Of a DNA stretch of 64,000 bases, positions 1 through 64,000 are shown in pieces; position 1 is the first letter of the stretch, and each line of letters starts with the position of its first letter. Source of the stretch: an uncultured Paracoccaceae bacterium (GTDB lineage Bacteria > Pseudomonadota > Alphaproteobacteria > Rhodobacterales > Rhodobacteraceae); contig CANMQX010000004.1 of the NCBI GenBank assembly GCA_947500135.1, positions 310,001-374,000 on the forward strand, written 5' to 3'. The position numbers and the translations under genes are program-made. A model generated the notes under the pieces. That model was not told the DNA's origin and did no database searches. It saw only the letters and a program-made list of their open reading frames with translations.

Positions 1-1113
1 GGCGTTGATGGGCTGGCGGCCCTGTTCGGCGGCGTCATCATCGGTGGCCTATTCCACGCGTTCCTTGCGCTGTTCATCGGGCGGATTCGGTTTGCTCTGC
101 CACCGCTGGTCGCGGGCCTTGTGGTGACGATGATCGGTTTGGCGCTGGTCAAGGTCGGGATTCAATATGCAGCGGGCGGCGTGCCTGCCATTGGCACCCC
201 CGAATACGGATCGTTGCTGAATTGGTCGGCCGCACTTGTGGTGATAATCGTCACATTGGCGCTGAAATTCTTCACCACCGGCATGCTGTCAATCTCGGCG
301 GTGCTGATCGGTCTGATCGTCGGATATTTCTATGCGCTGGGCGTGGGCATTCTGGAATGGTCTGCGGTGACCGGATCTTGGGAACGCTCCGCATCCTTCG
401 CCCTGCCACAGCCGTTCAAATACGGGTTCGAATTCAGTGCGGCGGCAATCATCGGCTTCTGCCTGATGGCGTTCATTTCGGCCATTGAAACGGTTGGCGA
501 TGTGTCAGGGATCACCAAAGGTGGGGCCGGGCGCGAGGCGACGGATAAAGAGATTGAAGGTGCCACCTATGCCGACGGTTTCGGCACAGCTCTTGCTGGT
601 GTTTTCGGCGGCTTCCCCAACACATCCTTCAGCCAGAACGTGGGCCTGATCGCCATGACCGGCGTGATGAGCCGGCATGTGGTGACCTGTGGGGCGATCT
701 TCCTGATCATCTGCGGGCTGGTGCCCAAGGTCGGCGGCGTGATCCGCACGGTCCCGATTGAGGTGTTGGGCGGCGGCGTGATCGTGATGTTCGGTATGGT
801 TGTGGCCGCCGGTATTTCGATGCTGTCAGACGTGAACTGGAACCGACGCAACATGGTGATCTTTGCCATCGCCCTGTCAGTCGGACTTGGCCTGCAACTG
901 GAACCGGGTGCGGTGGCCGGGCTGAAGTTCGCACTGGCTGACGGGTCAAGCAATGACACGCTTTACATCCTGATGACATCAGGGCTGCTACCGGCCGCTT
1001 TCATCGCGATTGTACTGAACCTGCTATTGCCAGAAGAACTGTCTGATGAGGCGACAGAAGAAGTCGCCGGCGGCCTGTCCGGTCATGGGCAGGGATCATT
1101 AAACGGGGAATAA
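1..1113 (+). CDS. Nucleobase:cation symporter-2 family permease, 5' end outside the window
   Basis: This is the C-terminal part (370 residues visible) of an integral membrane permease of the NCS2 (UraA/XanQ) family, which imports uracil, xanthine or urate with a proton or sodium ion. The reading frame is open from base 1, so the start lies upstream. The segment NTSFSQNVGLIAMTGVMSR (about residues 206-224 of the visible part) matches the NCS2 signature region. It is preceded by a conserved acidic stretch (FISAIETVGDVSG) expected in substrate binding. About eight hydrophobic helices can be seen. The substrate cannot be chosen from the sequence alone. A strong hairpin follows the stop. Confidence 0.85.
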   Translation, partial: GVDGLAALFGGVIIGGLFHAFLALFIGRIRFALPPLVAGLVVTMIGLALVKVGIQYAAGGVPAIGTPEYGSLLNWSAALVVIIVTLALKFFTTGMLSISAVLIGLIVGYFYALGVGILEWSAVTGSWERSASFALPQPFKYGFEFSAAAIIGFCLMAFISAIETVGDVSGITKGGAGREATDKEIEGATYADGFGTALAGVFGGFPNTSFSQNVGLIAMTGVMSRHVVTCGAIFLIICGLVPKVGGVIRTVPIEVLGGGVIVMFGMVVAAGISMLSDVNWNRRNMVIFAIALSVGLGLQLEPGAVAGLKFALADGSSNDTLYILMTSGLLPAAFIAIVLNLLLPEELSDEATEEVAGGLSGHGQGSLNGE

Positions 1114-1132
1114 GTTCCACCATCAGACACGA

Positions 1133-1160
1133 GAAAGCCCCCGCATATGCGGGGGCTTTC
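1133..1160. terminator. Perfect 28-base palindrome, intrinsic terminator
   Basis: The two halves GAAAGCCCCCGCAT and ATGCGGGGGCTTTC are exact reverse complements. The right arm ends in TTTC. The element lies 20 bases after the permease stop and can serve that gene. It can also serve the sulfatase gene converging from the other side, though that stop lies 116 bases away. Confidence 0.8.
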
Positions 1161-1275
1161 TGACGTGGGTAGTTGGCCATGTCGCTCCCTCTATCATAGT
1201 CCTGCGTATGCAGCCCATAATTGGGACGAATTGAATCCAACGGCATAAACGTCCCGCAATGCCGCCGCTGGTCCG

Positions 1276-2916
1276 CTATTTTTCGGGCAGCTTCGGGGCT
1301 TTGCCGCGGTAGAACTTGGTCAATGGGCGGGGGACCTCGCTGCCATCATACATGAAGGGCAGCACGCCTTTCAGCCCGGCCTTGCCCCGCATTTCGACGA
1401 TGTCATCGTCCGATTTCGTCACCCGCTGCGACATCCGTCTGCCCCACTGGGCCAGATAGCCGTAAAGGCGGTCAAGTTCATCGGCATAGTCATCGGTCTT
1501 GCCCAGATCGATAAATTCTTCGGGGTCGTTTTGCAGGTCAAACAGCATCGGGCGGAACCCGCCTTCGGCATGCATCATCTTCCAGCGCCCGTCGAACACC
1601 ATGAACAGGCGGCAATCGCGCGGCGCCAGACCCAGTTCTTCTGCAAGGGGGGTGGCCGAAAAGTCGAATTCGCTGATCAGGAAGTCGCGCCAATCCGGGC
1701 AGTCGCCATCAAGCCAAGGCTGCAATGAACGTCCTTCGATAATATGCGCGGGTACGGTGCCGCCTGCCGCCTCCACAAAGGTGGCGGCGATATCCAGGCT
1801 TTCGACCAGCGCATCACATGTGGTGCCGCGCGTGGCATCGGCACGGGGGCGCGGATCATAGATGATCATCGGGATCTTGGCGGATTGGTCGTGGAACAGG
1901 GATTTTTCGCCCATCCAGTGATCGCCAAGGTAATCGCCATGGTCCGATGTCAGCACGATCATCGTGTCTTTCATCGCGCCGGTGTCTTCCAGATGATCCA
2001 GAATACGGCCCAGATGATCGTCGCATTGCTTGATCAGACCCATATATGCCGGGATTACCTTTTGGCGAACCTCATCGCGTTGAAAGGCGGTGCCGACGCG
2101 GTTGTTCATATAGCCGTCAAAGACGGGGTGGGCGTCTTCGCGCTCGACCTCGTCGCGCAGCGGGGCAGGGACATGCTGCGTGCCATACATGTTGTGATAG
2201 GGGGCAGGCACGATATAGGGCCAATGCGGCTTGATATAGCTGACATGTGCGCACCACGATCCCTTCGCTTGTTGCATGAATTCAATTGTCTTGGTGGTCA
2301 GCCAGGCGGTTTCAGAATCTTCCTCGTGGATATTGGCGGGGCGGTCGGCGTTTTCATACATCCAGCCCGACGCCATCCGGTTGGGCTCCTTGATCCCGGC
2401 ATTTGCATGATCATGCCATGGATTATCAGCCGGATAGCCCTTTGATTTGAGGTATTCATTATAGGGCGAACGCTTTTCATCATAAAACCCTTTGGGGCCT
2501 TGTGCCCAAAGTCCATCGTCACGAATCCACACATCAAACCCGCATTCGGCCTGCCGCGCACCAATGACGCTATCGGGGTCCAGCCCAAGGCGGGCCATGC
2601 CTTCTGCGTCGGCATGCATATGGGTCTTGCCAATCAGCCAGCAATCCATCCCAGCCTTGCGCAGATGATCACCCATTGTCTGTTCGCCGACGCGCAAAGG
2701 ATAGTTGTTCCATTGCGCGCCATGGCTGGACGGGTAACGCCCGGTATAAAACGACATCCGGCTTGAGCCGCAGATCGGCGATTGCACATAGGTATTGGTG
2801 AACCGGACCCCCTGGGCGGCGACACGGTCAAAATTGGGTGTGTCCAGATGGGGGTGACCCGCACAGCTCAGGTAATCAAAGCGCAATTGGTCATACATGA
2901 TGAAAAGGATGTTCAT
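1276..2916 (-). CDS. Sulfatase / phosphonate monoester hydrolase superfamily enzyme
   Basis: This 546-residue cytoplasmic arylsulfatase-fold hydrolase cleaves a sulfate or phosphonate/phosphate ester of unknown identity. The N-terminus MNILFIMYDQLRFDYL carries the metal-binding strand. The activation motif is SPICGSSRMSFYTGR, with Cys49 as the expected formylglycine residue and Arg53 following. The middle position of C-x-P/A-x-R is Ser51 here. A second metal-binding segment, SDHGDYLGDHWMGEKSLF, is intact. I chose the ATG at 2916 because AGGA lies 9 bases upstream and the protein then starts at the conserved strand; the longer frame adds 18 unrelated residues. No signal peptide is seen. No transporter or anaerobic maturase is adjacent, so the substrate is open. 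Confidence 0.8.
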   Translation of the reverse strand: MNILFIMYDQLRFDYLSCAGHPHLDTPNFDRVAAQGVRFTNTYVQSPICGSSRMSFYTGRYPSSHGAQWNNYPLRVGEQTMGDHLRKAGMDCWLIGKTHMHADAEGMARLGLDPDSVIGARQAECGFDVWIRDDGLWAQGPKGFYDEKRSPYNEYLKSKGYPADNPWHDHANAGIKEPNRMASGWMYENADRPANIHEEDSETAWLTTKTIEFMQQAKGSWCAHVSYIKPHWPYIVPAPYHNMYGTQHVPAPLRDEVEREDAHPVFDGYMNNRVGTAFQRDEVRQKVIPAYMGLIKQCDDHLGRILDHLEDTGAMKDTMIVLTSDHGDYLGDHWMGEKSLFHDQSAKIPMIIYDPRPRADATRGTTCDALVESLDIAATFVEAAGGTVPAHIIEGRSLQPWLDGDCPDWRDFLISEFDFSATPLAEELGLAPRDCRLFMVFDGRWKMMHAEGGFRPMLFDLQNDPEEFIDLGKTDDYADELDRLYGYLAQWGRRMSQRVTKSDDDIVEMRGKAGLKGVLPFMYDGSEVPRPLTKFYRGKAPKLPEK

Positions 2917-3050
2917 TGGAATAGTCCTGTTTTGGCAGACCTGAGTAATAGGCCTTATGGAAGGGATCAAATCAATCTCTTGTCTGTGCAGAGGTTACGC
3001 ATGGCTGTCAGTTTTTATTCTACGTTGTTCGTTTGGTGCTGCCCCTAAGG

Positions 3051-3091
3051 TTTGACGAAAAGCAAGCTGTGATATAGAACAAAAGATGAAC
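3051..3091 (+). promoter_or_regulatory. Promoter with overlapping LexA box for imuA-imuB-dnaE2
   Basis: A -35 hexamer TTTGAC (3051-3056) is followed after 16 bases by a -10 hexamer TATAGA (3073-3078). The sequence GAACAAAAGATGAAC at 3077-3091 matches the alphaproteobacterial LexA operator GAAC-N7-GAAC exactly and overlaps the -10 and the likely transcription start. LexA bound there would block RNA polymerase. The start codon of imuA is 26 bases downstream. Confidence 0.85.
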
Positions 3092-3117
3092 ATTAATCAG
3101 GATTCGGTGTATCGTGT

Positions 3118-3795
3118 ATGGGGTCGCTTCGGGTACAAAAACGTCTGGCAGGTCAGGTGCGCCAGCCCGACCCGTTGACGCATACCCTGTCCGAAGCTTT
3201 CCCCGAAACCGCAACGGATGCGGCCGCCATTGGGTTTGTGCTGGCCCGTTTGCCCCGCACCGATGCCCCGATCCTGTGGGTGCAGGACAGGCTTTCCCGC
3301 AAGGAAGCAGGGCGACCTTATCTGGCCGGGATCGGCACCAAACGGCCTGTGATCATGGTGGATGTGTCACGCGCCGCAGATGTGCTTTGGGCGATGGAAG
3401 ACGGGTTGCGTTGCCGCAATCTGGGCGGGGTGATCGGGGAAATATGGGGCGATCCGCCAGCACTCGATTTTACCGCGACCAAACGGTTGGCCCTGCGCGC
3501 AGAGGCGGCAGATGTGCCCTGCTGGCTGATCCGGCGCGCGGCCTCCCCCGATTTAAGCGCGGCGCGCGATCGCTGGCGGATCAGTGCGGTGCCATCTGCC
3601 CCGCATCCGCACGATGCGCAGGCCCCCGGCGCCCCGCGCTGGGCGCTCGATCTGTTTCGGTCGCGGCGCAGCAAACCGGGCCAATGGGTGGCAACCTATG
3701 ACCGGGCGCAGGATCGTCTCAATCTCGCTGCCCCAATTCGCGATCGAACGCTGGCAACGGGTGATGGAGCGGCAGGGGAACGCGCCGCCGGATGA
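3118..3795 (+). CDS. imuA: ImuA, RecA-like accessory protein of SOS mutagenesis
   Basis: This 225-residue protein matches ImuA, the first member of the imuA-imuB-dnaE2 translesion cassette. It resembles RecA/SulA but lacks obvious Walker motifs. Recognisable blocks are IGFVLARLP, PILWVQDRLSRKEAGRPYL and ALDLFRSRRSKPGQWVATYD near the end. An in-frame stop at 3094 and the absence of other starts fix the ATG at 3118; the ribosome-binding site is weak. The last 98 bases overlap imuB in another frame, so the two are probably translationally coupled. The LexA box directly upstream implies DNA-damage induction. Confidence 0.85.
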   Translation: MGSLRVQKRLAGQVRQPDPLTHTLSEAFPETATDAAAIGFVLARLPRTDAPILWVQDRLSRKEAGRPYLAGIGTKRPVIMVDVSRAADVLWAMEDGLRCRNLGGVIGEIWGDPPALDFTATKRLALRAEAADVPCWLIRRAASPDLSAARDRWRISAVPSAPHPHDAQAPGAPRWALDLFRSRRSKPGQWVATYDRAQDRLNLAAPIRDRTLATGDGAAGERAAG

Positions 3796-5230
3796 TATCC
3801 CAATCGTGCTGGCGCGCGAAGGGCATCACGGGCCGGTCATCCATGCCGCCAATCGTACAGTGCGGGTCAACGGGATATTGCCGGGATCGCGGGTCGTGGA
3901 TATGCGGGCGATCTGCCCCGAATTGCAGGTGGAATTCGCCGATGAGGCGGGGGATCACGCCGCGCTTGACCGGCTGGTGCTTTGGGCGCGTCGCTGGTGC
4001 CCCTGGACCGTGCGCGATGGCGACGATGGGTTGATCCTTGACACCACCGGGTCCGATCATCTGCTGGGGGGCGAGGCTGCGATGCTGGTTGAAATGGAAA
4101 CCCAGCTTTCCCTGCTGGGCTTGACAGCCCGCCTGGCCGTGGCCCCCACATGGGGGGCTGCCTGGGCCCTGGCGCGGTTTGGGCCGGTCAGGTCGATTTG
4201 TGCTGCGGAAGAGGTCAATTTCAAGCTGGGCGCATTGCCTGTCACCGGGTTGCGGTTGGATGATGCGACGGTTCTGTTGCTGCGCCGTCTGGGGCTAAAA
4301 ACCATTGGTGCGGTGATGGATGTGCCGCGTCTGTCGCTGACTCGGCGGTTTATAAAGGCAGGGCTTGCGGCCAATCCGCTGCTGCGGCTGGATCAGGCGT
4401 TGGGCAAACTGGCTGAACCCGTGGCCAGCGTAGATGCCAAACTGCGCTTTGCCGTGCAAAGCCGGTTGGCTGAACCTATTTTCGATCCCACCCCATACCT
4501 GCCCGAACTTTGTGAAAACCTTTGCGATACGCTCAAAAAGGCCGGGATGGGCTGTCGCCGGCTGCATCTGACGGTCTATCGTACCGATGGCGATGTCAGC
4601 CATGTGGATGTGGCGACATCAGCCACCACCCGTGATCCGACCCATCTGCACGGGCTGTTCCGCGACAAGGTCGAACGGATCAATCCCGGCTTTGGTTTTG
4701 ATCTGATCACACTGGAGGCGGGCAGCGTAGAAGTGATGCAAGTTTTGCAAAACCGGCTGGATGGCGGGTCAGATGATGACCTGCACCTGACTCGGCTGGT
4801 GGATCGGCTCAGCGCGAAATTCGGCCCCCGTGCGATCACCCGGCCCGTTTTACGCGAAAGCCATATCCCCGAACGGGCCGCCGCGCAGGTAGCGGCCCTT
4901 GCCAACATCGCTGATGTAGCGGCTGTCACGACGCAGGAACGCCCCCTGCGCCTGTTTGATCACCCCGAAGAAGTCCGCGTGCTTTATGCCGTCCCCGAAG
5001 GACCGCCCGCGCAGTTTGTCTGGCGCAGGCAGACCCACCGGGTGACCCGCTATGCCGGGCCGGAACGGATCGCGCCGGAATGGTGGAAGGACAGGCCGGG
5101 CACAAGGCTGCGCGATTATTTCAAGGTTGAGGATCAGTCGGGGCGGCGCATCTGGCTGTACCGCGAAGGCTTGCACGAAGATGGGCGCGGCGGTGACCCG
5201 CGTTGGTTTGTGCATGGGTGTTTCGCATGA
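3698..5230 (+). CDS. imuB: ImuB, catalytically dead Y-family polymerase-like protein
   Basis: This 510-residue ImuB is known in the family to bridge DnaE2 to the sliding clamp during translesion synthesis. The start at 3698 gives MTGRRIVSISLPQFAIERW. In active Y-family polymerases this strand carries the DxDxF catalytic aspartates, which are missing here as in other ImuB proteins. The palm, finger and little-finger regions follow (for example LDTTGSDHLLGGE and LRLDQALGK). The C-terminal third is ImuB-specific. The open frame extends back to 3584, but that part lies in the imuA overlap and looks non-coding. It is cotranscribed with imuA and dnaE2. Confidence 0.85.
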   Translation: MTGRRIVSISLPQFAIERWQRVMERQGNAPPDDIPIVLAREGHHGPVIHAANRTVRVNGILPGSRVVDMRAICPELQVEFADEAGDHAALDRLVLWARRWCPWTVRDGDDGLILDTTGSDHLLGGEAAMLVEMETQLSLLGLTARLAVAPTWGAAWALARFGPVRSICAAEEVNFKLGALPVTGLRLDDATVLLLRRLGLKTIGAVMDVPRLSLTRRFIKAGLAANPLLRLDQALGKLAEPVASVDAKLRFAVQSRLAEPIFDPTPYLPELCENLCDTLKKAGMGCRRLHLTVYRTDGDVSHVDVATSATTRDPTHLHGLFRDKVERINPGFGFDLITLEAGSVEVMQVLQNRLDGGSDDDLHLTRLVDRLSAKFGPRAITRPVLRESHIPERAAAQVAALANIADVAAVTTQERPLRLFDHPEEVRVLYAVPEGPPAQFVWRRQTHRVTRYAGPERIAPEWWKDRPGTRLRDYFKVEDQSGRRIWLYREGLHEDGRGGDPRWFVHGCFA

Positions 5231-5261
5231 TGATCGGGCGGCGGTGCGCATGGCGGATTTG

Positions 5262-5298
5262 GGATGCCTCCGGCGGGAGTATTTTTGGCAAAATGATA
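5262..5298 (+). repeat. Hairpin plus T-run intergenic element between imuB and dnaE2
   Basis: In the 90-base gap, CTCC-GGCG-GGAG (5268-5279) forms a short stem-loop followed by TATTTTTGGCAAAATGA. It reads like a weak intrinsic terminator inside the operon. From memory, very similar sequence (GCCTCCGGCGGGAGTATTT) is common between genes in Rhodobacteraceae, but I cannot confirm copy number here and see no second copy in this window. Confidence 0.5.
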
Positions 5299-5320
5299 AA
5301 GCAGGCTCGGGGCCGGTCAC

Positions 5321-8300
5321 ATGCCTGAGATGGACAATCAGCGGCCACGCCGCACCATCGAAGATGATGGTTTCAAGTCAAACCCCAAGGCCGCTTATGT
5401 TGAACTGGGGCTTACCACCTGTTTTTCCTTCCTGCGGGGTGCGTCGGATGCGGTGGATTTGGCCACCACCGCCAACGCTTTGGGCTATGACAGATTGGGC
5501 TGTGCGGACCTTAACACCATGGCCGGGGTCGTACGATTACATGCCGAAGCGTTGAAAGCGCGCATTACCCCGGTCATCGGTTGCCGGTTACAATTGGTCA
5601 CGGGTGACGCATTTCTGGCCTATCCGCGCAATCGTGCAGGTTACGGGCGGCTTTGCATGCTGCTGTCCAAGGGCAAGATGCAAGACACCAATGGCGATTG
5701 GCAGGCCAAGGGTGTCTGCGACATCACCCTTGATGATCTGGCCCAGTACAGTGCAGAGGTTCAGTTGATCGCCATCCCCGGTGCCGATCTTGATCATTTC
5801 AGCGCCGGGTTGCGGCGGCTGAAACGGGCGCTGCCGACCCTGAAACACGTTGCCGCCAGCTATCTTTATCACGGTGATGATCGTGCGCGGATCAACCGGC
5901 TGGATCAGCTGGCCCGCGCCAATGGAATGTCGATTATAGCAACCAATGACGTACATTATCACGCGCCCGAACAGCGACCGTTGCAGGATGTCATGACTTG
6001 CATCCTCCACAAGACGACTATTCAGAAGGCCGGGTTCCTGCTGGAGGCCAATGCCGAACGGCATCTGAAATCACCTGCGCAAATGATCCAGCTATTTGCG
6101 GAATGGCCGCATGCGATCCGGGCGACACGGCAGGTCGCGGATGCCTGCGATTTCGACCTGCGCGAACTGGCCTATGAATACCCCAAGGAAACCGTACCCG
6201 AAGGGCGCACACCACAGGAATATCTGGAGGAGCTGACCTGGAAAGGGGCGGCCTGGCGCTATCCGGCTGGTGTGCCGGATACGTTGAAAACAACCCTGCG
6301 CAAGGAACTGGCGTTGATCGGCAAGCTGGAGATCGCGCAATATTTCCTGACAATTCAAAGGGTCGTGAATTACGCGCGCTATGAATGCAAGCCGCCCATC
6401 CTCTGCCAGGGGCGGGGGTCGGCGGCCAATTCCGCTGTCTGCTATGTGCTGGGGATCACCGCCGTGGACCCCGCCCAAAACGACCTTTTGTTTGAACGGT
6501 TCATCAGCGAAGAACGCCGCGAACCCCCCGATATCGACGTCGATTTTGAACATGAACGGCGCGAAGAGGTGATCCAGCATATCTACAAGGAATATGGGCG
6601 CGACCGGGCGGCTCTTTGCGCGACTGTGATCCATTACCGCCCGCGCATGGCGGTGCGCGAGGTGGGCAAGGTCATGGGGTTGTCTGAGGATATCACCAGC
6701 GCGCTGGCTAAGACGATCTGGGGGTCATGGGGCCGCGAGGTCGGCGCGCGCGAGGCCGCAGAAGCCGGGATCGATCTGAATGATCCGCTGATGGCGCGCA
6801 CAATCAAACTGGCCGATCAGATGATCGGCATGCCCCGCCATCTGGGCCAGCATGTGGGCGGGTTCATCCTTACCGAAAAGAAACTGATCGAGACGGTGCC
6901 CGTCGGCAACGGGGCGATGCCTGACCGGACATTCATTGAATGGGACAAGGACGATATTGACGAATTGCGCATTCTGAAAGTTGATGTGCTGGCCTTGGGT
7001 ATGCTGACCTGCATCCGCAAGGCATTCGATTTGATTGACGCGCATTATGGAAAAAAACTGACCCTCGCCAGCATCGAAGAAGGTGATGAAGCCACCTATG
7101 ACATGCTGTGCAAGGGCGACAGCCTGGGCGTGTTCCAGGTCGAAAGCCGGGCGCAGATGAACATGCTGCCGCGACTGAAACCCCGCAAATTCTATGATTT
7201 GGTCATTCAGGTCGCCATCGTCCGGCCCGGCCCTATTCAGGGCGATATGGTACATCCCTATCTGCGTCGGCGGGCAGGGAAAGAGCCTGAGGAATATCCA
7301 AGTCCTGCGCCCCCACATGACCCTGATGAGCTGCGCCACGTCTTGTCGCGCACAAAGGGTGTGCCGATTTTTCAGGAACAGGCCATGAAACTGGCCATGG
7401 TGGCCGCCGAATTCAGCCCCGATGAGGCGAACCAGCTGCGCAAGGCCATGGCGACCTTCCGATCCAAAGGCACCATTGGTGAATTGGAGGACAAGATGGT
7501 CAGCCGGATGATCAGGCGTGGTTACGAACCTGAATTTGCCCATCGCTGCTTTAACCAGATCAAGGGTTTCGGCGATTATGGCTTTCCCGAAAGCCACGCG
7601 GCCAGCTTTGCGCATCTGGTCTATGTGTCCAGCTGGATCAAATGCCACTATCCGGATGTGTTCTGCGCGGCTTTGCTGAATGCGCAGCCCATGGGGTTTT
7701 ATGCCCCGGCGCAGATCGTGCGGGATGCCCGGGAACATGGGGAAATCGTGCGGGGGCCGGATGTGAACTATTCTGATTGGGACAGCACGCTGGAACCGGT
7801 TAGCCCGGGTATCTTTGCGGTCCGTCTGGGCCTGCGCCAGATCGATGGGGTGCGGCAAGAGATGGCCGCGCGGATCATGACGGCCCGCAGCCAGCCTTTT
7901 ACCGATCTGGCGGATTTGAAAAAACGCGCCGGACTGGATGCAGGCACGATGCGTAAGCTGGCTGTGGCCGATGCGATGCGGTCGATGGCGCTGGACCGGC
8001 GGCAGGCGCTCTGGGATGCGCGGGCGTTGCGGGACGCGCCGGATTTGCCGCTTTTTGCGGAAAAGGATGAGGGCGAAGAGGCCCGCTTTGATCTGCCCCG
8101 GATGCCTGTTTGCGAACATGTGGTGGCCGATTATCAGACGACACGGCTGTCGCTGAAGGCGCATCCGCTGTCATTCCTGCGCAAAAGCATGGTGAAACAA
8201 GGCTATGTCAGAACGGCCTCGCTGAATGATATTGGTAACGGGCAGATGGTCAAACTGGCGGGGATCGTCCTGATCCGGCAGCGCCCCGGTAGCGCGAAGG

Positions 8301-8623
8301 GTGTGTGTTTCATCACGATCGAGGATGAAACCGGGGTGGCCAATCTGGTGGTCTGGCCCAAGGTGATGGAGGCGTTTCGCAAGGTGATTATGCGCGCCCG
8401 GATTATTGATGTGCGCGGTATGGTCCAGCGCAGCGATGATGTGATCCATGTCGTGGCGCATCATCTTGTGGATCGCAGTGATGCGCTGGAACGGCTGTCA
8501 AATGACAGGATGGAGGTACCGCTGGCCCATGCCGATGAAGTCCGCAAGACCATCCCCCACGATCCGCGTGGCAGTCATCCGCGTGATGTGCGTGTCATCC
8601 CTAAGTCGCGGGATTTTCATTGA
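5321..8623 (+). CDS. dnaE2: Error-prone DNA polymerase DnaE2 (ImuC)
   Basis: This 1100-residue C-family DNA polymerase carries out mutagenic lesion bypass together with ImuA/ImuB. The N-terminal PHP domain starts at YVELGLTTCFSFLRGASDAVDLA. The palm contains the catalytic acidic motif PPDIDVDFEHERREEV (about residue 403) and QGRGSAANSAVCYVLG before it. The helix-hairpin-helix and OB-fold regions are recognisable (FKGFGDYGFPESHAASFA-like block and GIVLIRQRPGSAKGVCFIT). The length fits DnaE2 rather than the replicative DnaE1 (about 1160 or more). ATG 5321 is the first start; a second ATG at 5330 is equally possible. It is last in the LexA-controlled operon. Confidence 0.93.
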   Translation: MPEMDNQRPRRTIEDDGFKSNPKAAYVELGLTTCFSFLRGASDAVDLATTANALGYDRLGCADLNTMAGVVRLHAEALKARITPVIGCRLQLVTGDAFLAYPRNRAGYGRLCMLLSKGKMQDTNGDWQAKGVCDITLDDLAQYSAEVQLIAIPGADLDHFSAGLRRLKRALPTLKHVAASYLYHGDDRARINRLDQLARANGMSIIATNDVHYHAPEQRPLQDVMTCILHKTTIQKAGFLLEANAERHLKSPAQMIQLFAEWPHAIRATRQVADACDFDLRELAYEYPKETVPEGRTPQEYLEELTWKGAAWRYPAGVPDTLKTTLRKELALIGKLEIAQYFLTIQRVVNYARYECKPPILCQGRGSAANSAVCYVLGITAVDPAQNDLLFERFISEERREPPDIDVDFEHERREEVIQHIYKEYGRDRAALCATVIHYRPRMAVREVGKVMGLSEDITSALAKTIWGSWGREVGAREAAEAGIDLNDPLMARTIKLADQMIGMPRHLGQHVGGFILTEKKLIETVPVGNGAMPDRTFIEWDKDDIDELRILKVDVLALGMLTCIRKAFDLIDAHYGKKLTLASIEEGDEATYDMLCKGDSLGVFQVESRAQMNMLPRLKPRKFYDLVIQVAIVRPGPIQGDMVHPYLRRRAGKEPEEYPSPAPPHDPDELRHVLSRTKGVPIFQEQAMKLAMVAAEFSPDEANQLRKAMATFRSKGTIGELEDKMVSRMIRRGYEPEFAHRCFNQIKGFGDYGFPESHAASFAHLVYVSSWIKCHYPDVFCAALLNAQPMGFYAPAQIVRDAREHGEIVRGPDVNYSDWDSTLEPVSPGIFAVRLGLRQIDGVRQEMAARIMTARSQPFTDLADLKKRAGLDAGTMRKLAVADAMRSMALDRRQALWDARALRDAPDLPLFAEKDEGEEARFDLPRMPVCEHVVADYQTTRLSLKAHPLSFLRKSMVKQGYVRTASLNDIGNGQMVKLAGIVLIRQRPGSAKGVCFITIEDETGVANLVVWPKVMEAFRKVIMRARIIDVRGMVQRSDDVIHVVAHHLVDRSDALERLSNDRMEVPLAHADEVRKTIPHDPRGSHPRDVRVIPKSRDFH

Positions 8624-8648
8624 GGCAATACCTAGCATCTTGCGCCCA

Positions 8649-8673
8649 AAAAATCTGCGTTACGCAGATTTTT
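8649..8673. terminator. AAAAATCTGCGT hairpin, bidirectional terminator
   Basis: Arms AAAAATCTGCGT (8649-8660) and ACGCAGATTTTT (8662-8673) pair perfectly around one base. With A-runs on one side and T-runs on the other it can stop transcription from dnaE2 (+) and mnhG (-), which converge here. The same hairpin family occurs twice at 48791-48880. Confidence 0.75.
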
Positions 8674-8696
8674 CCTGCCCTAGTGAAAAAAGTGGT

Positions 8697-9086
8697 CTAA
8701 TGCGCTTTCTCTTCAAAGATAACCCGGTCAGCCTCGGGCACATCCAGGGTTGACCACGTATCATCACGCGGCGGCGTAGGCGGTTCGGGGCAGGATTGTT
8801 TGTGAATGTTCACCTTGGCAATGAAATTGGCCGAGATCGGGGCCGTCACAAACAAAAACGCCATGATCAACAACTCATGGTAGGAATGTTCCCCAATCGC
8901 AAGCGAATGAAAAACCGACGCAAGCAGTAGCGAGCCGACCCCCACGGTACCGACCTTGGTGGGGGCGTGCAGCCGGGTCATGCTGTCGTCAAATTTCAAA
9001 AGGCCAATCGCGCCCACAAGCGTAAAGATAGCGCCAATCAGCAGGGCTATCGCGGTGGCAAATGTGGCGAGTAATGCAACGCTCAT
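8697..9086 (-). CDS. mnhG: Mrp Na+/H+ antiporter subunit G
   Basis: This 129-residue small membrane subunit belongs to the multi-component Mrp (Mnh/Pha) cation/proton antiporter. Three hydrophobic helices span about residues 7-28, 43-65 and 70-92. The typical MnhG block GLLKFDDSMTRLHAPTKVGT follows the first helix. The C-terminal tail of about 35 residues is polar. It is the last gene of the operon and overlaps mnhF by four bases (ATGA type). Confidence 0.9.
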   Translation of the reverse strand: MSVALLATFATAIALLIGAIFTLVGAIGLLKFDDSMTRLHAPTKVGTVGVGSLLLASVFHSLAIGEHSYHELLIMAFLFVTAPISANFIAKVNIHKQSCPEPPTPPRDDTWSTLDVPEADRVIFEEKAH

Positions 9087-9370
9087 TCGATGATATCCCC
9101 CCGCAGCACAAACCGGGCATAGGCCACGGTTGAGACAAACCCAAGCATCGCGATGATTAGCGAAACCTCGAAATAAATCTGCGCGCCTTGTGCGATGCCC
9201 ATCAGGACGATCAGACCGATGGCATTGATCACCATGGTATCCAGCGCCAGAATACGGTCACCGGTACTTGGCCCGATGACCAGCCGGACCATCGCCATCA
9301 CCTGCGCAAGGATCACAACGCCAAAGGCGATGATCAAGGCCACATTCATCAGGTTCTCTGCAAAGCTCAT
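9083..9370 (-). CDS. mnhF: Mrp Na+/H+ antiporter subunit F
   Basis: This 95-residue membrane subunit F has three helices and the family-typical stretch RLVIGPSTGDRILALDTM. Subunit F is required for assembly of the Mrp complex. It overlaps mnhE and mnhG by four bases at each end, which suggests coupled translation. Confidence 0.9.
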   Translation of the reverse strand: MSFAENLMNVALIIAFGVVILAQVMAMVRLVIGPSTGDRILALDTMVINAIGLIVLMGIAQGAQIYFEVSLIIAMLGFVSTVAYARFVLRGDIIE

Positions 9371-9867
9371 GCGAAAATCTCCTTCAGGCGGCGTTCGTAC
9401 CGATGCTTGATCTCATCACGCACCGCATCCGGGTCATCGGTATCCAGCGCATGGACCAACAGGCTGTGCCCCTCATCTGACAGATCGGCAGAGACGGTGC
9501 CGGGGGTCAGCGTGATTGTGCCCGCAAGGATCGTAATCGCCTCGGGCTGGCGCAGATCAAGCGGGACAATGACCCAGGCCGGGCGCAGTTTTGAATTGGG
9601 CCGGGTCAACACGATCCAGGCCACCTGCACATTGGCGACCATGATGTCCCACATCACGATCAGGCTATAGGTGAACATCTTGCCCAGCTTGAATGATTTG
9701 GGCGTATCGGGCCACCAGATCGATGTGCTCCACGGAATGATGATCCCCAGGATAAGCCCAAAAACCACCATCCCGGCAGAGATGCCATTTTGCAGCAGGG
9801 TCCAAACAATCGTCAGGATCAGCGTCAGAAACGGATGTGGCATAATCCAGCGCAGTGCAGCTGTCAT
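9367..9867 (-). CDS. mnhE: Mrp Na+/H+ antiporter subunit E
   Basis: This 166-residue subunit E has two N-terminal helices (FLTLILTIVWTLLQNGIS and GMVVFGLILGIIIPW). They are followed by a soluble domain carrying the conserved LTRPNSKLRPAWVIVPLDL and TLTPGTVSADL blocks. I placed the start at 9867, where GGAGG lies upstream. The longer frame would add 42 residues that overlap mnhD. It sits one base after the mnhD stop. Confidence 0.9.
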   Translation of the reverse strand: MTAALRWIMPHPFLTLILTIVWTLLQNGISAGMVVFGLILGIIIPWSTSIWWPDTPKSFKLGKMFTYSLIVMWDIMVANVQVAWIVLTRPNSKLRPAWVIVPLDLRQPEAITILAGTITLTPGTVSADLSDEGHSLLVHALDTDDPDAVRDEIKHRYERRLKEIFA

Positions 9868-9868
9868 A

Positions 9869-11413
9869 TCAATGGTCCTCCGTCGTTGGTTTGCTGAGCT
9901 TGCCGGGCGTGTCCAGCACGATGGATATATAATCATCCGGCGCAAATAGCTGCTCTGCCATTGTGGTGGTATAGCGATGCACTTGCCCGGCAAAGACCGT
10001 CAGCAGGATCAGCATGGCAACCAACCCGCCCACGGCTGCATATGACAATGCGGATGGGGCCGGGTGAGGTTCAGCCTCCGGGTCGGGCTCTACGCTTTGC
10101 GCTTTCCAGAACACGGTGCTGCCTGCGCGGGCGAACCCGACAACACTGACCAGGCTGGCCGACAGGATAATCGCCCAGGTCCAGACCGCCAGCGGCGTGG
10201 TAAAGGCGGCATCAAGGATCAGTAGTTTGCCCACGAACCCAGACAATGGCGGCAGGCCGGTCATCGCGATGGCCGCCACAAAGAACAGACCAGCGGTCAG
10301 CGCGGCCCCGGCCACGGGCGGGGTTGTTGTCAGTTCCAGATGCCCCCGGCTGGCGCGCACCAGATCGGTGATCAGGAACAGTGCGGCGGCGGCCAATGTG
10401 GAATGCAGGATGTAATACAGCGCGGCCGCGATCCCCAATTGCGAAAACAGTGCAATCGCCACCATCACCATGCCCATGGATCCAATGACGGCAAAGGCGA
10501 CCAGCCTGTCCAGCTTCTTGGCTGCCAGCACACCGACCATCCCGATAGCGAGCGAGATGAGGGCCGCAGGCAACAGCCAAAGCCCATGCAAGCCTTCGGT
10601 CACCGCCAGATCAGGCGGGAAGACCAGCGTATAGACCCGGATGATCGCATAGGCGCCCACCTTGGTCATGATCGCAAACAAGGCGGCGACCGGGGCGGGG
10701 GCCTCTGCATAGCTGGAGGGTAGCCAGAAATGCAGCGGCACAACCGCCGCTTTGATCGCGAAGACCAGGATCAGCAGGACTGATGCGATACGAATACCCA
10801 CTGTCGCATCTGCATCTATCAAGGTGACCCGCTGCGCCAGATCGGCCATGTTCAGCGTACCTGTTTCTGCGTAAATGGCCCCGAGTGCGAATAGAAACAG
10901 GGTCGACCCCAGCAGGTTAAACAGCACATATTGGACGCCCGCCCGCAGGCGGGCATTACCACCCGCATGGATCATCAGCCCGTAGGATGCGATCAGCAGC
11001 ACCTCAAAGAACACAAACAGGTTGAACAGATCGCCGGTCAGGAAGGCGCCCATGATCCCCATCAGCTGAAACTGATACAGCGCATGGAAATGGCGCCCGC
11101 GTTCATCCCAGCCGGACCCGATGGCGTATAACAGCACAAACAGCGACAGAACCGCCGTCAGCAGCACCATCATCGTCGATAACCGGTCAGCGACCACCAC
11201 GATCCCAAACGGGGCGGCCCAGTCACCCAATTGATAAAGTGTGACAGTCCCGTCAGATGCCTGCGATGCCAGTCCGGCAGTAATCGCAATCAAGGCGATG
11301 ACGCCTGTCACCGACAGCACCCGCTGAATGCCAACATGATAACGTGCGGCCAACACGATAAACGGGGCCAGTATCGCTGGCAGGACAACAGGCAGGATAA
11401 CCCAATGGCTCAT
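9869..11413 (-). CDS. mnhD: Mrp Na+/H+ antiporter subunit D
   Basis: This 514-residue polytopic subunit is homologous to the proton-pumping subunits of respiratory complex I (NuoM/N type) and is one of the two putative ion-translocating subunits of Mrp. The helix FNLFVFFEVLLIASYGLM holds the conserved membrane glutamate. The later helix AIKAAVVPLHFWLPSSYAEA holds the conserved lysine and the HFWLP signature. It overlaps mnhC by four bases. About 14 hydrophobic segments are present. Confidence 0.92.
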   Translation of the reverse strand: MSHWVILPVVLPAILAPFIVLAARYHVGIQRVLSVTGVIALIAITAGLASQASDGTVTLYQLGDWAAPFGIVVVADRLSTMMVLLTAVLSLFVLLYAIGSGWDERGRHFHALYQFQLMGIMGAFLTGDLFNLFVFFEVLLIASYGLMIHAGGNARLRAGVQYVLFNLLGSTLFLFALGAIYAETGTLNMADLAQRVTLIDADATVGIRIASVLLILVFAIKAAVVPLHFWLPSSYAEAPAPVAALFAIMTKVGAYAIIRVYTLVFPPDLAVTEGLHGLWLLPAALISLAIGMVGVLAAKKLDRLVAFAVIGSMGMVMVAIALFSQLGIAAALYYILHSTLAAAALFLITDLVRASRGHLELTTTPPVAGAALTAGLFFVAAIAMTGLPPLSGFVGKLLILDAAFTTPLAVWTWAIILSASLVSVVGFARAGSTVFWKAQSVEPDPEAEPHPAPSALSYAAVGGLVAMLILLTVFAGQVHRYTTTMAEQLFAPDDYISIVLDTPGKLSKPTTEDH

Positions 11414-11760
11414 ATCAGGTCCTCCGGTTCTTCGGTCTCGATCTTGGGGTCATTCACATTGTCATCGTTCGACCCCAGATAGGACCCGAGCGCGATCATC
11501 ACCACCACGGCTGTCATACCAAAGGAAATCACGATGGCCGTCAGGACCAGCGCCTGCGGCAAAGGGTCGGTGTAATTGGTGGCATCAGACAGGATCGGCG
11601 GCGCGCCGACCTTCAAACGGCCCGATGAAAACAGGAACACGTTCACCGCATAGGTCAGCAGTGAAACGCCTAGGATCACCGGGAATGTCCGCAAGCGCAG
11701 GACAAGGTACAGCCCGGCAGCAGTCAGAATGCCAATGGCAGAGGCGACAAGTAATTCCAT
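11410..11760 (-). CDS. mnhC: Mrp Na+/H+ antiporter subunit C
   Basis: This 116-residue NuoK-like subunit has three helices. The blocks VILGVSLLTYAVNVFLFSSG and ALVLTAIVISFGMTAVVVMIA are typical of MnhC. I chose ATG 11760 over the alternative three codons upstream because it forms the usual close junction with the mnhA stop (11762). Confidence 0.9.
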   Translation of the reverse strand: MELLVASAIGILTAAGLYLVLRLRTFPVILGVSLLTYAVNVFLFSSGRLKVGAPPILSDATNYTDPLPQALVLTAIVISFGMTAVVVMIALGSYLGSNDDNVNDPKIETEEPEDLI

Positions 11761-11761
11761 G

Positions 11762-14617
11762 TCACACACCCTCCTGGTTCAGCTCGCGGGATGGATCAAT
11801 ATCCATCGGGTGATCGCTGTCTTCGACATGGGCGCGGCGGGCCAATCGGGAGAAGCTTTCAAGCGACAGCATCACCGCGCCGACAACGGCCAGAAACACG
11901 CCAAGGTCGAATAAGGCAGCGGTCGCCAGTTCGAACTTTTCAAAGGGTGGAATGCGGACATAGGTGAAGTCAGATGTCAGGAAGGGCTTGGCCACAAACC
12001 ACGACCCGATCCCGGTCAGCCCCGCAATCAGCACACCTGCGCCAATGACCCCATGATAGGGATAGCGGAGCCGGGCAGAGGCCCAGCTGAACCCGCTGGC
12101 CATATATTGCATGACAACCGCAATCGACACGATCAAACCGGCGATGAAACCGCCGCCCGGCTCATTATGACCGCGCAGGAAGATATAGAAACCAACCATC
12201 AGCACTACGGGCATGATCACGCGGGTCAGCACCACCATCATCATTGGATGCATGTCGCCGGCGCGCGGCTGATCGGGCAACCGGTTCAGCAGACGGGCAC
12301 GGACCGGCCCGTTCAGCAATGTTTCGGTCAGGGCATAGATCAGCAATGCGGCAATCCCCAGCACGATAATCTCGCCATAGGTGTCAAAGCCCCGGAAATC
12401 GACCAAGATGACATTCACCACATTGTTGCCACCTCCACCTTTGTAGGAATTGGCGAGATGGAATTCCGAGATCGGCGTCGTGACCGCATCGCGCAGCAGA
12501 TAGTGATAAGCCATCGCCATCGTCGCCAGACCACCTGCAATGGCAATCGCACCATCGCGAACCCGGCGCAAGACCGTGCTTTCGACAGGCGTCTGGTTGG
12601 GCAGAAAGTTCAGGGCCAGCAGCAGCAGAATGATGGTCACCACCTCAACCGTGATCTGCGTCATCGCCAGATCCGGTGCGCTGAAATAGACAAATGCCAC
12701 CGATACCATCAGCCCGACAATCCCGATCAGGATCAGCGACAACAGGCGATTGCGATGCAAAAAGACCAGGCCGCACGTGGCCACCACCAGCATCAGCCAG
12801 CCGCCAATGGATACCGGGTCGACTGGCTGCACGGTCCGGGTCGGGGCGGCAATCGTGCCTGTGGTCCAGGCGTGATAGCCCGCCGTCACAACAGCGATAG
12901 CGAAAATCGCGGCATAGCGGGAAAAGGCCCCGTTATGCACACCGTGAATGACCGCGCGGGCGATGCTGACACATCCGGCGATCAAGGCGTCGAAAATCAC
13001 CTTGGCCTCGGGGCGCGGGATGGCATCCCATGCCCGCAATAGCGGCTTGAACAGGGCCAGCACGATCAAACCGCCGACAACCGCGACGATAGACAGGTAA
13101 AGCGCGGGCACCAGTCCGTGCCAGATTTTCAGATAGTTGTAAGGAACATCCGCTGTTGTGCCCAGAACCGAGGCTGTGACCATTTTTACAAACGGCTCGG
13201 CAAGGAAAGGCGCGCAACCGATAACAACAACAAGAACCACCAACAAGGCAGGCGGGCCCCACATGCCAAAGCCGGGATCATGCGGTTTGGCAGGATAGTC
13301 ATCGCGCACGGGGCCAAGGAATGTGTGGCTGATCAGGCGGAAACAATAGGCGGCAGAGAACAGCGCGCCAACCGTGGCCATGACAGGAACCAGCCACGGC
13401 GAGCCAAACAGCGTTGTGTGCAACGCCTCTTCCAGCATCATTTCCTTGGACAGGAACCCGTTCAGAAACGGGATGCCTGCCATGGAAAGGGAGGCGAGCG
13501 TGGCAATCACAAAAGTCACCGGCATCAGTTTGCGCAGCCCGCCAAGGCGGCGAATATCGCGGGTATGGGCCTCATGATCGATGATACCCGCTGACATGAA
13601 CAAGGCGGCCTTGAACGTCGCGTGGTTGAGGATGTGAAACACGGCCGCCATCGCACCAAAGGCCGTGCCAGTACCCAAAAGCATGGTGATCAGGCCCAGA
13701 TGACTGACCGTGGAAAAGGCCAGCAAAGCCTTCAGATCATGTTTGAACAACCCGATCACAGCACCCAGCACCATGGTGATCAGACCGGCAGTTGTGACAA
13801 TCACGAACCATTCCGTCGTACCGGACAACACCGGCCACATCCGGGCCATCAGGAAAATGCCCGCCTTCACCATGGTTGCGGAATGCAGATAGGCCGAAAC
13901 GGGGGTCGGGGCGGCCATCGCGTGCGGTAACCAGAAATGGAACGGGAACTGGGCGGATTTCGTAAAACAACCCAGCAGGATCAGGATCAGGGCAGGCAGG
14001 TAAAGCGGGCTCTCCTGGATCATCTCGCGGTTTTGCAAAATGACGCTCAGGTCATAGCTGCCGACAATCTGGCCCAGGATCAACATACCACCGATCATCG
14101 CCAGACCACCCATACCGGTGACGGCCAGCGCCATGCGGGCACCTTGACGGCCTTCGGGCAGATGTTTCCAATAGCCGATCAGCAGGAAGGATGACAGCGA
14201 CGTCAACTCCCAGAAAATAAGCAAAATCAGGATGTTATCGGATAGGACAATCCCCACCATCGCACCTTGGAACAGCAGCAGATAGGTGAAAAATTCGCCC
14301 ATATTGTCCTTGCGGGACAGATAATAGCGGGCATAGGTGATGATCAGCAGGCCGATGCCAAGGATCAGCAGGGCAAAGAAAAAGCCAAGCCCATCCAGCA
14401 TCAGATTAAAGTTCAGGCCAAGCAGGGGCATCCAATCCACACCTGTCTGCACGACCTCACCGGCAAAAACCGCCGGGGCGTGGCTTAGCAACCCGACAAA
14501 TGCAGCAAGGCTAAATGTGAATGTCACACCGGCACAGGCGGCGCGACCGGCTGAATTCATCAGCCCGGGCAGCAATGCGCCCAAAAAGGGCAAGGCGACG
14601 ATAAGGAAGAGGGACAC
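11762..14617 (-). CDS. mnhA: Mrp Na+/H+ antiporter fused subunit A/B
   Basis: This 951-residue membrane protein is the first gene of the Mrp operon. Residues 1 to about 770 form MnhA (NuoL-like plus C-terminal extension), with LLIFWELTSLSSFLLIGYW and TKSAQFPFHFWLPHAMAAPT carrying the conserved glutamate and lysine. The last about 150 residues (from RVIMPVVLMVGFYIFLRGHNEPGGGFIAG) are an MnhB domain. This fusion is known as PhaA/B in rhizobia and relatives, and it explains the missing separate mnhB. The Mrp complex exports Na+ (or K+) in exchange for H+ and supports pH and salt tolerance. Confidence 0.93.
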   Translation of the reverse strand: MSLFLIVALPFLGALLPGLMNSAGRAACAGVTFTFSLAAFVGLLSHAPAVFAGEVVQTGVDWMPLLGLNFNLMLDGLGFFFALLILGIGLLIITYARYYLSRKDNMGEFFTYLLLFQGAMVGIVLSDNILILLIFWELTSLSSFLLIGYWKHLPEGRQGARMALAVTGMGGLAMIGGMLILGQIVGSYDLSVILQNREMIQESPLYLPALILILLGCFTKSAQFPFHFWLPHAMAAPTPVSAYLHSATMVKAGIFLMARMWPVLSGTTEWFVIVTTAGLITMVLGAVIGLFKHDLKALLAFSTVSHLGLITMLLGTGTAFGAMAAVFHILNHATFKAALFMSAGIIDHEAHTRDIRRLGGLRKLMPVTFVIATLASLSMAGIPFLNGFLSKEMMLEEALHTTLFGSPWLVPVMATVGALFSAAYCFRLISHTFLGPVRDDYPAKPHDPGFGMWGPPALLVVLVVVIGCAPFLAEPFVKMVTASVLGTTADVPYNYLKIWHGLVPALYLSIVAVVGGLIVLALFKPLLRAWDAIPRPEAKVIFDALIAGCVSIARAVIHGVHNGAFSRYAAIFAIAVVTAGYHAWTTGTIAAPTRTVQPVDPVSIGGWLMLVVATCGLVFLHRNRLLSLILIGIVGLMVSVAFVYFSAPDLAMTQITVEVVTIILLLLALNFLPNQTPVESTVLRRVRDGAIAIAGGLATMAMAYHYLLRDAVTTPISEFHLANSYKGGGGNNVVNVILVDFRGFDTYGEIIVLGIAALLIYALTETLLNGPVRARLLNRLPDQPRAGDMHPMMMVVLTRVIMPVVLMVGFYIFLRGHNEPGGGFIAGLIVSIAVVMQYMASGFSWASARLRYPYHGVIGAGVLIAGLTGIGSWFVAKPFLTSDFTYVRIPPFEKFELATAALFDLGVFLAVVGAVMLSLESFSRLARRAHVEDSDHPMDIDPSRELNQEGV

Positions 14618-14737
14618 GCGAACTCCTGATCTAAAGGCCTGAAGGTTTTATACTTTCTGGGTCAAAATGCGCCCGGCCTCAAGCGAAACCGGTGATTTTC
14701 ATTGGAAATAGGTGTGGTTTTGGCGATTGCCAGTAGC

Positions 14738-15169
14738 TCAATCCCGGTTTCGGGTCGGTCGCGTCACCCACATGCCGGCCAGGATCAGGGCAACGCCAAT
14801 ACTGCGGGCTAACGGGTTGCCTGGTGCGCCCAAAATGATGTCCAGCACCACGCCGGAAATCATCTGCCCGGCGATAATCAGCATCGCGGTTTGCGCCGCA
14901 CCAATGCGGGCAATCAGCCAACTGCCTGCGGCGATAAAAATCACGCCGACCGGGCCGCCCAGATAGGCCCACCATGGGGACGCCGCTGGTTCGCCTGCGA
15001 ACAACCCTCCGAACGCCATCGCGGCCAACGTGATGAAAATCAAGCCAATCAGGTGATTCCAAAACGACGATTCCATTGCCGAAGTGGACAGCGCCAACCG
15101 GCCATTGATCTGGCGCGACAAGCCCACCAGCACACCTGCCAGCATGGCAAGGGCGGCAAAACCAATCAT
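14738..15169 (-). CDS. DUF606 (YdcZ-like) membrane protein, second of a pair
   Basis: This 143-residue protein has four to five helices and matches the DUF606/YdcZ branch of the drug/metabolite transporter superfamily. The start ATG at 15169 overlaps the stop of the upstream partner by four bases. The block LVGLSRQINGRLALSTSAMESSFWNH is typical of the family. The paired small proteins probably form a heterodimer, each supplying half of a transporter. The substrate is unknown. Confidence 0.75.
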   Translation of the reverse strand: MIGFAALAMLAGVLVGLSRQINGRLALSTSAMESSFWNHLIGLIFITLAAMAFGGLFAGEPAASPWWAYLGGPVGVIFIAAGSWLIARIGAAQTAMLIIAGQMISGVVLDIILGAPGNPLARSIGVALILAGMWVTRPTRNRD

Positions 15170-15633
15170 GATGCACCGCCAAAAAAGATGATGATCAGAC
15201 TGCCCGAGGTGATCAGGGCCAGCGACAGATAATCGCGCGGCCCCGGCATCTTTTGCGGCAGACCAAACAGGCCCCGGATATCGGCAAACAGACTGAACAG
15301 GACCTGCCCGGCAAGCCCCAGCGCGATGGTGCCTGACAGGGCCAGCGCGGTGTTCATGGTGGCCGATGTCAACATCACGGTCAGCGCGCCAGACACCCCG
15401 CCCAGATAGGTCCATAATGGCGGGCGCACCGTTGCGGCACGGCGCGGGCGCAGCCAGATCAGCAGGGCCAATGCCGCCACGCTGCCCGTGAGATGCGGCA
15501 CCCAGGAAGCAAAGAAGAGTGACCCATAAGCGGCCAATGTGCCGTTAAACAGCACCATCAGGCTGAGCAGGCCACCGGCCCCAAATGCCGCGGCAAAGTG
15601 GTAAAGGCGAGGGGCGTCAGGGGTGTCGTTCAT
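15166..15633 (-). CDS. DUF606 (YdcZ-like) membrane protein, first of a pair
   Basis: This 155-residue protein has about five helices and the same fold as its downstream neighbour. Family-like stretches are SLMVLFNGTLAAYGSLFFAS and TSATMNTALALSGTIALGLAGQ. I chose the ATG at 15633 (MNDTPDAPRLYHF) because the upstream extension is not membrane-like and overlaps the preceding gene. No regulator is adjacent. Confidence 0.75.
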   Translation of the reverse strand: MNDTPDAPRLYHFAAAFGAGGLLSLMVLFNGTLAAYGSLFFASWVPHLTGSVAALALLIWLRPRRAATVRPPLWTYLGGVSGALTVMLTSATMNTALALSGTIALGLAGQVLFSLFADIRGLFGLPQKMPGPRDYLSLALITSGSLIIIFFGGAS

Positions 15634-15673
15634 AAGGTGCAGCCCTACAGGCGACACACGCTGGCGTCCAGTG

Positions 15674-16021
15674 TCAGGCGACGGGCTCCGGTGATTGCCA
15701 CAGCGCACCAAAAAGGGCCACCACCGCCAGCAGATTGGTGCAGGCAATCCCGGCGTAAATCCAGCCCGGTACATCACCCAAGGCCCAGATATTGCTCACT
15801 GCAAAGCTGGTCCCGATCAACAGCACCACAAAGGCGATATAGGCCAGCCAACGCCAACCGCGCAGCAGCCCATAGGCAAAACCGGCATAGATGACGGCAA
15901 CCGCCAATAGCGGCCCGGCTGCGGCACCAAAGCCGCCGATAATCACAGCCAGCACATGAAGCCCGGCGGACAGTGCCACGAAATTCGCAGCCCACCGCAT
16001 CGCACCTTTGGTTTTTGTCAT
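15674..16021 (-). CDS. Small four-helix membrane protein, unknown function
   Basis: This protein of about 115 residues is almost entirely hydrophobic, with four predicted helices (residues about 10-30, 34-50, 56-75 and 85-105). I do not recognise a family. The ATG at 16021 has GAGG six bases upstream; an alternative ATG at 16033 overlaps the cytochrome stop by four bases but lacks such a site. It lies directly after the iorA-iorB-cytochrome genes and may be cotranscribed, so it could anchor that enzyme. That is inference from position only. Confidence 0.6.
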   Translation of the reverse strand: MTKTKGAMRWAANFVALSAGLHVLAVIIGGFGAAAGPLLAVAVIYAGFAYGLLRGWRWLAYIAFVVLLIGTSFAVSNIWALGDVPGWIYAGIACTNLLAVVALFGALWQSPEPVA

Positions 16022-16029
16022 CTCAGACC

Positions 16030-16644
16030 TCATTCATCATTTGCGCAAGGATAACCCGCGACACCCCAGGCCAGGACATCATCCACATGTTCCTGCAAAC
16101 TATAGGGGGCCGGTTCGCGCCCGCCGCCGGGGTTCCAGGCCCAATGCAGGATCAGGTCGTGATCCAGATGGCTGGCTATTTCCTGAAAATCACGGCCACC
16201 ATTGCGATCGGGGTCGCGCAGCTGATTGCAGATCTCGACCGTGGATTTGCCAAACCATGCGGCCTCTACCGGGGCCAACTGCCAGTTCATGGCGACCTGT
16301 GGGGCCGCATGTGGCCTGTCATTGGACCCTTCGCGATAGGCGTGGCAGGTGGCGCATTGCACATATTCGGCACCAATCCGGCTTTCGCCCGCATTCACAT
16401 TCATGCCATGGGGCCGGGCCTTGCCATAGCTCGGGCCAGACCACATCGGGATGTTATCGGCCCCCACATGGCAGTTGGAACAACGCGGATGCGACGTGAC
16501 CTCGTAAATACGTTGCCACGCGGCCAGCCCGTCTTCGCGGCTGACGGACCCATCGGCCGGGGGATTGATCGTGACATTTTCGCCCTCTGCAAAGGCCGTG
16601 ATGGCAAAAGAACTGGCCACAAGACCGGCAACAAACCATTTCAT
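16030..16644 (-). CDS. Periplasmic c-type cytochrome of the iorAB operon
   Basis: This 204-residue secreted protein has a signal peptide (MKWFVAGLVASSFAITAFAEG) and two heme c attachment motifs, CSNCH (residues 55-59) and CATCH (97-101). It is probably a diheme electron acceptor for the molybdoenzyme encoded just upstream, passing electrons to the respiratory chain. The ATG at 16644 has a GGGGTG-like site upstream; a GTG three codons earlier is less likely. The spacing to iorB is 12 bases. Confidence 0.8.
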   Translation of the reverse strand: MKWFVAGLVASSFAITAFAEGENVTINPPADGSVSREDGLAAWQRIYEVTSHPRCSNCHVGADNIPMWSGPSYGKARPHGMNVNAGESRIGAEYVQCATCHAYREGSNDRPHAAPQVAMNWQLAPVEAAWFGKSTVEICNQLRDPDRNGGRDFQEIASHLDHDLILHWAWNPGGGREPAPYSLQEHVDDVLAWGVAGYPCANDE

Positions 16645-16656
16645 CGCAACCACCCC

Positions 16657-18897
16657 TTAGACAAAATCGACAAATTTGTTGAACGGCATCTCGCGCAGCC
16701 GCTCACCCGTCAGATCAAAAATGGCGCTCGCCAATGCGGGGGCGGCGGGCGGGACAGGGGGTTCGCCAATGCCACGGATCTTTTCCGCATTCTCCAACCC
16801 GCGCACGATGACTTCAGGTGTCTGATAAATCCGCATACCCTCGGCGGCATGGTAATTGGTCTGCTCTGCCATGCCATCCGTATAGGTGATTTCAGAATTG
16901 ATGGCATGGCCCAGCGCCCAGATGACACCGCCCTGCACCTGATTTTCAAAATTGACCGGGTCGATCACACGGCCCACATCTGCGGCCACATAGACACGGT
17001 CGATCTTGATGCCGCCATCGGTCATGGTGACATCAATCACCTCTGCCGCAGGCACGCCGAAACTTTCGACCAGCGCCAAACCACGGCCCCGGTTCGGGCC
17101 CATATCCTCACCCCAGTTTGACATCTCGGCGACGGTTTCCAGCACTTTGCGGTGCACTGGATGATTGACCAGCCGCAACCGTTCTTCCATCGGGTCGGCC
17201 CCGGCGGCGCGGATCATCTCATCCAAGGTATTCTCGGCAAAAAATCCGGCATGGCTGGCGCCCACAGACCGCCATGAACTGATCGGCCCCAATTCTGGCA
17301 CCCGATAACCGCGCACCCGCAGGTCGGGGATGTCATAAGGCATGTTCCATGCCCCCGCGACGATTTGCATATCCGGCCCCGGGACCGATTGACCGATCCG
17401 ACCCATTTGCGAGGACATCACAGAAGGGCAGGCAATATCCAGCGACAGCGCCTTGATCTGGCCATCGGCAACGACACCGCGCGCACGGGACATCGCGATC
17501 TGACGCGGGAAATCCTGCACGAAATCCTCTTCCCGGCTATAGGTCAGTTTGACCGGCGTGCCGGGCATGGTCACCGCAACCTCGGTTGCCTGTTTGATAT
17601 GTTCAAACTCCAGCCGGTGGCCAAAGCTGCCGCCGGAAAACTGGTTGATGAACGTCACTTGATCGGCCTCTACGCCCGCAATACCCGCGACCTGCTGCTG
17701 CACAAAACGGGGCATCTGATGGCCGGACCAGACCGTGACGCAATCACCCTCAACCAGCACGGTCGCGTTCAGCGGCTCCAACGGCTGGTGGGCAACGTAA
17801 GGCGCCCGGTTTTCAACGGCGATCACTTCGGCACCATCAAAGGCGGCATCCACATCGCCCTCCGCGCGCCATTCTTGATCCAAACGCTCCGCGGTGAAAC
17901 TGGCAGCGACCTCTTCCCAATGCCCGTCCATCTCGGCGGGGTAGGGGGCGGGGGCCCAATCGACATCAATCGCATTGACGGCTTCAATCGCGCGCCAGGT
18001 GTTATCAGCCACAGCCGCAACACCGTTCTTGACTGGAACGATGGATTTTACGCCGCGCATGGCCTCCGCCGCAGTCGCGTCAAAGCTATTCATCGGGCCA
18101 CCCTTACGCGGGTTCACCCGGACAGAGGCATGAACCATCCCCTCCATCGCGATATCGATCCCGAAATCCTGCGTGCCGGTGGATTTGGCATAGGTATCGG
18201 TGCGCATCATCGGCTTGCCGACCTTTTTCCAGTCAGCCGGGTCGCGCAGGGTAACCTTGGTGACGGGCGCAATCTTGGCAGCATCCGCAGCCAGATCGGT
18301 ATAAGCAATCGTGCTGCCATCGGGCAGCTCAACCGCCGCATTGGCGGTCTTCAACTGGTCAACAGGCACACCAGTGCGGGCACTGGCCGCTGCCTTGATC
18401 GTCTCGCGGGCAACGGCACCGGCCATGCGCAGCTTTTCATATTGATCAGGCATGGATGTAGACCCGCCGGTGCCTTGAATAGCAATCAGCTTGAGCACAC
18501 CGCCTGCCACATCGCGCATGGTTTCGGCCACGGTGCTATCGTCAAAGGACATGAACGGCACGCCTTCTTCGGCAAAGGCGGTGTTGTAATAGGCGGGGGA
18601 CGGTTCGCCAAAACTCAACGTGGCCTGCTCAACCTCGATATCCAGTTCCTCGGCGATCAGGGCGGCCTGCGATGATTGCACGCCCTGACCGATATCGGCA
18701 TGCGGCACGATCAGGGTGATGCCATCCGATGTCAGTTTGACGAAGGGGTTAAAGGCGGCTTCACCTTCGGCCAATCCGGCGGTTAACGGGTTAGCATGGG
18801 GGCGGGCGGCCATGAATGTGCCAAAGGCGACACCACCCAAAACAGCGGTAGAGCCAATCAGGAATGTGCGGCGGCCAATTGTCCGTAAACGTCCCAT
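16657..18897 (-). CDS. iorB: Molybdopterin-binding large subunit, isoquinoline 1-oxidoreductase beta type
   Basis: This 746-residue xanthine-oxidase-family catalytic subunit hydroxylates an N-heterocycle or oxidises an aldehyde. The N-terminus contains the twin-arginine signal RRTFLIG followed by a hydrophobic stretch, so the enzyme is exported folded. Family blocks include HADIGQGVQSSQAALIAEEL, GGSFGHRLEFEH and QGGVIWALGHAINSEI. With a 2Fe-2S subunit and a cytochrome c in the same operon it resembles periplasmic or membrane-bound aldehyde dehydrogenases of this family; IorB is the nearest name, not a proven substrate. Confidence 0.85.
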   Translation of the reverse strand: MGRLRTIGRRTFLIGSTAVLGGVAFGTFMAARPHANPLTAGLAEGEAAFNPFVKLTSDGITLIVPHADIGQGVQSSQAALIAEELDIEVEQATLSFGEPSPAYYNTAFAEEGVPFMSFDDSTVAETMRDVAGGVLKLIAIQGTGGSTSMPDQYEKLRMAGAVARETIKAAASARTGVPVDQLKTANAAVELPDGSTIAYTDLAADAAKIAPVTKVTLRDPADWKKVGKPMMRTDTYAKSTGTQDFGIDIAMEGMVHASVRVNPRKGGPMNSFDATAAEAMRGVKSIVPVKNGVAAVADNTWRAIEAVNAIDVDWAPAPYPAEMDGHWEEVAASFTAERLDQEWRAEGDVDAAFDGAEVIAVENRAPYVAHQPLEPLNATVLVEGDCVTVWSGHQMPRFVQQQVAGIAGVEADQVTFINQFSGGSFGHRLEFEHIKQATEVAVTMPGTPVKLTYSREEDFVQDFPRQIAMSRARGVVADGQIKALSLDIACPSVMSSQMGRIGQSVPGPDMQIVAGAWNMPYDIPDLRVRGYRVPELGPISSWRSVGASHAGFFAENTLDEMIRAAGADPMEERLRLVNHPVHRKVLETVAEMSNWGEDMGPNRGRGLALVESFGVPAAEVIDVTMTDGGIKIDRVYVAADVGRVIDPVNFENQVQGGVIWALGHAINSEITYTDGMAEQTNYHAAEGMRIYQTPEVIVRGLENAEKIRGIGEPPVPPAAPALASAIFDLTGERLREMPFNKFVDFV

Positions 18898-18900
18898 CGA

Positions 18901-19362
18901 TCAAGCCTCCTGCAATTTGGTTGCGGCAGTTTTGACGGCAGCGCGGATACGCGGATACGTACCACAACGGCAGAGGTTGCCACCCATCACGATATCAATG
19001 TCATCGTCGGTCGGTTCGGGGTTTGTTTCCAACAGCGATGCGGCCTGCATGATCTGGCCAGACTGGCAATACCCGCATTGGGCAACCTGATGTTCGACCC
19101 ATGCCTCTTGCACCGCATGCAGGGCATCGGGGGAGCCGAGCCCCTCAATCGTGACAACATCGGCACCTGCGGCACTGGCAGCAGCCACCTGACAGCTACG
19201 AACCGCCACACCATCCATATGCACGGTGCAGGCGCCGCACTGCGCGATGCCGCAGCCATACTTCGTGCCTTTCAGCCCCAATTCATCCCGCAGAACCCAC
19301 AAAAGCGGCATGTCATCCTCGACATCCACCTCACGTTCTTCGCCATTCACCAGTAGTCGCAT
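18901..19362 (-). CDS. iorA: 2Fe-2S small subunit, isoquinoline 1-oxidoreductase alpha type
   Basis: This 153-residue iron-sulfur subunit has an N-terminal plant-ferredoxin-like domain with [17 protein letters not shown]. Its C-terminal helical domain has [11 protein letters not shown] and [13 protein letters not shown], giving the two 2Fe-2S clusters that carry electrons from the molybdenum centre. ATG 19362 has GGAGG nine bases upstream. The protein has no signal and probably travels with IorB through Tat. It is the first gene of its operon and diverges from a TetR gene. Confidence 0.9.
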
Positions 19363-19380
19363 GTGATCGTTCCTCCGCTG

Positions 19381-19409
19381 ATTGGACAAATTGGCATTTT
19401 TAGTCTAAT
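19381..19409. promoter_or_regulatory. Candidate TetR operator between iorA and its divergent regulator
   Basis: ATTGGACAAA (19381-19390) and the reverse complement of TTTAGTCTAAT (19399-19409) agree at 8 of 10 aligned positions, which makes an imperfect inverted repeat in the short divergent intergenic region. The position fits an operator that controls iorA and possibly the tetR gene. It is a sequence-only guess. Confidence 0.4.
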
Positions 19410-19434
19410 TGACGTGTTTCCATCGACATGTCAA

Positions 19435-20010
19435 ATGAAAACCATGACCGACAAGACCCATATGATCGTTTCAGCCGCCGCAAATATGTTTGCGCGCTAT
19501 GGCTATTCCAAAACGACGATGGGCGATATCGCGGCCGAGGCGGGCGTGGCCCGTCAAACCGTTTATAACGCATTTCCGGGCAAAGAAGAAATTTTGCGGG
19601 CAGTTGTACGGCAGGCAGGCGATGAAACCTATACCGCCGTCATGGCATCATGGGCCGACACGGACAGCATTGACGACAAACTCTCTGCCTTTCACCAATA
19701 CGGGCCGCTGAAATGGTTCGAGGCGATCTGCGCCGCACCTGATCTGGCAGAATTGATGGATGGCCTGCATCGGGCGGCATCTGAAGAAATGTCGGCCCTT
19801 GATGTGAAGTGGCGGGCAGCGCTCTCCGACATGTTGCAGGATAATCTGCGCGGCGAGGATTACATGTCACCCAGCATCGATGACATTGTCGATTTCTTCT
19901 ACACCACCAGCCTGAATGCAAAACACGGGGTGCAGGACGCGACGCAATTGCGGTCGCGGCTTGCCACGATCAAACTGGCGACCTTGGCCTTGCTCAAGTT
20001 GCAGGACTAG
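19435..20010 (+). CDS. TetR-family regulator divergent from iorAB
   Basis: This regulator of about 191 residues has an N-terminal helix-turn-helix (AANMFARYGYSKTTMGDIAAEAGVARQTVY as the recognition region, about residues 14-43). A variable all-helical ligand domain follows. The start could be ATG 19435 or ATG 19444. By position it should control the divergent molybdoenzyme operon, perhaps in response to its substrate. Its 3' end overlaps the converging second TetR gene by four bases. Confidence 0.85.
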   Translation: MKTMTDKTHMIVSAAANMFARYGYSKTTMGDIAAEAGVARQTVYNAFPGKEEILRAVVRQAGDETYTAVMASWADTDSIDDKLSAFHQYGPLKWFEAICAAPDLAELMDGLHRAASEEMSALDVKWRAALSDMLQDNLRGEDYMSPSIDDIVDFFYTTSLNAKHGVQDATQLRSRLATIKLATLALLKLQD

Positions 20011-20570
20011 CTACGCAATTCCGCCAATGCCGGTATGCTGTCACGAATGATTGCGGCCCCAATATCGGTGCGCGCCAGCACCCGCAGCCCGACATATTGC
20101 GTGACCAGAAACTGCGACATGGGTTTGGGCGACACCGTCACCGAAGAATCTGCAAGCGCGTCTTCAAAAGCCTGGCGAAGTCGCTCCAGCGATTTCTGTG
20201 CAAATGCTGCGATATCATCATCCAGCAATGCAGCGCCCGCGATGGTCGAACACAGCAGGCAGCCCCGCCGATCACCCGCCTCCACGGCCTGCGCGATGGA
20301 TGAAAACAGGGCGGTGATGCGGTCCCACCCATCCCCCTCCGCGCGGGTCAGATGCGCCACCGCATCGCTGACCGCCTGCGCGTCATATAAGGCCAGCACC
20401 AACAGAAAGACCGATTTTTTGTCCTTGAACGCTTTGTAAAAGCTGCCCCGTGTCAGTTTCATACCGCTCAGCAGATCAGGCAGCTTCGCCTCTTCATAGG
20501 TCAAATCCCAGAAAACAGACATTGCATCTGCCAGGGCGGTATCGGTGTCAAATTCGCGCGGTCGGGCCAT
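20007..20570 (-). CDS. TetR-family regulator divergent from the DM13 gene
   Basis: This 187-residue TetR protein starts MARPREFDTDTALADAM. The helix-turn-helix lies about residues 27-50 (LSGMKLTRGSFYKAFKDKKS). The C-terminal domain includes GCLLCSTIAGAA, typical of the AcrR/YxaF-like branch. It probably represses itself and the divergent secreted DM13 protein through the inverted repeat at 20634-20655. Confidence 0.85.
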   Translation of the reverse strand: MARPREFDTDTALADAMSVFWDLTYEEAKLPDLLSGMKLTRGSFYKAFKDKKSVFLLVLALYDAQAVSDAVAHLTRAEGDGWDRITALFSSIAQAVEAGDRRGCLLCSTIAGAALLDDDIAAFAQKSLERLRQAFEDALADSSVTVSPKPMSQFLVTQYVGLRVLARTDIGAAIIRDSIPALAELRS

Positions 20571-20633
20571 GGCATCGGTTTATCGCAAGTTTTCGACTTA
20601 GGGAACCAGTCAGTACAGAATAACGAAACTGTG

Positions 20634-20655
20634 TTTGGAACTATTTGGTTCCAAA
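20634..20655. promoter_or_regulatory. Candidate operator between TetR gene and DM13 gene
   Basis: TTTGGAAC (20634-20641) and GTTCCAAA (20648-20655) form a perfect 8-base inverted repeat with a 6-base spacer. A further GGAACCAGT lies about 30 bases towards the TetR gene. The location in the divergent promoter region makes it a good candidate for TetR binding. Confidence 0.5.
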
Positions 20656-20723
20656 TGATAGCCCTCTGCCATCAGCTGCATGTCACCGCAGATTGAAAAC
20701 CAGAAAAATGCAAAGGATTACCC

Positions 20724-21122
20724 ATGAAATACGCACTCATCAAAACGCTCCCTATCATTGCTGCGGCGATGATCAGCCTTAGCCCCGCCGCTGCCGTGGC
20801 CAAGGACGATGCCAGCTCCGGTACGTTCACCGGCAAAAGCGATCATATCACCACCGGTGGTGTCCAAATCGTCAAAACGGCTGATGGCGGCGCTATCGTC
20901 ATCCTTGATACCGATTTCAGCCTAGATGGCGCGCCTGATCCGCGCGTGGGCTTCGGTACAGACGGGACGTATGTCGAAGCCAGCGATCTTGGCGTCTTGC
21001 AGGAGCTGAACGGTCTGCAAATCTATGTGGTGCCGCCAAGTGTCAACGTGGATGACTTCAACGAAGTCTACATCTGGTGCCTGCAATTCGGCGTCCCATT
21101 GGGCGTGGCCACACTCAGCTAA
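20724..21122 (+). CDS. Exported DM13-domain protein
   Basis: This 132-residue protein has a cleavable signal (MKYALIKTLPIIAAAMISLSPAAAVAK). A single DM13 domain covers about residues 33-131: GTFTGKSDHITTGGVQIV, DFSLDGAPDPRVGFG, LNGLQIYVVPPSVNVDDFN and the conserved cysteine in EVYIWCLQFGVPLGVATL. DM13 domains are proposed to act in periplasmic or extracellular redox steps; no substrate is known here. A clear divergent TetR gene suggests it is inducible. No other gene follows in the same unit. Confidence 0.75.
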   Translation: MKYALIKTLPIIAAAMISLSPAAAVAKDDASSGTFTGKSDHITTGGVQIVKTADGGAIVILDTDFSLDGAPDPRVGFGTDGTYVEASDLGVLQELNGLQIYVVPPSVNVDDFNEVYIWCLQFGVPLGVATLS

Positions 21123-21197
21123 GCCGGCGACGACGTTTCAAAACCCAAGGGTATACCGGCCATCCGGTTGCCCTTGGACTGGGCGCCATGCCCATTG

Positions 21198-21641
21198 TCA
21201 GGCCTCGCCGCAGCCACCCTTTGCAGCTGCCCGCATCTGCAACTGGCGCTGAACGGCCCCGAAATGAACGGGTTTATGGTCCGGGCGGGACGCCTTGATA
21301 TGCTGCAACTGCTTGATGACGGTCCTTTCGGGGTCGCGCAGGCGTTGCAAGGCGACGCGCAAAACCCAGGCCGGGCATTGCTCCACCGCAAAGGCATATA
21401 AGGCGACGCGCTGCTCTGCCGGGGTCAGGGCGTCATAAGGCACGGTGCTGCGCTGCTTGCGCATCAGATCAATGCCAAGCGGAATAAGGCGCGGCGCACC
21501 GGAAGGGTCGGGTGGGGCAACAAGCGCTGATTGATATGCAGTCGGTAACAAGTTGTGCAGGTTTTGCAACTTGCGTCGCACCACCTGGTGAATGGACAGC
21601 CACGCTGCCGCCACACTTATTAACAAAATACTAACAAACAA
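21198..21641 (-). CDS. Hypothetical membrane-anchored protein
   Basis: This is a 147-residue open frame with codon use like its neighbours. An N-terminal hydrophobic helix (FVSILLISVAAAWLSIH) is followed by a polar domain rich in Arg and Gln (LTPAEQRVALYAFAVEQCPA). I do not recognise the family. The only in-frame start covering the helix is a TTG at 21641 without a good ribosome-binding site, so the exact start is uncertain. It lies alone between the DM13 gene and rpsD. Confidence 0.45.
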   Translation of the reverse strand: MFVSILLISVAAAWLSIHQVVRRKLQNLHNLLPTAYQSALVAPPDPSGAPRLIPLGIDLMRKQRSTVPYDALTPAEQRVALYAFAVEQCPAWVLRVALQRLRDPERTVIKQLQHIKASRPDHKPVHFGAVQRQLQMRAAAKGGCGEA

Positions 21642-21756
21642 AGGCTTTATCTATCCATCTTGCTGCCCCGGGGCCTTGTTAGCGGGGGGGTATGTTTACA
21701 ATTTGACGCAAACGGCACCTTATTTCGTCAACTTCAAGGGTGGCGCGCCATCTTCG

Positions 21757-21784
21757 TTGACACGGGACGAATCCTGTCTATAAG
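21757..21784 (+). promoter_or_regulatory. Strong housekeeping-type promoter of rpsD
   Basis: A perfect -35 TTGACA (21757-21762), 16-base spacer and -10 TATAAG (21779-21784) lie upstream of rpsD. Transcription would start near 21791 and leave a leader of about 113 bases. Confidence 0.75.
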
Positions 21785-21790
21785 CCGCGC

Positions 21791-21903
21791 ATTCATTGGT
21801 GTTGGTGGCCCCCGCAAGGGGAAACCTGTCGCCCCGGCAAAATCCGGGGAGGAGGACAACGCCCTTCACGCCCCTAGGGGTTCTTTAAGAAGGAGATCAG
21901 CGT
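21791..21903 (+). other. Structured 5' leader of rpsD
   Basis: The leader holds three short GC-rich hairpins: CCCC-GCAA-GGGG (21810-21821, a GNRA tetraloop), CCCCGG-CAAAAT-CCGGGG (21832-21849) and the palindrome CCCCTAGGGG (21871-21880). A clear AAGGAG ribosome-binding site follows. Such a leader could let ribosomal protein S4 regulate its own synthesis, as S4 does on other leaders in enterobacteria and Bacillus. That role here is inference. Confidence 0.4.
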
Positions 21904-22524
21904 ATGACAAAACGTACCGCTGCCAAGTACAAAATTGACCGCCGGATGGGCGAAAACATCTGGGGTCGCCCAAAATCACCCGTCAACCGTCGTGAATATG
22001 GCCCCGGCCAGCACGGTCAGCGCCGCAAGGGCAAACTGTCCGACTTCGGTATTCAGCTGCGCGCCAAGCAAAAGCTGAAGGGTTACTATGGCGACCTGAC
22101 AGAAAAGCAGTTCCGCCGGATTTATGCGGAGGCCGAGCGGGTCAAGGGCGACACTGGTGAAAACCTTATCGGTCTGCTGGAACGCCGTCTGGACGCTGTC
22201 GTTTACCGCGCCAAATTCGTGCCAACCGTCTTTGCAGCCCGCCAGTTCGTGAACCACGGCCACGTGACCGTGAACGGCAAGAAGGTGAACATCCCATCTT
22301 ACCGCGTCAAAGAAGGCGACGTGATCGAAGTGCGCCAGAAATCAAAGCAATTGGAACTGGTGCTGGTCGCCGCACAGCTGCCAGAGCGTGACGTGCCTGA
22401 CTACATGGAAGTCGACCATTCGAAAATGGCCGCGACTTTCACACGGACACCAAGCCTCGGCGACGTGCCATACCCCGTCGCAATGGAACCAAACCTCGTG
22501 GTCGAATTCTACGCTAAAAACTAA
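21904..22524 (+). CDS. rpsD: 30S ribosomal protein S4
   Basis: This 206-residue S4 is a primary 16S rRNA-binding protein that nucleates 30S assembly. The N-terminal region includes [22 protein letters not shown]. The S4 RNA-binding domain is [20 protein letters not shown] with [19 protein letters not shown]. The start ATG has AAGGAG eight bases upstream. It is a stand-alone gene here, as in many alphaproteobacteria, with its own promoter and terminator. Confidence 0.97.
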
Positions 22525-22567
22525 CCGGGAAGCCGATCATCCCGGACCGGGTCCGGGGCTACAAAAC

Positions 22568-22593
22568 AAAGGCCGTGCAATCGCACGGCCTTT
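22568..22593. terminator. Intrinsic terminator after rpsD
   Basis: AAAGGCCGTGC (22568-22578) pairs with GCACGGCCTTT (22583-22593) around the loop AATC, and T follows. With A-runs on the other strand it also serves the converging gene that ends at 22600. Confidence 0.85.
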
Positions 22594-22599
22594 TGCGTG

Positions 22600-23016
22600 T
22601 CAGGACAAAGAAACGATAATAATCAGCAGGTACAGCATGACGAAACAGATCGGCACGTAAGTTTCCAACTGGGCCAACGATCCGCGCCCAAGCCGGTTGT
22701 AATGCGCCTCTTCGGCCGCAAAAAGCTGCAGGTCAAATCCAGCCTCAATCTCCTGCAAAACAGCAAACTTGGCGCTGTTCAGCTTTCGGTAACTGGATAA
22801 CAGCCCGATCCACGCAAAACAGATCAGCACACCGGCTATTGGAATAACAATGCGGGCGGCTTCTGCGCCGGCACTTTCAAGATAGCCATAAAACGCAACG
22901 ATGGCCCCATTCACACCCAGCAACCATTGATTGGCCGCAGCACGACGGTCGCTGACCTTTTCGGCGGTGGCGAGATAAAGCTTATAAAGGTCAAATGCGC
23001 TGGTCTGGTCAGTCAT
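22600..23016 (-). CDS. Small multi-spanning membrane protein (RipA-like) paired with a TIR protein
   Basis: This 138-residue protein has an N-terminal amphipathic segment YKLYLATAEKVSDRRAAANQ followed by helices at about 31-50, 55-76 and 118-137. From memory the start (YKLYxxxAxxxSxRRxxANxxxL) resembles the RipA-family octameric membrane proteins, which are often found beside putative defence genes; this needs a profile search. It starts three bases after the stop of the TIR gene, so the two are one transcription unit. A plausible role is a membrane pore or platform acting with the TIR protein. That is inference. Confidence 0.55.
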   Translation of the reverse strand: MTDQTSAFDLYKLYLATAEKVSDRRAAANQWLLGVNGAIVAFYGYLESAGAEAARIVIPIAGVLICFAWIGLLSSYRKLNSAKFAVLQEIEAGFDLQLFAAEEAHYNRLGRGSLAQLETYVPICFVMLYLLIIIVSLS

Positions 23017-23019
23017 GCA

Positions 23020-24102
23020 CTAGTCCCCCAACGGATCAACGCAATTGGCCTGCGGAAACGGCACTCTGTTGGTACAGAAACGACCGGTGGTCAATGAAAC
23101 GTCGGATTCACTACGGTTCGACTTTTGGTACACCACGCCGGTGAGTTCATGATCCTTGCCAAAGGTGATCGGACAGACCGAAGATTCGATCAGCCGGGAA
23201 TCGCATGTGGGTGTGGCGTAACCAAAAAACTCGCTTGCGGCCGCATTGCCCGAAAACGCCTCAACCTGCGACACCGACACACAGACCTTGTCAATCGCCT
23301 GACAGGCCTGACGCGCGCTTTGGTTCAGGGCGATGTCGGTCTGGGTGATGCCCGGAACGGGGATCCAATTCCGTGTGGTGGCTTTGCCAAGGGCAAACAT
23401 CATCCCCAGCGCCAACAGGATCACAGCCACCAACGGGGCATAAGCAATCGGCTGGCGAATGCGAAACCAGAGATAGCGCAGCGCTGAACTGATCCCATGC
23501 ACACCGAACAAGTCAAATATCGCGGCATCCGATTTCGGGTCCAGATTGACGCCGTATGTTTTCAGATCGTCCATGATGATCCGGCGGGCATCGTCGCTGC
23601 TGACCTCATCATCTTTCAACTGGTTCCATTTCTGGCGGATTTCGGTCAGTTGCGAGACATAGAAATGCATCTGCTGGCCTTGCAGATAATCAGGCTGCAC
23701 GGCGTCCTTTTCGGCATAAACAACGACCTTGCGCTGATCGCCTTTCAACTTGCTGAAATATTCAAATTCCTCGCGAATCCAATCCTCGGGCTCTTTGGGG
23801 CGCCGTGTGAGCACCTTAAATGCCTTCTTGAAACCCCGCCCAACCGCACCGGCAACGGCGCGCAATCTGGACGTTTCCGGCGCGCGCGACAGATAGATCA
23901 ACAGCGTGTCGGTCTTTTCCAGACTGTCATAGATATGATCCGCCCAGCGGCCAGCCGGAAACTCACCCATCTTGGTGATACGGTTGCCTAGATTGGACAA
24001 AAGCACGCTCAGACCGTGGACTTCTGGTTCGTCGCGACTGCGATAGGATAGAAAAATATTCTGATCCGACAATTGCTTTAGTTCAATATCAATATCCGCC
24101 AT
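23020..24102 (-). CDS. TIR-domain protein with one membrane helix and a Cys-rich exterior domain
   Basis: This is a 360-residue protein. Residues 14-130 look like a TIR domain: [15 protein letters not shown] as box 1, [22 protein letters not shown] as the central strand and helix, and W108-I-R-E-E as the W-x-x-x-E segment that carries the catalytic glutamate in NAD-cleaving TIRs (E112 here). A basic insert (82-105) lies between them. One transmembrane helix spans about 218-239. The C-terminal 120 residues contain six cysteines (267, 274, 300, 310, 343, 354), which suggests a disulfide-bonded periplasmic domain. It has no known adaptor partner. Function is unproven; antiviral signalling is the leading idea. 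Confidence 0.6.
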
Positions 24103-24296
24103 GGAAACGCCTTGGGTCTGAAAATGACTGTCTTAAAATAATGCCTTCAATAGCACGAAAGCCTGCTTTTTCCAAAACTGTCGCCAATTTCGATACAGCG
24201 AGCGGCGAAAACGGTGATGGCAGACAGAAAACTGCACCTATGCTAGAAGAGTTGAAAATCAGAAGATTATCGCCCCAACAGCGCCCGAGGTGCCCC

Positions 24297-25430
24297 ATGT
24301 ATACAACAACGCCGCCCTTCACGCTTGGCATTGAGGAAGAATACCTGCTGGTCGATCTCGAAACGCTGGATTTGACCGCCGCGCCCGAGGCGCTGATGAA
24401 TGACGCAGCCGATGTGCTGGGCGAGAAAGTCAGCCCCGAATTCCTGCAATGCCAGATCGAGGTCGGCACCGGCGTGTGTGACACAATCGCGGATGCGCGG
24501 GCTGATCTGGCACATCTGCGCAAAACTGTGGCCGATCTGGCTGGGCGCCATGGGTTGGCCCCCATCGCGGCATCAACCCATCCCTTTGCAAAATGGCAGC
24601 AACAGGAATTTACCGACAAAGAACGGTATCGGACGCTGGAACGAGATCTGGCCGGGGTCGCCCGGCGCATGTTGATCTGCGGGATGCATGTGCATGTCGG
24701 GATCGATGATGACGATCTGCGCATGGATCTGATGCGGCAATTCACCTATTTTCTGCCGCATCTGCTGGCGCTGTCCACGTCATCCCCTTTCTGGGAAGGC
24801 GAAGAAACCGGCCTGCGATCCTACCGGCTGACAGTGTTCGACAATCTGCCGCGTACCGGCTTGCCGCCGACCTTCAACAGCCATGTGGAATATGAACGGG
24901 CGATCCAGACGATGGTCAAGACCGGCGTGATCGAGGACAGCACCAAGATCTGGTGGGACCTGCGGCCATCAGGGCGGTTCCCAACGCTCGAGTCCCGGAT
25001 TTGCGATGTGTCGCCTTTGCTGGATGACACCATCGCCATTGCTGCCCTGATCCAAAGCATCTTTCTCATGCTGTTTGATCTGGGGATGAAGAACCAGCGC
25101 TGGCGGATCTATGATCGGTTCCTGATCGCCGAAAACCGGTGGCGGGCACAGCGTTATGGCGCATCCAAGGGCTTGATCGATTTCGGGTTAGGGCAGATCA
25201 AATCCTGCGAAGACCTGTTTGATGAATTGCTCGAAACCCTCGCCCCGCATGCCGCCGCGCTTGGTTGCACCAAAGAGGTGATGCACACAAAAACGATCCT
25301 CAAAAACGGGACAAGCGCCGAACGACAGACAAAAATCTATCACGATGCGATGGCCGATGGGGCCAGCGCAGATGACGCCTTGCAGGATGTCGTGCGCGGA
25401 TTGGTCGCGGAATTTTCGGTCGGGCTCTAA
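24297..25430 (+). CDS. Carboxylate-amine ligase, YbdK / GCS2 family
   Basis: This 377-residue member of the glutamate-cysteine ligase type 2 family forms amide bonds with ATP. The start [12 protein letters not shown] is the family ATP/substrate loop. [10 protein letters not shown] and [20 protein letters not shown] carry further conserved residues. YbdK-type proteins have weak gamma-glutamylcysteine synthetase activity and an unknown true substrate. I chose ATG 24297 because GAGGTG precedes it and the 52-residue upstream extension is not conserved-looking. The 194-base gap to the divergent TIR gene holds both promoters. Confidence 0.85.
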
Positions 25431-25480
25431 TTCTTAACAGCCTGTTGCGCGCGCTGCATTAATGGGCGCATCCGGTACGT

Positions 25481-25555
25481 TGGGGTCCGACGTTTTGCCG
25501 ACGTCGCGCCGACGCTCTGCCGACAGATGATTTCACCAGAAAAACCAGCATTAAC
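25481..25555 (+). repeat. 11-bp-phased CCGACGNNNNG array, copy 1
   Basis: Three and a half units follow one another with an exact 11-base period: 25487-25497, 25498-25508, 25509-25519, then CCGACAG (25520-25526). A less conserved tail ends in GCATTAAC (25548-25555). A second array with the same architecture and a related tail lies on the other strand at 39352-39425. The element is in the 266-base region before hisC, which otherwise contains no gene I can support. Confidence 0.65.
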
Positions 25556-25696
25556 ATATGATTCGTCAAAACCGGGCGTTGCACCGGCCCCGGCGCACCG
25601 TGCGGTACTGTGACAACTGCCACCGCGCGCTACCTTGGTACTGGTCACCGCCGGGGCAGGGCGATAGAACGGGCGAAACGACAGGGAACGGACCAC

Positions 25697-26782
25697 ATGG
25701 GCAAGGCCATTCAACCGCAGCCAGGCATCTTGGATATCGCGCTTTATCAAGGCGGGGCATCACATCTGGACGGGATGAGCAATGTGCTCAAGCTCTCATC
25801 CAACGAAAATCCGCTGGGGCCCAGCGATGCCGCCAAAGAGGCGATGATCAGGGCCAGCCACGACCTGCACCGTTACCCCCCGACAGACCACAGCGCCCTG
25901 CGTCAGGCGATTGCGGATGTGTGGGATGTGGATGCGGGTCGGGTGTTCTGCGGTGTCGGTTCTGGCGACGTTTTGAAACTGCTGGCAGAGGCTTATGCAG
26001 GCCCCGGTGATGAGGTTGTGTTCACCGAACACGGGTTTTCGATGTACCCGATCTATGCGCATGCCTGTGGGGCCACACCAGTGGTTGTGGCCGAGAATGA
26101 ACGGGTCGTGGATGTCGATGCGATCCTGAAAGCCTGCGGACCCAAGACGCGGTTGGTCTTTATCGCCAACCCCGCCAACCCGACAGGCACGATGATCGGC
26201 AGTGCAGAGGTGGCGCGATTGGCCGAAGGATTGCCGCCACAAGCGCTCTTGGTGCTTGACGGGGCCTATGCCGAATTTGTCGATGGGTTTGACGCGGGCA
26301 AGGCACTGGTCGAGGCACGCGATAACGTCTTCATGTCGCGCACATTCTCCAAGATTTATGGGCTGGGCGGCATGCGCGTTGGCTGGGGCTACGGGCCGCA
26401 GGCGATTGTCGATGTACTGAACCGGATCCGGGGGCCATTCAACTTGTCGGCCCCCGCATTGGCTGCGGCAGAGGCGGCGGTGCGCGATACTGAGCATACC
26501 GAGAAATGCCGCGCTGAAAACGCAAAATGGCGCGACTGGCTGGCCAATGCACTGGCCGAACTCGGCGTGCCGTCAGACACTTCAACCGCCAATTTCATCC
26601 TCGCCCGTTTTGCTGATGAAACAGAGGCAAATGCCTGTGACGACCACCTGCGCAGCGCCGGAATTATTGTGCGCAAAGTGGTGGGTTACGGGTTGCCACA
26701 CTGCTTGCGGGTCACGGTTGGCGACGAAAGCGCTTGCCGCCGCGTTGCCCACGCGGTGGCGCAATTCAAGGGGGCCGATTGA
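25697..26782 (+). CDS. hisC: Histidinol-phosphate / aromatic aminotransferase
   Basis: This 361-residue class I/II PLP aminotransferase of the HisC group has [11 protein letters not shown] near the N-terminus. NPANPTGT binds the cofactor, and the Schiff-base lysine is in [17 protein letters not shown]. The pairing with a prephenate-dehydrogenase gene (1-base overlap) suggests use in tyrosine/phenylalanine synthesis as well as, or instead of, histidine synthesis. ATG 25697 lies behind AGGGAACGG. An upstream 29-residue extension is unlikely. Confidence 0.88.
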
Positions 26783-27705
26783 TGGCGCAAATCTATGAAC
26801 GCGTGGCACTGATCGGGCTGGGGCTGATCGCGGGGTCAATGGCTTATGCGATGCGCCGCGATGGTCTGGCGGGCGAGGTTGTGGGCTATGCCAAATCGGC
26901 TGAGACCCGCACCATCGCCCGCGAACTTGGCATGTGTGACCGGGTCACGGAAAGTGCTGCAGAGGCCGCAAAAGATGCCGATCTGGTGGTGCTATGTGTC
27001 CCCGTCGGCGCGATGGAGGCTGTCGCGAAGGAAATCGGGCCGGTCCTGAAACCCGGTGCGACCGTCAGTGATGTCGGTTCGGTCAAACGCACAGTGGTCG
27101 AGGCGGTCGGGCCTTATGTCGCTGATAATGTGCATTTTATTCCCGCGCACCCGCTTGCCGGGACAGAACATTCCGGCCCGCGTTCCGGTTTTGCAGAGCT
27201 TTTTGAAGGGCGTTACACGATCATTGTGCCGGTTGGCGGCAGTGATCCTGACGCGGTGCAACGATTGGCGACGCTTTGGCAAGGCATGGGCGCGCTGGTC
27301 GAAGAAATGGACCCCGAACATCATGACCTTGTGCTGGCGGTGACCAGCCACACACCGCACCTGATCGCCTATACGATGGTTGGCGTGGCCGATGATCTGC
27401 GCCGGGTCACTGATAGCGAAGTGATCAAATATTCCGCCGCAGGTTTCAGGGATTTCACCCGGATTGCAGCCTCTGATCCAGTGATGTGGCGTGACGTTTT
27501 CCTCAATAACAAAGAGGCGACGCTGGAAATTCTGGGCCGGTTCACCGAAGAGTTATTCGCACTGCAACGGGCAATCCGGCAGGGCGATGGTGATCATCTG
27601 CATGACTATTTTACCCGGACCCGCGCGATCCGGCGCGGTATTATCGAGGCGGGGCAGGATACTGATGCCCCTGATTTCGGACGTGTGAAAGCACGCAAGG
27701 GGTGA
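26782..27705 (+). CDS. tyrC: Prephenate / arogenate (cyclohexadienyl) dehydrogenase
   Basis: This 307-residue NAD(P)-dependent enzyme oxidatively decarboxylates prephenate or arogenate on the way to tyrosine. The N-terminal Rossmann motif is VALIGLGLIAGSMAYAMRR. FIPAHPLAGTEHSGP carries the catalytic-site histidine region and VTSHTPHLIAYTMV the second. The ATG overlaps the hisC stop (TGATG). The next gene also overlaps by one base, so hisC-tyrC-extensin form one unit. Confidence 0.87.
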   Translation: MAQIYERVALIGLGLIAGSMAYAMRRDGLAGEVVGYAKSAETRTIARELGMCDRVTESAAEAAKDADLVVLCVPVGAMEAVAKEIGPVLKPGATVSDVGSVKRTVVEAVGPYVADNVHFIPAHPLAGTEHSGPRSGFAELFEGRYTIIVPVGGSDPDAVQRLATLWQGMGALVEEMDPEHHDLVLAVTSHTPHLIAYTMVGVADDLRRVTDSEVIKYSAAGFRDFTRIAASDPVMWRDVFLNNKEATLEILGRFTEELFALQRAIRQGDGDHLHDYFTRTRAIRRGIIEAGQDTDAPDFGRVKARKG

Positions 27706-28571
27706 TGCGTTGGGCGGGTTTGCTGGCCTGCCTTCTGGCGGCCCCGGTGCTTGCACAGGACGTGCGGCCATTGGCCCGGGGGCAACTGGCGCAGACTGCT
27801 GAGCAACCATCAGTCCGACCCATTGCGCGCGGTTCCGTCACCGCGGAACTGGCAGCCGATATCATCCGCCCGCGCGCGCGACCTTACGCAAGACCTGATC
27901 TGGCCACAGGGGCGCAAACGCGCCCAATCTTTCGGGCAGAGCAAGACCTGTTTGCTTTTAGCCCCAACGCGGTCGCGCAGTCACAACGCCCCGCAATCCG
28001 GCCCGCATCGATAGAGGCCGCAGCCCAAGAACGTCGCTTGGCGCGCCTGCGTGGTCAGGTTTGCGGCGACCCCGATATTCAAGGTACAGCACTGGGCCGC
28101 GTTGATGGCCGTGGCGCTTGCGGGATTACGTCGGCTGTCAAGGTTCGATCCGTCGCAGGGGTTGCGCTTAGCCCGCGTGCGACGATTGACTGCCGTACGG
28201 CTGCGGCCTTGAAAACATGGGTCGAACGGGGGGTTGTGCCTGCCGTAGGCGGCGAAGGTGGCGGCGTGTCATCGCTGCGCGTCGTGTCGCATTACGCCTG
28301 CCGGAACCGTAATAATCTGGCCGGGGGGCGCTTGTCGGAACATGCCTTTGGGCGGGCGATTGATATTGCGGGAATCCGGCTGCGCGACGGGACCGAAATG
28401 ACCGTGCTGACCGACTGGAATTCATCGGGCGACGGAGCGCAATTGCGGCAGATGTGGCGTGCCGCCTGCGGTCCTTTTGGCACCGTTCTAGGACCGGAGG
28501 CGAACCGGTTTCACCGCGATCATTTCCATTTTGATACAGCCCGTTATCGCAGCGGGTCATATTGCCGTTAA
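27705..28571 (+). CDS. Exported extensin-like protein, possible cell-wall hydrolase
   Basis: This 288-residue protein has a signal peptide (MRWAGLLACLLAAPVLAQ) and a proline/arginine-rich low-complexity stretch to about residue 100. A C-terminal extensin-like domain follows. It contains SEHAFGRAIDIAG and HRDHFHFDTARY, a histidine/aspartate pattern like LAS-type zinc peptidases. That suggests, but does not prove, peptidoglycan hydrolysis in the periplasm. Several cysteines (for example CGDPDIQG, YACRNRNN) are conserved in the family. Pairing with tyrC is positional only. Confidence 0.75.
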   Translation: MRWAGLLACLLAAPVLAQDVRPLARGQLAQTAEQPSVRPIARGSVTAELAADIIRPRARPYARPDLATGAQTRPIFRAEQDLFAFSPNAVAQSQRPAIRPASIEAAAQERRLARLRGQVCGDPDIQGTALGRVDGRGACGITSAVKVRSVAGVALSPRATIDCRTAAALKTWVERGVVPAVGGEGGGVSSLRVVSHYACRNRNNLAGGRLSEHAFGRAIDIAGIRLRDGTEMTVLTDWNSSGDGAQLRQMWRAACGPFGTVLGPEANRFHRDHFHFDTARYRSGSYCR

Positions 28572-28623
28572 CACTTTGCAATTTCGCCCTAGATACAGGG
28601 GCAACCAGCAAAGGAGCATGACG

Positions 28624-30240
28624 ATGGAAGCACTGGCGCAGGACCTTGCAACAATGGTGCGCACGCCACTGCATGCGTCGCATGTCGCTGCGATGCGCGA
28701 ACTGGGTGTGGTGCGGGAATTCCCCGAAGGCGCCGTGTTGCAAAAAGCAGGCGATCCCAATGTCGAATTTCACTATGTGATCGACGGCGCGGTGGTTGCT
28801 ATTGATCCGCGCACAGGCGGCCAGTATGGCACCGGCCATTTGGGGCCGTCCCAGTTTTTTGGCGAGATTAGTTTTCTGGCCGGCGGTAAGGCCATGCTGG
28901 GCGCGGTTTGTCTGGAACCGTCCACCATCCTTACTTTGCAACGGGATGATTTGCTGCGCCTGATGCGCCAAATTCCGGAAATGTCGGATATCATCATCAC
29001 CGTTTTTGCCGCCCGACGTCGCAGGTTGATCGAAAGTGGTGAGGCGAGTTTGACCCTGATCGGGGCAGAGGTTGACCGCGCAGTCCGGCAAATCGCCGCC
29101 TTTGCGGGGCGCAACCGGATCCCGTTTCGTAGCCTGACCTTGGGCGAACACGCGGCAGAGGCGGTTGCGCATTCCTGCAATATCGGCAGCGCTGAACCTG
29201 CCGTCATCTTTGGCAAGCATCTGGTCGTCGAAGACCCGACACCAGCCAAGATCGCAAGGATACTGGGCCTTGATATCGCGGTTGAAGAGGACAAGCTGTT
29301 TGATGTGCTGATCGTGGGCGGCGGCCCTGCAGGCGTGGCTGCGGGTGTTTACGCCGGATCAGAGGGGCTTGATGCGGTTGTGGTCGAAGATTTGACCATC
29401 GGCGGGCAGGCTGGCACCTCCTCCCGGATCGAGAACTATATGGGTTTTCCCACAGGCATTTCCGGTGCTGATCTTGTATGGCGGGGCGAAGTACAGGCGA
29501 TGAAATTTGGCACGCAATTTGCTGTGCCGCGCAGGGTCGGTGCCGTGGCACATCGGGCAGATGGCAGTTTTTGCGCAACGCTGGATGATGGCGCAGAGGT
29601 ATGCGCCAAGGCCATTGTCGTCGCAACCGGCGTACAGTATCGCCGCCTGCCTATTCCTCAGCTGGAAGATTTCGAAGGTGTCGGGGTGTATTACGCGGCG
29701 ACCGAGGTCGAGGCGCGTTATTGCCGACAGAGCGAGGTGATCGTGGTCGGTGGCGGCAATTCGGCCGGTCAGGCGGCGATGTTCCTGTGCCGGTCGGCGG
29801 CCCATGTGCATGTGCTGGTGCGGGGGGCAAGCCTGGCGGCGTCCATGTCGGATTACCTGTTATCCCGGTTGGAGGCAGACCCGTGCATCACGATCCACTA
29901 TCAGGCCGAAATTGAAGCGCTGGATGGGGATAGCCAGTTGCAACAAGTCACTGTGCATCACAAGGCGGCTGATACAAAACAGGTTATTGATGCCAAGGCT
30001 GCGTTCATCATGGTTGGGGCGGCGCCCAATACCGGGTGGCTTGCAGGGTTGGTCGCACTTGATGACAAAGGATTTGTGAAAACCGGGCAATCGGTGGGCA
30101 AACAGACACCTTATGAGACATCGTATCCCGGGATATTCGCCGTTGGCGATGTGCGGGCCGGATCGGTCAAACGTGTCGCGTCGGCCGTCGGTGAAGGGTC
30201 GGTGGCGATTTCGAAAGTGTGGGATTTCGTGAACAGTTGA
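28624..30240 (+). CDS. Three-domain oxidoreductase: cNMP-binding-like, Trx-like, FAD/NAD domains
   Basis: This 538-residue protein has a cyclic-nucleotide-binding-like domain at residues 1-130 (FFGEISFLAGG at 78-88). At the place where the phosphate-binding arginine is expected, AMLGAV is found, so cNMP binding is doubtful. Residues about 140-215 look like a thioredoxin-fold domain without a CxxC. Residues 225-538 are a thioredoxin-reductase-like FAD/NAD module (VGGGPAG at 231-237, IVVGGGNSAGQAAMFL, FAVGDVRAGSVKRVASAVGEG). It too lacks the redox-active CxxC (GGQAGTSSRIENYMGFP). I chose ATG 28624 with GGAG seven bases upstream. The physiological partner is unknown. Confidence 0.8.
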   Translation: MEALAQDLATMVRTPLHASHVAAMRELGVVREFPEGAVLQKAGDPNVEFHYVIDGAVVAIDPRTGGQYGTGHLGPSQFFGEISFLAGGKAMLGAVCLEPSTILTLQRDDLLRLMRQIPEMSDIIITVFAARRRRLIESGEASLTLIGAEVDRAVRQIAAFAGRNRIPFRSLTLGEHAAEAVAHSCNIGSAEPAVIFGKHLVVEDPTPAKIARILGLDIAVEEDKLFDVLIVGGGPAGVAAGVYAGSEGLDAVVVEDLTIGGQAGTSSRIENYMGFPTGISGADLVWRGEVQAMKFGTQFAVPRRVGAVAHRADGSFCATLDDGAEVCAKAIVVATGVQYRRLPIPQLEDFEGVGVYYAATEVEARYCRQSEVIVVGGGNSAGQAAMFLCRSAAHVHVLVRGASLAASMSDYLLSRLEADPCITIHYQAEIEALDGDSQLQQVTVHHKAADTKQVIDAKAAFIMVGAAPNTGWLAGLVALDDKGFVKTGQSVGKQTPYETSYPGIFAVGDVRAGSVKRVASAVGEGSVAISKVWDFVNS

Positions 30241-30246
30241 GCAGCT

Positions 30247-30840
30247 TCAAAGCGCCTTGCGAGCGTTCAGCGCCGCAGTGATCGTGCCATCGTCCAGATA
30301 GTCCAGCTCGCCCCCTACAGGGACACCCTGCGCGAGCGATGTGACCGTCACACCGGGCAGTTGATCAGCGATGTAATGCGCCGTCGTTTGGCCGTCGATG
30401 GTCGCACCTAGCGCTAGGATCACCTCGGTCACCTCTTCGCTGATGATCCGGTCAAGCAGTTTGGGGATGCGCAACTCTTCAGGGCCAATGGCATCAAGCG
30501 CGGACAGGGTGCCGCCCAGCACATGATAGCGCCCTTTGAAAACGGCGCTGCGTTCCATCGCCCACAGATCGGCCACATCTTCGACAATGCAAATCTGGCC
30601 GATAGCACGTTTTTCTGATTGGCAGATATCGCAGATATCGGCGGTGCAGACATTGCCGCAATTCAGGCATTCGCGCACCGTTGATCCGACCCGGTGCATC
30701 GCCTCAGCCAGCGGGATCAGTTGCAAGCTGCGTTTCTTGATCAGATGCAAAACCGCACGCCGGGCTGAACGCGGACCAAGCCCGGGCAGTTTGGCCATCA
30801 GCGCGATCAGGTGATCAAGGTCTGCGTTATCAGCGGTCAT
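30247..30840 (-). CDS. recR: Recombination mediator RecR
   Basis: This 197-residue RecR works with RecO/RecF to load RecA at gaps. The N-terminal helix-hairpin-helix is in [17 protein letters not shown]. The four-cysteine zinc finger is [16 protein letters not shown], and the Toprim domain starts at [21 protein letters not shown] 30840 gives the family's usual length. The gene overlaps the upstream TraB/GumN gene by 11 bases. Confidence 0.95.
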
Positions 30841-31909
30841 CTCTAATCCCAACAGGGATGCGACGCATGTCGAACCCCTCCTCGCGCAACATATTAACAA
30901 GACCGGTCTCGCCCGGTAGATGAAATGCGCCGACGGCCAGAGTAACACCGCCGGATAAAAGCTCATGCCGGATAGCGTCAAGAAAAGCGGCGTTTCGGTC
31001 CGCAACCAGGAATGCATGCGTCATATCAATCGACCGGTTTCCGTTCGGTCCCAGAAGCCCAGCGCGATAGTCTTCGTCAAACGCCATCATCGCTCCGATA
31101 TACCCGGCGCGATACAGCGCAAGATACTGTTCGCGTCCTTCAAAATCGATGATTGGTTGATGATAGGTGCCGTAATTTGTAATCAGCGCTTCGGCAAAGG
31201 CTCTGTTTGCCGGATCGTTCAATTTGAACATGATCTCAAGCGGTGGTTCCATACCCAGAATCGCGACGCCTTCAATATGCGCGAGGGATTGGATGTAATG
31301 ATCCTGCAGTGGCAAAACGCCCCCGTTGAAGTCTTCGCAAGGATCGGAAAGCAAGACTGAGAAAACGCCGCCCGGTGTCAGATAATCGGTGTATTCAGGG
31401 TCAATGCCTGCCGCCAAAAGCCGTTCACTGATCCATCCGGGGATCCTCGGATCGGATCCATCAAGTAATGGTAAGGGCGATGGTGGAACATACGTATCCT
31501 GCCACCAACCTTCATAAGACATCATGCGGGCATGCTCTGCCCGGTCAGCGGGGCGGTAATCAATCTCAATGGCAAGTAACCGTGTGTTTGATACCCTTTG
31601 GAGCAGCTCTTGGGGTAGATCAAGAACCGGTTGTGCGCTCGAATGCATGGTTCCCCACAAGTGAGACACAGCGCCATTTGATGCCGTTATCTTCCACAGA
31701 CGTCCCACACCATTTGGAGTGTCCGCAGCGCGCGCGCGCGCTTCTTTGACAAAATCTTCATCACTCAGATGCCGATCAACATCAGCAGTCGTGATTGTAC
31801 AAGCATCGCGTGTTGCCCATTTCTGAGCCTGTGCAGAAACCGCAGACGGTAGCAAAGCAACTACGCAGAAACTGTAAATGGTCAGGTTGCGAACAATCTG
31901 CTGCAGCAA
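30830..31909 (-). CDS. TraB/GumN-family exported protein
   Basis: This 359-residue protein with an N-terminal signal ([19 protein letters not shown]) matches the TraB/GumN (TIKI-like) fold. The diagnostic blocks are [14 protein letters not shown] near the N-terminus, [17 protein letters not shown] and [26 protein letters not shown] near the end. The two GxxH motifs could bind a metal for hydrolysis. It starts with TTG, supported by AAGGA eight bases upstream. It lies between ybaB and recR, which are adjacent in most bacteria. Confidence 0.75.
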
Positions 31910-31955
31910 ATCGATTTTCCTTATCGGTGGTCAAGATTGGCCGGTGACCATCATT

Positions 31956-32300
31956 TTAGAATGGCAGTTTCACACCCGGGGGCAGGCCCAGCCCTTCGGT
32001 CATCTTGGCCATTTCTTCCTGGGCGCGCTCATTGGCCTTGCCTTGCGCATCCTTGATCGCGGCAAGGATCAGGTCTTCAACCACTTCCTTATCGTCGCCG
32101 TTAAAGATCGACGGGTCGATATCCAGCCCTTTGAGTTCACCCTTGGCCGTGGCCGTCGCCTTGACCAGGCCAGCCCCGCTTTCGCCGGTGACCATGACAT
32201 TTTCCAGGTCTTCCTGCATCTGGGCCATCTTGCCCTGCATTTCCTGCGCTTGTTTCATCATCTTGGCCATATCGCCAAGCCCGCCAAGTCCTTTGAGCAT
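31956..32300 (-). CDS. ybaB: YbaB/EbfC nucleoid-associated protein
   Basis: This 114-residue DNA-binding protein of the YbaB/EbfC family starts MLKGLGGLGDMAKMMKQAQ. The first part is a long helix for dimerisation, followed by the beta-sheet region GLVKATATAKGELKGLDID. I chose ATG 32300 because GGGAGA lies six bases upstream; the ATG at 32306 would sit on top of that site. It is part of the dnaX-ybaB-recR neighbourhood. Confidence 0.9.
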   Translation of the reverse strand: MLKGLGGLGDMAKMMKQAQEMQGKMAQMQEDLENVMVTGESGAGLVKATATAKGELKGLDIDPSIFNGDDKEVVEDLILAAIKDAQGKANERAQEEMAKMTEGLGLPPGVKLPF

Positions 32301-32389
32301 CTGCATTCTCCCATCCAAAGTTGGATCAGAGATAGGGGTTTGGCCGCCTTCCCGCAAGCGTCGGCTTGGGGATTGAACCGACCCTTTGT

Positions 32390-32779
32390 TTAGCCGGGCC
32401 GTTTCGGCAATGGCGCAGTATAAAGCACGACGCTGACACATATCGCCGCCACAAGGCCGATGAACAAAGTCGGTGACCCCGCACAGCCTTCTGCGATTGC
32501 AGCACCCCGTATGTCGGACGTGGTCATCAACATGGTGTAGCTGCTCCAGCCCACGACTACTGCCAGCCCGAGCCATTGATGTCGCAACCGGAGCGCCAGC
32601 GCAGTCGTCAGGATCAAAAACAGCGCCAGTGGGGTTTGAAGTAACGCTAGCATTTCCGACCAGACCGATACCGGCAAACCATTCCAATTGGGGCGCTGCT
32701 TGTCGCACACCTCGGCCCAGGCGCCGTTTGGAACACCCAGGAGGCCGACCCAGATCAATCGTCGTCGAATGGATCCCAT
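32390..32779 (-). CDS. Small membrane protein downstream of dnaX, unknown function
   Basis: This 129-residue protein has an N-terminal signal-like segment (LIWVGLLGVPNGAWAEVCDK) and three further helices (about 43-62, 68-85 and 98-118). It overlaps the 3' end of dnaX by 25 bases in another frame and is followed by ybaB. Codon use fits the neighbourhood. I do not recognise the family. Confidence 0.6.
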   Translation of the reverse strand: MGSIRRRLIWVGLLGVPNGAWAEVCDKQRPNWNGLPVSVWSEMLALLQTPLALFLILTTALALRLRHQWLGLAVVVGWSSYTMLMTTSDIRGAAIAEGCAGSPTLFIGLVAAICVSVVLYTAPLPKRPG

Positions 32780-34503
32780 TCCTCATCAACCTCGGGCAGG
32801 GCGTCTTCGAAAGCGTCTTGGGCTTTGTCCTCCTCGGTCCGGATATCGGTGATCCGGGCCTTGGGGAAGGCGGCGACTACGGCTTGAACCAGCGGATGCG
32901 CCGCCGCTTCGGCTTTGATCGCGTTGGCGGCGGCATCGCGGACCTCTGCTATCGTCGGCGCACCGCCTTCGGTGATGCTGATCGCCCAGCGATTGCCCGT
33001 CCATACCTGTAACCTCGCCCCCAATCTTTGGGTCAAGTCCGCGGCTGCCTCCGCTGTTGGTTCCACTTCGATCCGGCCTGGTTTGTAGCTGACAAGCCGC
33101 AATCCAGTTTCAACCTCAACCAGTAATTTCACATCGCGATGCGCGCGGATCAGCGCGACAACATCTTCAAACCGGGCATAGTGGTGCAGCGCATCACTGG
33201 CCAAAGCGACAGCCGCCTGTCCAACAGATGCAGAAGGACCCGCCGTGCCACCATGTGTGGGGGCAGGGGTGTTTGATATGGCCTGCGCGCTGCCACCTTG
33301 TGGTGCGGGCCTGCCACCTGATGGGCCACCGGCGGGCGGCGGAGTTGCGTCTTGCAGTTTCTTGACCAGTTCTTCGGGGCTGGGCAGGTCAGCCACATGG
33401 GTCAGGCGGATCACGGCCATTTCAGCGGCCATCATGGCGTTGGGCGCCATCGCCACCTCATCCAGTGCTTTCAGCAACATTTGCCACATCCGCGACAACA
33501 CCCGCATTGGCAATGTTTCGGCCATGGCTTGCCCGCGGGATCGTTCGTCAGGGCCAATGGTGGGGTCTTCGGCGGCGTCAGGGGTGATCTTGACCACACT
33601 GACCCAATGGCAAACCTCGGCCAGATCGCGCAAAACGGCCATCGGATCAGCCCCATCGGCATATTGGGCGGATAACTCGGTCAGCGCTGCGGCGGCCTCG
33701 CCTTTCAGGATCAGATCAAACAGATCCAGCACACGGCCCCGATCCGCCAGCCCCAGCATGGCGCGCACCTGTTCTGCCGTGGTTTCTCCGGCACCGTGGC
33801 TGATCGCCTGATCGAGCAGGGATTGGGCGTCACGGGCGGAGCCTTCGGCGGCGCGTGTGATCAGGGCAAGCGCCTCATCGGTGATCTCGGCCCCTTCGGC
33901 GGTGGCGATTTTGCGCAAAAGACCAATCTGCGCCTCGGGTTCGATCCGGCGCAAATCGAAACGCTGGCAGCGGGACAGGACAGTGACGGGCACCTGTCGG
34001 ATTTCGGTGGTCGCAAAGATGAACTTGACGTGCTCGGGCGGCTCTTCCAGCGTCTTCAAAAGCGCGTTGAAGGCGTTTTTAGAGAGCATATGCACTTCGT
34101 CGATGATGTAGATCTTGTAGCGGGCCGAGGCCGCGCGGTAGTGGACGCTATCGATAATCTCGCGGATATCGCCAACCCCGGTGCGGGATGCGGCATCCAT
34201 TTCCATCACATCCACATGGCGGCCTTCCATGATCGCCACGCAATGTTCGCATTCACCACACGGATCGGTCGTTGGTCCACCATTTCCGTCCGGGCCAATA
34301 CAGTTCATGCCCTTGGCGATGATCCGTGCGGTTGTGGTTTTGCCTGTGCCGCGAATGCCCGTCATCATAAAGGCCTGCGCGATCCGGTCCGCGGCAAAGG
34401 CGTTGCGCAAGGTCCGCACCATCGCGTCCTGCCCTACAAGATCGGCAAAGGTCTCTGGCCGGTATTTACGGGCCAGCACTTGGTATTGGGGTTGGTCGGT
34501 CAT
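32755..34503 (-). CDS. dnaX: DNA polymerase III subunits gamma and tau
   Basis: This 582-residue clamp-loader ATPase has a Walker A in MMTGIRGTGKTTTARII, a zinc module CIGPDGNG...CGECEHC and a Walker B/DExH box in YIIDEVHMLSKNAFNALLK. The arginine-finger SRC motif is in VLSRCQRFDLRRI. A proline/glycine-rich linker (about 375-420) separates the tau-specific C-terminus. I chose ATG 34503 with AAGGCG upstream. I looked for a frameshift signal for gamma but saw no convincing slippery A-run. Confidence 0.95.
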   Translation of the reverse strand: MTDQPQYQVLARKYRPETFADLVGQDAMVRTLRNAFAADRIAQAFMMTGIRGTGKTTTARIIAKGMNCIGPDGNGGPTTDPCGECEHCVAIMEGRHVDVMEMDAASRTGVGDIREIIDSVHYRAASARYKIYIIDEVHMLSKNAFNALLKTLEEPPEHVKFIFATTEIRQVPVTVLSRCQRFDLRRIEPEAQIGLLRKIATAEGAEITDEALALITRAAEGSARDAQSLLDQAISHGAGETTAEQVRAMLGLADRGRVLDLFDLILKGEAAAALTELSAQYADGADPMAVLRDLAEVCHWVSVVKITPDAAEDPTIGPDERSRGQAMAETLPMRVLSRMWQMLLKALDEVAMAPNAMMAAEMAVIRLTHVADLPSPEELVKKLQDATPPPAGGPSGGRPAPQGGSAQAISNTPAPTHGGTAGPSASVGQAAVALASDALHHYARFEDVVALIRAHRDVKLLVEVETGLRLVSYKPGRIEVEPTAEAAADLTQRLGARLQVWTGNRWAISITEGGAPTIAEVRDAAANAIKAEAAAHPLVQAVVAAFPKARITDIRTEEDKAQDAFEDALPEVDEEWDPFDDD

Positions 34504-34582
34504 AACACGCCTTGGAATCGGATATCGTTCGAGCCTAAGCGCGACAGATTGAATGGTCCACCGGGTTGCGGTCAGCGTGGGC

Positions 34583-34628
34583 AAATCCTTTGAAAAGGAT
34601 TTGGTTCAGACTTTTATATAAAAGTCTG
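34583..34628. terminator. Two adjacent palindromes between dnaX and the LysR gene
   Basis: AAATCCTTT-GA-AAAGGATTT (34583-34602) and a perfect 22-base palindrome CAGACTTTTAT/ATAAAAGTCTG (34607-34628) lie upstream of dnaX and downstream of the LysR gene on the same strand. The second probably terminates the LysR transcript. The first may be a second terminator or an operator of dnaX. Confidence 0.6.
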
Positions 34629-34651
34629 CTGCCGCGATCATGGCAACTGTA

Positions 34652-35530
34652 TCACTGATCGGCGACCGCCTCCGCCAGAACCCATTTGCGAAACGCCACG
34701 ATTTTGAGATTGTGCCGCCGGCTTTCGGGGTAGACGAGCCAATAGCTTTTGCCATCGGTGCTGACCTGATCAAACGGCTGGATCAACCGCCCGGTTTCCA
34801 ACTCTATGCGAAAGAAAGCGGGGTTCAGAAACGCCACGCCATGACCCGCGATCGCTGCCGCCGCCTCTCCCGTTTGCGCCCCAATCATGATCGGGGCATT
34901 CGCTTTGGCTGGGCGGTCACTGATACCTGCCTCATCAAGCCAAAATGCGATGTTGCGGTCCTCGGGGTCGATGAAGGGCAGGCGCATCAGTTCCGCAGGA
35001 TCGTGAAGTGGCCCATATTGTTCCAGCAAGGTCGGGCTGATCATCGGGGTAAAGGCAACCGGCATTACCTCATGCGCGCGCAGGCCCGGCCATTGCCCGT
35101 CGCCATAGCGGATCGCGACATCGAATTCCTCTGATTTGAAATCGACGCTATGCGCCTCGGTCGACATGCGCACCGCGATCTGGGGATGGGCCATTTGAAA
35201 CCGACCGACCCTTGGTGCCAGCCAGTTCGATGCCAGCGTCACAAGTGTGCTGATGGTCAGCGTCATGTCATCATCCGGGGCGGTGTATGCATCGCGTAGC
35301 AGATCAAATGCCTCTGTCGTTGGGCCAGCCAATCGTCGCCCGGCACGTGTCAGCGTAACGCGGCGGTTCTGACGCAGGAAAACCGGTGTACCCAGCACAT
35401 CTTCCAACAGCTTGATCTGATAGCTGACAGCGGCCTGGGTCATGCCCAGTTCCGTTGCGGCCTTGGTGAAATTGGCATGGCGTGCCGCAGCTTCGAATGC
35501 CCGGATTGCGGCCAGTGGTGGAAGAGGCAT
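34652..35530 (-). CDS. LysR-family transcriptional regulator (GcvA-like)
   Basis: This 292-residue LysR protein has the winged helix-turn-helix at residues 5-62 (LAAIRAFEAAARHANFTKAA and GMTQAAVSYQIKLLE). The periplasmic-binding-protein-like effector domain follows. The start PLPPLAAIRAFEAAARH is typical of the GcvA group. It diverges from a small DUF1127-like gene, the usual LysR arrangement for autoregulation and control of a neighbour. Confidence 0.88.
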   Translation of the reverse strand: MPLPPLAAIRAFEAAARHANFTKAATELGMTQAAVSYQIKLLEDVLGTPVFLRQNRRVTLTRAGRRLAGPTTEAFDLLRDAYTAPDDDMTLTISTLVTLASNWLAPRVGRFQMAHPQIAVRMSTEAHSVDFKSEEFDVAIRYGDGQWPGLRAHEVMPVAFTPMISPTLLEQYGPLHDPAELMRLPFIDPEDRNIAFWLDEAGISDRPAKANAPIMIGAQTGEAAAAIAGHGVAFLNPAFFRIELETGRLIQPFDQVSTDGKSYWLVYPESRRHNLKIVAFRKWVLAEAVADQ

Positions 35531-35593
35531 TGATAAACCTAGCTTATGAATGGATGCGGATCACTTGTTGGTAACGCAGCAACAGATTGCGCA

Positions 35594-35621
35594 TATCGAT
35601 AATGTAAACATGAGGTATCGA
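35594..35621 (+). promoter_or_regulatory. TATCGA direct repeats ahead of the DUF1127-like gene
   Basis: TATCGA occurs at 35594-35599 and 35616-35621, exactly 22 bases (two helical turns) apart, in the divergent LysR/small-gene promoter region. GAGG (35612-35615) between them is the ribosome-binding site of the small gene. LysR binding is possible but not shown. Confidence 0.3.
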
Positions 35622-35622
35622 C

Positions 35623-35829
35623 ATGACACAAGCCCGTATCGCCTGCGAAACAAAAACCCCTTTCAGCTTATGGAAGCGCCTCAAATTATTCTGGGTAACC
35701 CCCACCCCCAAGAAGCCGGAAAAACTTGATGTGGCCAGGCTGCATCCGCGCATGCAACGGGACATTGGCCTGATCGATGTTGAGGTGTCACGACCCATCG
35801 CACTACAACGTCCGGGCCCTTACGCCTGA
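35623..35829 (+). CDS. Small DUF1127-like protein
   Basis: This 68-residue basic protein has a C-terminal part (LDVARLHPRMQRDIGLIDVEV) that resembles the DUF1127 motif (L..L..R.LRDIGL). Small DUF1127 proteins in alphaproteobacteria have been linked to RNA binding and phosphate/carbon metabolism. GAGG lies seven bases upstream of the ATG. It is divergent from the LysR gene and probably its target. The 174 bases that follow contain no gene I can support. Confidence 0.55.
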   Translation: MTQARIACETKTPFSLWKRLKLFWVTPTPKKPEKLDVARLHPRMQRDIGLIDVEVSRPIALQRPGPYA

Positions 35830-36003
35830 CAAACCGCGTTGTCAGCGGTCTGGGATTGCGCTATCAAACTGGGGCCGTGTTGGGCGGCACCCAGGTTCGC
35901 GGACAGCGTGATGCACCCAATGACGACCCTGAAATGACCCTTTATCGGTCTTTCTCATTTGCCCGGATCAGCGAACCGGCGGGCTATTGTCATGAGGAAG
36001 CCA

Positions 36004-37542
36004 ATGACAGATACGCTTGACGGCCTGCGCAGGCAGGCAAAAACCCTTCAAAAGCAATATCAGGGCGGGGATCGCAACGCGATCATGCGGATTGATGCGA
36101 TCAAACCGCGCGATGCCGGGCCGCTGAAACGGGCCGATTTTCTACATGTGATTGCGCGCGAGAATAACTTTGCCAGTTGGCCCCAGCTGAAACTGGCGGT
36201 TGAAACGCAAGGCATGGACCGGGCTGCCCGTCAGCAGCGGCTGAAAATGGCGATTTTCCACGGGCAGGTGCAGGTGGTGCAGCAATTGATCTGGGATATG
36301 CCTGATCTGGCTGATGGTGCCTTTGGCCTGCAGGTGGCGCTTTTTGATCTGGCGGCTGTGCGTCAGGTGCTGGTCGATGATCCGCAAGCCGCCAAACGCA
36401 AGCTGGGCCCGCGTCGCCCGATCCTGCATCTGGCCTTTTCCAAGATGCTGAAAATCTGGCCCGAGAAAGAGGCTGATATGATTGCAATTGTAGAGCTTCT
36501 GGTTGCAAATGGGGCGGATGTGAATGACGGGTTTCCGCCACATCCGGGCAGCGATCACCAATTGTCGGCCCTGTATGGCGCAATTGGCCATGCGGGCAAT
36601 CTGCCCTTGGGTCGTTGGTTGCTGGAACACGGGGCCAATCCCAACGACAATGAAAGCCTCTATCACGCAACAGAGTTGGGACACCGGGATGGGCTGAAGC
36701 TGCTGCTTGATCACGGCGCTGATCCCAAAGGGACCAATGCATTACTGCGCGCGATGGATTTTCATGACGTGGCCGCTGTGCGGATGTTGCTTGATGCCGG
36801 GGCGGACCCGAATGAGTTTTCCAGTGGGCAGATCGGGGGCGAGGACCCCTGGGTCGCGCCCGCCCTGTTTCAGGCAGCCCGTCGTCATGCCACAGCAGAG
36901 ATGATTGATCTGCTGCTGGACGCCGGCGCCGATCCTGGGCTGACATGGCGTGGGGCGAGCGCTTATGCCGCGGCTTGTGTCTATGGCAACGATGTATTGC
37001 GTACTCGGCTAGAAGCGCGCGGTGATGTGCCGCAGCTGACGAAGGTTGAACAGATCCTTGCTGATTGTGCCCGTGGTCATGTGGTGGATGGCCGCTGGAT
37101 CGATACCGACAAACTGCCGCCGGTGTTCAAGGATGTACTGCGCGAGGTGCTGTGGCTGCCGGGACGACGCGCCCATGTGGAGGCGCTGGTGGCCGCTGGT
37201 ATGCCCTGGGACGCACCCGACAATGAGGGTTTGACGCCGGTTCAGGTGGCAGGTTGGGAAGGATTGCCAGAGATGGTAGCATATTTCCTGCGGCTCGGGC
37301 CGGATCTGAGCCATATCAACGGGTTCGGGGGCACATTGCTGAGTACAATTATCCACGGGTCCGAAAACTGCCCCGCGCGGGCAGAGCGGGATCATCTGGC
37401 CTGCCTAAAATTGGTTCTGGATCATGGTGTGGCTCTGCCAAAACGCGCCGTGGAACTGGCAGGAGAGCCGGACGTGGCCGATTTTCTTGCCGATTGGGCG
37501 GGTGCCCATCCGGGGCAAGTGGTGGAACACGGGATTGCCTGA
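36004..37542 (+). CDS. Ankyrin-repeat protein
   Basis: This 512-residue cytoplasmic protein has a helical N-terminus (residues 1-75, MTDTLDGLRRQAKTLQKQYQ; related N-termini occur in other bacterial ankyrin proteins). At least five ankyrin repeats follow from about residue 75 to 340, for example ELLVANGADVNDGFPPH, RWLLEHGANPNDNESLYHA, KLLLDHGADPKGTNALLRA, RMLLDAGADPNEF and DLLLDAGADPGLTWRG. A more degenerate repeat region completes it. ATG 36004 has GAGGAA just upstream. The binding partner is unknown. It is followed within a few bases by a tyrosine phosphatase gene. Confidence 0.82.
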   Translation: MTDTLDGLRRQAKTLQKQYQGGDRNAIMRIDAIKPRDAGPLKRADFLHVIARENNFASWPQLKLAVETQGMDRAARQQRLKMAIFHGQVQVVQQLIWDMPDLADGAFGLQVALFDLAAVRQVLVDDPQAAKRKLGPRRPILHLAFSKMLKIWPEKEADMIAIVELLVANGADVNDGFPPHPGSDHQLSALYGAIGHAGNLPLGRWLLEHGANPNDNESLYHATELGHRDGLKLLLDHGADPKGTNALLRAMDFHDVAAVRMLLDAGADPNEFSSGQIGGEDPWVAPALFQAARRHATAEMIDLLLDAGADPGLTWRGASAYAAACVYGNDVLRTRLEARGDVPQLTKVEQILADCARGHVVDGRWIDTDKLPPVFKDVLREVLWLPGRRAHVEALVAAGMPWDAPDNEGLTPVQVAGWEGLPEMVAYFLRLGPDLSHINGFGGTLLSTIIHGSENCPARAERDHLACLKLVLDHGVALPKRAVELAGEPDVADFLADWAGAHPGQVVEHGIA

Positions 37543-37546
37543 ATTC

Positions 37547-38017
37547 GTGATTCATAGCTTGCCAGTGGGCGGTGGGGAATTGGGCATCAGCCCGATCCCC
37601 GGTCGCACACGGCACTATTACACAGACTGGCTGCGGTTGATGGATTGGGGGCCGTCGCTAGTGATCTCAATGACTGAGCAGGCAGAGTTGAACCGTAAAG
37701 GGGCCGGATCGCTCGGGCGGGATCTTGCGAATGCAGGGATCAGCTGGCTGCATCTACCAGTGCCGGATTTCGGGGTGCCGACGGATTTGGACTGGCCCAT
37801 GGTCCGTGACAGGGCGCTTGGTGAACTAAAGGGTGCAAACCAGGTGCTGGTCCATTGCGTTGGTGGCTGTGGGCGGTCGGGGATGATGTGTCTGCGGCTG
37901 ATGATTGCTGCGGGTGAAAACCCAGATGCGGCGCTTGCTCGGCTACGAAAGGTACGGCCCTGTGCGGTTGAAACAGACGCCCAGATGGGTTGGGCGCGGC
38001 ACGTTGATCCAACGTAA
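37547..38017 (+). CDS. Dual-specificity / tyrosine phosphatase-like protein
   Basis: This protein of about 156 residues has a cysteine phosphatase signature VHCVGGCGRSG (HC-x5-R-S). An aspartate that could act as general acid lies in LPVPDFGVPTD. The start is uncertain. GTG 37547 gives VIHSLPVGGGELGISPIPG; a TTG at 37535 overlaps the ankyrin stop. The gene is probably co-transcribed with the ankyrin gene, so the ankyrin protein might present or regulate a substrate. Confidence 0.7.
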   Translation: MIHSLPVGGGELGISPIPGRTRHYYTDWLRLMDWGPSLVISMTEQAELNRKGAGSLGRDLANAGISWLHLPVPDFGVPTDLDWPMVRDRALGELKGANQVLVHCVGGCGRSGMMCLRLMIAAGENPDAALARLRKVRPCAVETDAQMGWARHVDPT

Positions 38018-38039
38018 GATGGGTTTAAACCCATCTTAC
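38014..38039. terminator. 26-base perfect palindrome between phosphatase and rsgA
   Basis: GTAAGATGGGTTT (38014-38026) and AAACCCATCTTAC (38027-38039) are exact complements. The palindrome includes the phosphatase stop codon and lies between two converging genes. It is a likely bidirectional terminator. Confidence 0.75.
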
Positions 38040-38062
38040 TTTCAGCAAACTTGCGATCAGCC

Positions 38063-39094
38063 TCAGCGTTTCCTTTTGTTTTGGGCGTTTTTCACCATTT
38101 TACCGAATTTTTTATACCGGTCGCGCGCCTGCGCGATGGTTTCGGTTGCATATTCGTTTTCGCGCTTTAGCTTTTTGAAACGCTTCAGACGGTCCGGGTC
38201 AATCTCACCAGTTTCAATCGCGGCCTGCACGGCACAACCCGGTTCGGTCTCGTGTTCGCAATCGCGGAATTTGCACTGATCGGCCAGTTCTGAGATTTCG
38301 GGGAAGGTGGCATCGATACCGTATTCCACCTCGGCCACCCCAAGCCCGCGCATGCCCGGCGTATCGATCAGCCAGCCACCAGCCGGGATCTGGTGCAGCG
38401 ACCGCCCCGTCGTTGTGTGCCGTCCGCGCGCATCATCTTCGCGGATGTCCTGCGTGGCCGCGTTTCCGCCGGTCAGCGCGTTGGCAACGGTGGTTTTGCC
38501 CACGCCGGAGGACCCGGTCAGGGCCACAGTTTGCCCTTTGCCGCACCAAAGCGCGAGCTGCCCGCCCACGTCATCCGATTTGGCGTTAATGGCCAGCACA
38601 TCCAATGCCCGGCCCAGTTTGTGCGCCTTGTCCACATAGGCGTCGGGGTCTTCGGCCTCATCAGCTTTGGTGATCAGGATCACTGGCGTGATCAGGGCAT
38701 CATGCGCCAGTGCCAGATAGCGTTCCAGCCGCGCGGGGTTAAAGTCGTTATTGCAGGATGTGGTGATGAACAGCGTGTCGATATTGGCTGCAATAAGTTG
38801 TTTGTCGCCAGTATGATACTCGGTCCCGCGCCCCAGTTCGGTTTTGCGGTCAAGCACCCGCACCAAACGGTGTTGCGCAGGGTTACACAGCACCCAATCG
38901 CCCACCGCCACTGCAGCGGTGGTAATCCCGGGATCAAGTGTCAGTTCAAGCGGTCCGATTTCAGAAAGTGCGTTCACCCGGTCACGGTGGACCATGGCGA
39001 TGCGGGCAGGGGTGAGGGTTTCCAGCTCTGCGATATCAAGCTGGGACATGTAGAAGGGCGACCAGCCAAGGGCGTCGCGTGTCAGGTCTGTCAA
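38063..39094 (-). CDS. rsgA: Ribosome small-subunit-dependent GTPase A
   Basis: This 343-residue RsgA (YjeQ) is a circularly permuted GTPase for late 30S maturation. An N-terminal OB fold (VAVGDWVLCNP) precedes the permuted G domain with G4 ITKADE, G1 GSSGVGKTT and G3 DTPGMRG. The C-terminal zinc domain has CKFRDCEHETEPGC. The basic tail (NAQNKRKR) is typical. The start at 39094 gives an N-terminus slightly longer than most RsgA; MSQLDIAELETL inside it is an alternative. Confidence 0.92.
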   Translation of the reverse strand: MTDLTRDALGWSPFYMSQLDIAELETLTPARIAMVHRDRVNALSEIGPLELTLDPGITTAAVAVGDWVLCNPAQHRLVRVLDRKTELGRGTEYHTGDKQLIAANIDTLFITTSCNNDFNPARLERYLALAHDALITPVILITKADEAEDPDAYVDKAHKLGRALDVLAINAKSDDVGGQLALWCGKGQTVALTGSSGVGKTTVANALTGGNAATQDIREDDARGRHTTTGRSLHQIPAGGWLIDTPGMRGLGVAEVEYGIDATFPEISELADQCKFRDCEHETEPGCAVQAAIETGEIDPDRLKRFKKLKRENEYATETIAQARDRYKKFGKMVKNAQNKRKR

Positions 39095-39351
39095 TGGAGT
39101 GTCCTCGTCAAAGGAAATACGTTGGCTGGTGGCACAAACCTACCAGCGGGAACCGGACGAGGGAACGGAAATAGCTTCAGCGCACCCGGACCGGGAGGAT
39201 GGATCGCACAATCATATTTGTCCTCCTTTTTCGAAGTTGCTGGCGATAGTTTGTCATCTTTCGCGGTCGGGTGCAACACGGGCAGGCGCAACGCTCGGTA
39301 GGGGATACGGGCGGGCGCAACACCCGGGTTTTCGCGAATCGGCCTGAAAAC

Positions 39352-39425
39352 CCTTAACGCAAGGTTTTGCTGCAATATCAGCGGTCGGCGACGCGTCGGC
39401 AAAACGTCGGCATCGCGTCGGGCAC
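39352..39425 (-). repeat. 11-bp-phased CCGACGNNNNG array, copy 2
   Basis: On the minus strand three units (39420-39410, 39409-39399, 39398-39388) and a terminal CCGACCG (39387-39381) repeat with an exact 11-base period. They are followed by a tail ending in GCGTTAAG. The tail aligns without gaps to that of copy 1 (23 of 36 bases identical, counting from the last CCGAC). The 17-mer CGTCGGCAAAACGTCGG is identical in both. It lies in the 500-base region between rsgA and the RAYT gene, which holds no supported protein gene. Confidence 0.65.
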
Positions 39426-39513
39426 CTTTGGGACGTTTGGCGTGGTTAACGTGGCGCGCGGTGAATCTGTGAATGCAGTGTTAAGGATTGGAGGGCTGTG
39501 ATTGGCACGGATC

Positions 39514-39542
39514 AGGTGCGCATGAATGCACACCCTACACGT
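39514..39542. repeat. REP sequence upstream of the RAYT gene
   Basis: Read on the minus strand, GTAGGGTG is followed by a hairpin GGTGTGCAT-TC-ATGCGCACC with a nine-base stem and one mismatch/wobble position. The sequence is repeated at 40064-40090 with 23 of 27 identical bases in the same orientation. GTAG heads on such hairpins are the usual substrate of RAYT transposases. Confidence 0.75.
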
Positions 39543-39595
39543 CATCGCCGCTGAGCGTCACCATTCATTAATGATTGGCTGGCAATGTCTATCGG

Positions 39596-40060
39596 ATGTC
39601 GCGTTATCGCCGCCTGCATCGACCGGGTGCCACGATATTCTTTACGGTCAACCTGGCGCAACGCGGATCAGATTTGTTGGTGCGTGAGATAGAGACCCTG
39701 CGCGCAGCGGTCAGAACAACACGCCGAGAGTGCCCGTTCCAGATAGATGCATGGGTGGTCTTGCCTGACCACATGCATTGCATCTGGACCTTACCCGCAG
39801 GCGATGCGGCGTATTCCAAACGGTGGAGCGTGATCAAAGCCCGGTTTTCAATGCAAATGGACGGCGGTGGGCGGCGCCAAAGCCATATCAAACGACGTGA
39901 GAAAGGCATATGGCAACGCAGGTTCTGGGAGCATCACATCCGGGATGACGGTGGTTTTGCGGCGCATGTGAATTATTGCTGGATCAACCCGGTCAAACAC
40001 GGATTGGTCGATAATGCAGGTGATTGGCCATATTCGTCATACCATCGTGATAACCTATAG
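39596..40060 (+). CDS. REP-associated tyrosine transposase (RAYT, TnpA_REP)
   Basis: This 154-residue HUH-type single-strand transposase relative starts MSRYRRLHRPGATIFFTVNL. The HUH motif is in VVLPDHMHCIWTLP (H-M-H). The downstream catalytic tyrosine region is HVNYCWINPVKHGLV. The length fits the family. It is flanked on both sides by matching REP hairpins, so the locus is a complete, probably domesticated REPtron. An ATG seven codons upstream is a less likely start. Confidence 0.88.
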   Translation: MSRYRRLHRPGATIFFTVNLAQRGSDLLVREIETLRAAVRTTRRECPFQIDAWVVLPDHMHCIWTLPAGDAAYSKRWSVIKARFSMQMDGGGRRQSHIKRREKGIWQRRFWEHHIRDDGGFAAHVNYCWINPVKHGLVDNAGDWPYSSYHRDNL

Positions 40061-40063
40061 TGC

Positions 40064-40090
40064 GTGCGCATGAATGAGCACCCTACGTGT
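40064..40090. repeat. REP sequence downstream of the RAYT gene
   Basis: This is a direct copy of the upstream REP (GTGCGCATGAATG and ACCCTAC cores shared). It starts four bases after the transposase stop. Confidence 0.75.
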
Positions 40091-40199
40091 GTTTGCCAAA
40101 CGATGTCACTCTGTGGGTTCTATATACTGCCGATTCCACCAAATCATTTCAAGATTTCGCTCTATCGGCCAATGTGTTTTGCCTTTGGCAAATCACTTG

Positions 40200-40298
40200 G
40201 GTGAGAGGCTGACAACGACCCAAGCGGGGCTCGTTATGGCTGCTTCCTTCCGGACCTGACCAGGTTGGCGAGGCGCCTGCCCGCGCCAACCTCTCACC
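40200..40298 (-). ncRNA. ffs: Signal recognition particle RNA, small bacterial type (4.5S)
   Basis: On the minus strand the sequence contains CAGGTCCGGAAGGAAGCAGC, the conserved SRP domain IV region (GGAA tetraloop and the adjacent symmetric and asymmetric loops bound by Ffh). The ends GGTGAGAGG and CCTCTCACC pair, which defines an RNA of about 99 bases. It works with Ffh and FtsY in cotranslational membrane targeting. A promoter is visible just upstream. Confidence 0.93.
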
Positions 40299-40302
40299 TC
40301 GT

Positions 40303-40331
40303 CATATAGGGCGCGTGTTCCATCTGTGCAA
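40303..40331 (-). promoter_or_regulatory. Promoter of the SRP RNA gene
   Basis: On the minus strand TTGCAC (40331-40326) and TATATG (40308-40303) are 17 bases apart. The start of the RNA at 40298 lies at the right distance from the -10 hexamer. Confidence 0.65.
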
Positions 40332-40336
40332 GTGAT

Positions 40337-42211
40337 TCAGAATGTCAGGCGATACCGGTCAAACCCGTCCTTGCCGGGCCCGATATGGTTGATCCCACTG
40401 GTCAGATACCGTTGTGCCGCCGGGGCAGATTGAAAGACCGCACTTGTATCCGGGTGATGCGTGAATTGCACCGGATGCCCGCATGTCAGCGCCTCGGGGC
40501 CGCTGTGTCGCAGGTGATTGATCAGGATATCGCGGGTTGTTTCGGTTGAGGTGAACAGGATGTTTCCCGGATCTGTGCTGCCAAAACCACCGCCCCCGTT
40601 TGTGCGGTAGCTATTGGTTGCAACGATAAAGCAATCATCGTCGCCAACCGGCCTGTCACCGCAAGACAGATGGGTCACCCGGGATGCGTTTTCATCCCAG
40701 AGTGCACCGCTGGGCGTAAAGCGTGCTGGTTGCGACAGATCAAACCGATACCGCAGCCCATAGATCGTATCGCTGTTATAAGGCGCGCTATGCGGGTTAA
40801 AGAGCGGCTGATCATGCTGACCGGGCACGATGGTTGCGAAATGCGAGGCTGCGCGTTCCAGCCAGAGTCGCAATTGGTAGCCGGTGCAGCGGATCGCGCA
40901 TAACACATTGGCAAACGGGTAGATTGCAGCAGCATCGCGCAGGGTCAGCGGCCCTGGGGGGATGTTGATGTAATGCGCGGGGCCGGTCCGGCCCCCGACC
41001 CGAAACGGGGCGGTCGCCGCCAGAACAGGCAGGTCATCATGCCCAAGCCTGGCCATCGCCCCGGTGATGAATTCCTTTTGCGCCTTGGCCAGCAGATGCT
41101 GGGCCATATCCGGCCCGATATTTGCGAAATAGCTGTGGATTGGCACATTGGTCCGTGCAATCGGCTGCCGGATGTGGCGCAGCGTGGCTGCATGTGCATC
41201 GCTGACCTGCGCGCTCAGCTGCTGTTGGATCGGCGATTGCGTCTTGGGTTTGGCCCCGCTTTGCAGCCGTGCCTGTGCGCCTTGCATCTGCCATCCGCCA
41301 TGCCGCCAGGCGAGGCGCATATCAACCACCCCCAGAAGACTGCCATAGAACCCGGCCATCACCGCAGGCTTGCCATGTAGCGTTCCGGCAAGCGGATCAA
41401 TGGCGGCAGAGGCCATGACACTGTTCCCCGGAAAGACGTCATGCGTGTGGCCCGTCAGGACCACATCAATGCCCGGAATTGCGGCCAGCGGCACCGCGGC
41501 GTTTTCCATGCGCTGGCTATGTTCGGTCGCTCCGATCCCGGAATGACATAGGGCGACGACGATATCCGCGCCTGCCGCTTTCATTTGCGGGACGATATCG
41601 GTGGCCGCTGCAATGATATCTTCGGTGCTGATCTGATCCAGCAGCGCCGCCTTGTCCCATTCGGTGATCTGGGGGGGTAGAAAACCCGTCACACCGATTT
41701 TGACCGGGCGGACGACCCCATCATCACATTGCAATGCGCGGTCCAGAATCAAGAAAGGTTCGGCCAGCGCATCCCCTGTCAAATGGGTGATGTTGGCGCA
41801 TGTCACCGGGAATTGGGCGTCTTTCAGGATCCTTTGCAGAAATTCCAGCCCGTAGTTAAACTCGTGATTGCCCAGGGTCACCGCATCATAGGCCAGTGTA
41901 TTCAGGGCGGCGATCATCGGATGCGCGCCACTTTCGATGCCGTGACTGGCAACATAATCGGCCAGCGGGTTGCCCTGAATGAAATCGCCATTGTCGAAGA
42001 GCAGCGATGTCACCCCGTCTTCGGCGCGCAAATCTTCGATAATGGCTGCAAGGTTTATCAGGCCGGTGCTTACCTCTGCCCGATCCGAGAAATAGTCATA
42101 GTCCAGAATTTGCATGTGCAAATCCGTCGTCTCCATAATCCGGAGCCGCGCAGTTGGGATATCCCCCTGCTCTTTGATGGAGCCAATTTCGGGCGATTCC
42201 ATATTCATCAT
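40337..42211 (-). CDS. cpdB: 2',3'-cyclic-nucleotide 2'-phosphodiesterase / 5'-nucleotidase family protein
   Basis: This 624-residue metallophosphoesterase of the CpdB/UshA family has metal-ligand motifs ETTDLHMQILDYDYF, LLFDNGDFIQGNPLADY, TLGNHEFNYGLEFL and VVLTGHTHDVFPG. The C-terminal substrate domain includes ATAPFRVGGRTGP and YPFANVLCAIRCTGYQLR. Family members are normally exported, but no signal peptide or lipobox precedes the catalytic domain with the start at 42211, and there is no strong ribosome-binding site. The true start or location is therefore uncertain. It diverges from nudC. Confidence 0.85.
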   Translation of the reverse strand: MMNMESPEIGSIKEQGDIPTARLRIMETTDLHMQILDYDYFSDRAEVSTGLINLAAIIEDLRAEDGVTSLLFDNGDFIQGNPLADYVASHGIESGAHPMIAALNTLAYDAVTLGNHEFNYGLEFLQRILKDAQFPVTCANITHLTGDALAEPFLILDRALQCDDGVVRPVKIGVTGFLPPQITEWDKAALLDQISTEDIIAAATDIVPQMKAAGADIVVALCHSGIGATEHSQRMENAAVPLAAIPGIDVVLTGHTHDVFPGNSVMASAAIDPLAGTLHGKPAVMAGFYGSLLGVVDMRLAWRHGGWQMQGAQARLQSGAKPKTQSPIQQQLSAQVSDAHAATLRHIRQPIARTNVPIHSYFANIGPDMAQHLLAKAQKEFITGAMARLGHDDLPVLAATAPFRVGGRTGPAHYINIPPGPLTLRDAAAIYPFANVLCAIRCTGYQLRLWLERAASHFATIVPGQHDQPLFNPHSAPYNSDTIYGLRYRFDLSQPARFTPSGALWDENASRVTHLSCGDRPVGDDDCFIVATNSYRTNGGGGFGSTDPGNILFTSTETTRDILINHLRHSGPEALTCGHPVQFTHHPDTSAVFQSAPAAQRYLTSGINHIGPGKDGFDRYRLTF

Positions 42212-42297
42212 GCAACTATAGGATGAATTGATGCAATTGGTAGGCGCAGGATGCGGAAAAATTTGAACTTGTGCAAACGCCGTGGCATTGCGTCCCG

Positions 42298-43254
42298 ATG
42301 AAAATTGCAGAAACAGTGACCTTTGGCGGCTCTGGCCTTGATCGCGCGGCGGAATGCCGGGGCGACGCGCAGGCTTTGCAGGCCCATCCCGATGCGCGCA
42401 GCATCGTTCTTTGGCGCGGTAAACCAATGTTGAATGGGGACGCGATTATGCATGTCCCTTTGGATCATGCCATTCTGCGCGACGCAAGCGATGGCCTGAT
42501 TTTATTGGGCCGTGATGAGGGTGCCCCAATTTTCGCGGCGGACCTTTCGGAATGGATGCCCGATGATATCGACACGGTTCAGTTGGACAGTTTTCTGGAT
42601 CAATCCGCGCAGCATCATCCCGCCATGCCCGCCGACGTCACCTTTGTTGAACTGCGCGCGGCCATGGTCCGGCTGACACCGCGTGATGCAGAACTGGCCG
42701 CCACTGCCAAGGCGATTTTTGGCTGGCACCGGTCGCATCGGTTTTGTGCGCTTTGCGGGGAACAAAGCCTGATGGCCATGGCCGGGTGGCAGCGCGATTG
42801 CCCGTCTTGTGGCGGCCATCATTTTCCGCGCACCGATCCGGTTGTGATCATGCTGATTACGCATGGGAATTCTGTTCTGCTGGGCCGATCACCCGGTTGG
42901 CCGGAAGGCATGTATTCCTGCCTTGCAGGGTTTGTCGAACCCGGTGAGACGATTGAGGCCGCCGTGCGCCGCGAAGTGTTTGAAGAGGCGGGGGTGCGTG
43001 TTGGTGCCGTCCGCTATCTGTCCAGCCAGCCATGGCCTTTTCCATCCTCGTTGATGTTCGGCTGCCAGGGCGATGCGCTTGATACCGCGGTGACAATTGA
43101 TCCGGTCGAGATTGAGGATGCCCGTTGGGTCAGCCGTGAAGACATCGCGCGAGCCTTTGCGGGTGATCACCCCGACATATTGCCTGCCCGAAAGGGGGCC
43201 ATCGCGCATTTCTTGCTGGAAAACTGGCTTGCAGATAGGCTTGATGAGGAATGA
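42298..43254 (+). CDS. nudC: NAD+ diphosphatase / RNA-decapping Nudix enzyme
   Basis: This 318-residue NudC hydrolyses NAD(H) to NMN and AMP and removes NAD caps from RNA. A four-cysteine zinc site (FCALCGEQ and CPSCGGHHFPRTDP) is followed by the Nudix box GFVEPGETIEAAVRREVFEEAG and the family-specific SQPWPFPSSLMFG. ATG 42298 gives MKIAETVTFGG; an upstream ATG is possible but lacks support. An SRPBCC gene follows 25 bases later. Confidence 0.93.
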   Translation: MKIAETVTFGGSGLDRAAECRGDAQALQAHPDARSIVLWRGKPMLNGDAIMHVPLDHAILRDASDGLILLGRDEGAPIFAADLSEWMPDDIDTVQLDSFLDQSAQHHPAMPADVTFVELRAAMVRLTPRDAELAATAKAIFGWHRSHRFCALCGEQSLMAMAGWQRDCPSCGGHHFPRTDPVVIMLITHGNSVLLGRSPGWPEGMYSCLAGFVEPGETIEAAVRREVFEEAGVRVGAVRYLSSQPWPFPSSLMFGCQGDALDTAVTIDPVEIEDARWVSREDIARAFAGDHPDILPARKGAIAHFLLENWLADRLDEE

Positions 43255-43279
43255 TGACCGGTAGTCTGGGGCAAACCAT

Positions 43280-43744
43280 ATGAAGTTCAGTACGCGCGAG
43301 GATATCGAAGCCCCGATTGATCACGTTTTTGCCGAGATGAGCGATTTTGATACCTTCCAACGCCGCGCCATGCGCCATGGCGGACGGGTGGAGCGGCTGG
43401 ATGACGGCCCGATCAAACAAGGCTCCCATTGGGACATTGCATTTTCATACCGGGGTAGGGATCGCCGGATGCAGGCCGAACTGACCGAGATTGAGCCGCC
43501 GCATCACTATGTCGTCGTGGCCACATCCGACGGGATGACCATCACGACAGAGGTTGAACTGGTCGCCTTGTCCCGGGGCCGCACGCGGATTGCCATCGGG
43601 ATGGATCTACGGGCCAAATCACTGACCGCGCGTTTGCTGTTGCAGTCGATGAAACTGGCAAAGGGCAAGCTGACCAAACGGTTCAAGGCCCGGATCGTCG
43701 AACATGCCGAGGACATCGAAGACGCTTATCGCAAAAGCGTATAG
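43280..43744 (+). CDS. SRPBCC-family protein
   Basis: This 154-residue single-domain START/polyketide-cyclase-like (SRPBCC) protein has an N-terminal strand FSTREDIEAPIDHVFAEMSDF and a C-terminal long helix (ARLLLQSMKLAKGKLTKRF). Such proteins bind hydrophobic ligands in a deep cavity. The ligand is unknown. It is probably cotranscribed with nudC. Confidence 0.75.
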   Translation: MKFSTREDIEAPIDHVFAEMSDFDTFQRRAMRHGGRVERLDDGPIKQGSHWDIAFSYRGRDRRMQAELTEIEPPHHYVVVATSDGMTITTEVELVALSRGRTRIAIGMDLRAKSLTARLLLQSMKLAKGKLTKRFKARIVEHAEDIEDAYRKSV

Positions 43745-43820
43745 GGCGCAGACCTCTATAAACACGACATAGCCCCCGGAAAGGATCGCAACCCGCAGGA
43801 TCTGCATGGGTAAAATATGT

Positions 43821-43851
43821 TGATATAAAAAATATCATAGATTTTTGAATC
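43821..43851. promoter_or_regulatory. AT-rich inverted repeats ahead of the catabolic operon
   Basis: TGATAT-AAAAA-ATATCA (43821-43837) is a perfect 6-base inverted repeat with a 5-base spacer. GATT-TTTG-AATC (43840-43851) follows immediately. The 150-base region is much richer in A/T than its surroundings and precedes the first gene of the operon at 43897. It probably contains the promoter and an operator; no regulator gene is adjacent. Confidence 0.45.
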
Positions 43852-43896
43852 TGTATTATGATAATGCTATTCGCAGAGATCATGAGGTGATTCAAA

Positions 43897-44796
43897 ATGC
43901 CATCAGAAGCCGGAGAGCCGCTTTATTCGCTTGCGCATCTCACGCTTATCAATGCCACTGCGCCAGAGCTGATCTATATCGCCGCACGCGCAGGGTATGA
44001 CGCGGTATCCCCACGCTTTATCCAGATGAACGTGCCCGGTGAATTCTGTGAAAGCCCGATTGACAAGGCAATGGTGTCGGCCACCAAAACCGCCTTGAAG
44101 ACAACCGGGCTAAAGGTCTTGGATGTCGAACTGGCGCGGATTACCGAAGATTGTGATCCCCGCAGTTTTGAGCCCGCCTGCGAACTGGGCGGCGAACTCG
44201 GCGCGACCCGGATGATCATGTCGGCATGGACGCCGACCCGTGATGACCGCAATTTCATTGTCGATTGCTATGCTGAAACCTGCGAAATCGCCGCCCCCTA
44301 TGGCCTGTCCGTCGACCTTGAATTTCCCAGCTTCAGCCGCTTGCGCACATTGGACGAAACGCTGGATATCGTCCGCGCTGCCGATCAGCCCAATGGCGGT
44401 ATTCTGGTCGATACGCTATATCTACACCTGTCGCGCGTGGATCTGGCCGAACTTTTGCATGTGCCCGGTGCGCTGCTGAATTTCCTGCATATCTCGGACG
44501 CGCTGCCCGGCATTGCCGACACGCGCGAAGGCATGATCCAGCTGGCCCGCGATGCCCGTCTGTATCCCGGTGAAGGCTGTATCGATTTTGCGGGCATCAT
44601 CGAACGGATGCCCCCGGTGGATTATTCCATCGAACTACCCAATCAATCCCGGGTCACCGAACTGGGCTTTGAAGAACATGCGCGGCGCTGTTTGCAGCAT
44701 GCCAAACGCACGTTTGGACATGTGCGTAGCCAGCGCCGCAATCACCCCATCCCCCCACAAGAAAGCATGCTGACAGATGGCCAAAGAGCTTACTGA
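43897..44796 (+). CDS. Xylose-isomerase-like TIM-barrel protein
   Basis: This 299-residue sugar-phosphate isomerase/epimerase-type TIM barrel has family features SVDLEFPSFSRL, GGILVDTLYLHLSRV, NFLHISDALPG and PVDYSIELPN. These supply the glutamate, aspartate and histidine ligands of the usual divalent metal site. It is the first gene of a four-gene operon with an aldehyde dehydrogenase, a ThDP enzyme and an aldolase. The substrate is not evident. Its 3' end overlaps the next gene by 20 bases. Confidence 0.75.
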   Translation: MPSEAGEPLYSLAHLTLINATAPELIYIAARAGYDAVSPRFIQMNVPGEFCESPIDKAMVSATKTALKTTGLKVLDVELARITEDCDPRSFEPACELGGELGATRMIMSAWTPTRDDRNFIVDCYAETCEIAAPYGLSVDLEFPSFSRLRTLDETLDIVRAADQPNGGILVDTLYLHLSRVDLAELLHVPGALLNFLHISDALPGIADTREGMIQLARDARLYPGEGCIDFAGIIERMPPVDYSIELPNQSRVTELGFEEHARRCLQHAKRTFGHVRSQRRNHPIPPQESMLTDGQRAY

Positions 44797-46186
44797 ACAA
44801 GACCGACAATTGGCGGCAGACATGATCACGCGCGCCCGTGCAGCCATGGCCGCAATCGAAGACTGGTCGCAGGATGACCTTGACCGCCTGGCCCAGGCCA
44901 TCGCCTGGTATGCGGGCAATGAAAAGACATTCACCCGGCTGGCGCATCAGGGCGTTGATGAAAGCGGCATTGGCGACCGTGAAGGCCGCCCCGCCAAGTG
45001 ATTCAAGATCCAGATGGTGCTGCGCGATGTGCTGCGCACCCCATCCACCGGCGTGGTCGAGGTGGATGAGGCCAAGGGGCTGGTCAAATATGCCAAGCCC
45101 GCTGGCGTCATCGCATCCCTGATCCCGATGACCAACCCCGCCATGACGCCGCCGGTCACTGGTGTGTCGGCGGCCAATGCGCGCAATGCGGTGATCTTTT
45201 CGCCCCATCCACGCACGGCCCAGACGACATGGGACATGACGCAAGTCATGCGCGCGGCCTGCCGGGCCGTGGGCGCGCCCGAAGACCTGTTTCAATGTGT
45301 ACGCCACCCGTCCATCCCGCTGACCCAGCACCTGATGGAGCAATGCGATCTGACGCTGGCCACCGGGGGTAAACCCATGGTCAAGGCCGCCTATTCCTCT
45401 GGCCGCCCGGCTTACGGGGTCGGGGCTGGCAATTCCTCTATCGTTATCGACGAGACGGCGGATATCGCGATTGCGGCACAGAATACCCGCATCTCAAAAA
45501 CCTCTGACTTCGGGTCCGGTTGTTCGGCGGATGGCAATATAATCATGCAGCGCAGCATCTATGACCAGATGGTTGCGGCGCTGGAGGCCGAAGGCGGCTA
45601 TCTGTGCAGCGATGCGGAAAAGGCACTGCTGGAGTCGGCGATGTGGGACGAGAAGGGCAACCGCACTTTCCCCACCATCGCCTGCAAACCCCAGCAGACC
45701 GCGGATGTGGCCGGGTTCAGCATCCCCGCGGATCGAAAGTTCCTGATGGTTGAAAATCAGGGCCAAATCGGCCCGGACCACAAGTTCAGCAAGGAAAAGC
45801 TGACCACGGTCATGGCGCTCTATCACTTTGAGACGTTCGACGATGCGCTGGAGACTGTCCGCGCCATTTACGACACCGGCGGCAAAGGCCATTCCTGCGG
45901 CATCTACAGCCATAATGATGATAATATCGACGCGCTCGCCCGGGTCGCGCCGGTCAGCCGCATGATGGTGCGCCAGCCGCAATCCAAGGCCAATGCAGGC
46001 GCGTGGACCAACGGCATGCCCATGACCTCCAGCCTTGGGTGCGGCATCTGGGGCGGCAACATCACCAATGAAAACGTCACCATGAAACACATGATGAACT
46101 ACACATGGGTCGCCCGACCCATCGCCGAAGACCGCCCGTCAGAGGCAGACCTATTCGGTGAGTTCTACGGACAGGAGATCGCATAA
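44777..46186 (+). pseudogene. CoA-acylating aldehyde dehydrogenase with an in-frame TGA
   Basis: The frame encodes a 469-codon aldehyde dehydrogenase of the CoA-acylating group (SauS/EutE/AdhE-N-like). The first 74 codons end at TGA (44999-45001), and the same frame continues without change as FKIQMVLRDVL to the natural stop at 46186. The nucleophile region SKTSDFGSGCSADG and the NAD-binding part are intact in the downstream piece. A CGA-to-TGA (Arg) change is the simplest origin. Reinitiation at ATG 45014 could give a 390-residue product lacking the N-terminal helices. The gene may be a recent pseudogene, a read-through case or a sequencing error. The stop overlaps the next start (TAATG). 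Confidence 0.8.
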
Positions 46187-47979
46187 TGGATGGCAGCAAA
46201 GCCACCGGCAAAACCGTGGCCGAACATATCGTTGATTTCCTGCAAAGGCGCGACGTGGAACATGTGTTTGGCCTGTGCGGACACACCAATATTGCCGTGC
46301 TGGCGGCACTGGCCGAAAGCCCGATTGATTTCATCACCGTTCGCCATGAACAGATCGCCAGCCATGCCGCAGACGCCTATGCGCGGGTCACCGGGCGGGC
46401 GTCAGTTGTGCTTAGCCATCTCAGCCCCGGGCTGACCAATTGCGCGACGGGTGTGGCCAATGCCGCCCTTGACTGTATTCCGATGGTTGTGATCGCAGGC
46501 GACATCCCAACCCATTATTACGGCAAACACCCGCATCAAGAGGTCAACCTGCATGCCGACGCCGCCCAATGGGAAATCTATCGCCCCTTTGTAAAACGGG
46601 CGTGGCGGGTGGACCGTGCCGACCTGATGGCGGAAATCCTGGAAAAGGCATTCCATCTGGCCGAAAGCGGCCAACCCGGCCCGGTGCTGGTCAATGTACC
46701 GATGGATATCTTTAGCGAGGTCATCCCCTCTGACACGTTCGACCGGGTGGCAAAAAACACCCGCGCCCTGTCCAGGCCCAGTATCGACGATGAAACGGCA
46801 CGGGCGATTGTGAAAAAGCTGGCAGAGGCAGAGAAACCCGTGGCCTATGTGGGCGGCGGCATCCTGCTGGCGCAGGCGTCCGACGAGCTGGACGCTTTCG
46901 CCAGCCATATGGGTCTGCCCGTCGCCCATTCACTGATGGGCAAGGGCGCGCTGCGCGACGATCACCCGCTGGTCATGGGGATGACCGGGTTCTGGGGCAC
47001 GTCGCTGGTCAACCAAACCTGTCTGAAGGCCGATGTGGTCTTTGCCGTTGGGACCCGGTTCAAAGAGGCGGACTGTTCCAGCTGGTATCCCGGGTACACG
47101 TTCAATATTGGGGCGGAAGGCAATGACACAAAGGTCATCCATATCGACATCGAACCGCAGGAGATTGGGCGGAACTATCCGACCGAAATCGGGGTTGTGG
47201 CCGATGCCAAGGCGGCGCTGCGGGTCCTGATCCGCGTCGCGAAAGAGATGTATCCGGTCGGGTTCTCGCGGGATACAAAAAAAGCGGAGATTGCGCAGTT
47301 CCGGGACAGCTTCAAAGCCTCAAACAGTGACATGCAAAGCGCGGCCGCTTTCCCGATGATGCCTGAACGTATTCTGGCCGATACGCGCAAGGCATTGCCC
47401 GATAACGCGATCATCACCACGGATGTGGGCTGGAACAAGAACGGGGTGGGGCAGCAATTCGATATTCTGACGCCGGGGTCGATCCTGACCCCGGGCGGGT
47501 TTGCGACCATGGGCTTTGGGCCACCCGCGGCCATCGGGGCGAAGCTGGCAGCACCGGACCGGGTGGTTCTCAGCCTCGTGGGTGATGGTGGTTTCGGGCA
47601 GAACCCATCCATGCTGGCCACGGCGGTGGAACTAAACCTTGGGATCATTTGGCTGGTGATGAATAACAATGCGTTTGGCACCATCGCAGGGCTGCAAAAG
47701 GCGCATTACGGGCTGACCTATGGCACGACCTTCCCGGGCAGCGCGGCAGCGCCCACAAACAGGCCGGGCTATGCTGAAATCGCGCGCGCCTATGGGGCCG
47801 AAGGGATCCGTATCACGGCGGCAGAGGAATTGTTGCCCGCCTTGCAAGCTGCCATTGCCAGCGGCAAGCCAACAGTGTTGGATGTGCCCATGATCAACAA
47901 CCCCACGCCCACAACCGGGCATTGGAACATCCTTGATATCTATTCACCGCATAAGGATGTGAGCCATGTGGCGACATAA
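46186..47979 (+). CDS. ThDP-dependent enzyme of the acetolactate synthase family
   Basis: This 597-residue enzyme has an N-terminal pyrimidine-binding domain with the catalytic glutamate in ITVRHEQIASHAADAYAR. A central domain is in about residues 200-340. The diphosphate-binding motif is GDGGFGQNPSML...NNNAFG near 465-500. It forms or breaks a C-C bond next to a carbonyl. It differs from sulfoacetaldehyde acetyltransferase (Xsc) and from IlvB in the parts I can compare, so I give no specific reaction. Its place beside an acylating dehydrogenase suggests that it generates or consumes an aldehyde in the same pathway. Confidence 0.8.
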   Translation: MDGSKATGKTVAEHIVDFLQRRDVEHVFGLCGHTNIAVLAALAESPIDFITVRHEQIASHAADAYARVTGRASVVLSHLSPGLTNCATGVANAALDCIPMVVIAGDIPTHYYGKHPHQEVNLHADAAQWEIYRPFVKRAWRVDRADLMAEILEKAFHLAESGQPGPVLVNVPMDIFSEVIPSDTFDRVAKNTRALSRPSIDDETARAIVKKLAEAEKPVAYVGGGILLAQASDELDAFASHMGLPVAHSLMGKGALRDDHPLVMGMTGFWGTSLVNQTCLKADVVFAVGTRFKEADCSSWYPGYTFNIGAEGNDTKVIHIDIEPQEIGRNYPTEIGVVADAKAALRVLIRVAKEMYPVGFSRDTKKAEIAQFRDSFKASNSDMQSAAAFPMMPERILADTRKALPDNAIITTDVGWNKNGVGQQFDILTPGSILTPGGFATMGFGPPAAIGAKLAAPDRVVLSLVGDGGFGQNPSMLATAVELNLGIIWLVMNNNAFGTIAGLQKAHYGLTYGTTFPGSAAAPTNRPGYAEIARAYGAEGIRITAAEELLPALQAAIASGKPTVLDVPMINNPTPTTGHWNILDIYSPHKDVSHVAT

Positions 47980-47991
47980 AAGGTAGCTCTG

Positions 47992-48762
47992 ATGCAGAAC
48001 CCCAGTAACCGTTTCAAAGAAGGCCTGCGCGCAGGCAAGCAGCAATTGGGGATCTGGAATTCCATCGGCGGGCATTCAGTGCCGGAACTGCTGGGCGGGG
48101 CGGGGTTTGACTGGGTGCTGGTTGATTGTGAACATGCCGCCACAGAAACCATTGATGTGCTGCCCGCATTGCAGGCCATCGGGCAGCACCCCGAAACCGC
48201 AGCGCTGGTGCGGCCTGCGGCGAATGACCCGACGCTGTTCAAACGCATCCTGGATATGGGCGCGCAAACGCTGCTGGTGCCTTATGTACAAACGGCAGAG
48301 GAGGCGGCCGCAGCCGTCAACGCCATGTGCTACGGCCCGCAAGGCATGCGTGGCATGGCGGGCATGACACGGGCCACGCGCTATGGCAAGGTCGACAATT
48401 ACTTTACGACAGCCTCGGACGAACTTTGCCTTGTCGTGCAGGTCGAAACGATGCAGGGGCTGGATAATCTTGAGGCAATTGCCCGAACCGATGGGGTTGA
48501 TGCGGTGTTTTTCGGACCCGCCGATCTGAGTGCGAGCATGGGTTTTCCCGGACAGCTGAGCCACCCCGATGTCGATGCCGCCATCTGTGATGGCATCAAA
48601 CGGTTGGTTGCGATTGGGGTGCCTGCAGGGGTGATGTCGTTGGATGTAAAGACGGCGCAACGCTATATTGATCTTGGCGCGTCATTTGTGGCCGTCGCTG
48701 TGGACCTTGTGCTGCTGGCGCGTGCGGTTGCAGATATTCAGGGTCAGTTTCGGAAGTCCTGA
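47992..48762 (+). CDS. HpcH/HpaI-family aldolase
   Basis: This 256-residue class II aldolase has DWVLVDCEHAATET for the catalytic histidine/metal region. It also has LVPYVQTAEEA, MTRATRYGKVDNYF, VVQVETMQGLDNLEAIA with the metal-binding glutamate, and VFFGPADLSASMGFPGQ. The family cleaves 4-hydroxy-2-oxo acids to pyruvate and an aldehyde. The aldehyde could feed the acylating dehydrogenase of the operon. It is the last gene, 12 bases after the ThDP gene. Confidence 0.85.
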   Translation: MQNPSNRFKEGLRAGKQQLGIWNSIGGHSVPELLGGAGFDWVLVDCEHAATETIDVLPALQAIGQHPETAALVRPAANDPTLFKRILDMGAQTLLVPYVQTAEEAAAAVNAMCYGPQGMRGMAGMTRATRYGKVDNYFTTASDELCLVVQVETMQGLDNLEAIARTDGVDAVFFGPADLSASMGFPGQLSHPDVDAAICDGIKRLVAIGVPAGVMSLDVKTAQRYIDLGASFVAVAVDLVLLARAVADIQGQFRKS

Positions 48763-48790
48763 ATGCAGTCTCATCTGCGCCGTTGTCGTG

Positions 48791-48880
48791 AAAAAATCTG
48801 TGTAACAGATTTTTTCGGCACCGTCATGCAAACATTAACCCCGGCACCCAGAAACAAAAAATCTGTGTCACAGATTTTTT
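48791..48880. terminator. Tandem AAAAAATCTGTG hairpins
   Basis: Two hairpins, AAAAAATCTGT-GTA-ACAGATTTTTT (48791-48815) and AAAAAATCTGTG-T-CACAGATTTTTT (48856-48880), lie 40 bases apart between the converging aldolase and SDR genes. Both arms are perfect and symmetrical, so they can terminate in either direction. They match the hairpin at 8649-8673. Confidence 0.75.
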
Positions 48881-48913
48881 CCTGACCCGCAAATGCTGTG
48901 ACGCTTGCTGATC

Positions 48914-49564
48914 CTAGTAAGGATGCGCGCGCCCGTCCCAGGTTTCAAAACACCCCGTGGTCGCCAATGACAGCGCATCAAACCTCGCAGTTAGTCCCGC
49001 TGCACTCGCTTCCGTGTCAATCTCGGCTGCTGCGCTGCCCATATCGGTTTGCACCCAGCCAGGATGGTAAATCCCCACCGCAATCCCTTCACCCGCCAGA
49101 TCAGCGGCCAGATTACGGCCAAGGTTCAGCACAGCCGCCTTACTGGCCCGGTAGATATAGCTGCCACCGGGCGCCCGATTCTGCGATGCCATCTGGGATG
49201 AGATGATCGCGATCTTTGCACCATCTGCCCGGCGCAGATGCGGTAACATATGCTGCACTGTCAAAAAGACACCGGTCACATTGGCCGCAAAACTGTCAGC
49301 CCACATCGCAGCCGGATAACCTGTATCAAGCGCCTGCCCTTTGTCATGATAAACACCGGCATTACAGACCAGCAGATCAATGGGCGTATCGCCCAGTTCA
49401 GCGGCAAATGCGGCATGTGCGGCGGGGTCGGTCACGTCCAGTTGCAGCATCCGGCCAGCGCTGGGCTGCCGATGGGTGCCCCAGACTGTTTCACCCCGGT
49501 TGTCATATCTGTCAAACAGCGCCCGGCCAATGCCGCGATTGGCCCCTGTGATCAGCACAGTCAT
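48914..49564 (-). CDS. Short-chain dehydrogenase/reductase
   Basis: This 216-residue classical SDR has the cofactor motif TGANRGIGRAL (TGxxxGIG), NAG in LLVCNAGVYHD, and the catalytic SSQ...Y-x-x-x-K in SYIYRASKAAV. The acidic residue RYDNRG after the second strand suggests NAD(H) preference, but this is weak. The substrate is unknown. It lies four bases after the stop of the DUF1178 gene and is probably in the same operon. Confidence 0.85.
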   Translation of the reverse strand: MTVLITGANRGIGRALFDRYDNRGETVWGTHRQPSAGRMLQLDVTDPAAHAAFAAELGDTPIDLLVCNAGVYHDKGQALDTGYPAAMWADSFAANVTGVFLTVQHMLPHLRRADGAKIAIISSQMASQNRAPGGSYIYRASKAAVLNLGRNLAADLAGEGIAVGIYHPGWVQTDMGSAAAEIDTEASAAGLTARFDALSLATTGCFETWDGRAHPY

Positions 49565-49568
49565 CGGT

Positions 49569-49973
49569 TCAATTTGCCTTCTTGCGGGGGATAAAGGGCA
49601 GCGGCATCACCGGAATGCCATCATCCACCAGCTTCTTGGCCTCTTGCAGGTTCGCCTCGCCATAGATCGGGCGTTCGGGCTTGGTGCCGTCATGTATCTC
49701 GCGCGCCTCGGTTGCGAAGTCGCTGCCGACATATTCGGAATTTGCCTCGACCTTCTTTTTCAACTCCGCCAGGGCGGCATTGGTCTGTTTCGGCACGGCG
49801 ATGCTGTTTGATGTATTCACCGCCGGGGCCATGATCATTTTTGTCACATCGGTCGATCCGCATGTGGTGCAATTGATCATGCCTGCCGTCACCAGCTTGT
49901 CAAAGGCCGCACCGGACTGAAACCAGCTTTCAAACTGGTGATCCTGATCACATTTGAGATGAAATTTTATCAT
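49569..49973 (-). CDS. DUF1178-family protein
   Basis: This 134-residue protein matches DUF1178. The N-terminus IKFHLKCDQDHQFESWFQS and the cysteine pair in INCTTCGSTDVTKMIMAPAV look like a small metal-binding (zinc-ribbon-like) unit. The C-terminus is basic (LPFIPRKKAN). The role is unknown; the family is widespread in proteobacteria. Confidence 0.8.
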   Translation of the reverse strand: MIKFHLKCDQDHQFESWFQSGAAFDKLVTAGMINCTTCGSTDVTKMIMAPAVNTSNSIAVPKQTNAALAELKKKVEANSEYVGSDFATEAREIHDGTKPERPIYGEANLQEAKKLVDDGIPVMPLPFIPRKKAN

Positions 49974-50060
49974 GCGGCTCTGACATTAAGGGCTGAGCGG
50001 TTAAATAGGTGTTTTGATGCATTGCGCAACCCTGATGTATTCACCGGGCGTTGCCCGGGT

Positions 50061-50540
50061 TCACTGCTTTGGCGGCGGATCGGGCGGGGTAAACCGGGCG
50101 ACGATCCGTCTTAGCTCAGGTTCTTCCAATCGCTTGGCGGCCTTTTTGGGGCTGAACCATTTGCGCCGACGCTGCGCCTTTTCCGGCCATTTGGCATGCA
50201 CCTTTGTCACATGCATCGGATAGACGATGGCCACCGCCGGGGCGGTCCCTTCTTTCAGTGGTTTAACGTAAGTGTAGATGCCCAATGACTGATTGCTGAT
50301 CTGCCCGCTGACCCCCGCCTCCTCGTAAGCTTCCTGGGCTGCGGCATCTGCGGGCGTTTGTTTGTGCATGGGCCAGCCTTTGGGAATGATCCAGCGTTTG
50401 CGGGTCCGGCTGGTCACCAGACAGACCTGTACCTTGCCATCCTTGATCCGCCAGCACAGCGCGGCAAACTGGGCGCGTATATCGGTCTTGCGCCCGGTCG
50501 TGAATTTCAGCGGAAGCTGGTCAGGAGATGAATTCACCAT
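50061..50540 (-). CDS. Nudix hydrolase
   Basis: This 159-residue Nudix protein has the box GWPMHKQTPADAAAQEAYEEAG (residues about 56-77), where the usual first glycine-x5-glutamate pattern is partly altered (G...T-P). IIPKG precedes it. Its size and the SRTRKRWIIPKGWP stretch resemble diphosphoinositol/diadenosine polyphosphate hydrolases, but the substrate cannot be assigned. The tail is lysine/arginine- and proline-rich. Confidence 0.82.
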   Translation of the reverse strand: MVNSSPDQLPLKFTTGRKTDIRAQFAALCWRIKDGKVQVCLVTSRTRKRWIIPKGWPMHKQTPADAAAQEAYEEAGVSGQISNQSLGIYTYVKPLKEGTAPAVAIVYPMHVTKVHAKWPEKAQRRRKWFSPKKAAKRLEEPELRRIVARFTPPDPPPKQ

Positions 50541-50573
50541 GGCTCTGATCCGAAATTGGGTTACATCCCTGAC

Positions 50574-51731
50574 ATGTCAGCCATTATTCATGCCACGCCT
50601 GCTGCGGCAACCCCTTGCCCACGATTTATCGGGTCAGAGATTTATCGCCATTCCAGCTATGGTGCGTGGCATCCATTGCGCATCCCCCGTGTCTCCACCG
50701 TGATGGACCTGACCCGTGCGATGGGCTGGCTGCAGCCGGCGCAGTTCGTCACGTCGCCAAGGGCGAAACCGGCGGCGTTGGCTGGGTTTCATACGGCGGA
50801 ATACATCGCCGCTTTGCAGGCCGCAGAGGCGGCGCAAGTGGTCACCGATCAGACCCGCGATCGGCATGGGATAGGCACCCCGTCCAACCCGGTTTTTCCT
50901 GAAATGTACCGCCGTCCGGCCACGTCTGCCGGTGCGTCACTTTTGGCGGGGGAATTGCTGCGGAACGGCGGTGCGATCTATTCCCCTGCGGGGGGCACGC
51001 ATCATGGTATGCCAGACAGGGCGAACGGGTTTTGTTACCTTAACGACCCGGTGCTGGCGATCCAGTCATTGCGGCGCAATGGCGCAGATCGCGTTGCCTA
51101 TGTCGATATCGACGCCCATCATCCTGACGGGGTTGAGGCCGCATTTGCAGATGATCCCAACACGTTGCTGATTTCGGTGCATGAGGAAAACCGGTGGCCG
51201 CGCACGGGTCAGTTGACGGATCGGGGGCAGGGGCAACTGTTCAACCTGCCGGTGCCCGCAGGCCTGCATGATGATGATATGGCGCTGATCCGCGATCATG
51301 TGATCCTGCCGCTGGTCGCGGATTTCCGGCCTGATGCGATTGTCCTGCAATGCGGCGCCGATGCGGTGGCGGAGGATCCGCAATCGCGCCTGACCCTGTC
51401 AAACAATGCGCATTTGGCGATTGTGGCGGCGCTCGCCCCGCTCAGCCCGCGTTATCTGGTTTTGGGCGGTGGTGGATATAATCCGTGGTCGGTCGGGCGG
51501 CTTTGGGCCGGGGTCTGGGCCACGATCTGCGGGGCCGAGGTGCCGGATGTTTTGCCGCCGAAAGCGCAGGATGTCCTGCGGGCGCTAGACTGGAAGATGC
51601 CGATGCGGACCCGCCATGCCGAACCGCACTGGATCAGCACCCTGCGGGATGCGCCACGTTATGGGCCAATCAAGGATGATGTGCGGCAACGCGCCGATGT
51701 CCTGATCGCGCGGTCAAAGGCGTGGGTCTGA
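50574..51731 (+). CDS. Histone-deacetylase-family (AcuC/APAH-like) amidohydrolase
   Basis: This 385-residue arginase/deacetylase-fold protein has the catalytic histidine pair GTHHG (142-146). The zinc ligands are in VDIDAHHPDG (D180, H182), with the third in LQCGADAVAEDP, and a GGGGYN loop follows. Bacterial members deacetylate acetyl-lysine, acetylpolyamines or other small amides. ATG 50574 gives MSAIIHATPA; the frame extends upstream only through a TTG. It lies 38 bases before modA and may be in the same transcript. Confidence 0.85.
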   Translation: MSAIIHATPAAATPCPRFIGSEIYRHSSYGAWHPLRIPRVSTVMDLTRAMGWLQPAQFVTSPRAKPAALAGFHTAEYIAALQAAEAAQVVTDQTRDRHGIGTPSNPVFPEMYRRPATSAGASLLAGELLRNGGAIYSPAGGTHHGMPDRANGFCYLNDPVLAIQSLRRNGADRVAYVDIDAHHPDGVEAAFADDPNTLLISVHEENRWPRTGQLTDRGQGQLFNLPVPAGLHDDDMALIRDHVILPLVADFRPDAIVLQCGADAVAEDPQSRLTLSNNAHLAIVAALAPLSPRYLVLGGGGYNPWSVGRLWAGVWATICGAEVPDVLPPKAQDVLRALDWKMPMRTRHAEPHWISTLRDAPRYGPIKDDVRQRADVLIARSKAWV

Positions 51732-51769
51732 CCCTTGCCATGCCTGCGGAACCGCCGGATAGTCGCGCC

Positions 51770-52510
51770 ATGATGTCGCGCGTTGTTTGCTTGATCCTTG
51801 ACTTGTTGACTGCCCCCGTTTTGCGGGCCGAAACGCTTGTTTTTGCGGCGGCCAGCCTGAAAGAACCGCTTGATGAACTGGCAGATGCTTTTGGCGATGT
51901 CACTGTGTCCTATGGGGGCAGCAGCACGTTGGCCCGGCAGGTCAGCTTTGGCGCGCCTGCGGATCTGGTTTTGCTGGCCAATGTCGATTGGATGGATGTG
52001 TTGCGGGATGACGGGTTCGTGCAACCGGGCACGGTTGCCGATTTCGCCAGTAACGCATTGGTGCTGATCGGCCCGGCAGAGGCGGGCGATGTTTTGCTGC
52101 ACGGTTATGGCATGGCATCTGCACTGGGTGACGGACGGTTGGCCATCGGCCTGACGGAGGCGGTGCCCGCAGGCATTTATGCCAAAGCCGCTTTGGTCAA
52201 TCTGAACCTGTGGGAGCCGCTATCGTGGCGACTGGCAGAGGTCGATAATGTCCGCGCCGCTATGGCACTGGTGGCCCGCAAACAGGCCCCGTTGGGCATT
52301 GTCTATGCCACCGATGCGCGGGTCAGCGATGATGTGCGGGTGGTCGCCCGTTTCCCGGCTGAGGCGCATCCGCCGATCCGCTATGTAGGGGCATTGACGG
52401 TGCAGGCAGATGCGCAGGCCGCTGCATTCTGGGATTTCGTCAAGGGCCCTGACGGGCAAGCCGTTTTGCAGGATGCCGGGTTTTTGCCACCTCAACAGGG
52501 CGTCAAATGA
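51770..52510 (+). CDS. modA: Molybdate ABC transporter, periplasmic binding protein
   Basis: This ModA of about 246 residues has a signal-like N-terminus (MMSRVVCLILDLLTAPVLRA). The oxyanion-binding loop is VFAAASLKEPLDELADAF with YGGSSTLARQVSFGAPADL. It captures molybdate (or tungstate) for the ModBC permease. ATG 51770/51773 are both possible. Its stop overlaps modB (ATGA). Confidence 0.9.
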   Translation: MMSRVVCLILDLLTAPVLRAETLVFAAASLKEPLDELADAFGDVTVSYGGSSTLARQVSFGAPADLVLLANVDWMDVLRDDGFVQPGTVADFASNALVLIGPAEAGDVLLHGYGMASALGDGRLAIGLTEAVPAGIYAKAALVNLNLWEPLSWRLAEVDNVRAAMALVARKQAPLGIVYATDARVSDDVRVVARFPAEAHPPIRYVGALTVQADAQAAAFWDFVKGPDGQAVLQDAGFLPPQQGVK

Positions 52511-53202
52511 TGGATGCGCTTGGCCCTGCTGAATGGGCGGCGATCTGGCTGTCGCTGCGGGTCGCCATTGTGGCGACGATCTGCGCACTGCCTATCGCAA
52601 TTGCTATTGCCTATCTTTTGGCGCGCAAGGAATTTCCGGGGCGGCAATTGTTGAACGGGCTGGTGCATCTGCCCCTTGTTTTGCCCCCCGTGGTCACCGG
52701 CTATCTGTTGCTGGTCGTCTTTGGGCGGCAAGGGGCAGTTGGTGCGTTTCTATACGATGTCTTCGGGATCACGCTGGCGTTCCGCTGGACCGGGGCCGCA
52801 TTGGCCGCAGCAATCATGGCGTTTCCGCTGATGGTCCGCGCGATCCGGTTGGCGATTGAGGCGGTTGATCCGGGGTTGGAAGACGCTGCAGCCACATTGG
52901 GCGCGTCCCGATGGCGGATTTTCGGTACGTTGACCTTGCCCCTGATCGCCCCCGGCGTGCTGGCGGGTGCTGTGCTTGGCTTTGCCAAGGCGCTGGGTGA
53001 ATTCGGGGCCACAATCACCTTTGTTGCGGCGATTCCGGGGCAGACCCAAACCATTCCGTCGGCGATTTATGGGCTGTTGCAGGTTCCGGGCGAGGAACCG
53101 GCGGTATTGGGCCTTGTCATCGTGTCGATCATTCTGGCCATGGGCGCATTGCTGTTGTCGGAATGGTTAGGCCGGGTCATGGCCCGCCGGGTGGGCCGCT
53201 GA
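52507..53202 (+). CDS. modB: Molybdate ABC transporter, permease
   Basis: This 231-residue inner-membrane permease has five to six helices and the EAA-type loop LEDAAATLGASRWRIFGTLTLPLIAPG, which contacts ModC. FGATITFVAAIPGQTQTIP is typical of ModB. It overlaps modA by four bases and modC by one (TGATG). Confidence 0.92.
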   Translation: MMDALGPAEWAAIWLSLRVAIVATICALPIAIAIAYLLARKEFPGRQLLNGLVHLPLVLPPVVTGYLLLVVFGRQGAVGAFLYDVFGITLAFRWTGAALAAAIMAFPLMVRAIRLAIEAVDPGLEDAAATLGASRWRIFGTLTLPLIAPGVLAGAVLGFAKALGEFGATITFVAAIPGQTQTIPSAIYGLLQVPGEEPAVLGLVIVSIILAMGALLLSEWLGRVMARRVGR

Positions 53203-54260
53203 TGTTGCAGGTGGCCATTCAGAAAAGTCTGGGTGATTTCCAGCTTGATGTCAGCTTTGACGCGCCGTCCGGGGTCACCGCGATTTTTGGGCGCTCTGGC
53301 AGTGGCAAGACATCGCTGATCAATGCCGTGGCAGGGTTGCTGCACCCGGATGCGGGGCGCATCGCCCTTGGGGATCAGGTGCTGTTTGATGATGGCGCAG
53401 GGGTGCGGCGTGCCCCGCAACAGCGGCGTGTTGGCTATGTGTTTCAGGATGCCCGCCTGTTTCCGCATATGAGCGTGGAGCGCAACCTGCGCTATGGCGG
53501 GGATCACGATGCCGACCGGGTGATTGACGTGCTGGGTCTTGGTGATTTGCTGACCCGTCGTCCGGCGGGGCTGTCGGGGGGGGAAAAGCAGCGGGTCGCT
53601 TTGGGCCGTGCGCTAATGTCGGACCCGCAGATATTGCTGTTGGATGAACCGTTGGCCGCCCTTGATGCCCCCCGCAAGGCCGAGATCATGCCTTATATCG
53701 AGCGGCTGCGCGACGATGTGCAGGTGCCAATGCTTTATGTCAGCCATGACGTGTCAGAGGTGGCGCGGCTGGCTACAACGCTGGTCATTCTGGATGCCGG
53801 ATCGGTCGTGGCTGCAGGCCCGGTGGGCGAGGTTCTGTCGCGCCCGGCGGCGGTGCCCTTGCTGGGCGTTCGGGATGCTGGGGCGGTTATTGTCACCAAG
53901 GTTGCCGGGCGGCTCTTGGATGACGGGCTGACCGAATTGGCATTTTCTGGCGGGCGCATCGTGTTGCCAGGTATCCTTGGGGTTTTGGGGCAGACGGTGC
54001 GCTTGCGCATTCCGGCGCAGGATGTGATCTTGGCGCGGGCCGCCCCTGACGGGATCAGTGCGCTGAACGTGTTGCCCGTGACCATCACCGCATTGGAACA
54101 GGGGCGCGGGCCGGGCGTTGCCGTGGGGCTGAAGGCCGGAGATGATGCGCTGTTGGCGCGCGTGACCCGGCGTAGTGCGCAGCGGATGGAATTGGCCGTG
54201 GGTCAGCAGGTATTTGCGATTATCAAGGCAACGGCTGTTGGGCCGGAGGATGTCGGTTAG
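53202..54260 (+). CDS. modC: Molybdate ABC transporter, ATPase
   Basis: This 352-residue ABC ATPase has Walker A FGRSGSGKTSL, Q-loop VFQDARLFPHM, signature LSGGEKQRVALGRAL and Walker B ILLLDEPLAALDA. The C-terminal about 70 residues form a TOBE/molbindin-like regulatory domain (GISALNVLPVTITALEQG). It energises molybdate uptake, which the two molybdopterin enzymes in this window (iorAB and the CoxM-type gene at the end) would need. Its end overlaps the converging waaA gene by four bases. Confidence 0.93.
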   Translation: MLQVAIQKSLGDFQLDVSFDAPSGVTAIFGRSGSGKTSLINAVAGLLHPDAGRIALGDQVLFDDGAGVRRAPQQRRVGYVFQDARLFPHMSVERNLRYGGDHDADRVIDVLGLGDLLTRRPAGLSGGEKQRVALGRALMSDPQILLLDEPLAALDAPRKAEIMPYIERLRDDVQVPMLYVSHDVSEVARLATTLVILDAGSVVAAGPVGEVLSRPAAVPLLGVRDAGAVIVTKVAGRLLDDGLTELAFSGGRIVLPGILGVLGQTVRLRIPAQDVILARAAPDGISALNVLPVTITALEQGRGPGVAVGLKAGDDALLARVTRRSAQRMELAVGQQVFAIIKATAVGPEDVG

Positions 54261-55537
54261 CGCATGTCCTCAATCGCGGCGAGCGTCCGCAGCACGCCGC
54301 CAGCATGGGCGTCGTAAAAGGCAGTGATCTGCGCCTCTGTCACTTTTGGCGGTGACTGGATGGTCATTTGCAGTGCATCGGGGGTGTCGACGAGGGTACA
54401 GACACCCGCCGCAATCGCCTCTGTCGCGGGGTATTCGATGGTCCAGATATGCGGCCCGACGATCACCGGTTTGCGCAACGCCAGCGGTTCAATCACGTTA
54501 TGCGCGCCTTTGGGGACAAAGCCGCCCCCAACGATGGCCTGATCGCATAGCCCCAGATAAAAATACATCTCGCCCATGCTATCGCCCAAGAGCACGTCGA
54601 TATCGGGCAGGGGGCTTGTGGCGGCAAGGTTTTGATCCAGCAGTTCAGACCGGCGTGCAAAATTGATGCCAGCGGCGCGCAGCATCTCGGCCACTTCATC
54701 AAACCGTTCGGGCGCCCGGGGGACGTAGATAAAGCACGCATCAGGGCAGTTGCGGATCATGTCGATATAGATCGCGTCTTCGCCTTCAACCACGCTGGTC
54801 AGGGTGAAGGTGGGGCGGTTTTGGGTCAGAATAGGGCGCAGGTCGGCGGCAGCCGTCAGATGGTGCTGCGGGATCGGTTGATCAAAGCGTAGTTCGCCAG
54901 TAATGGCGATATTGCGCATGCCTGCATCGGCGAAGCGGTCCTTTTGTCCCTGCGATTTGACAAAGCCACCCGCGAACCCGGCGAGCAAGGCGGCGCGCAG
55001 CCCGCCCTTGTCTTTGTCATAGCTTTTCTTGGGGTATTGGGCGTTGCACATGAATAGTGGCGTGCCGTGTTTGCGGCAGGCCATGATCATACGTGGCCAG
55101 ATCTCAATCTCCATTACCAGTCCGTATTTGGGGGTAAAGGCATTCAGAAAACGGCGATAGGCAAACCCGTATTCAAAGGGCACCCAGATGCTGCGGACCG
55201 TGCCCGCCGCAATCTCGCCCGCGAATTCCCGCGTGGCCTCGCGCCGGCCTGCGGGCGTGAAATGGGTGGTGATGACATGTTCGCCCCGCGCCAGAAGTTC
55301 CCGGATCAGGGGGGTTGCGGATCGCATTTCACCAAGGGACACCGCATGGACCCAAACCGCGCTTTTGTGCGGGTTTCTGTAACGCCCGAAGCGTTCGCTT
55401 AGATGGTCGATGTAGTCAGGATCCTTGCGCCCACGACGCCACAGATAGATCAGGATCACCGGCAGCATGACCCACCACAAGATCGCGTAACCGATCAGTG
55501 CAAGGCGCAGTTTGAGGGGTGGAAAATCGTCAGCCAT
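54257..55537 (-). CDS. waaA: 3-deoxy-D-manno-octulosonic acid (Kdo) transferase
   Basis: This 426-residue GT30 enzyme transfers Kdo from CMP-Kdo to lipid A precursors at the inner membrane. An N-terminal membrane anchor (about residues 10-32) precedes VWVHAVSLGEMRSATPLIREL with the catalytic glutamate region. The C-terminal nucleotide-sugar fold contains VGGGFVPKGAHNVIEPLALRKPVIVGP. This is the more canonical of the two GT30 genes here; it overlaps the second by eight bases. Confidence 0.88.
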   Translation of the reverse strand: MADDFPPLKLRLALIGYAILWWVMLPVILIYLWRRGRKDPDYIDHLSERFGRYRNPHKSAVWVHAVSLGEMRSATPLIRELLARGEHVITTHFTPAGRREATREFAGEIAAGTVRSIWVPFEYGFAYRRFLNAFTPKYGLVMEIEIWPRMIMACRKHGTPLFMCNAQYPKKSYDKDKGGLRAALLAGFAGGFVKSQGQKDRFADAGMRNIAITGELRFDQPIPQHHLTAAADLRPILTQNRPTFTLTSVVEGEDAIYIDMIRNCPDACFIYVPRAPERFDEVAEMLRAAGINFARRSELLDQNLAATSPLPDIDVLLGDSMGEMYFYLGLCDQAIVGGGFVPKGAHNVIEPLALRKPVIVGPHIWTIEYPATEAIAAGVCTLVDTPDALQMTIQSPPKVTEAQITAFYDAHAGGVLRTLAAIEDMR

Positions 55538-56783
55538 TTGCGCCCTTTAACAGGTCCAGCAGCTGTTGCGCCAGATCATCGGTGCGTGCGGCTGCGGTGG
55601 CAATGGCGGCTTGGGCGTTTTGGGATAGTTTGGCGGGTTGTTCGCTTCGTAACACGTCAGCTAATGCTGCCGCTGTGTCGACCTGCTGTGCCGCTTGGGC
55701 TGCGTGGAGCGCTGCGAAATCATCGGTGAAATTGGCGGTGCGTGGTCCGTGGACAATAGCTGCCCTCAGAATAGCCGCCTCCCACGGATTGTGGCCTTCG
55801 ATATCACTGAATGTGCCGCCGACCAGCACCAGTTTGGCCAGCCGGTAGACCAGACCCAGTTCGCCGAATGTGTCGCAAATCCAGATCGGGTCTTCGGCGG
55901 CTGGCAGTTCTACCTTGCTGCGGCGTTTTGCGTTTTCTGCGATGTCGTCACGGTTGGGAAAGCGGGGTGCGATGATCAGCAACGCGGTTGGATCGGTTTC
56001 GCGCAACAGCGCGTGAGCCTCGCAGGCCACGGCTTCATCCTCGGCATGGGACGGGGCTGTGGCCCAAACCGTGCGGCCCGCCAATGCAGTTTCCAGCGTG
56101 GCAAGGCTGTTCGGGTCATAGGACAGCGCGGGCGCGGCAGGTTTCAATGACCCGGTCACTGCTACATCTCGCCCGCCCAACGCGCGCAAATGCTGCGCCG
56201 TCTTGTCATCCTGCGCCGTGATCAGCCGCATCGGACGATAAATGTCGCGGTAAAGCGCGCTAAATTTTTGACGGTTTTGCAGGGCTTTGGCGTCCATCCT
56301 TGCGGCAATGACCGCTTGTGGGACGTTACGCTTAGCCAAATCGCTTATAAAACCCGGCCAGATATCCTGCTCCGCCCAAATGCACAGATCGGGCTGAAAG
56401 TGCTGCAGAAACCGACGCCGGTAGCCGGGGGCGTCGATCGGCAGGAATTGGTGGATTGTCCGGGGCGGCAGGTTTTTGGCGAACACATCGGCAGAGGCGG
56501 CGGTGGTCGAAGTGACCAGAAATTGTACCTGCGGGTGCAATGCGGCCATCCGTGTAATCAGGCCGCGCAGCGACATGACCTCGCCCAGCCCGACTGCATT
56601 GAACCAGATCAGCGGGCCGTCGGGGCGGGGTGCCAGCGATTGCCCCAGCTTCTCGGGCCATCTGTCGGGATGTTCCTTGCCGCGTTTCAGCCGTTTGCGT
56701 AGCAGGGTGCCCGCGATCAGGGGAAAGCCATGGGCGAGCAGCAGGTAAAGACGCAGAAGCGGCCCGCGATGCATCCTAGTCAT
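55530..56783 (-). CDS. Second, divergent GT30 (Kdo-transferase-family) glycosyltransferase
   Basis: This 417-residue paralogue of WaaA has LIWFNAVGLGEVMSLRGLI with the catalytic Glu and VLVGGTFSDIEGHNPWEAA in the donor-binding half. Overall it is clearly diverged from the neighbouring waaA. ATG 56783 overlaps the neuC stop by eight bases, so neuC, this gene and waaA are coupled. GT30 enzymes use CMP-Kdo. The link to nonulosonate genes raises the possibility that this copy uses another CMP-activated 2-keto sugar acid. Confidence 0.75.
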   Translation of the reverse strand: MTRMHRGPLLRLYLLLAHGFPLIAGTLLRKRLKRGKEHPDRWPEKLGQSLAPRPDGPLIWFNAVGLGEVMSLRGLITRMAALHPQVQFLVTSTTAASADVFAKNLPPRTIHQFLPIDAPGYRRRFLQHFQPDLCIWAEQDIWPGFISDLAKRNVPQAVIAARMDAKALQNRQKFSALYRDIYRPMRLITAQDDKTAQHLRALGGRDVAVTGSLKPAAPALSYDPNSLATLETALAGRTVWATAPSHAEDEAVACEAHALLRETDPTALLIIAPRFPNRDDIAENAKRRSKVELPAAEDPIWICDTFGELGLVYRLAKLVLVGGTFSDIEGHNPWEAAILRAAIVHGPRTANFTDDFAALHAAQAAQQVDTAAALADVLRSEQPAKLSQNAQAAIATAAARTDDLAQQLLDLLKGANG

Positions 56784-57891
56784 GGAAGGTTTTTTGCAGG
56801 CTGGCATCCCAGAATGCATCGGATTGCAACACATCGACAAACCGCTGTGCCGCGCTGCCGCCGCCAAAGGCGCTATGGCGCGGATAGGATTTGCCCCATT
56901 GGGTGGTCAGGAAATCACTGATCTTGCCCGCCTCCTGCGCATCGGCAAAAAACACCGACGGCGCCTTGGCGCGGTTGGTCTGGCGGGTGCCGATATCGAG
57001 CGAAGCCAGCCCGATAAACGGTGCCTCTCGGACCCCGGCAGAGGAGTTGCCGACCATGACCGCGGCGTTTTTCATCAATTCGGAAAAATGGGCAAACCGC
57101 ATAGAGGGCAGCACGCGGAACCGACCACCCGGCAATTGGTCGATCTGATCAAAAATCGCCGTTGATCCGGGGTCATTATTCGGGGCGATCAGCACGAAAT
57201 GACGGTCCGAGCCAATCAGCGTGTCAAACAGGGCTTTCGCCTGCGCGCCGATTGTGTCGGCCTCTGACGTGACGGGGTGGAAGACACAAATCCCGTAATC
57301 ATCAAAGGGAATATCATAGCGCGCCTTCACCTCATCAATGCTCACACCGGTCGGGTTGGCGTGAAAATCCAGTTCGGGTGAGCCGATGGCGTGGATATGG
57401 CTTGCCGCCTCGCCCAATGACTGCACCCGGCGGGCGGCGTCATCGGAGGACACAAAATGATGGCTGGCCAGCTTGCTGTTGCAGTGACGGTAAATCTCAT
57501 CAATTGTGCCAGAGACTTCGCCGCCTTCGATATGGGCGCAGCGGATGTAATTTGTCGCACAGACCAGCGCGCAGGCCAGCGCCTCGACCCGGTCGCCATG
57601 GATCACCACCAGATCGGGGTCACGTTCCCGCACGAAATCGGAAAACCCCATCACTGTTTTGGCCAGGATCATATCCTGCGGGTCGCCGGGGCGCTGGTTG
57701 AGGAATTCATGCACCTGCACGTCCGGTAGGCGCTGCACCTCTAGCTTGGTCAGCCCGTAGCGGGCCAGCATATGCATCCCGGTGACAAAGAATGACACGT
57801 CAAACCCTGCTTTGACGGCCGCATGTGCAAGCGGTTCAAGCTTGCCAAAATCGGCACGGGTGCCTGTCACGAAAAGGATGGATTGTTTCAT
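56776..57891 (-). CDS. neuC: UDP-N-acetylglucosamine 2-epimerase (hydrolysing), NeuC type
   Basis: This 371-residue GT-B-fold epimerase starts KQSILFVTGTRADFGKLEPL, the NeuC signature (TGTRAD-[FY]-G). Further conserved blocks are VIHGDRVEALACALV, HIEGGEVSGTIDEIYRH and VMVGNSSAGVREAP. It releases ManNAc (or a derivative) and UDP, the first step toward sialic-acid-type sugars. The start at 57891 removes 12 non-conserved residues. neuB and neuA lie 2-5 kb away in the same cluster. Confidence 0.88.
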   Translation of the reverse strand: MKQSILFVTGTRADFGKLEPLAHAAVKAGFDVSFFVTGMHMLARYGLTKLEVQRLPDVQVHEFLNQRPGDPQDMILAKTVMGFSDFVRERDPDLVVIHGDRVEALACALVCATNYIRCAHIEGGEVSGTIDEIYRHCNSKLASHHFVSSDDAARRVQSLGEAASHIHAIGSPELDFHANPTGVSIDEVKARYDIPFDDYGICVFHPVTSEADTIGAQAKALFDTLIGSDRHFVLIAPNNDPGSTAIFDQIDQLPGGRFRVLPSMRFAHFSELMKNAAVMVGNSSAGVREAPFIGLASLDIGTRQTNRAKAPSVFFADAQEAGKISDFLTTQWGKSYPRHSAFGGGSAAQRFVDVLQSDAFWDASLQKTFHD

Positions 57892-57933
57892 GCCCACCGG
57901 GATAAAGCCGCCATTCCCAAGCCGCAAGGCCCG

Positions 57934-58575
57934 TCAGGGACGCTGCGCCTGCGCGCGGTATTCGCGTTTCATGGTGTTGCGCGCGATTTTGCACTGCGCG
58001 GCATGGGCGCGTTTGGACCATGATAGGATCGGGATAACGGTGCGTTCGCCCAGCCCATCCACCAACGTCAGCCGGTATCCGCCTGTCGCATCGCCTGTCA
58101 CGACCACATTGCGCAGGGCAGGGTCGGAGACGACGGCCCGAAAATCGGTGATCTCATCCCAAAGCTGATCAATCGCGGTCTCGATACCTGGTTCAACCGG
58201 GTTGTTGCGCGCATGTTTCTTGAGCGTTGGGGCAAGGGCACCGTCAGCACCCCTGATTGCCTCATACATTGCACCGGGGCCTTGATTGGTGGCGATAAAC
58301 CCAAGGAATTGCGAGGCAAATTTCGGCACATCGCCTGTTCGGGCCACGATTTCGGCGAAGGCGTCAATTTCAACAAAGGAATTCAGCAACGCCCCGAAAC
58401 GCCGTCTTTTGGGCCGCAACAATGTGCGCAACCCCTGCAGCGGTTTGTCATTGAGCGGTTTGTGCAGCTTGATGATGACCCCGGGATTGTCAGGATGGGC
58501 ATGGATATTGCGCCCGCCGCCTTTGGATAACAGCGTGTTCGATGACAATGTAATCTTGGGTCGGGTCATGGTCAT
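57934..58575 (-). CDS. YrbL-like protein (PhoP network family)
   Basis: This 213-residue protein matches the YrbL family, a kinase-fold relative named for PhoP-regulated YrbL of enterobacteria. Landmarks are GGGRNIHAHPDNPGVIIKLH at the N-terminus, and GDVPKFASQFLGFIATNQG and VTGDATGGYRLTLVDGLGE later. The same family often sits in polysaccharide clusters. ATG 58575 or 58569 is the start. It precedes neuC by 42 bases on the same strand. Confidence 0.7.
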   Translation of the reverse strand: MTMTRPKITLSSNTLLSKGGGRNIHAHPDNPGVIIKLHKPLNDKPLQGLRTLLRPKRRRFGALLNSFVEIDAFAEIVARTGDVPKFASQFLGFIATNQGPGAMYEAIRGADGALAPTLKKHARNNPVEPGIETAIDQLWDEITDFRAVVSDPALRNVVVTGDATGGYRLTLVDGLGERTVIPILSWSKRAHAAQCKIARNTMKREYRAQAQRP

Positions 58576-58675
58576 ATGGCCTTGGGTCCAGCAGCGTTTC
58601 GCCACACCGTTGCGTTACTGCGCGCGTCAGAGTAGCTAACAGGACGCATTAACCAATACAGAAGCCAGAGCAAAG

Positions 58676-59083
58676 ATGAACAGACCCAACAAAGTCGTTG
58701 TGACATTCGGAACATTTGATGTGTTTCATATTGGCCACCTGAACATCCTCAAGAGAGCGGCTGCCTATGGTGATCAGCTTTATGTTGGCGTCTCATCTGA
58801 CCGGTTGAACATGGAAAAGAAAGGCCGCGCGCCGATCTATGCAGAGCCTGAGCGGTTGGCGATTGTCCAGCATATGAAACCTGTCACGGACGTTTTTGTA
58901 GAGGATAGTCTGGACCTGAAGGCCCAATATCTGCGCGACCACAATGCGGATGTTCTGGTCATGGGCAACGACTGGGAAGGCAAGTTTGACCATCTCAAGG
59001 ATATTTGCGAGGTGGTCTATCTGCCCCGGACGGAAGGCATTTCGACCACCGAAACGATCTATAAGATCAAGAAATACGAGTAA
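58676..59083 (+). CDS. Glycerol-3-phosphate cytidylyltransferase-like protein (TagD family)
   Basis: This 135-residue nucleotidyltransferase has GTFDVFHIGHLNILKRA with the HxGH motif and RTEGISTTETIYKI with the R-x-x-G-I-S-T-T motif. It is expected to make CDP-glycerol or a related CDP-polyol from CTP and the phosphate. It lies directly upstream of a CDP-glycerol-transferase-like gene, which supports that activity. Confidence 0.85.
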   Translation: MNRPNKVVVTFGTFDVFHIGHLNILKRAAAYGDQLYVGVSSDRLNMEKKGRAPIYAEPERLAIVQHMKPVTDVFVEDSLDLKAQYLRDHNADVLVMGNDWEGKFDHLKDICEVVYLPRTEGISTTETIYKIKKYE

Positions 59084-59088
59084 TCGAC

Positions 59089-60063
59089 CTGCGGGTCGGG
59101 TTTTACATACGCAACGCGTTTCAGGCTGCACATCTTGCGCCGCTGTTTTGCGCCATTCCAGATGCGACATGGCTGTTGCGGTCAGCCGTTGACGCAGAGG
59201 CATTTGGTATTGGTGATGCGCCGTTTGCCAATAGTCGCTTTTTCATGCCCAATCTGATGCGCCGGTTTGATGCGGTTGTGTCCCATGCCGGGCCGCCCGG
59301 GGGCAAGGTGCTGCGCGGCACCGCCCTGATCATGGTGCAATATGGTTATGCCAAAGAGCCCTATAATTTCGGTGATTGGCGCAAACAGGCGCAGGCGATT
59401 TGCGCCTATGGTGATTATGCCACGACCCGCTTTGCCCCCCATGCCCCGGCCTTTACCATTGGCAATCCCCGCTGGGATGACTGGACCAAACCGGGTTTTG
59501 CCGATGCTGCCCGTACGGCATTGCCGGAGCTGGACCCGGACCGGCCTGTGTTGCTCTATGCCCCGACCTGGGGCGATCTGAGCAGTCTGCCGCATTGGCT
59601 GGATCAGACTGCCAGGCTGGCGGATGATCACACCGTGCTGATTAAGGCGCATCATAACGCGGTCAGGGATGGTCATCTTGGCGATATCGCCGGTCACCCG
59701 CATATCCATGATATCAGTCATATTGACCTGATGCTGGCGCTGGCAGTGTCGGATGTTTTGCTGTCCGACTATAGCGGTGCAATTTTTGATGGCATCATGT
59801 GTGACCGGCCTGTCGTGCTGCTTGATCTGCCCGATATTGATGCCCGGTTTGGCAAGAAGCTGGATGCCAGCAGTATCGAGATGGCGCGCAGGGATGAACT
59901 GGGTCTGCGGGTGGGGCAACATGATGAGCTACCCGATGCAGTTCGGCAGGCGTTGCGCGATGGTCCGCAAGTTGGCGCGGCTTTGCGCGATGCCTTGTTT
60001 TTCAAACCGCCATCGGTGGCAGAGGCGTTTGTGGACGCCCTGCCAAAGATGATTGGGCAATGA
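59089..60063 (+). CDS. CDP-glycerol glycerophosphotransferase-family protein
   Basis: This protein of about 324 residues is likely to transfer phosphoglycerol (or a similar group) from a CDP donor to a surface glycan. The C-terminal half has VLIKAHHNAVRDGH and DVLLSDYSGAIFDGIMCDRP, typical of the TagB/TagF fold. Coding similarity extends upstream of the first ordinary start (TTG 59176) through GFYIRNAFQAAHLAPLF. No ATG, GTG or TTG precedes it in frame after the stop at 59062, so a CTG at 59089 is the best start. The TagD-like gene ends five bases earlier. Confidence 0.72.
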   Translation: MRVGFYIRNAFQAAHLAPLFCAIPDATWLLRSAVDAEAFGIGDAPFANSRFFMPNLMRRFDAVVSHAGPPGGKVLRGTALIMVQYGYAKEPYNFGDWRKQAQAICAYGDYATTRFAPHAPAFTIGNPRWDDWTKPGFADAARTALPELDPDRPVLLYAPTWGDLSSLPHWLDQTARLADDHTVLIKAHHNAVRDGHLGDIAGHPHIHDISHIDLMLALAVSDVLLSDYSGAIFDGIMCDRPVVLLDLPDIDARFGKKLDASSIEMARRDELGLRVGQHDELPDAVRQALRDGPQVGAALRDALFFKPPSVAEAFVDALPKMIGQ

Positions 60064-60114
60064 CCGCAGAGATCGCAATGGATGTCAGGTACGGCCGATA
60101 GGCCGGACAGCGCT

Positions 60115-61146
60115 CTAGCCGCTTAGATCATCCCATTTCAGCTGGGTATTGCGCGTGACGGCCCGGTTCAGGGTCTTGCCCACGACCCTATCAAAGTCAT
60201 AGCCCGCAATCTCGCCCGAACCGGGGCGGCGTGCCCAGATATCGGCTTCGGTGATCACATGGCCGGCGGGCAGATCCTTGTCGGCCACGACGGAGGCGCG
60301 GGCAAAGCGGTACACGTCTTCTTCTGCGCTGGTGCGCTGTTTGGGGTTCATCAATGCGGTGTGGATCTCGCGGGATCGGTCGATGATATGGCGCAGCTCG
60401 GCCGGGTCCATGGAATTGATGATATCGGGGCCTTTGCGATAGCGGGTATCGGTGTAGTGCCGTTCCAGAATGCAGGCCCCGAGTGCCACGGATGCCAGCG
60501 CCATTTCCGGGCCAATCGAATGGTCGGAGAAACCAACGACCGCATTGGGGAAGGCGTTTTTCAGATCGGTCACGCCTTGCAGCGACACAATTTCGGGCGG
60601 GGAGGGGTAGAGGTTGGTACATTCCAGCAGGGCATAGTCGATCCCCGCCTGATCAAGGATATCGACCGAGGCGCGGATCGTTTCGATGCTTTGCATCCCC
60701 GTCGACATGATCACCGGTTTACCCATCCGCGCGATATGGCGGATCAGGGGCAGATTATCGGCCTCGCCCGATCCGATCTTGAAGGCGGGCACATCCAGAT
60801 CATGCAGAAAATCCGCCGCCGCCCGGCTGAACGGCGTTGAAATCCAGATCATGCCAAGGCTTTCGGTATAGCGTTTCAGCTCTGCCTCATCCTCCTGCGA
60901 CAGGGCGCAAGCCGCCATCACATCCCAGATCGACACATCTGCGTTGGGCGGAAAGATCTGCTTGGCCTCTTCTGTCATCTCGTCTTCGATAATGTGGGTC
61001 TGATGCTTGATCATTTCGCACCCCGCACCCGCGGCCTGACGCACCATTTCCTTGGCAACTGACAGATCGCCGCCGTGATTGATCCCAATCTCGGCGATGA
61101 CAAGCGGGGGGTGGGTTGGTCCAATCTCGCGGCCAGCGATTTTCAT
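60115..61146 (-). CDS. neuB: N-acetylneuraminate synthase-type enzyme
   Basis: This 343-residue NeuB condenses ManNAc (or a related hexose) with phosphoenolpyruvate. The N-terminal TIM barrel starts VIAEIGINHGGDLSVAKEMV. PAFKIGSGEADNLPLI and GFSDHSIGPEMALASVALGA carry active-site residues. The C-terminal SAF/antifreeze-like domain is at about residues 280-343 (DLPAGHVITEADIWARRPG). This provides the nonulosonic acid that neuA activates. Confidence 0.9.
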   Translation of the reverse strand: MKIAGREIGPTHPPLVIAEIGINHGGDLSVAKEMVRQAAGAGCEMIKHQTHIIEDEMTEEAKQIFPPNADVSIWDVMAACALSQEDEAELKRYTESLGMIWISTPFSRAAADFLHDLDVPAFKIGSGEADNLPLIRHIARMGKPVIMSTGMQSIETIRASVDILDQAGIDYALLECTNLYPSPPEIVSLQGVTDLKNAFPNAVVGFSDHSIGPEMALASVALGACILERHYTDTRYRKGPDIINSMDPAELRHIIDRSREIHTALMNPKQRTSAEEDVYRFARASVVADKDLPAGHVITEADIWARRPGSGEIAGYDFDRVVGKTLNRAVTRNTQLKWDDLSG

Positions 61147-61272
61147 AGGGCGGCTCCTGCAACGTGTTTATGGTGCTTGTCTATGTGGTTTGAATGGCAG
61201 GGGCAAACCGGGCATTGCAATAGGGCGCATGATGGGCCAAGTGATTGCGAGTAACCGCGCGCGCAGGCTGAG

Positions 61273-61980
61273 ATGATCCGCAAACTGTCAGAATACCTTG
61301 AAAAGAAGGAACACGATTGGCGCAAGTCATTCGGGCACGACATCGTTGATCCTGCGGAGCGGCGGAAATCGTTGTGGCATCTGCGCTGGCTGGATCACGG
61401 TATTTTCCGCACCTTCTGGCACAATTTCGAGGCTATTGCGCCGGGCGTCTACCGCTCCAATCAGCCGGATCCCAAACGGTTCAAGGCCTATGCTGCCATG
61501 GGCATCAAGACGGTGCTGAACCTGCGGGGTGAGGCGTTGCAACCACATTACCTTTTTACCGAAGAAAGCTGTGCGGCTTATGGGATGACCTTGGTTCCCG
61601 TCAAACTTTCCGCCCGCCGCGCCCCGAAACGCGAGCGGCTTTTGATGGTGCTGGATGCGTTTGATACGATGGAGCGCCCTTTTCTGATGCATTGCAAATC
61701 AGGGGCGGACCGAACCGGCCTTGTCGCCGCGATTTACCTGCTGATCCATGAAGGGGCGTCGATTGAAGAGGCGCGCAAGCAGTTGAGTTTCCGCTATCTG
61801 CATATCCGAAAAAGCACGACGGGCATTCTGGACCATTTTCTGGATGTTTATGCGGAACGGCACGCGCAATCACCCATTGCCATCGATGAATGGATCAGGA
61901 CCGAATATGATGCGGACGCGTTGACCCGCAGCTATGACGCTAAGAAGAAATCAGAGCGTTTCTGGCAGGGCTGGCGTTAG
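61273..61980 (+). CDS. Tyrosine / dual-specificity phosphatase-like protein
   Basis: This 235-residue protein has a cysteine-phosphatase signature FLMHCKSGADRTG (HC-x5-R-T-G). YRSNQPDPKRFKAYAAMGIKTV upstream is typical of DSP/PTP-like proteins in polysaccharide clusters. Whether the target is a tyrosine kinase, a sugar phosphate or a lipid is open. Its stop overlaps the neuA stop (convergent). Confidence 0.8.
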   Translation: MIRKLSEYLEKKEHDWRKSFGHDIVDPAERRKSLWHLRWLDHGIFRTFWHNFEAIAPGVYRSNQPDPKRFKAYAAMGIKTVLNLRGEALQPHYLFTEESCAAYGMTLVPVKLSARRAPKRERLLMVLDAFDTMERPFLMHCKSGADRTGLVAAIYLLIHEGASIEEARKQLSFRYLHIRKSTTGILDHFLDVYAERHAQSPIAIDEWIRTEYDADALTRSYDAKKKSERFWQGWR

Positions 61981-62690
61981 GCGGGGTCGCGCACCCCATC
62001 GGCGATCTGTTTGCCTAACAGGTATTCAATTACGTCCCAGTCAAATGGGCTGTCCACGTCCAGCCCCCGTTCGTTGGGCACGATTAACGGGATCACATGC
62101 CCTTCAAACAGGCTTTGCGCGCTGCGCAGATAGGCAGGCTTAACCACGTAAACCAGCCCCACATGGTCATAGACCATCGGCGCCTGCTGACGCGCCACCA
62201 CCCCGTGGGGCAAGGGTTTTGATACATGCAAACCACCCGCTTCATCGGTTTCCAACATGTTGAAGTAAGGGTTCTTGCGGCTTTCGCAGCAGGACATGAC
62301 CATGTCCGGTGCGTCCTTTGCAAACAGGTCCAGCCCGGCTTCGATATCCTGCGGCAGCCGCAGAGGCGATGTGCAATCCAGATCAAGGAAGGCTGATGCC
62401 GGTCCCGTCTGTTTTTCAGTTTCACCCAAGGCATGTTGCCAGACATGCCATTTAGCCGCTGTATCCGTCGCCAGTTCGGCAGGGCGCAGCCCGATATCAA
62501 GACACCCCCGGCTGAGTGCATGTTCGTAGATCGGCACCGAATCCGTGGACACGACCACATGATCCACCCGGTCACAGGCGAATAGCTGATCCAGCGACCA
62601 GTCGATCAGGTGTTTGCCATGCAGCATGCGGAAATTCTTGTTCGGCACACCCTTGCTGCCTGCCCGTGCCCCGATATGCCCGATGATCAT
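61977..62690 (-). CDS. neuA: CMP-nonulosonate (acylneuraminate) cytidylyltransferase
   Basis: This 237-residue enzyme starts MIIGHIGARAGSKGVPNKN with the R-A-G-S-K-G nucleotide loop. DHVVVSTDS, FLDLDCTSPLRLPQD and GLDVDSPFDWDVIEYLL are family blocks including metal-binding aspartates. It couples CTP to a sialic-acid-like sugar. The ATPase gene upstream on the same strand is 51 bases away. Confidence 0.9.
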   Translation of the reverse strand: MIIGHIGARAGSKGVPNKNFRMLHGKHLIDWSLDQLFACDRVDHVVVSTDSVPIYEHALSRGCLDIGLRPAELATDTAAKWHVWQHALGETEKQTGPASAFLDLDCTSPLRLPQDIEAGLDLFAKDAPDMVMSCCESRKNPYFNMLETDEAGGLHVSKPLPHGVVARQQAPMVYDHVGLVYVVKPAYLRSAQSLFEGHVIPLIVPNERGLDVDSPFDWDVIEYLLGKQIADGVRDPA

Positions 62691-62741
62691 GCTGTTATCC
62701 TTCGTTCTGTGCTGCCGGTTTGGACGATCAGCGGGTGCTGG

Positions 62742-63284
62742 TCAATCTGTCTGCTGGCCGACCCGGTCCAGAACGAAGCCCAGGCGGTTTTCTACGGTCG
62801 TTTTGGGCAGCAGGACGCTCTTGTGACCCAAACGGTCCAGCGCATTTTGCAGCCGTTCGTATTCGGCCTTTGCCTGCGCGAAATCATGTTGCCGTTCAGC
62901 GTCATTACAAAACAGCTCCGGCCATGGCGGTGCCAGGAAGACCGGATCAGTGTAGTGTTTGATCTGGCCCAATACCGTCTCAATAGGGATGGCCGTTGCA
63001 TGTTCCAACGCCACCGCCGCATCGATCAGCCCCCGATCAAAGAACACCAAGCCGGGGACAGACGCGACGCTATTCAGATCGGATTTTGCCATGTCGATGG
63101 CGCATCGCGCGAATGCCGCAAGATCGACCCAAGGAAGTGTTGTATCATCGCGGGCGACTTGTGCTGCGCGGACAATCCGCCGCCCCGGTTCCGCGACAAC
63201 CCGATGCCCGGCAGATTTGAGCGCAGCAAGAAGTGTTGATTTCCCACCGCCAGAGCAACCAGAGATCAGAATGCGTTTTTGCAT
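62742..63284 (-). CDS. AAA-type ATP-binding protein, nucleotide kinase-like
   Basis: This 180-residue P-loop protein has Walker A in ISGCSGGGKSTLLAALKS. LVFFDRGLIDAAVALEHA is a Walker-B-like D-R-G segment, as in the AAA_28/nucleoside-kinase-like group. Family members are annotated as ATP/GTPases of unknown substrate. It probably shares a transcript with neuA; any role in sugar activation is only positional. Confidence 0.7.
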   Translation of the reverse strand: MQKRILISGCSGGGKSTLLAALKSAGHRVVAEPGRRIVRAAQVARDDTTLPWVDLAAFARCAIDMAKSDLNSVASVPGLVFFDRGLIDAAVALEHATAIPIETVLGQIKHYTDPVFLAPPWPELFCNDAERQHDFAQAKAEYERLQNALDRLGHKSVLLPKTTVENRLGFVLDRVGQQTD

Positions 63285-63319
63285 GAGAAGGTTTTAGCAG
63301 AATGCGGGGGCCAGACATA

Positions 63320-63348
63320 CCAAAGGCCCGCGTTTTGCGGGCCTTTGG
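63320..63348. terminator. Intrinsic terminator after the CoxM-type gene
   Basis: CCAAAGGCCCGC (63320-63331) pairs with GCGGGCCTTTGG (63337-63348) around a five-base loop. On the minus strand it follows the stop of the FAD-subunit gene (63370) by about 20 bases. Confidence 0.8.
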
Positions 63349-63369
63349 TGTATTTATCTGATGCCGGGC

Positions 63370-64000
63370 TTAGCTTGCTGCTTCAACAGCCCGTTTGGTG
63401 TTCACGCCGACTAGATGCGCGCGGTATGTGCCCGACCCATGCAGATCACCGATCATGCCATCGGCATCTACTGTTAACCCATCCAGCGCACTGGCCGCGA
63501 AGTTGGCAGAAAGTGCTGCCTCGGCTTCTGCCCAGCGGAACACACCGTTTTCAGATGCGCCGGTGACAGCCACCCGGACCCCGTCGGCATATTTGGCCAC
63601 AAAGACCCCCACCAGCGCAAAGCGTGACGCCGGTTGCAGGAATTTCTGGTAATTGGCCGCCTGCGGGACGGGGAAGCGCACCTCCGTGATCACTTCGCCT
63701 TCGTCCAGGGCTGTGCTGAACATGCCTTGGAAGTAGTCATCGGCGGCAATCTCGCGATTATTGGTCACGATGGTTGCGCCCGATGCCAGGGCCGCAGCGG
63801 GGTAGCAGGCAGCAGGGTCGTTATTGGCCAGTGACCCGCCGATTGTGCCCCGGTTACGCACCGCAGGGTCGCCGATATGGCTGGCCAATGCGGCAAGACC
63901 CGGGTAGTGGGCGGCAGCTTCGCGGGAAACGGTGGCATGGGTGGTGGCCCCGCCAATGCAAACCGCCCCGTCATCGCCGACGCAAACGCCTTGCATTTCG
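63370..64000 (-). CDS. FAD-binding subunit of a CO dehydrogenase / xanthine dehydrogenase family enzyme, truncated by window end
   Basis: The frame is open to base 64000, so the N-terminus is outside. The visible 209 residues contain the CoxM-type FAD motifs IGGATTHATVSREAAA and HIGDPAVRNRGTIGGSLANN. The C-terminal domain follows (GVFVAKYADGVRVAVTGA). Such subunits carry electrons between the molybdenum and iron-sulfur subunits, which should lie just beyond the window. The first ATG inside the visible part (63996) is an internal residue, not the start. Confidence 0.85.
   Translation of the reverse strand, partial: EMQGVCVGDDGAVCIGGATTHATVSREAAAHYPGLAALASHIGDPAVRNRGTIGGSLANNDPAACYPAAALASGATIVTNNREIAADDYFQGMFSTALDEGEVITEVRFPVPQAANYQKFLQPASRFALVGVFVAKYADGVRVAVTGASENGVFRWAEAEAALSANFAASALDGLTVDADGMIGDLHGSGTYRAHLVGVNTKRAVEAAS

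Follow-up and report, generated by a model that had tools for sequence, protein, structure and literature searches.

In Thoeris, a TIR protein makes a signal for a separate effector, and the known effectors are SIR2, TM-macro or caspase-like proteins, the caspase-like effector being that of type IV (PMC12847820). A related arrangement has been described from phages of Firmicutes, in which TIR genes adjoin genes for 2TM SLATT proteins that are predicted to be membrane effectors regulated by ADPr (PMC9503650), and a similar prediction has been made for SLATT proteins beside TIR genes in another study (PMC7159879). The published TIR-NLR system is a single gene that combines TIR with a STAND NTPase and TPRs (PMC9122126).

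The window examined here is a stretch of 64,000 nucleotides from the genome of an uncultured marine Paracoccaceae bacterium, assembled to 4.57 Mb in 34 contigs. A sequence-only reading had drawn attention to two genes in the window, one for a TIR-like membrane protein and the other for a small membrane protein. The ORF list confirmed both on the (-) strand, separated by a gap of 3 nucleotides. The first gene (23020..24102) encodes a protein of 360 amino acids, which was characterized with Pfam, Kyte-Doolittle hydropathy and hhalign and contains the reported box 1 motif FLSYRSRD, W108 and E112, and the second gene (22600..23016) encodes a protein of 138 amino acids that belongs to the 8xMP family (PF24838), as assigned with Pfam and modelled with AlphaFold. 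The pair is flanked on one side by a convergent gene for ribosomal protein S4, ending at position 22524, with a terminator-like hairpin between this gene and the end of the pair (22568..22593, (-)), and on the other side by a divergent gene for a GCS2-family ligase. No promoter-like site was identified 5' of the TIR gene, the one site found being at chance level.

The ten neighbouring genes, from position 16657 to 27705, belonged to ordinary Pfam families or to none, and their sole match in PADLOC was that of a TetR regulator to mad1 over 22 residues (E 0.0006). The defence-island enrichment that had been suggested as a check was thus not seen among these neighbours with either Pfam or PADLOC, and a defence-island setting was rejected. 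Neither a nucleotidyltransferase or cyclase nor a ThsA-type effector (SIR2, TM-macro or caspase-like) was found among the ten genes. It was also noted that a segment of about 31 bp at positions 39380-39410 has a 90% inverted match near position 25487 (L115:2700-2729) that was also found in three relatives, possibly a small repeat.

The Pfam TIR_2 model matched residues 16-145 of the first protein with 25.5 bits (E 2e-5), which is below the cut-off of 28, and a dedicated TIR profile was therefore built from 28 rows, consisting of 27 TIR domains from the same bacterial family and the TIR domain of L090, a Rhizobium locus described below. In an hmmsearch with this general profile, residues 16-78 scored 13.8 bits and residues 107-130 alone −3.1 bits. 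The hhalign comparison of residues 1-185, aligned with the relative in L003, against the 28 TIR domains gave a probability of 92, an E-value of 6.6e-7 and a score of 43.48, against at most 19.22 for 30 column-shuffled queries. Judged from these comparisons, the protein carries a divergent but real TIR domain (23668..24060, (-)) that covers residues 15 to about 145, the hhalign match starting at residue 15. In both the hmmsearch and the hhalign alignments, E112 (codon 23767..23769, (-)), located within the motif DWIREEF, fell in the column of the conserved glutamate, which we take to be the catalytic TIR glutamate. A basic insert of 28 residues (residues 79-106; 23785..23868, (-)) separates strand C from the E112 helix; it was largely kept in L003 and is possibly a membrane-contacting or oligomerisation element.

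According to the Kyte-Doolittle analysis, the sole hydrophobic stretch of the TIR protein is located at residues ~219-237 (23392..23448, (-)) and corresponds to a predicted single membrane helix. All six cysteines (267, 274, 300, 310, 343 and 354) lie beyond the helix, in the C-terminal segment of residues 238-360 (23023..23391, (-)), which is predicted to be periplasmic, and none in residues 1-237, in agreement with the earlier description. The 15 residues before the helix contain three K/R and the 15 residues after it two, which is a weak sign that the TIR side is cytoplasmic. Pfam gave no significant family match for the C-terminal segment, and no NTPase or repeat family in the protein as a whole. 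PF08937 (ThsB_TIR) had no match in the window TIR protein, nor elsewhere in its genome. Disulfides within the exterior segment, like outside-in signalling and defence activity of the pair, are predictions from the sequence.

For the TIR protein, AlphaFold was run on a two-sequence alignment and gave a model with a pLDDT of only 42, and no TIR structure was present among the best 50 matches listed in a fold search with this model, none of which was significant. Since the model was poor, the profile comparisons stand in for the structural match that had been proposed as a test. The dN/dS ratio between the gene and its one relative was estimated at 0.077 over 236 codons, with a dS of about 2, near saturation, which indicates that the gene is under purifying selection. 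Membrane helices were predicted in 7 of 30 TIR ORFs in a sample from the family, in which several ORFs were cut at the ends of the loci and one (L061) was in the wrong frame, and a TIR domain with a membrane helix is therefore not by itself rare.

The second protein of the pair matched PF24838 with 101.7 bits (cut-off 30; E 3.9e-29) over model positions 1-135 of 136, which places it in the octameric membrane family that its start had been said to resemble. Octameric assembly of the window protein is putative and follows from the Pfam description of 8xMP as an octameric membrane protein family. Its AlphaFold model, made from eight sequences, was all helical with a pLDDT of 82.7 and had helices at residues 3-49, 54-91, 98-108 and 112-137. 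Two of the three membrane helices in the earlier description were also marked by the Kyte-Doolittle analysis; the third, which is the first in order, was seen in the AlphaFold model only. When PDB and BFVD were searched with the model, no fold match reached an E-value of 0.001, and pore homology is thus without support. No SLATT model in Pfam or NCBIfam matched the window protein, and the 8xMP protein of another locus (L097) scored only 12 bits against SLATT_4, for which the cut-off is 55, and we therefore rejected 8xMP as a member of the SLATT group. A comparison set searched for SLATT_4 gave no matches, and the control genomes were likewise empty.

Neither protein of the window had a match in PADLOC or NCBIfam. 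When PADLOC was applied to ten 8xMP proteins, including that of the window, eight had no match and the best values for the other two were E 0.014 (L028) and E 0.026 (L155), both to other families. Ten relatives (seven 8xMP and three TIR proteins) gave no NCBIfam match above the cut-offs, the TIR protein of L096 scoring 20.3 bits against the type III Thoeris model, for which the cut-off is 220.

The window TIR protein is rare. It had matches in 2 of 56 genomes of the genus, its own included, its own genome was the sole match among 394 genomes of the family and 289 of the class, and no homologues were found in the plasmids and viral contigs. The single relative (L003 in genome G023) was 77% identical over residues 1-236 and was located in a different genomic place, after a gene that by eye is aminopeptidase-like. 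Its gene runs into the contig edge before any partner position, and no 8xMP match was found in that genome, which is 72% complete, in a search that had no positive control. The refuting condition that had been named, homologues whose two genes never adjoin, is thus answered in part for this exact TIR protein. Any TIR_2 match was present in 51 of 198 genomes of the family. One of the family genomes (G072, 3.9 Mb) contained 21 TIR_2 matches, and the genome of the window (G000) contained three further ones (C1:677302, C19:1433 and C5:159995), one of which has an internal stop. PF24838 exceeded its cut-off in 12 of 295 genomes of the family and 17 of 289 genomes of the class. Of 72,556 plasmid records, 21 contained a match to the window 8xMP protein, which had none in the phage collection and none in the viral contigs when used as a single query; the 8xMP protein of L155 also had none in the phage collection.

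Comparisons with three relatives indicated that the pair occupies a variable site. In G044, which has the highest identity of the genus in the ligase (99%) and no match to the window TIR protein, similarity to the window extends to position 22599 and returns at position 24269, such that the stretch 22600..24268 is swapped for about 4.4 kb of unrelated genes. The corresponding positions were 22594 and 24279 in G050, with about 5.7 kb in between, and 22522 and 24283 in G048, with about 13.8 kb in between. As the breaks in similarity flank the pair, the TIR and 8xMP genes represent the whole cargo of the site in the window. By eye, the genes that the three relatives carry at this site look metabolic.

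To place the pair in a broader context, we read the neighbours of 46 8xMP genes other than that of the window, which included 11 of 11 loci from the family, 18 of 19 from the class, 7 of 21 from plasmids, 7 of 7 from viral contigs and 3 of 4 further places in the phylum. In 19 of the 46 loci (family 3/11, class 4/18, plasmids 6/7, viral contigs 6/7, phylum 0/3), the 8xMP gene was immediately preceded by a TIR gene in the same orientation, and linkage of the two kinds of gene is thereby borne out in other genomes. The TIR-linked loci include chromosomal ones, plasmid-borne ones from three phyla and others on viral contigs, and the gene order TIR-then-8xMP is conserved in many lineages. The shares for the plasmids and viral contigs are biased upward, since mostly the best rows were used (7 of the 21 plasmid records, with 14 left out) and 10 of the 11 rows in the alignment for the viral scan were TIR-linked. 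The other loci left out were L080 (class, partial), G928 (phylum, partial) and those that fell short of the PF24838 cut-off, six in the family and five in the class. One place retrieved in the phylum search (G474) was the same as L110 and counted once, L159 and L160 from one genus were both counted, and L159-L161 were read with 1.5-kb flanks only.

The 46 loci contain 475 non-overlapping ORFs of at least 90 amino acids. The general TIR profile, one of whose 28 rows is the TIR of L090 itself, identified 20 TIR ORFs in these loci (E 0.01 or better, ORFs of at least 80 amino acids), 16 of which were located right before the 8xMP gene and 4 elsewhere. Of the 18 partner TIRs scanned, 16 exceeded the cut-off of PF08937 (ThsB_TIR). 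Some assignments relied on other evidence: the TIR of L094 was accepted on a TIR_2 match below the threshold (E 0.0026), that of L023 on home-made profiles, L022 on Pfam and a ThsB-type profile, L098 on a Pfam match over a fragment, and L090 on profile comparisons rather than Pfam, for which the best 25 of 51 families were listed. Two of the TIR-8xMP pairs, L023 and L098, are visibly broken. No directly upstream TIR gene was recorded in 27 of the 46 loci, including L099-L108 and L159-L161; these counts include L100, where the upstream gene lies beyond the contig end and cannot show, and L153, which is TIR-like by eye only.

In a phylogeny of the 8xMP proteins without eleven divergent or broken sequences, eight of the L099-L108 proteins formed a clade with support values of 93/93, within which seven clustered with 99/99, and the TIR-linked forms were not recovered as one clade. 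Several loci showed other arrangements. In L153 (2953-4908), the gene 5' of the 8xMP gene encodes a protein of 651 amino acids that by eye begins like a TIR and has TPR-like repeats, and for which Pfam recorded TPRs only. In L159 (2048-3401, (-)), a gene of unknown type for 202 amino acids and a gene that by eye is deaminase-like are located 5' of a TIR-less 8xMP gene. Genes adjoining TIR-less 8xMP genes in L110 (4577-5635, (-)) and L029 (5731-6915, (-)) matched deoxyribosyltransferases, under the cut-off, and prokaryotic STING, with scores for the latter of 32 bits in L110 and 20.3 bits in L029 (cut-off 27.1), and L111 has a smaller deoxyribosyltransferase-like gene 3' of the 8xMP gene. The matches in L110 and L029 suggest that a nucleotide enzyme under the control of STING may likewise have 8xMP as its partner.

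The closest relative of the window 8xMP protein was found in L090, on a plasmid of Rhizobium leguminosarum, with 51% identity and a grouping with the window protein in the tree at support values of 98/99. In the operon of L090 (1328-5435), the 8xMP gene follows, after one base, a gene for a protein of 1215 amino acids that is annotated as NB-ARC and has an N-terminal TIR domain and C-terminal WD40 repeats. Exchange was also seen on the effector side: a TIR protein 46% identical to that of L155 precedes a gene for an ICE-like (caspase) protease in a Salmonella record. Similar TIR proteins are thus found with differing effectors, which is the pattern of Thoeris. On an actinobacterial plasmid (L091:1505-5465), a TIR-caspase pair was located 1.7 kb upstream of a TIR-8xMP pair.

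Compared with the described systems, the TIR-8xMP loci are most similar to Thoeris of types I, II and IV in that a TIR gene adjoins the gene for an effector and that most of the 8xMP-linked TIRs match PF08937. The window pair differs in that the partner is 8xMP and in that the TIR, a divergent one of the TIR_2 type, carries a membrane helix itself and has no match to PF08937. Thoeris proper was rejected for the window pair, which has no ThsA-type effector among its ten neighbours and no ThsB_TIR match. The claim that the pair is unlike known TIR systems holds to this extent; it fails as a description of an isolated oddity, since 8xMP genes follow ThsB-type TIR genes in several phyla, which makes Thoeris-like signalling the nearest known kind. 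The pairs of TIR and 2TM SLATT genes in phages also combine TIR with a small membrane protein predicted to be an ADPr-regulated effector, but the partner in the window matched 8xMP and no SLATT model; the published SLATTs may or may not include 8xMP proteins (PMC9503650). The similarity to TIR-NLR is that the nearest relative of the window 8xMP follows a TIR-NB-ARC-WD40 protein, whereas no NTPase or repeat family was found in the window TIR and the system as published is a single gene (PMC9122126). With the membrane effectors of CBASS and the 2TM-beta protein of Panoptes (PMC12657230), a small membrane killer protein adjoins a nucleotide enzyme, a role that is putative here, but none of the ten neighbours of the window pair encodes a nucleotidyltransferase or cyclase and PADLOC had no match for its proteins. 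None of the literature matches listed named a TIR-8xMP pair; most subscription journals were outside the scope of the search, and a prior description is possible. The association of TIR with small membrane proteins has been proposed before, and what is new here is that the partner is 8xMP and that the TIR is anchored in the membrane.

Our preferred reading, which we hold with slightly better than even confidence, is that the pair is a compact, mobile, Thoeris-like module of a signal enzyme and a membrane effector, with a membrane-anchored TIR that is shaped like a receptor and a putative role in defence. We infer its topology, the NADase activity and messenger of the TIR, the pore action of 8xMP, sensing in the periplasm and the role in defence, which would be connected as follows. 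The TIR domain would face the cytoplasm, as in the predicted topology, and when triggered would turn NAD+ into an ADP-ribose-type messenger by means of E112. The messenger, or direct contact within the membrane, would switch the adjoining 8xMP oligomer, which would permeabilise or depolarise the inner membrane, such that the cell stops and the spread of the phage is limited. The trigger would enter through a small TIR protein in most of the TIR-linked relatives and through the TIR-NB-ARC-WD40 fusion in the Rhizobium relative; in the window, where the TIR continues into a membrane helix and a cysteine-bearing exterior segment, the envelope may be where the trigger is perceived. The chain from trigger through TIR, messenger and 8xMP to membrane failure is proposed by analogy, from the swapping of partners, the known chemistry of Thoeris (PMC12847820, PMC12948488) and the published SLATT prediction. 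Counting for the module are the upstream TIRs in 19 of 46 loci and in 6 of 7 viral-contig loci, the ThsB-type partners, the grouping of the window 8xMP with that of L090 in the tree, the effector swap, the published TIR-SLATT gene pairs of phages and the variable site. Counting against it are the 27 of 46 loci without an upstream TIR, the low share in the less selected samples (3/11, 4/18 and 0/3), the lack of defence neighbours, the metabolic-looking cargo of the site, the rarity of the TIR protein, its second copy in which no partner can be seen, and the absence of an 8xMP fold match in PDB and BFVD.

Other readings of the pair were considered. The polarity could be reversed, with 8xMP sensing membrane damage and clustering anchored TIR domains, so that the TIR is the executioner through depletion of NAD+. 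The anchoring of the window TIR would make contact with 8xMP in the membrane easy, and some defence TIRs act through NAD+ depletion (PMC9122126), but most TIR-linked relatives have a small ThsB-type TIR, and the TIR of Thoeris signals to a separate effector (PMC12847820). Both features favour the TIR as the upstream enzyme, and we think reversed polarity rather unlikely. Somewhat less probable still is a unit for envelope stress or homeostasis, outside defence, in which the TIR protein is a membrane sensor that tunes 8xMP, the latter acting like RipA in the envelope biology of Francisella. RipA is presumably a member of the 8xMP family. The TIR-less 8xMP loci, such as L099-L108 (in L100 the upstream gene is not visible), and the lack of defence genes around the window pair are as expected for such a unit; the patchy distribution, the carriage on plasmids and viral contigs and the variable site fit accessory defence better.

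The short, tightly spaced two-gene layout would also suit a toxin-antitoxin-like arrangement, with either membrane protein restraining the other and the cell dying once this restraint is lost, and Panoptes provides a precedent for inverted logic with a 2TM effector (PMC12657230). However, the sequences contain no hint of an antitoxin and the related TIR-8xMP pairs resemble pairs of enzyme and effector, so we regard this reading as improbable. That two unrelated membrane genes became neighbours by chance would be compatible with the finding of one other homologue of the exact TIR protein, for which a contig end hides the partner position. Given that 19 of the 46 other 8xMP loci share this gene order and that TIR genes are rare in the family (51 of 198 genomes), chance adjacency is very improbable and was rejected.

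A more specific version of the module draws on the logic of Toll-like receptors, which consist of an outside segment, one membrane helix and a cytoplasmic TIR. The window protein has the same three parts by prediction; it differs in the inverted order, with the TIR at the N-terminus, and in the lack of a known ligand domain, so the likeness is one of analogy only. In this version, which we offer tentatively and as a minor possibility, the exterior cysteine domain would sense phage adsorption or envelope injury, the single helix would activate the TIR and the product would open the 8xMP channel. The pair would then be an outside-sensing member of an unnamed class of TIR-8xMP defence systems with exchangeable sensors around 8xMP, namely a small TIR, a TIR-NB-ARC-WD40 protein, a membrane TIR and perhaps a deoxyribosyltransferase-STING protein.

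If the module reading is true, 8xMP would be a further class of Thoeris-like effectors, whose pairing with TIR extends over at least three bacterial phyla and includes plasmids and viral contigs, and such a class goes unflagged by PADLOC in the ten 8xMP proteins tested. The version in the window would show a possible wiring of a TIR immune enzyme to the cell surface, and the pair, with two genes in 1.5 kb, offers a compact system in which to test whether bacterial TIR proteins signal from the outside in.
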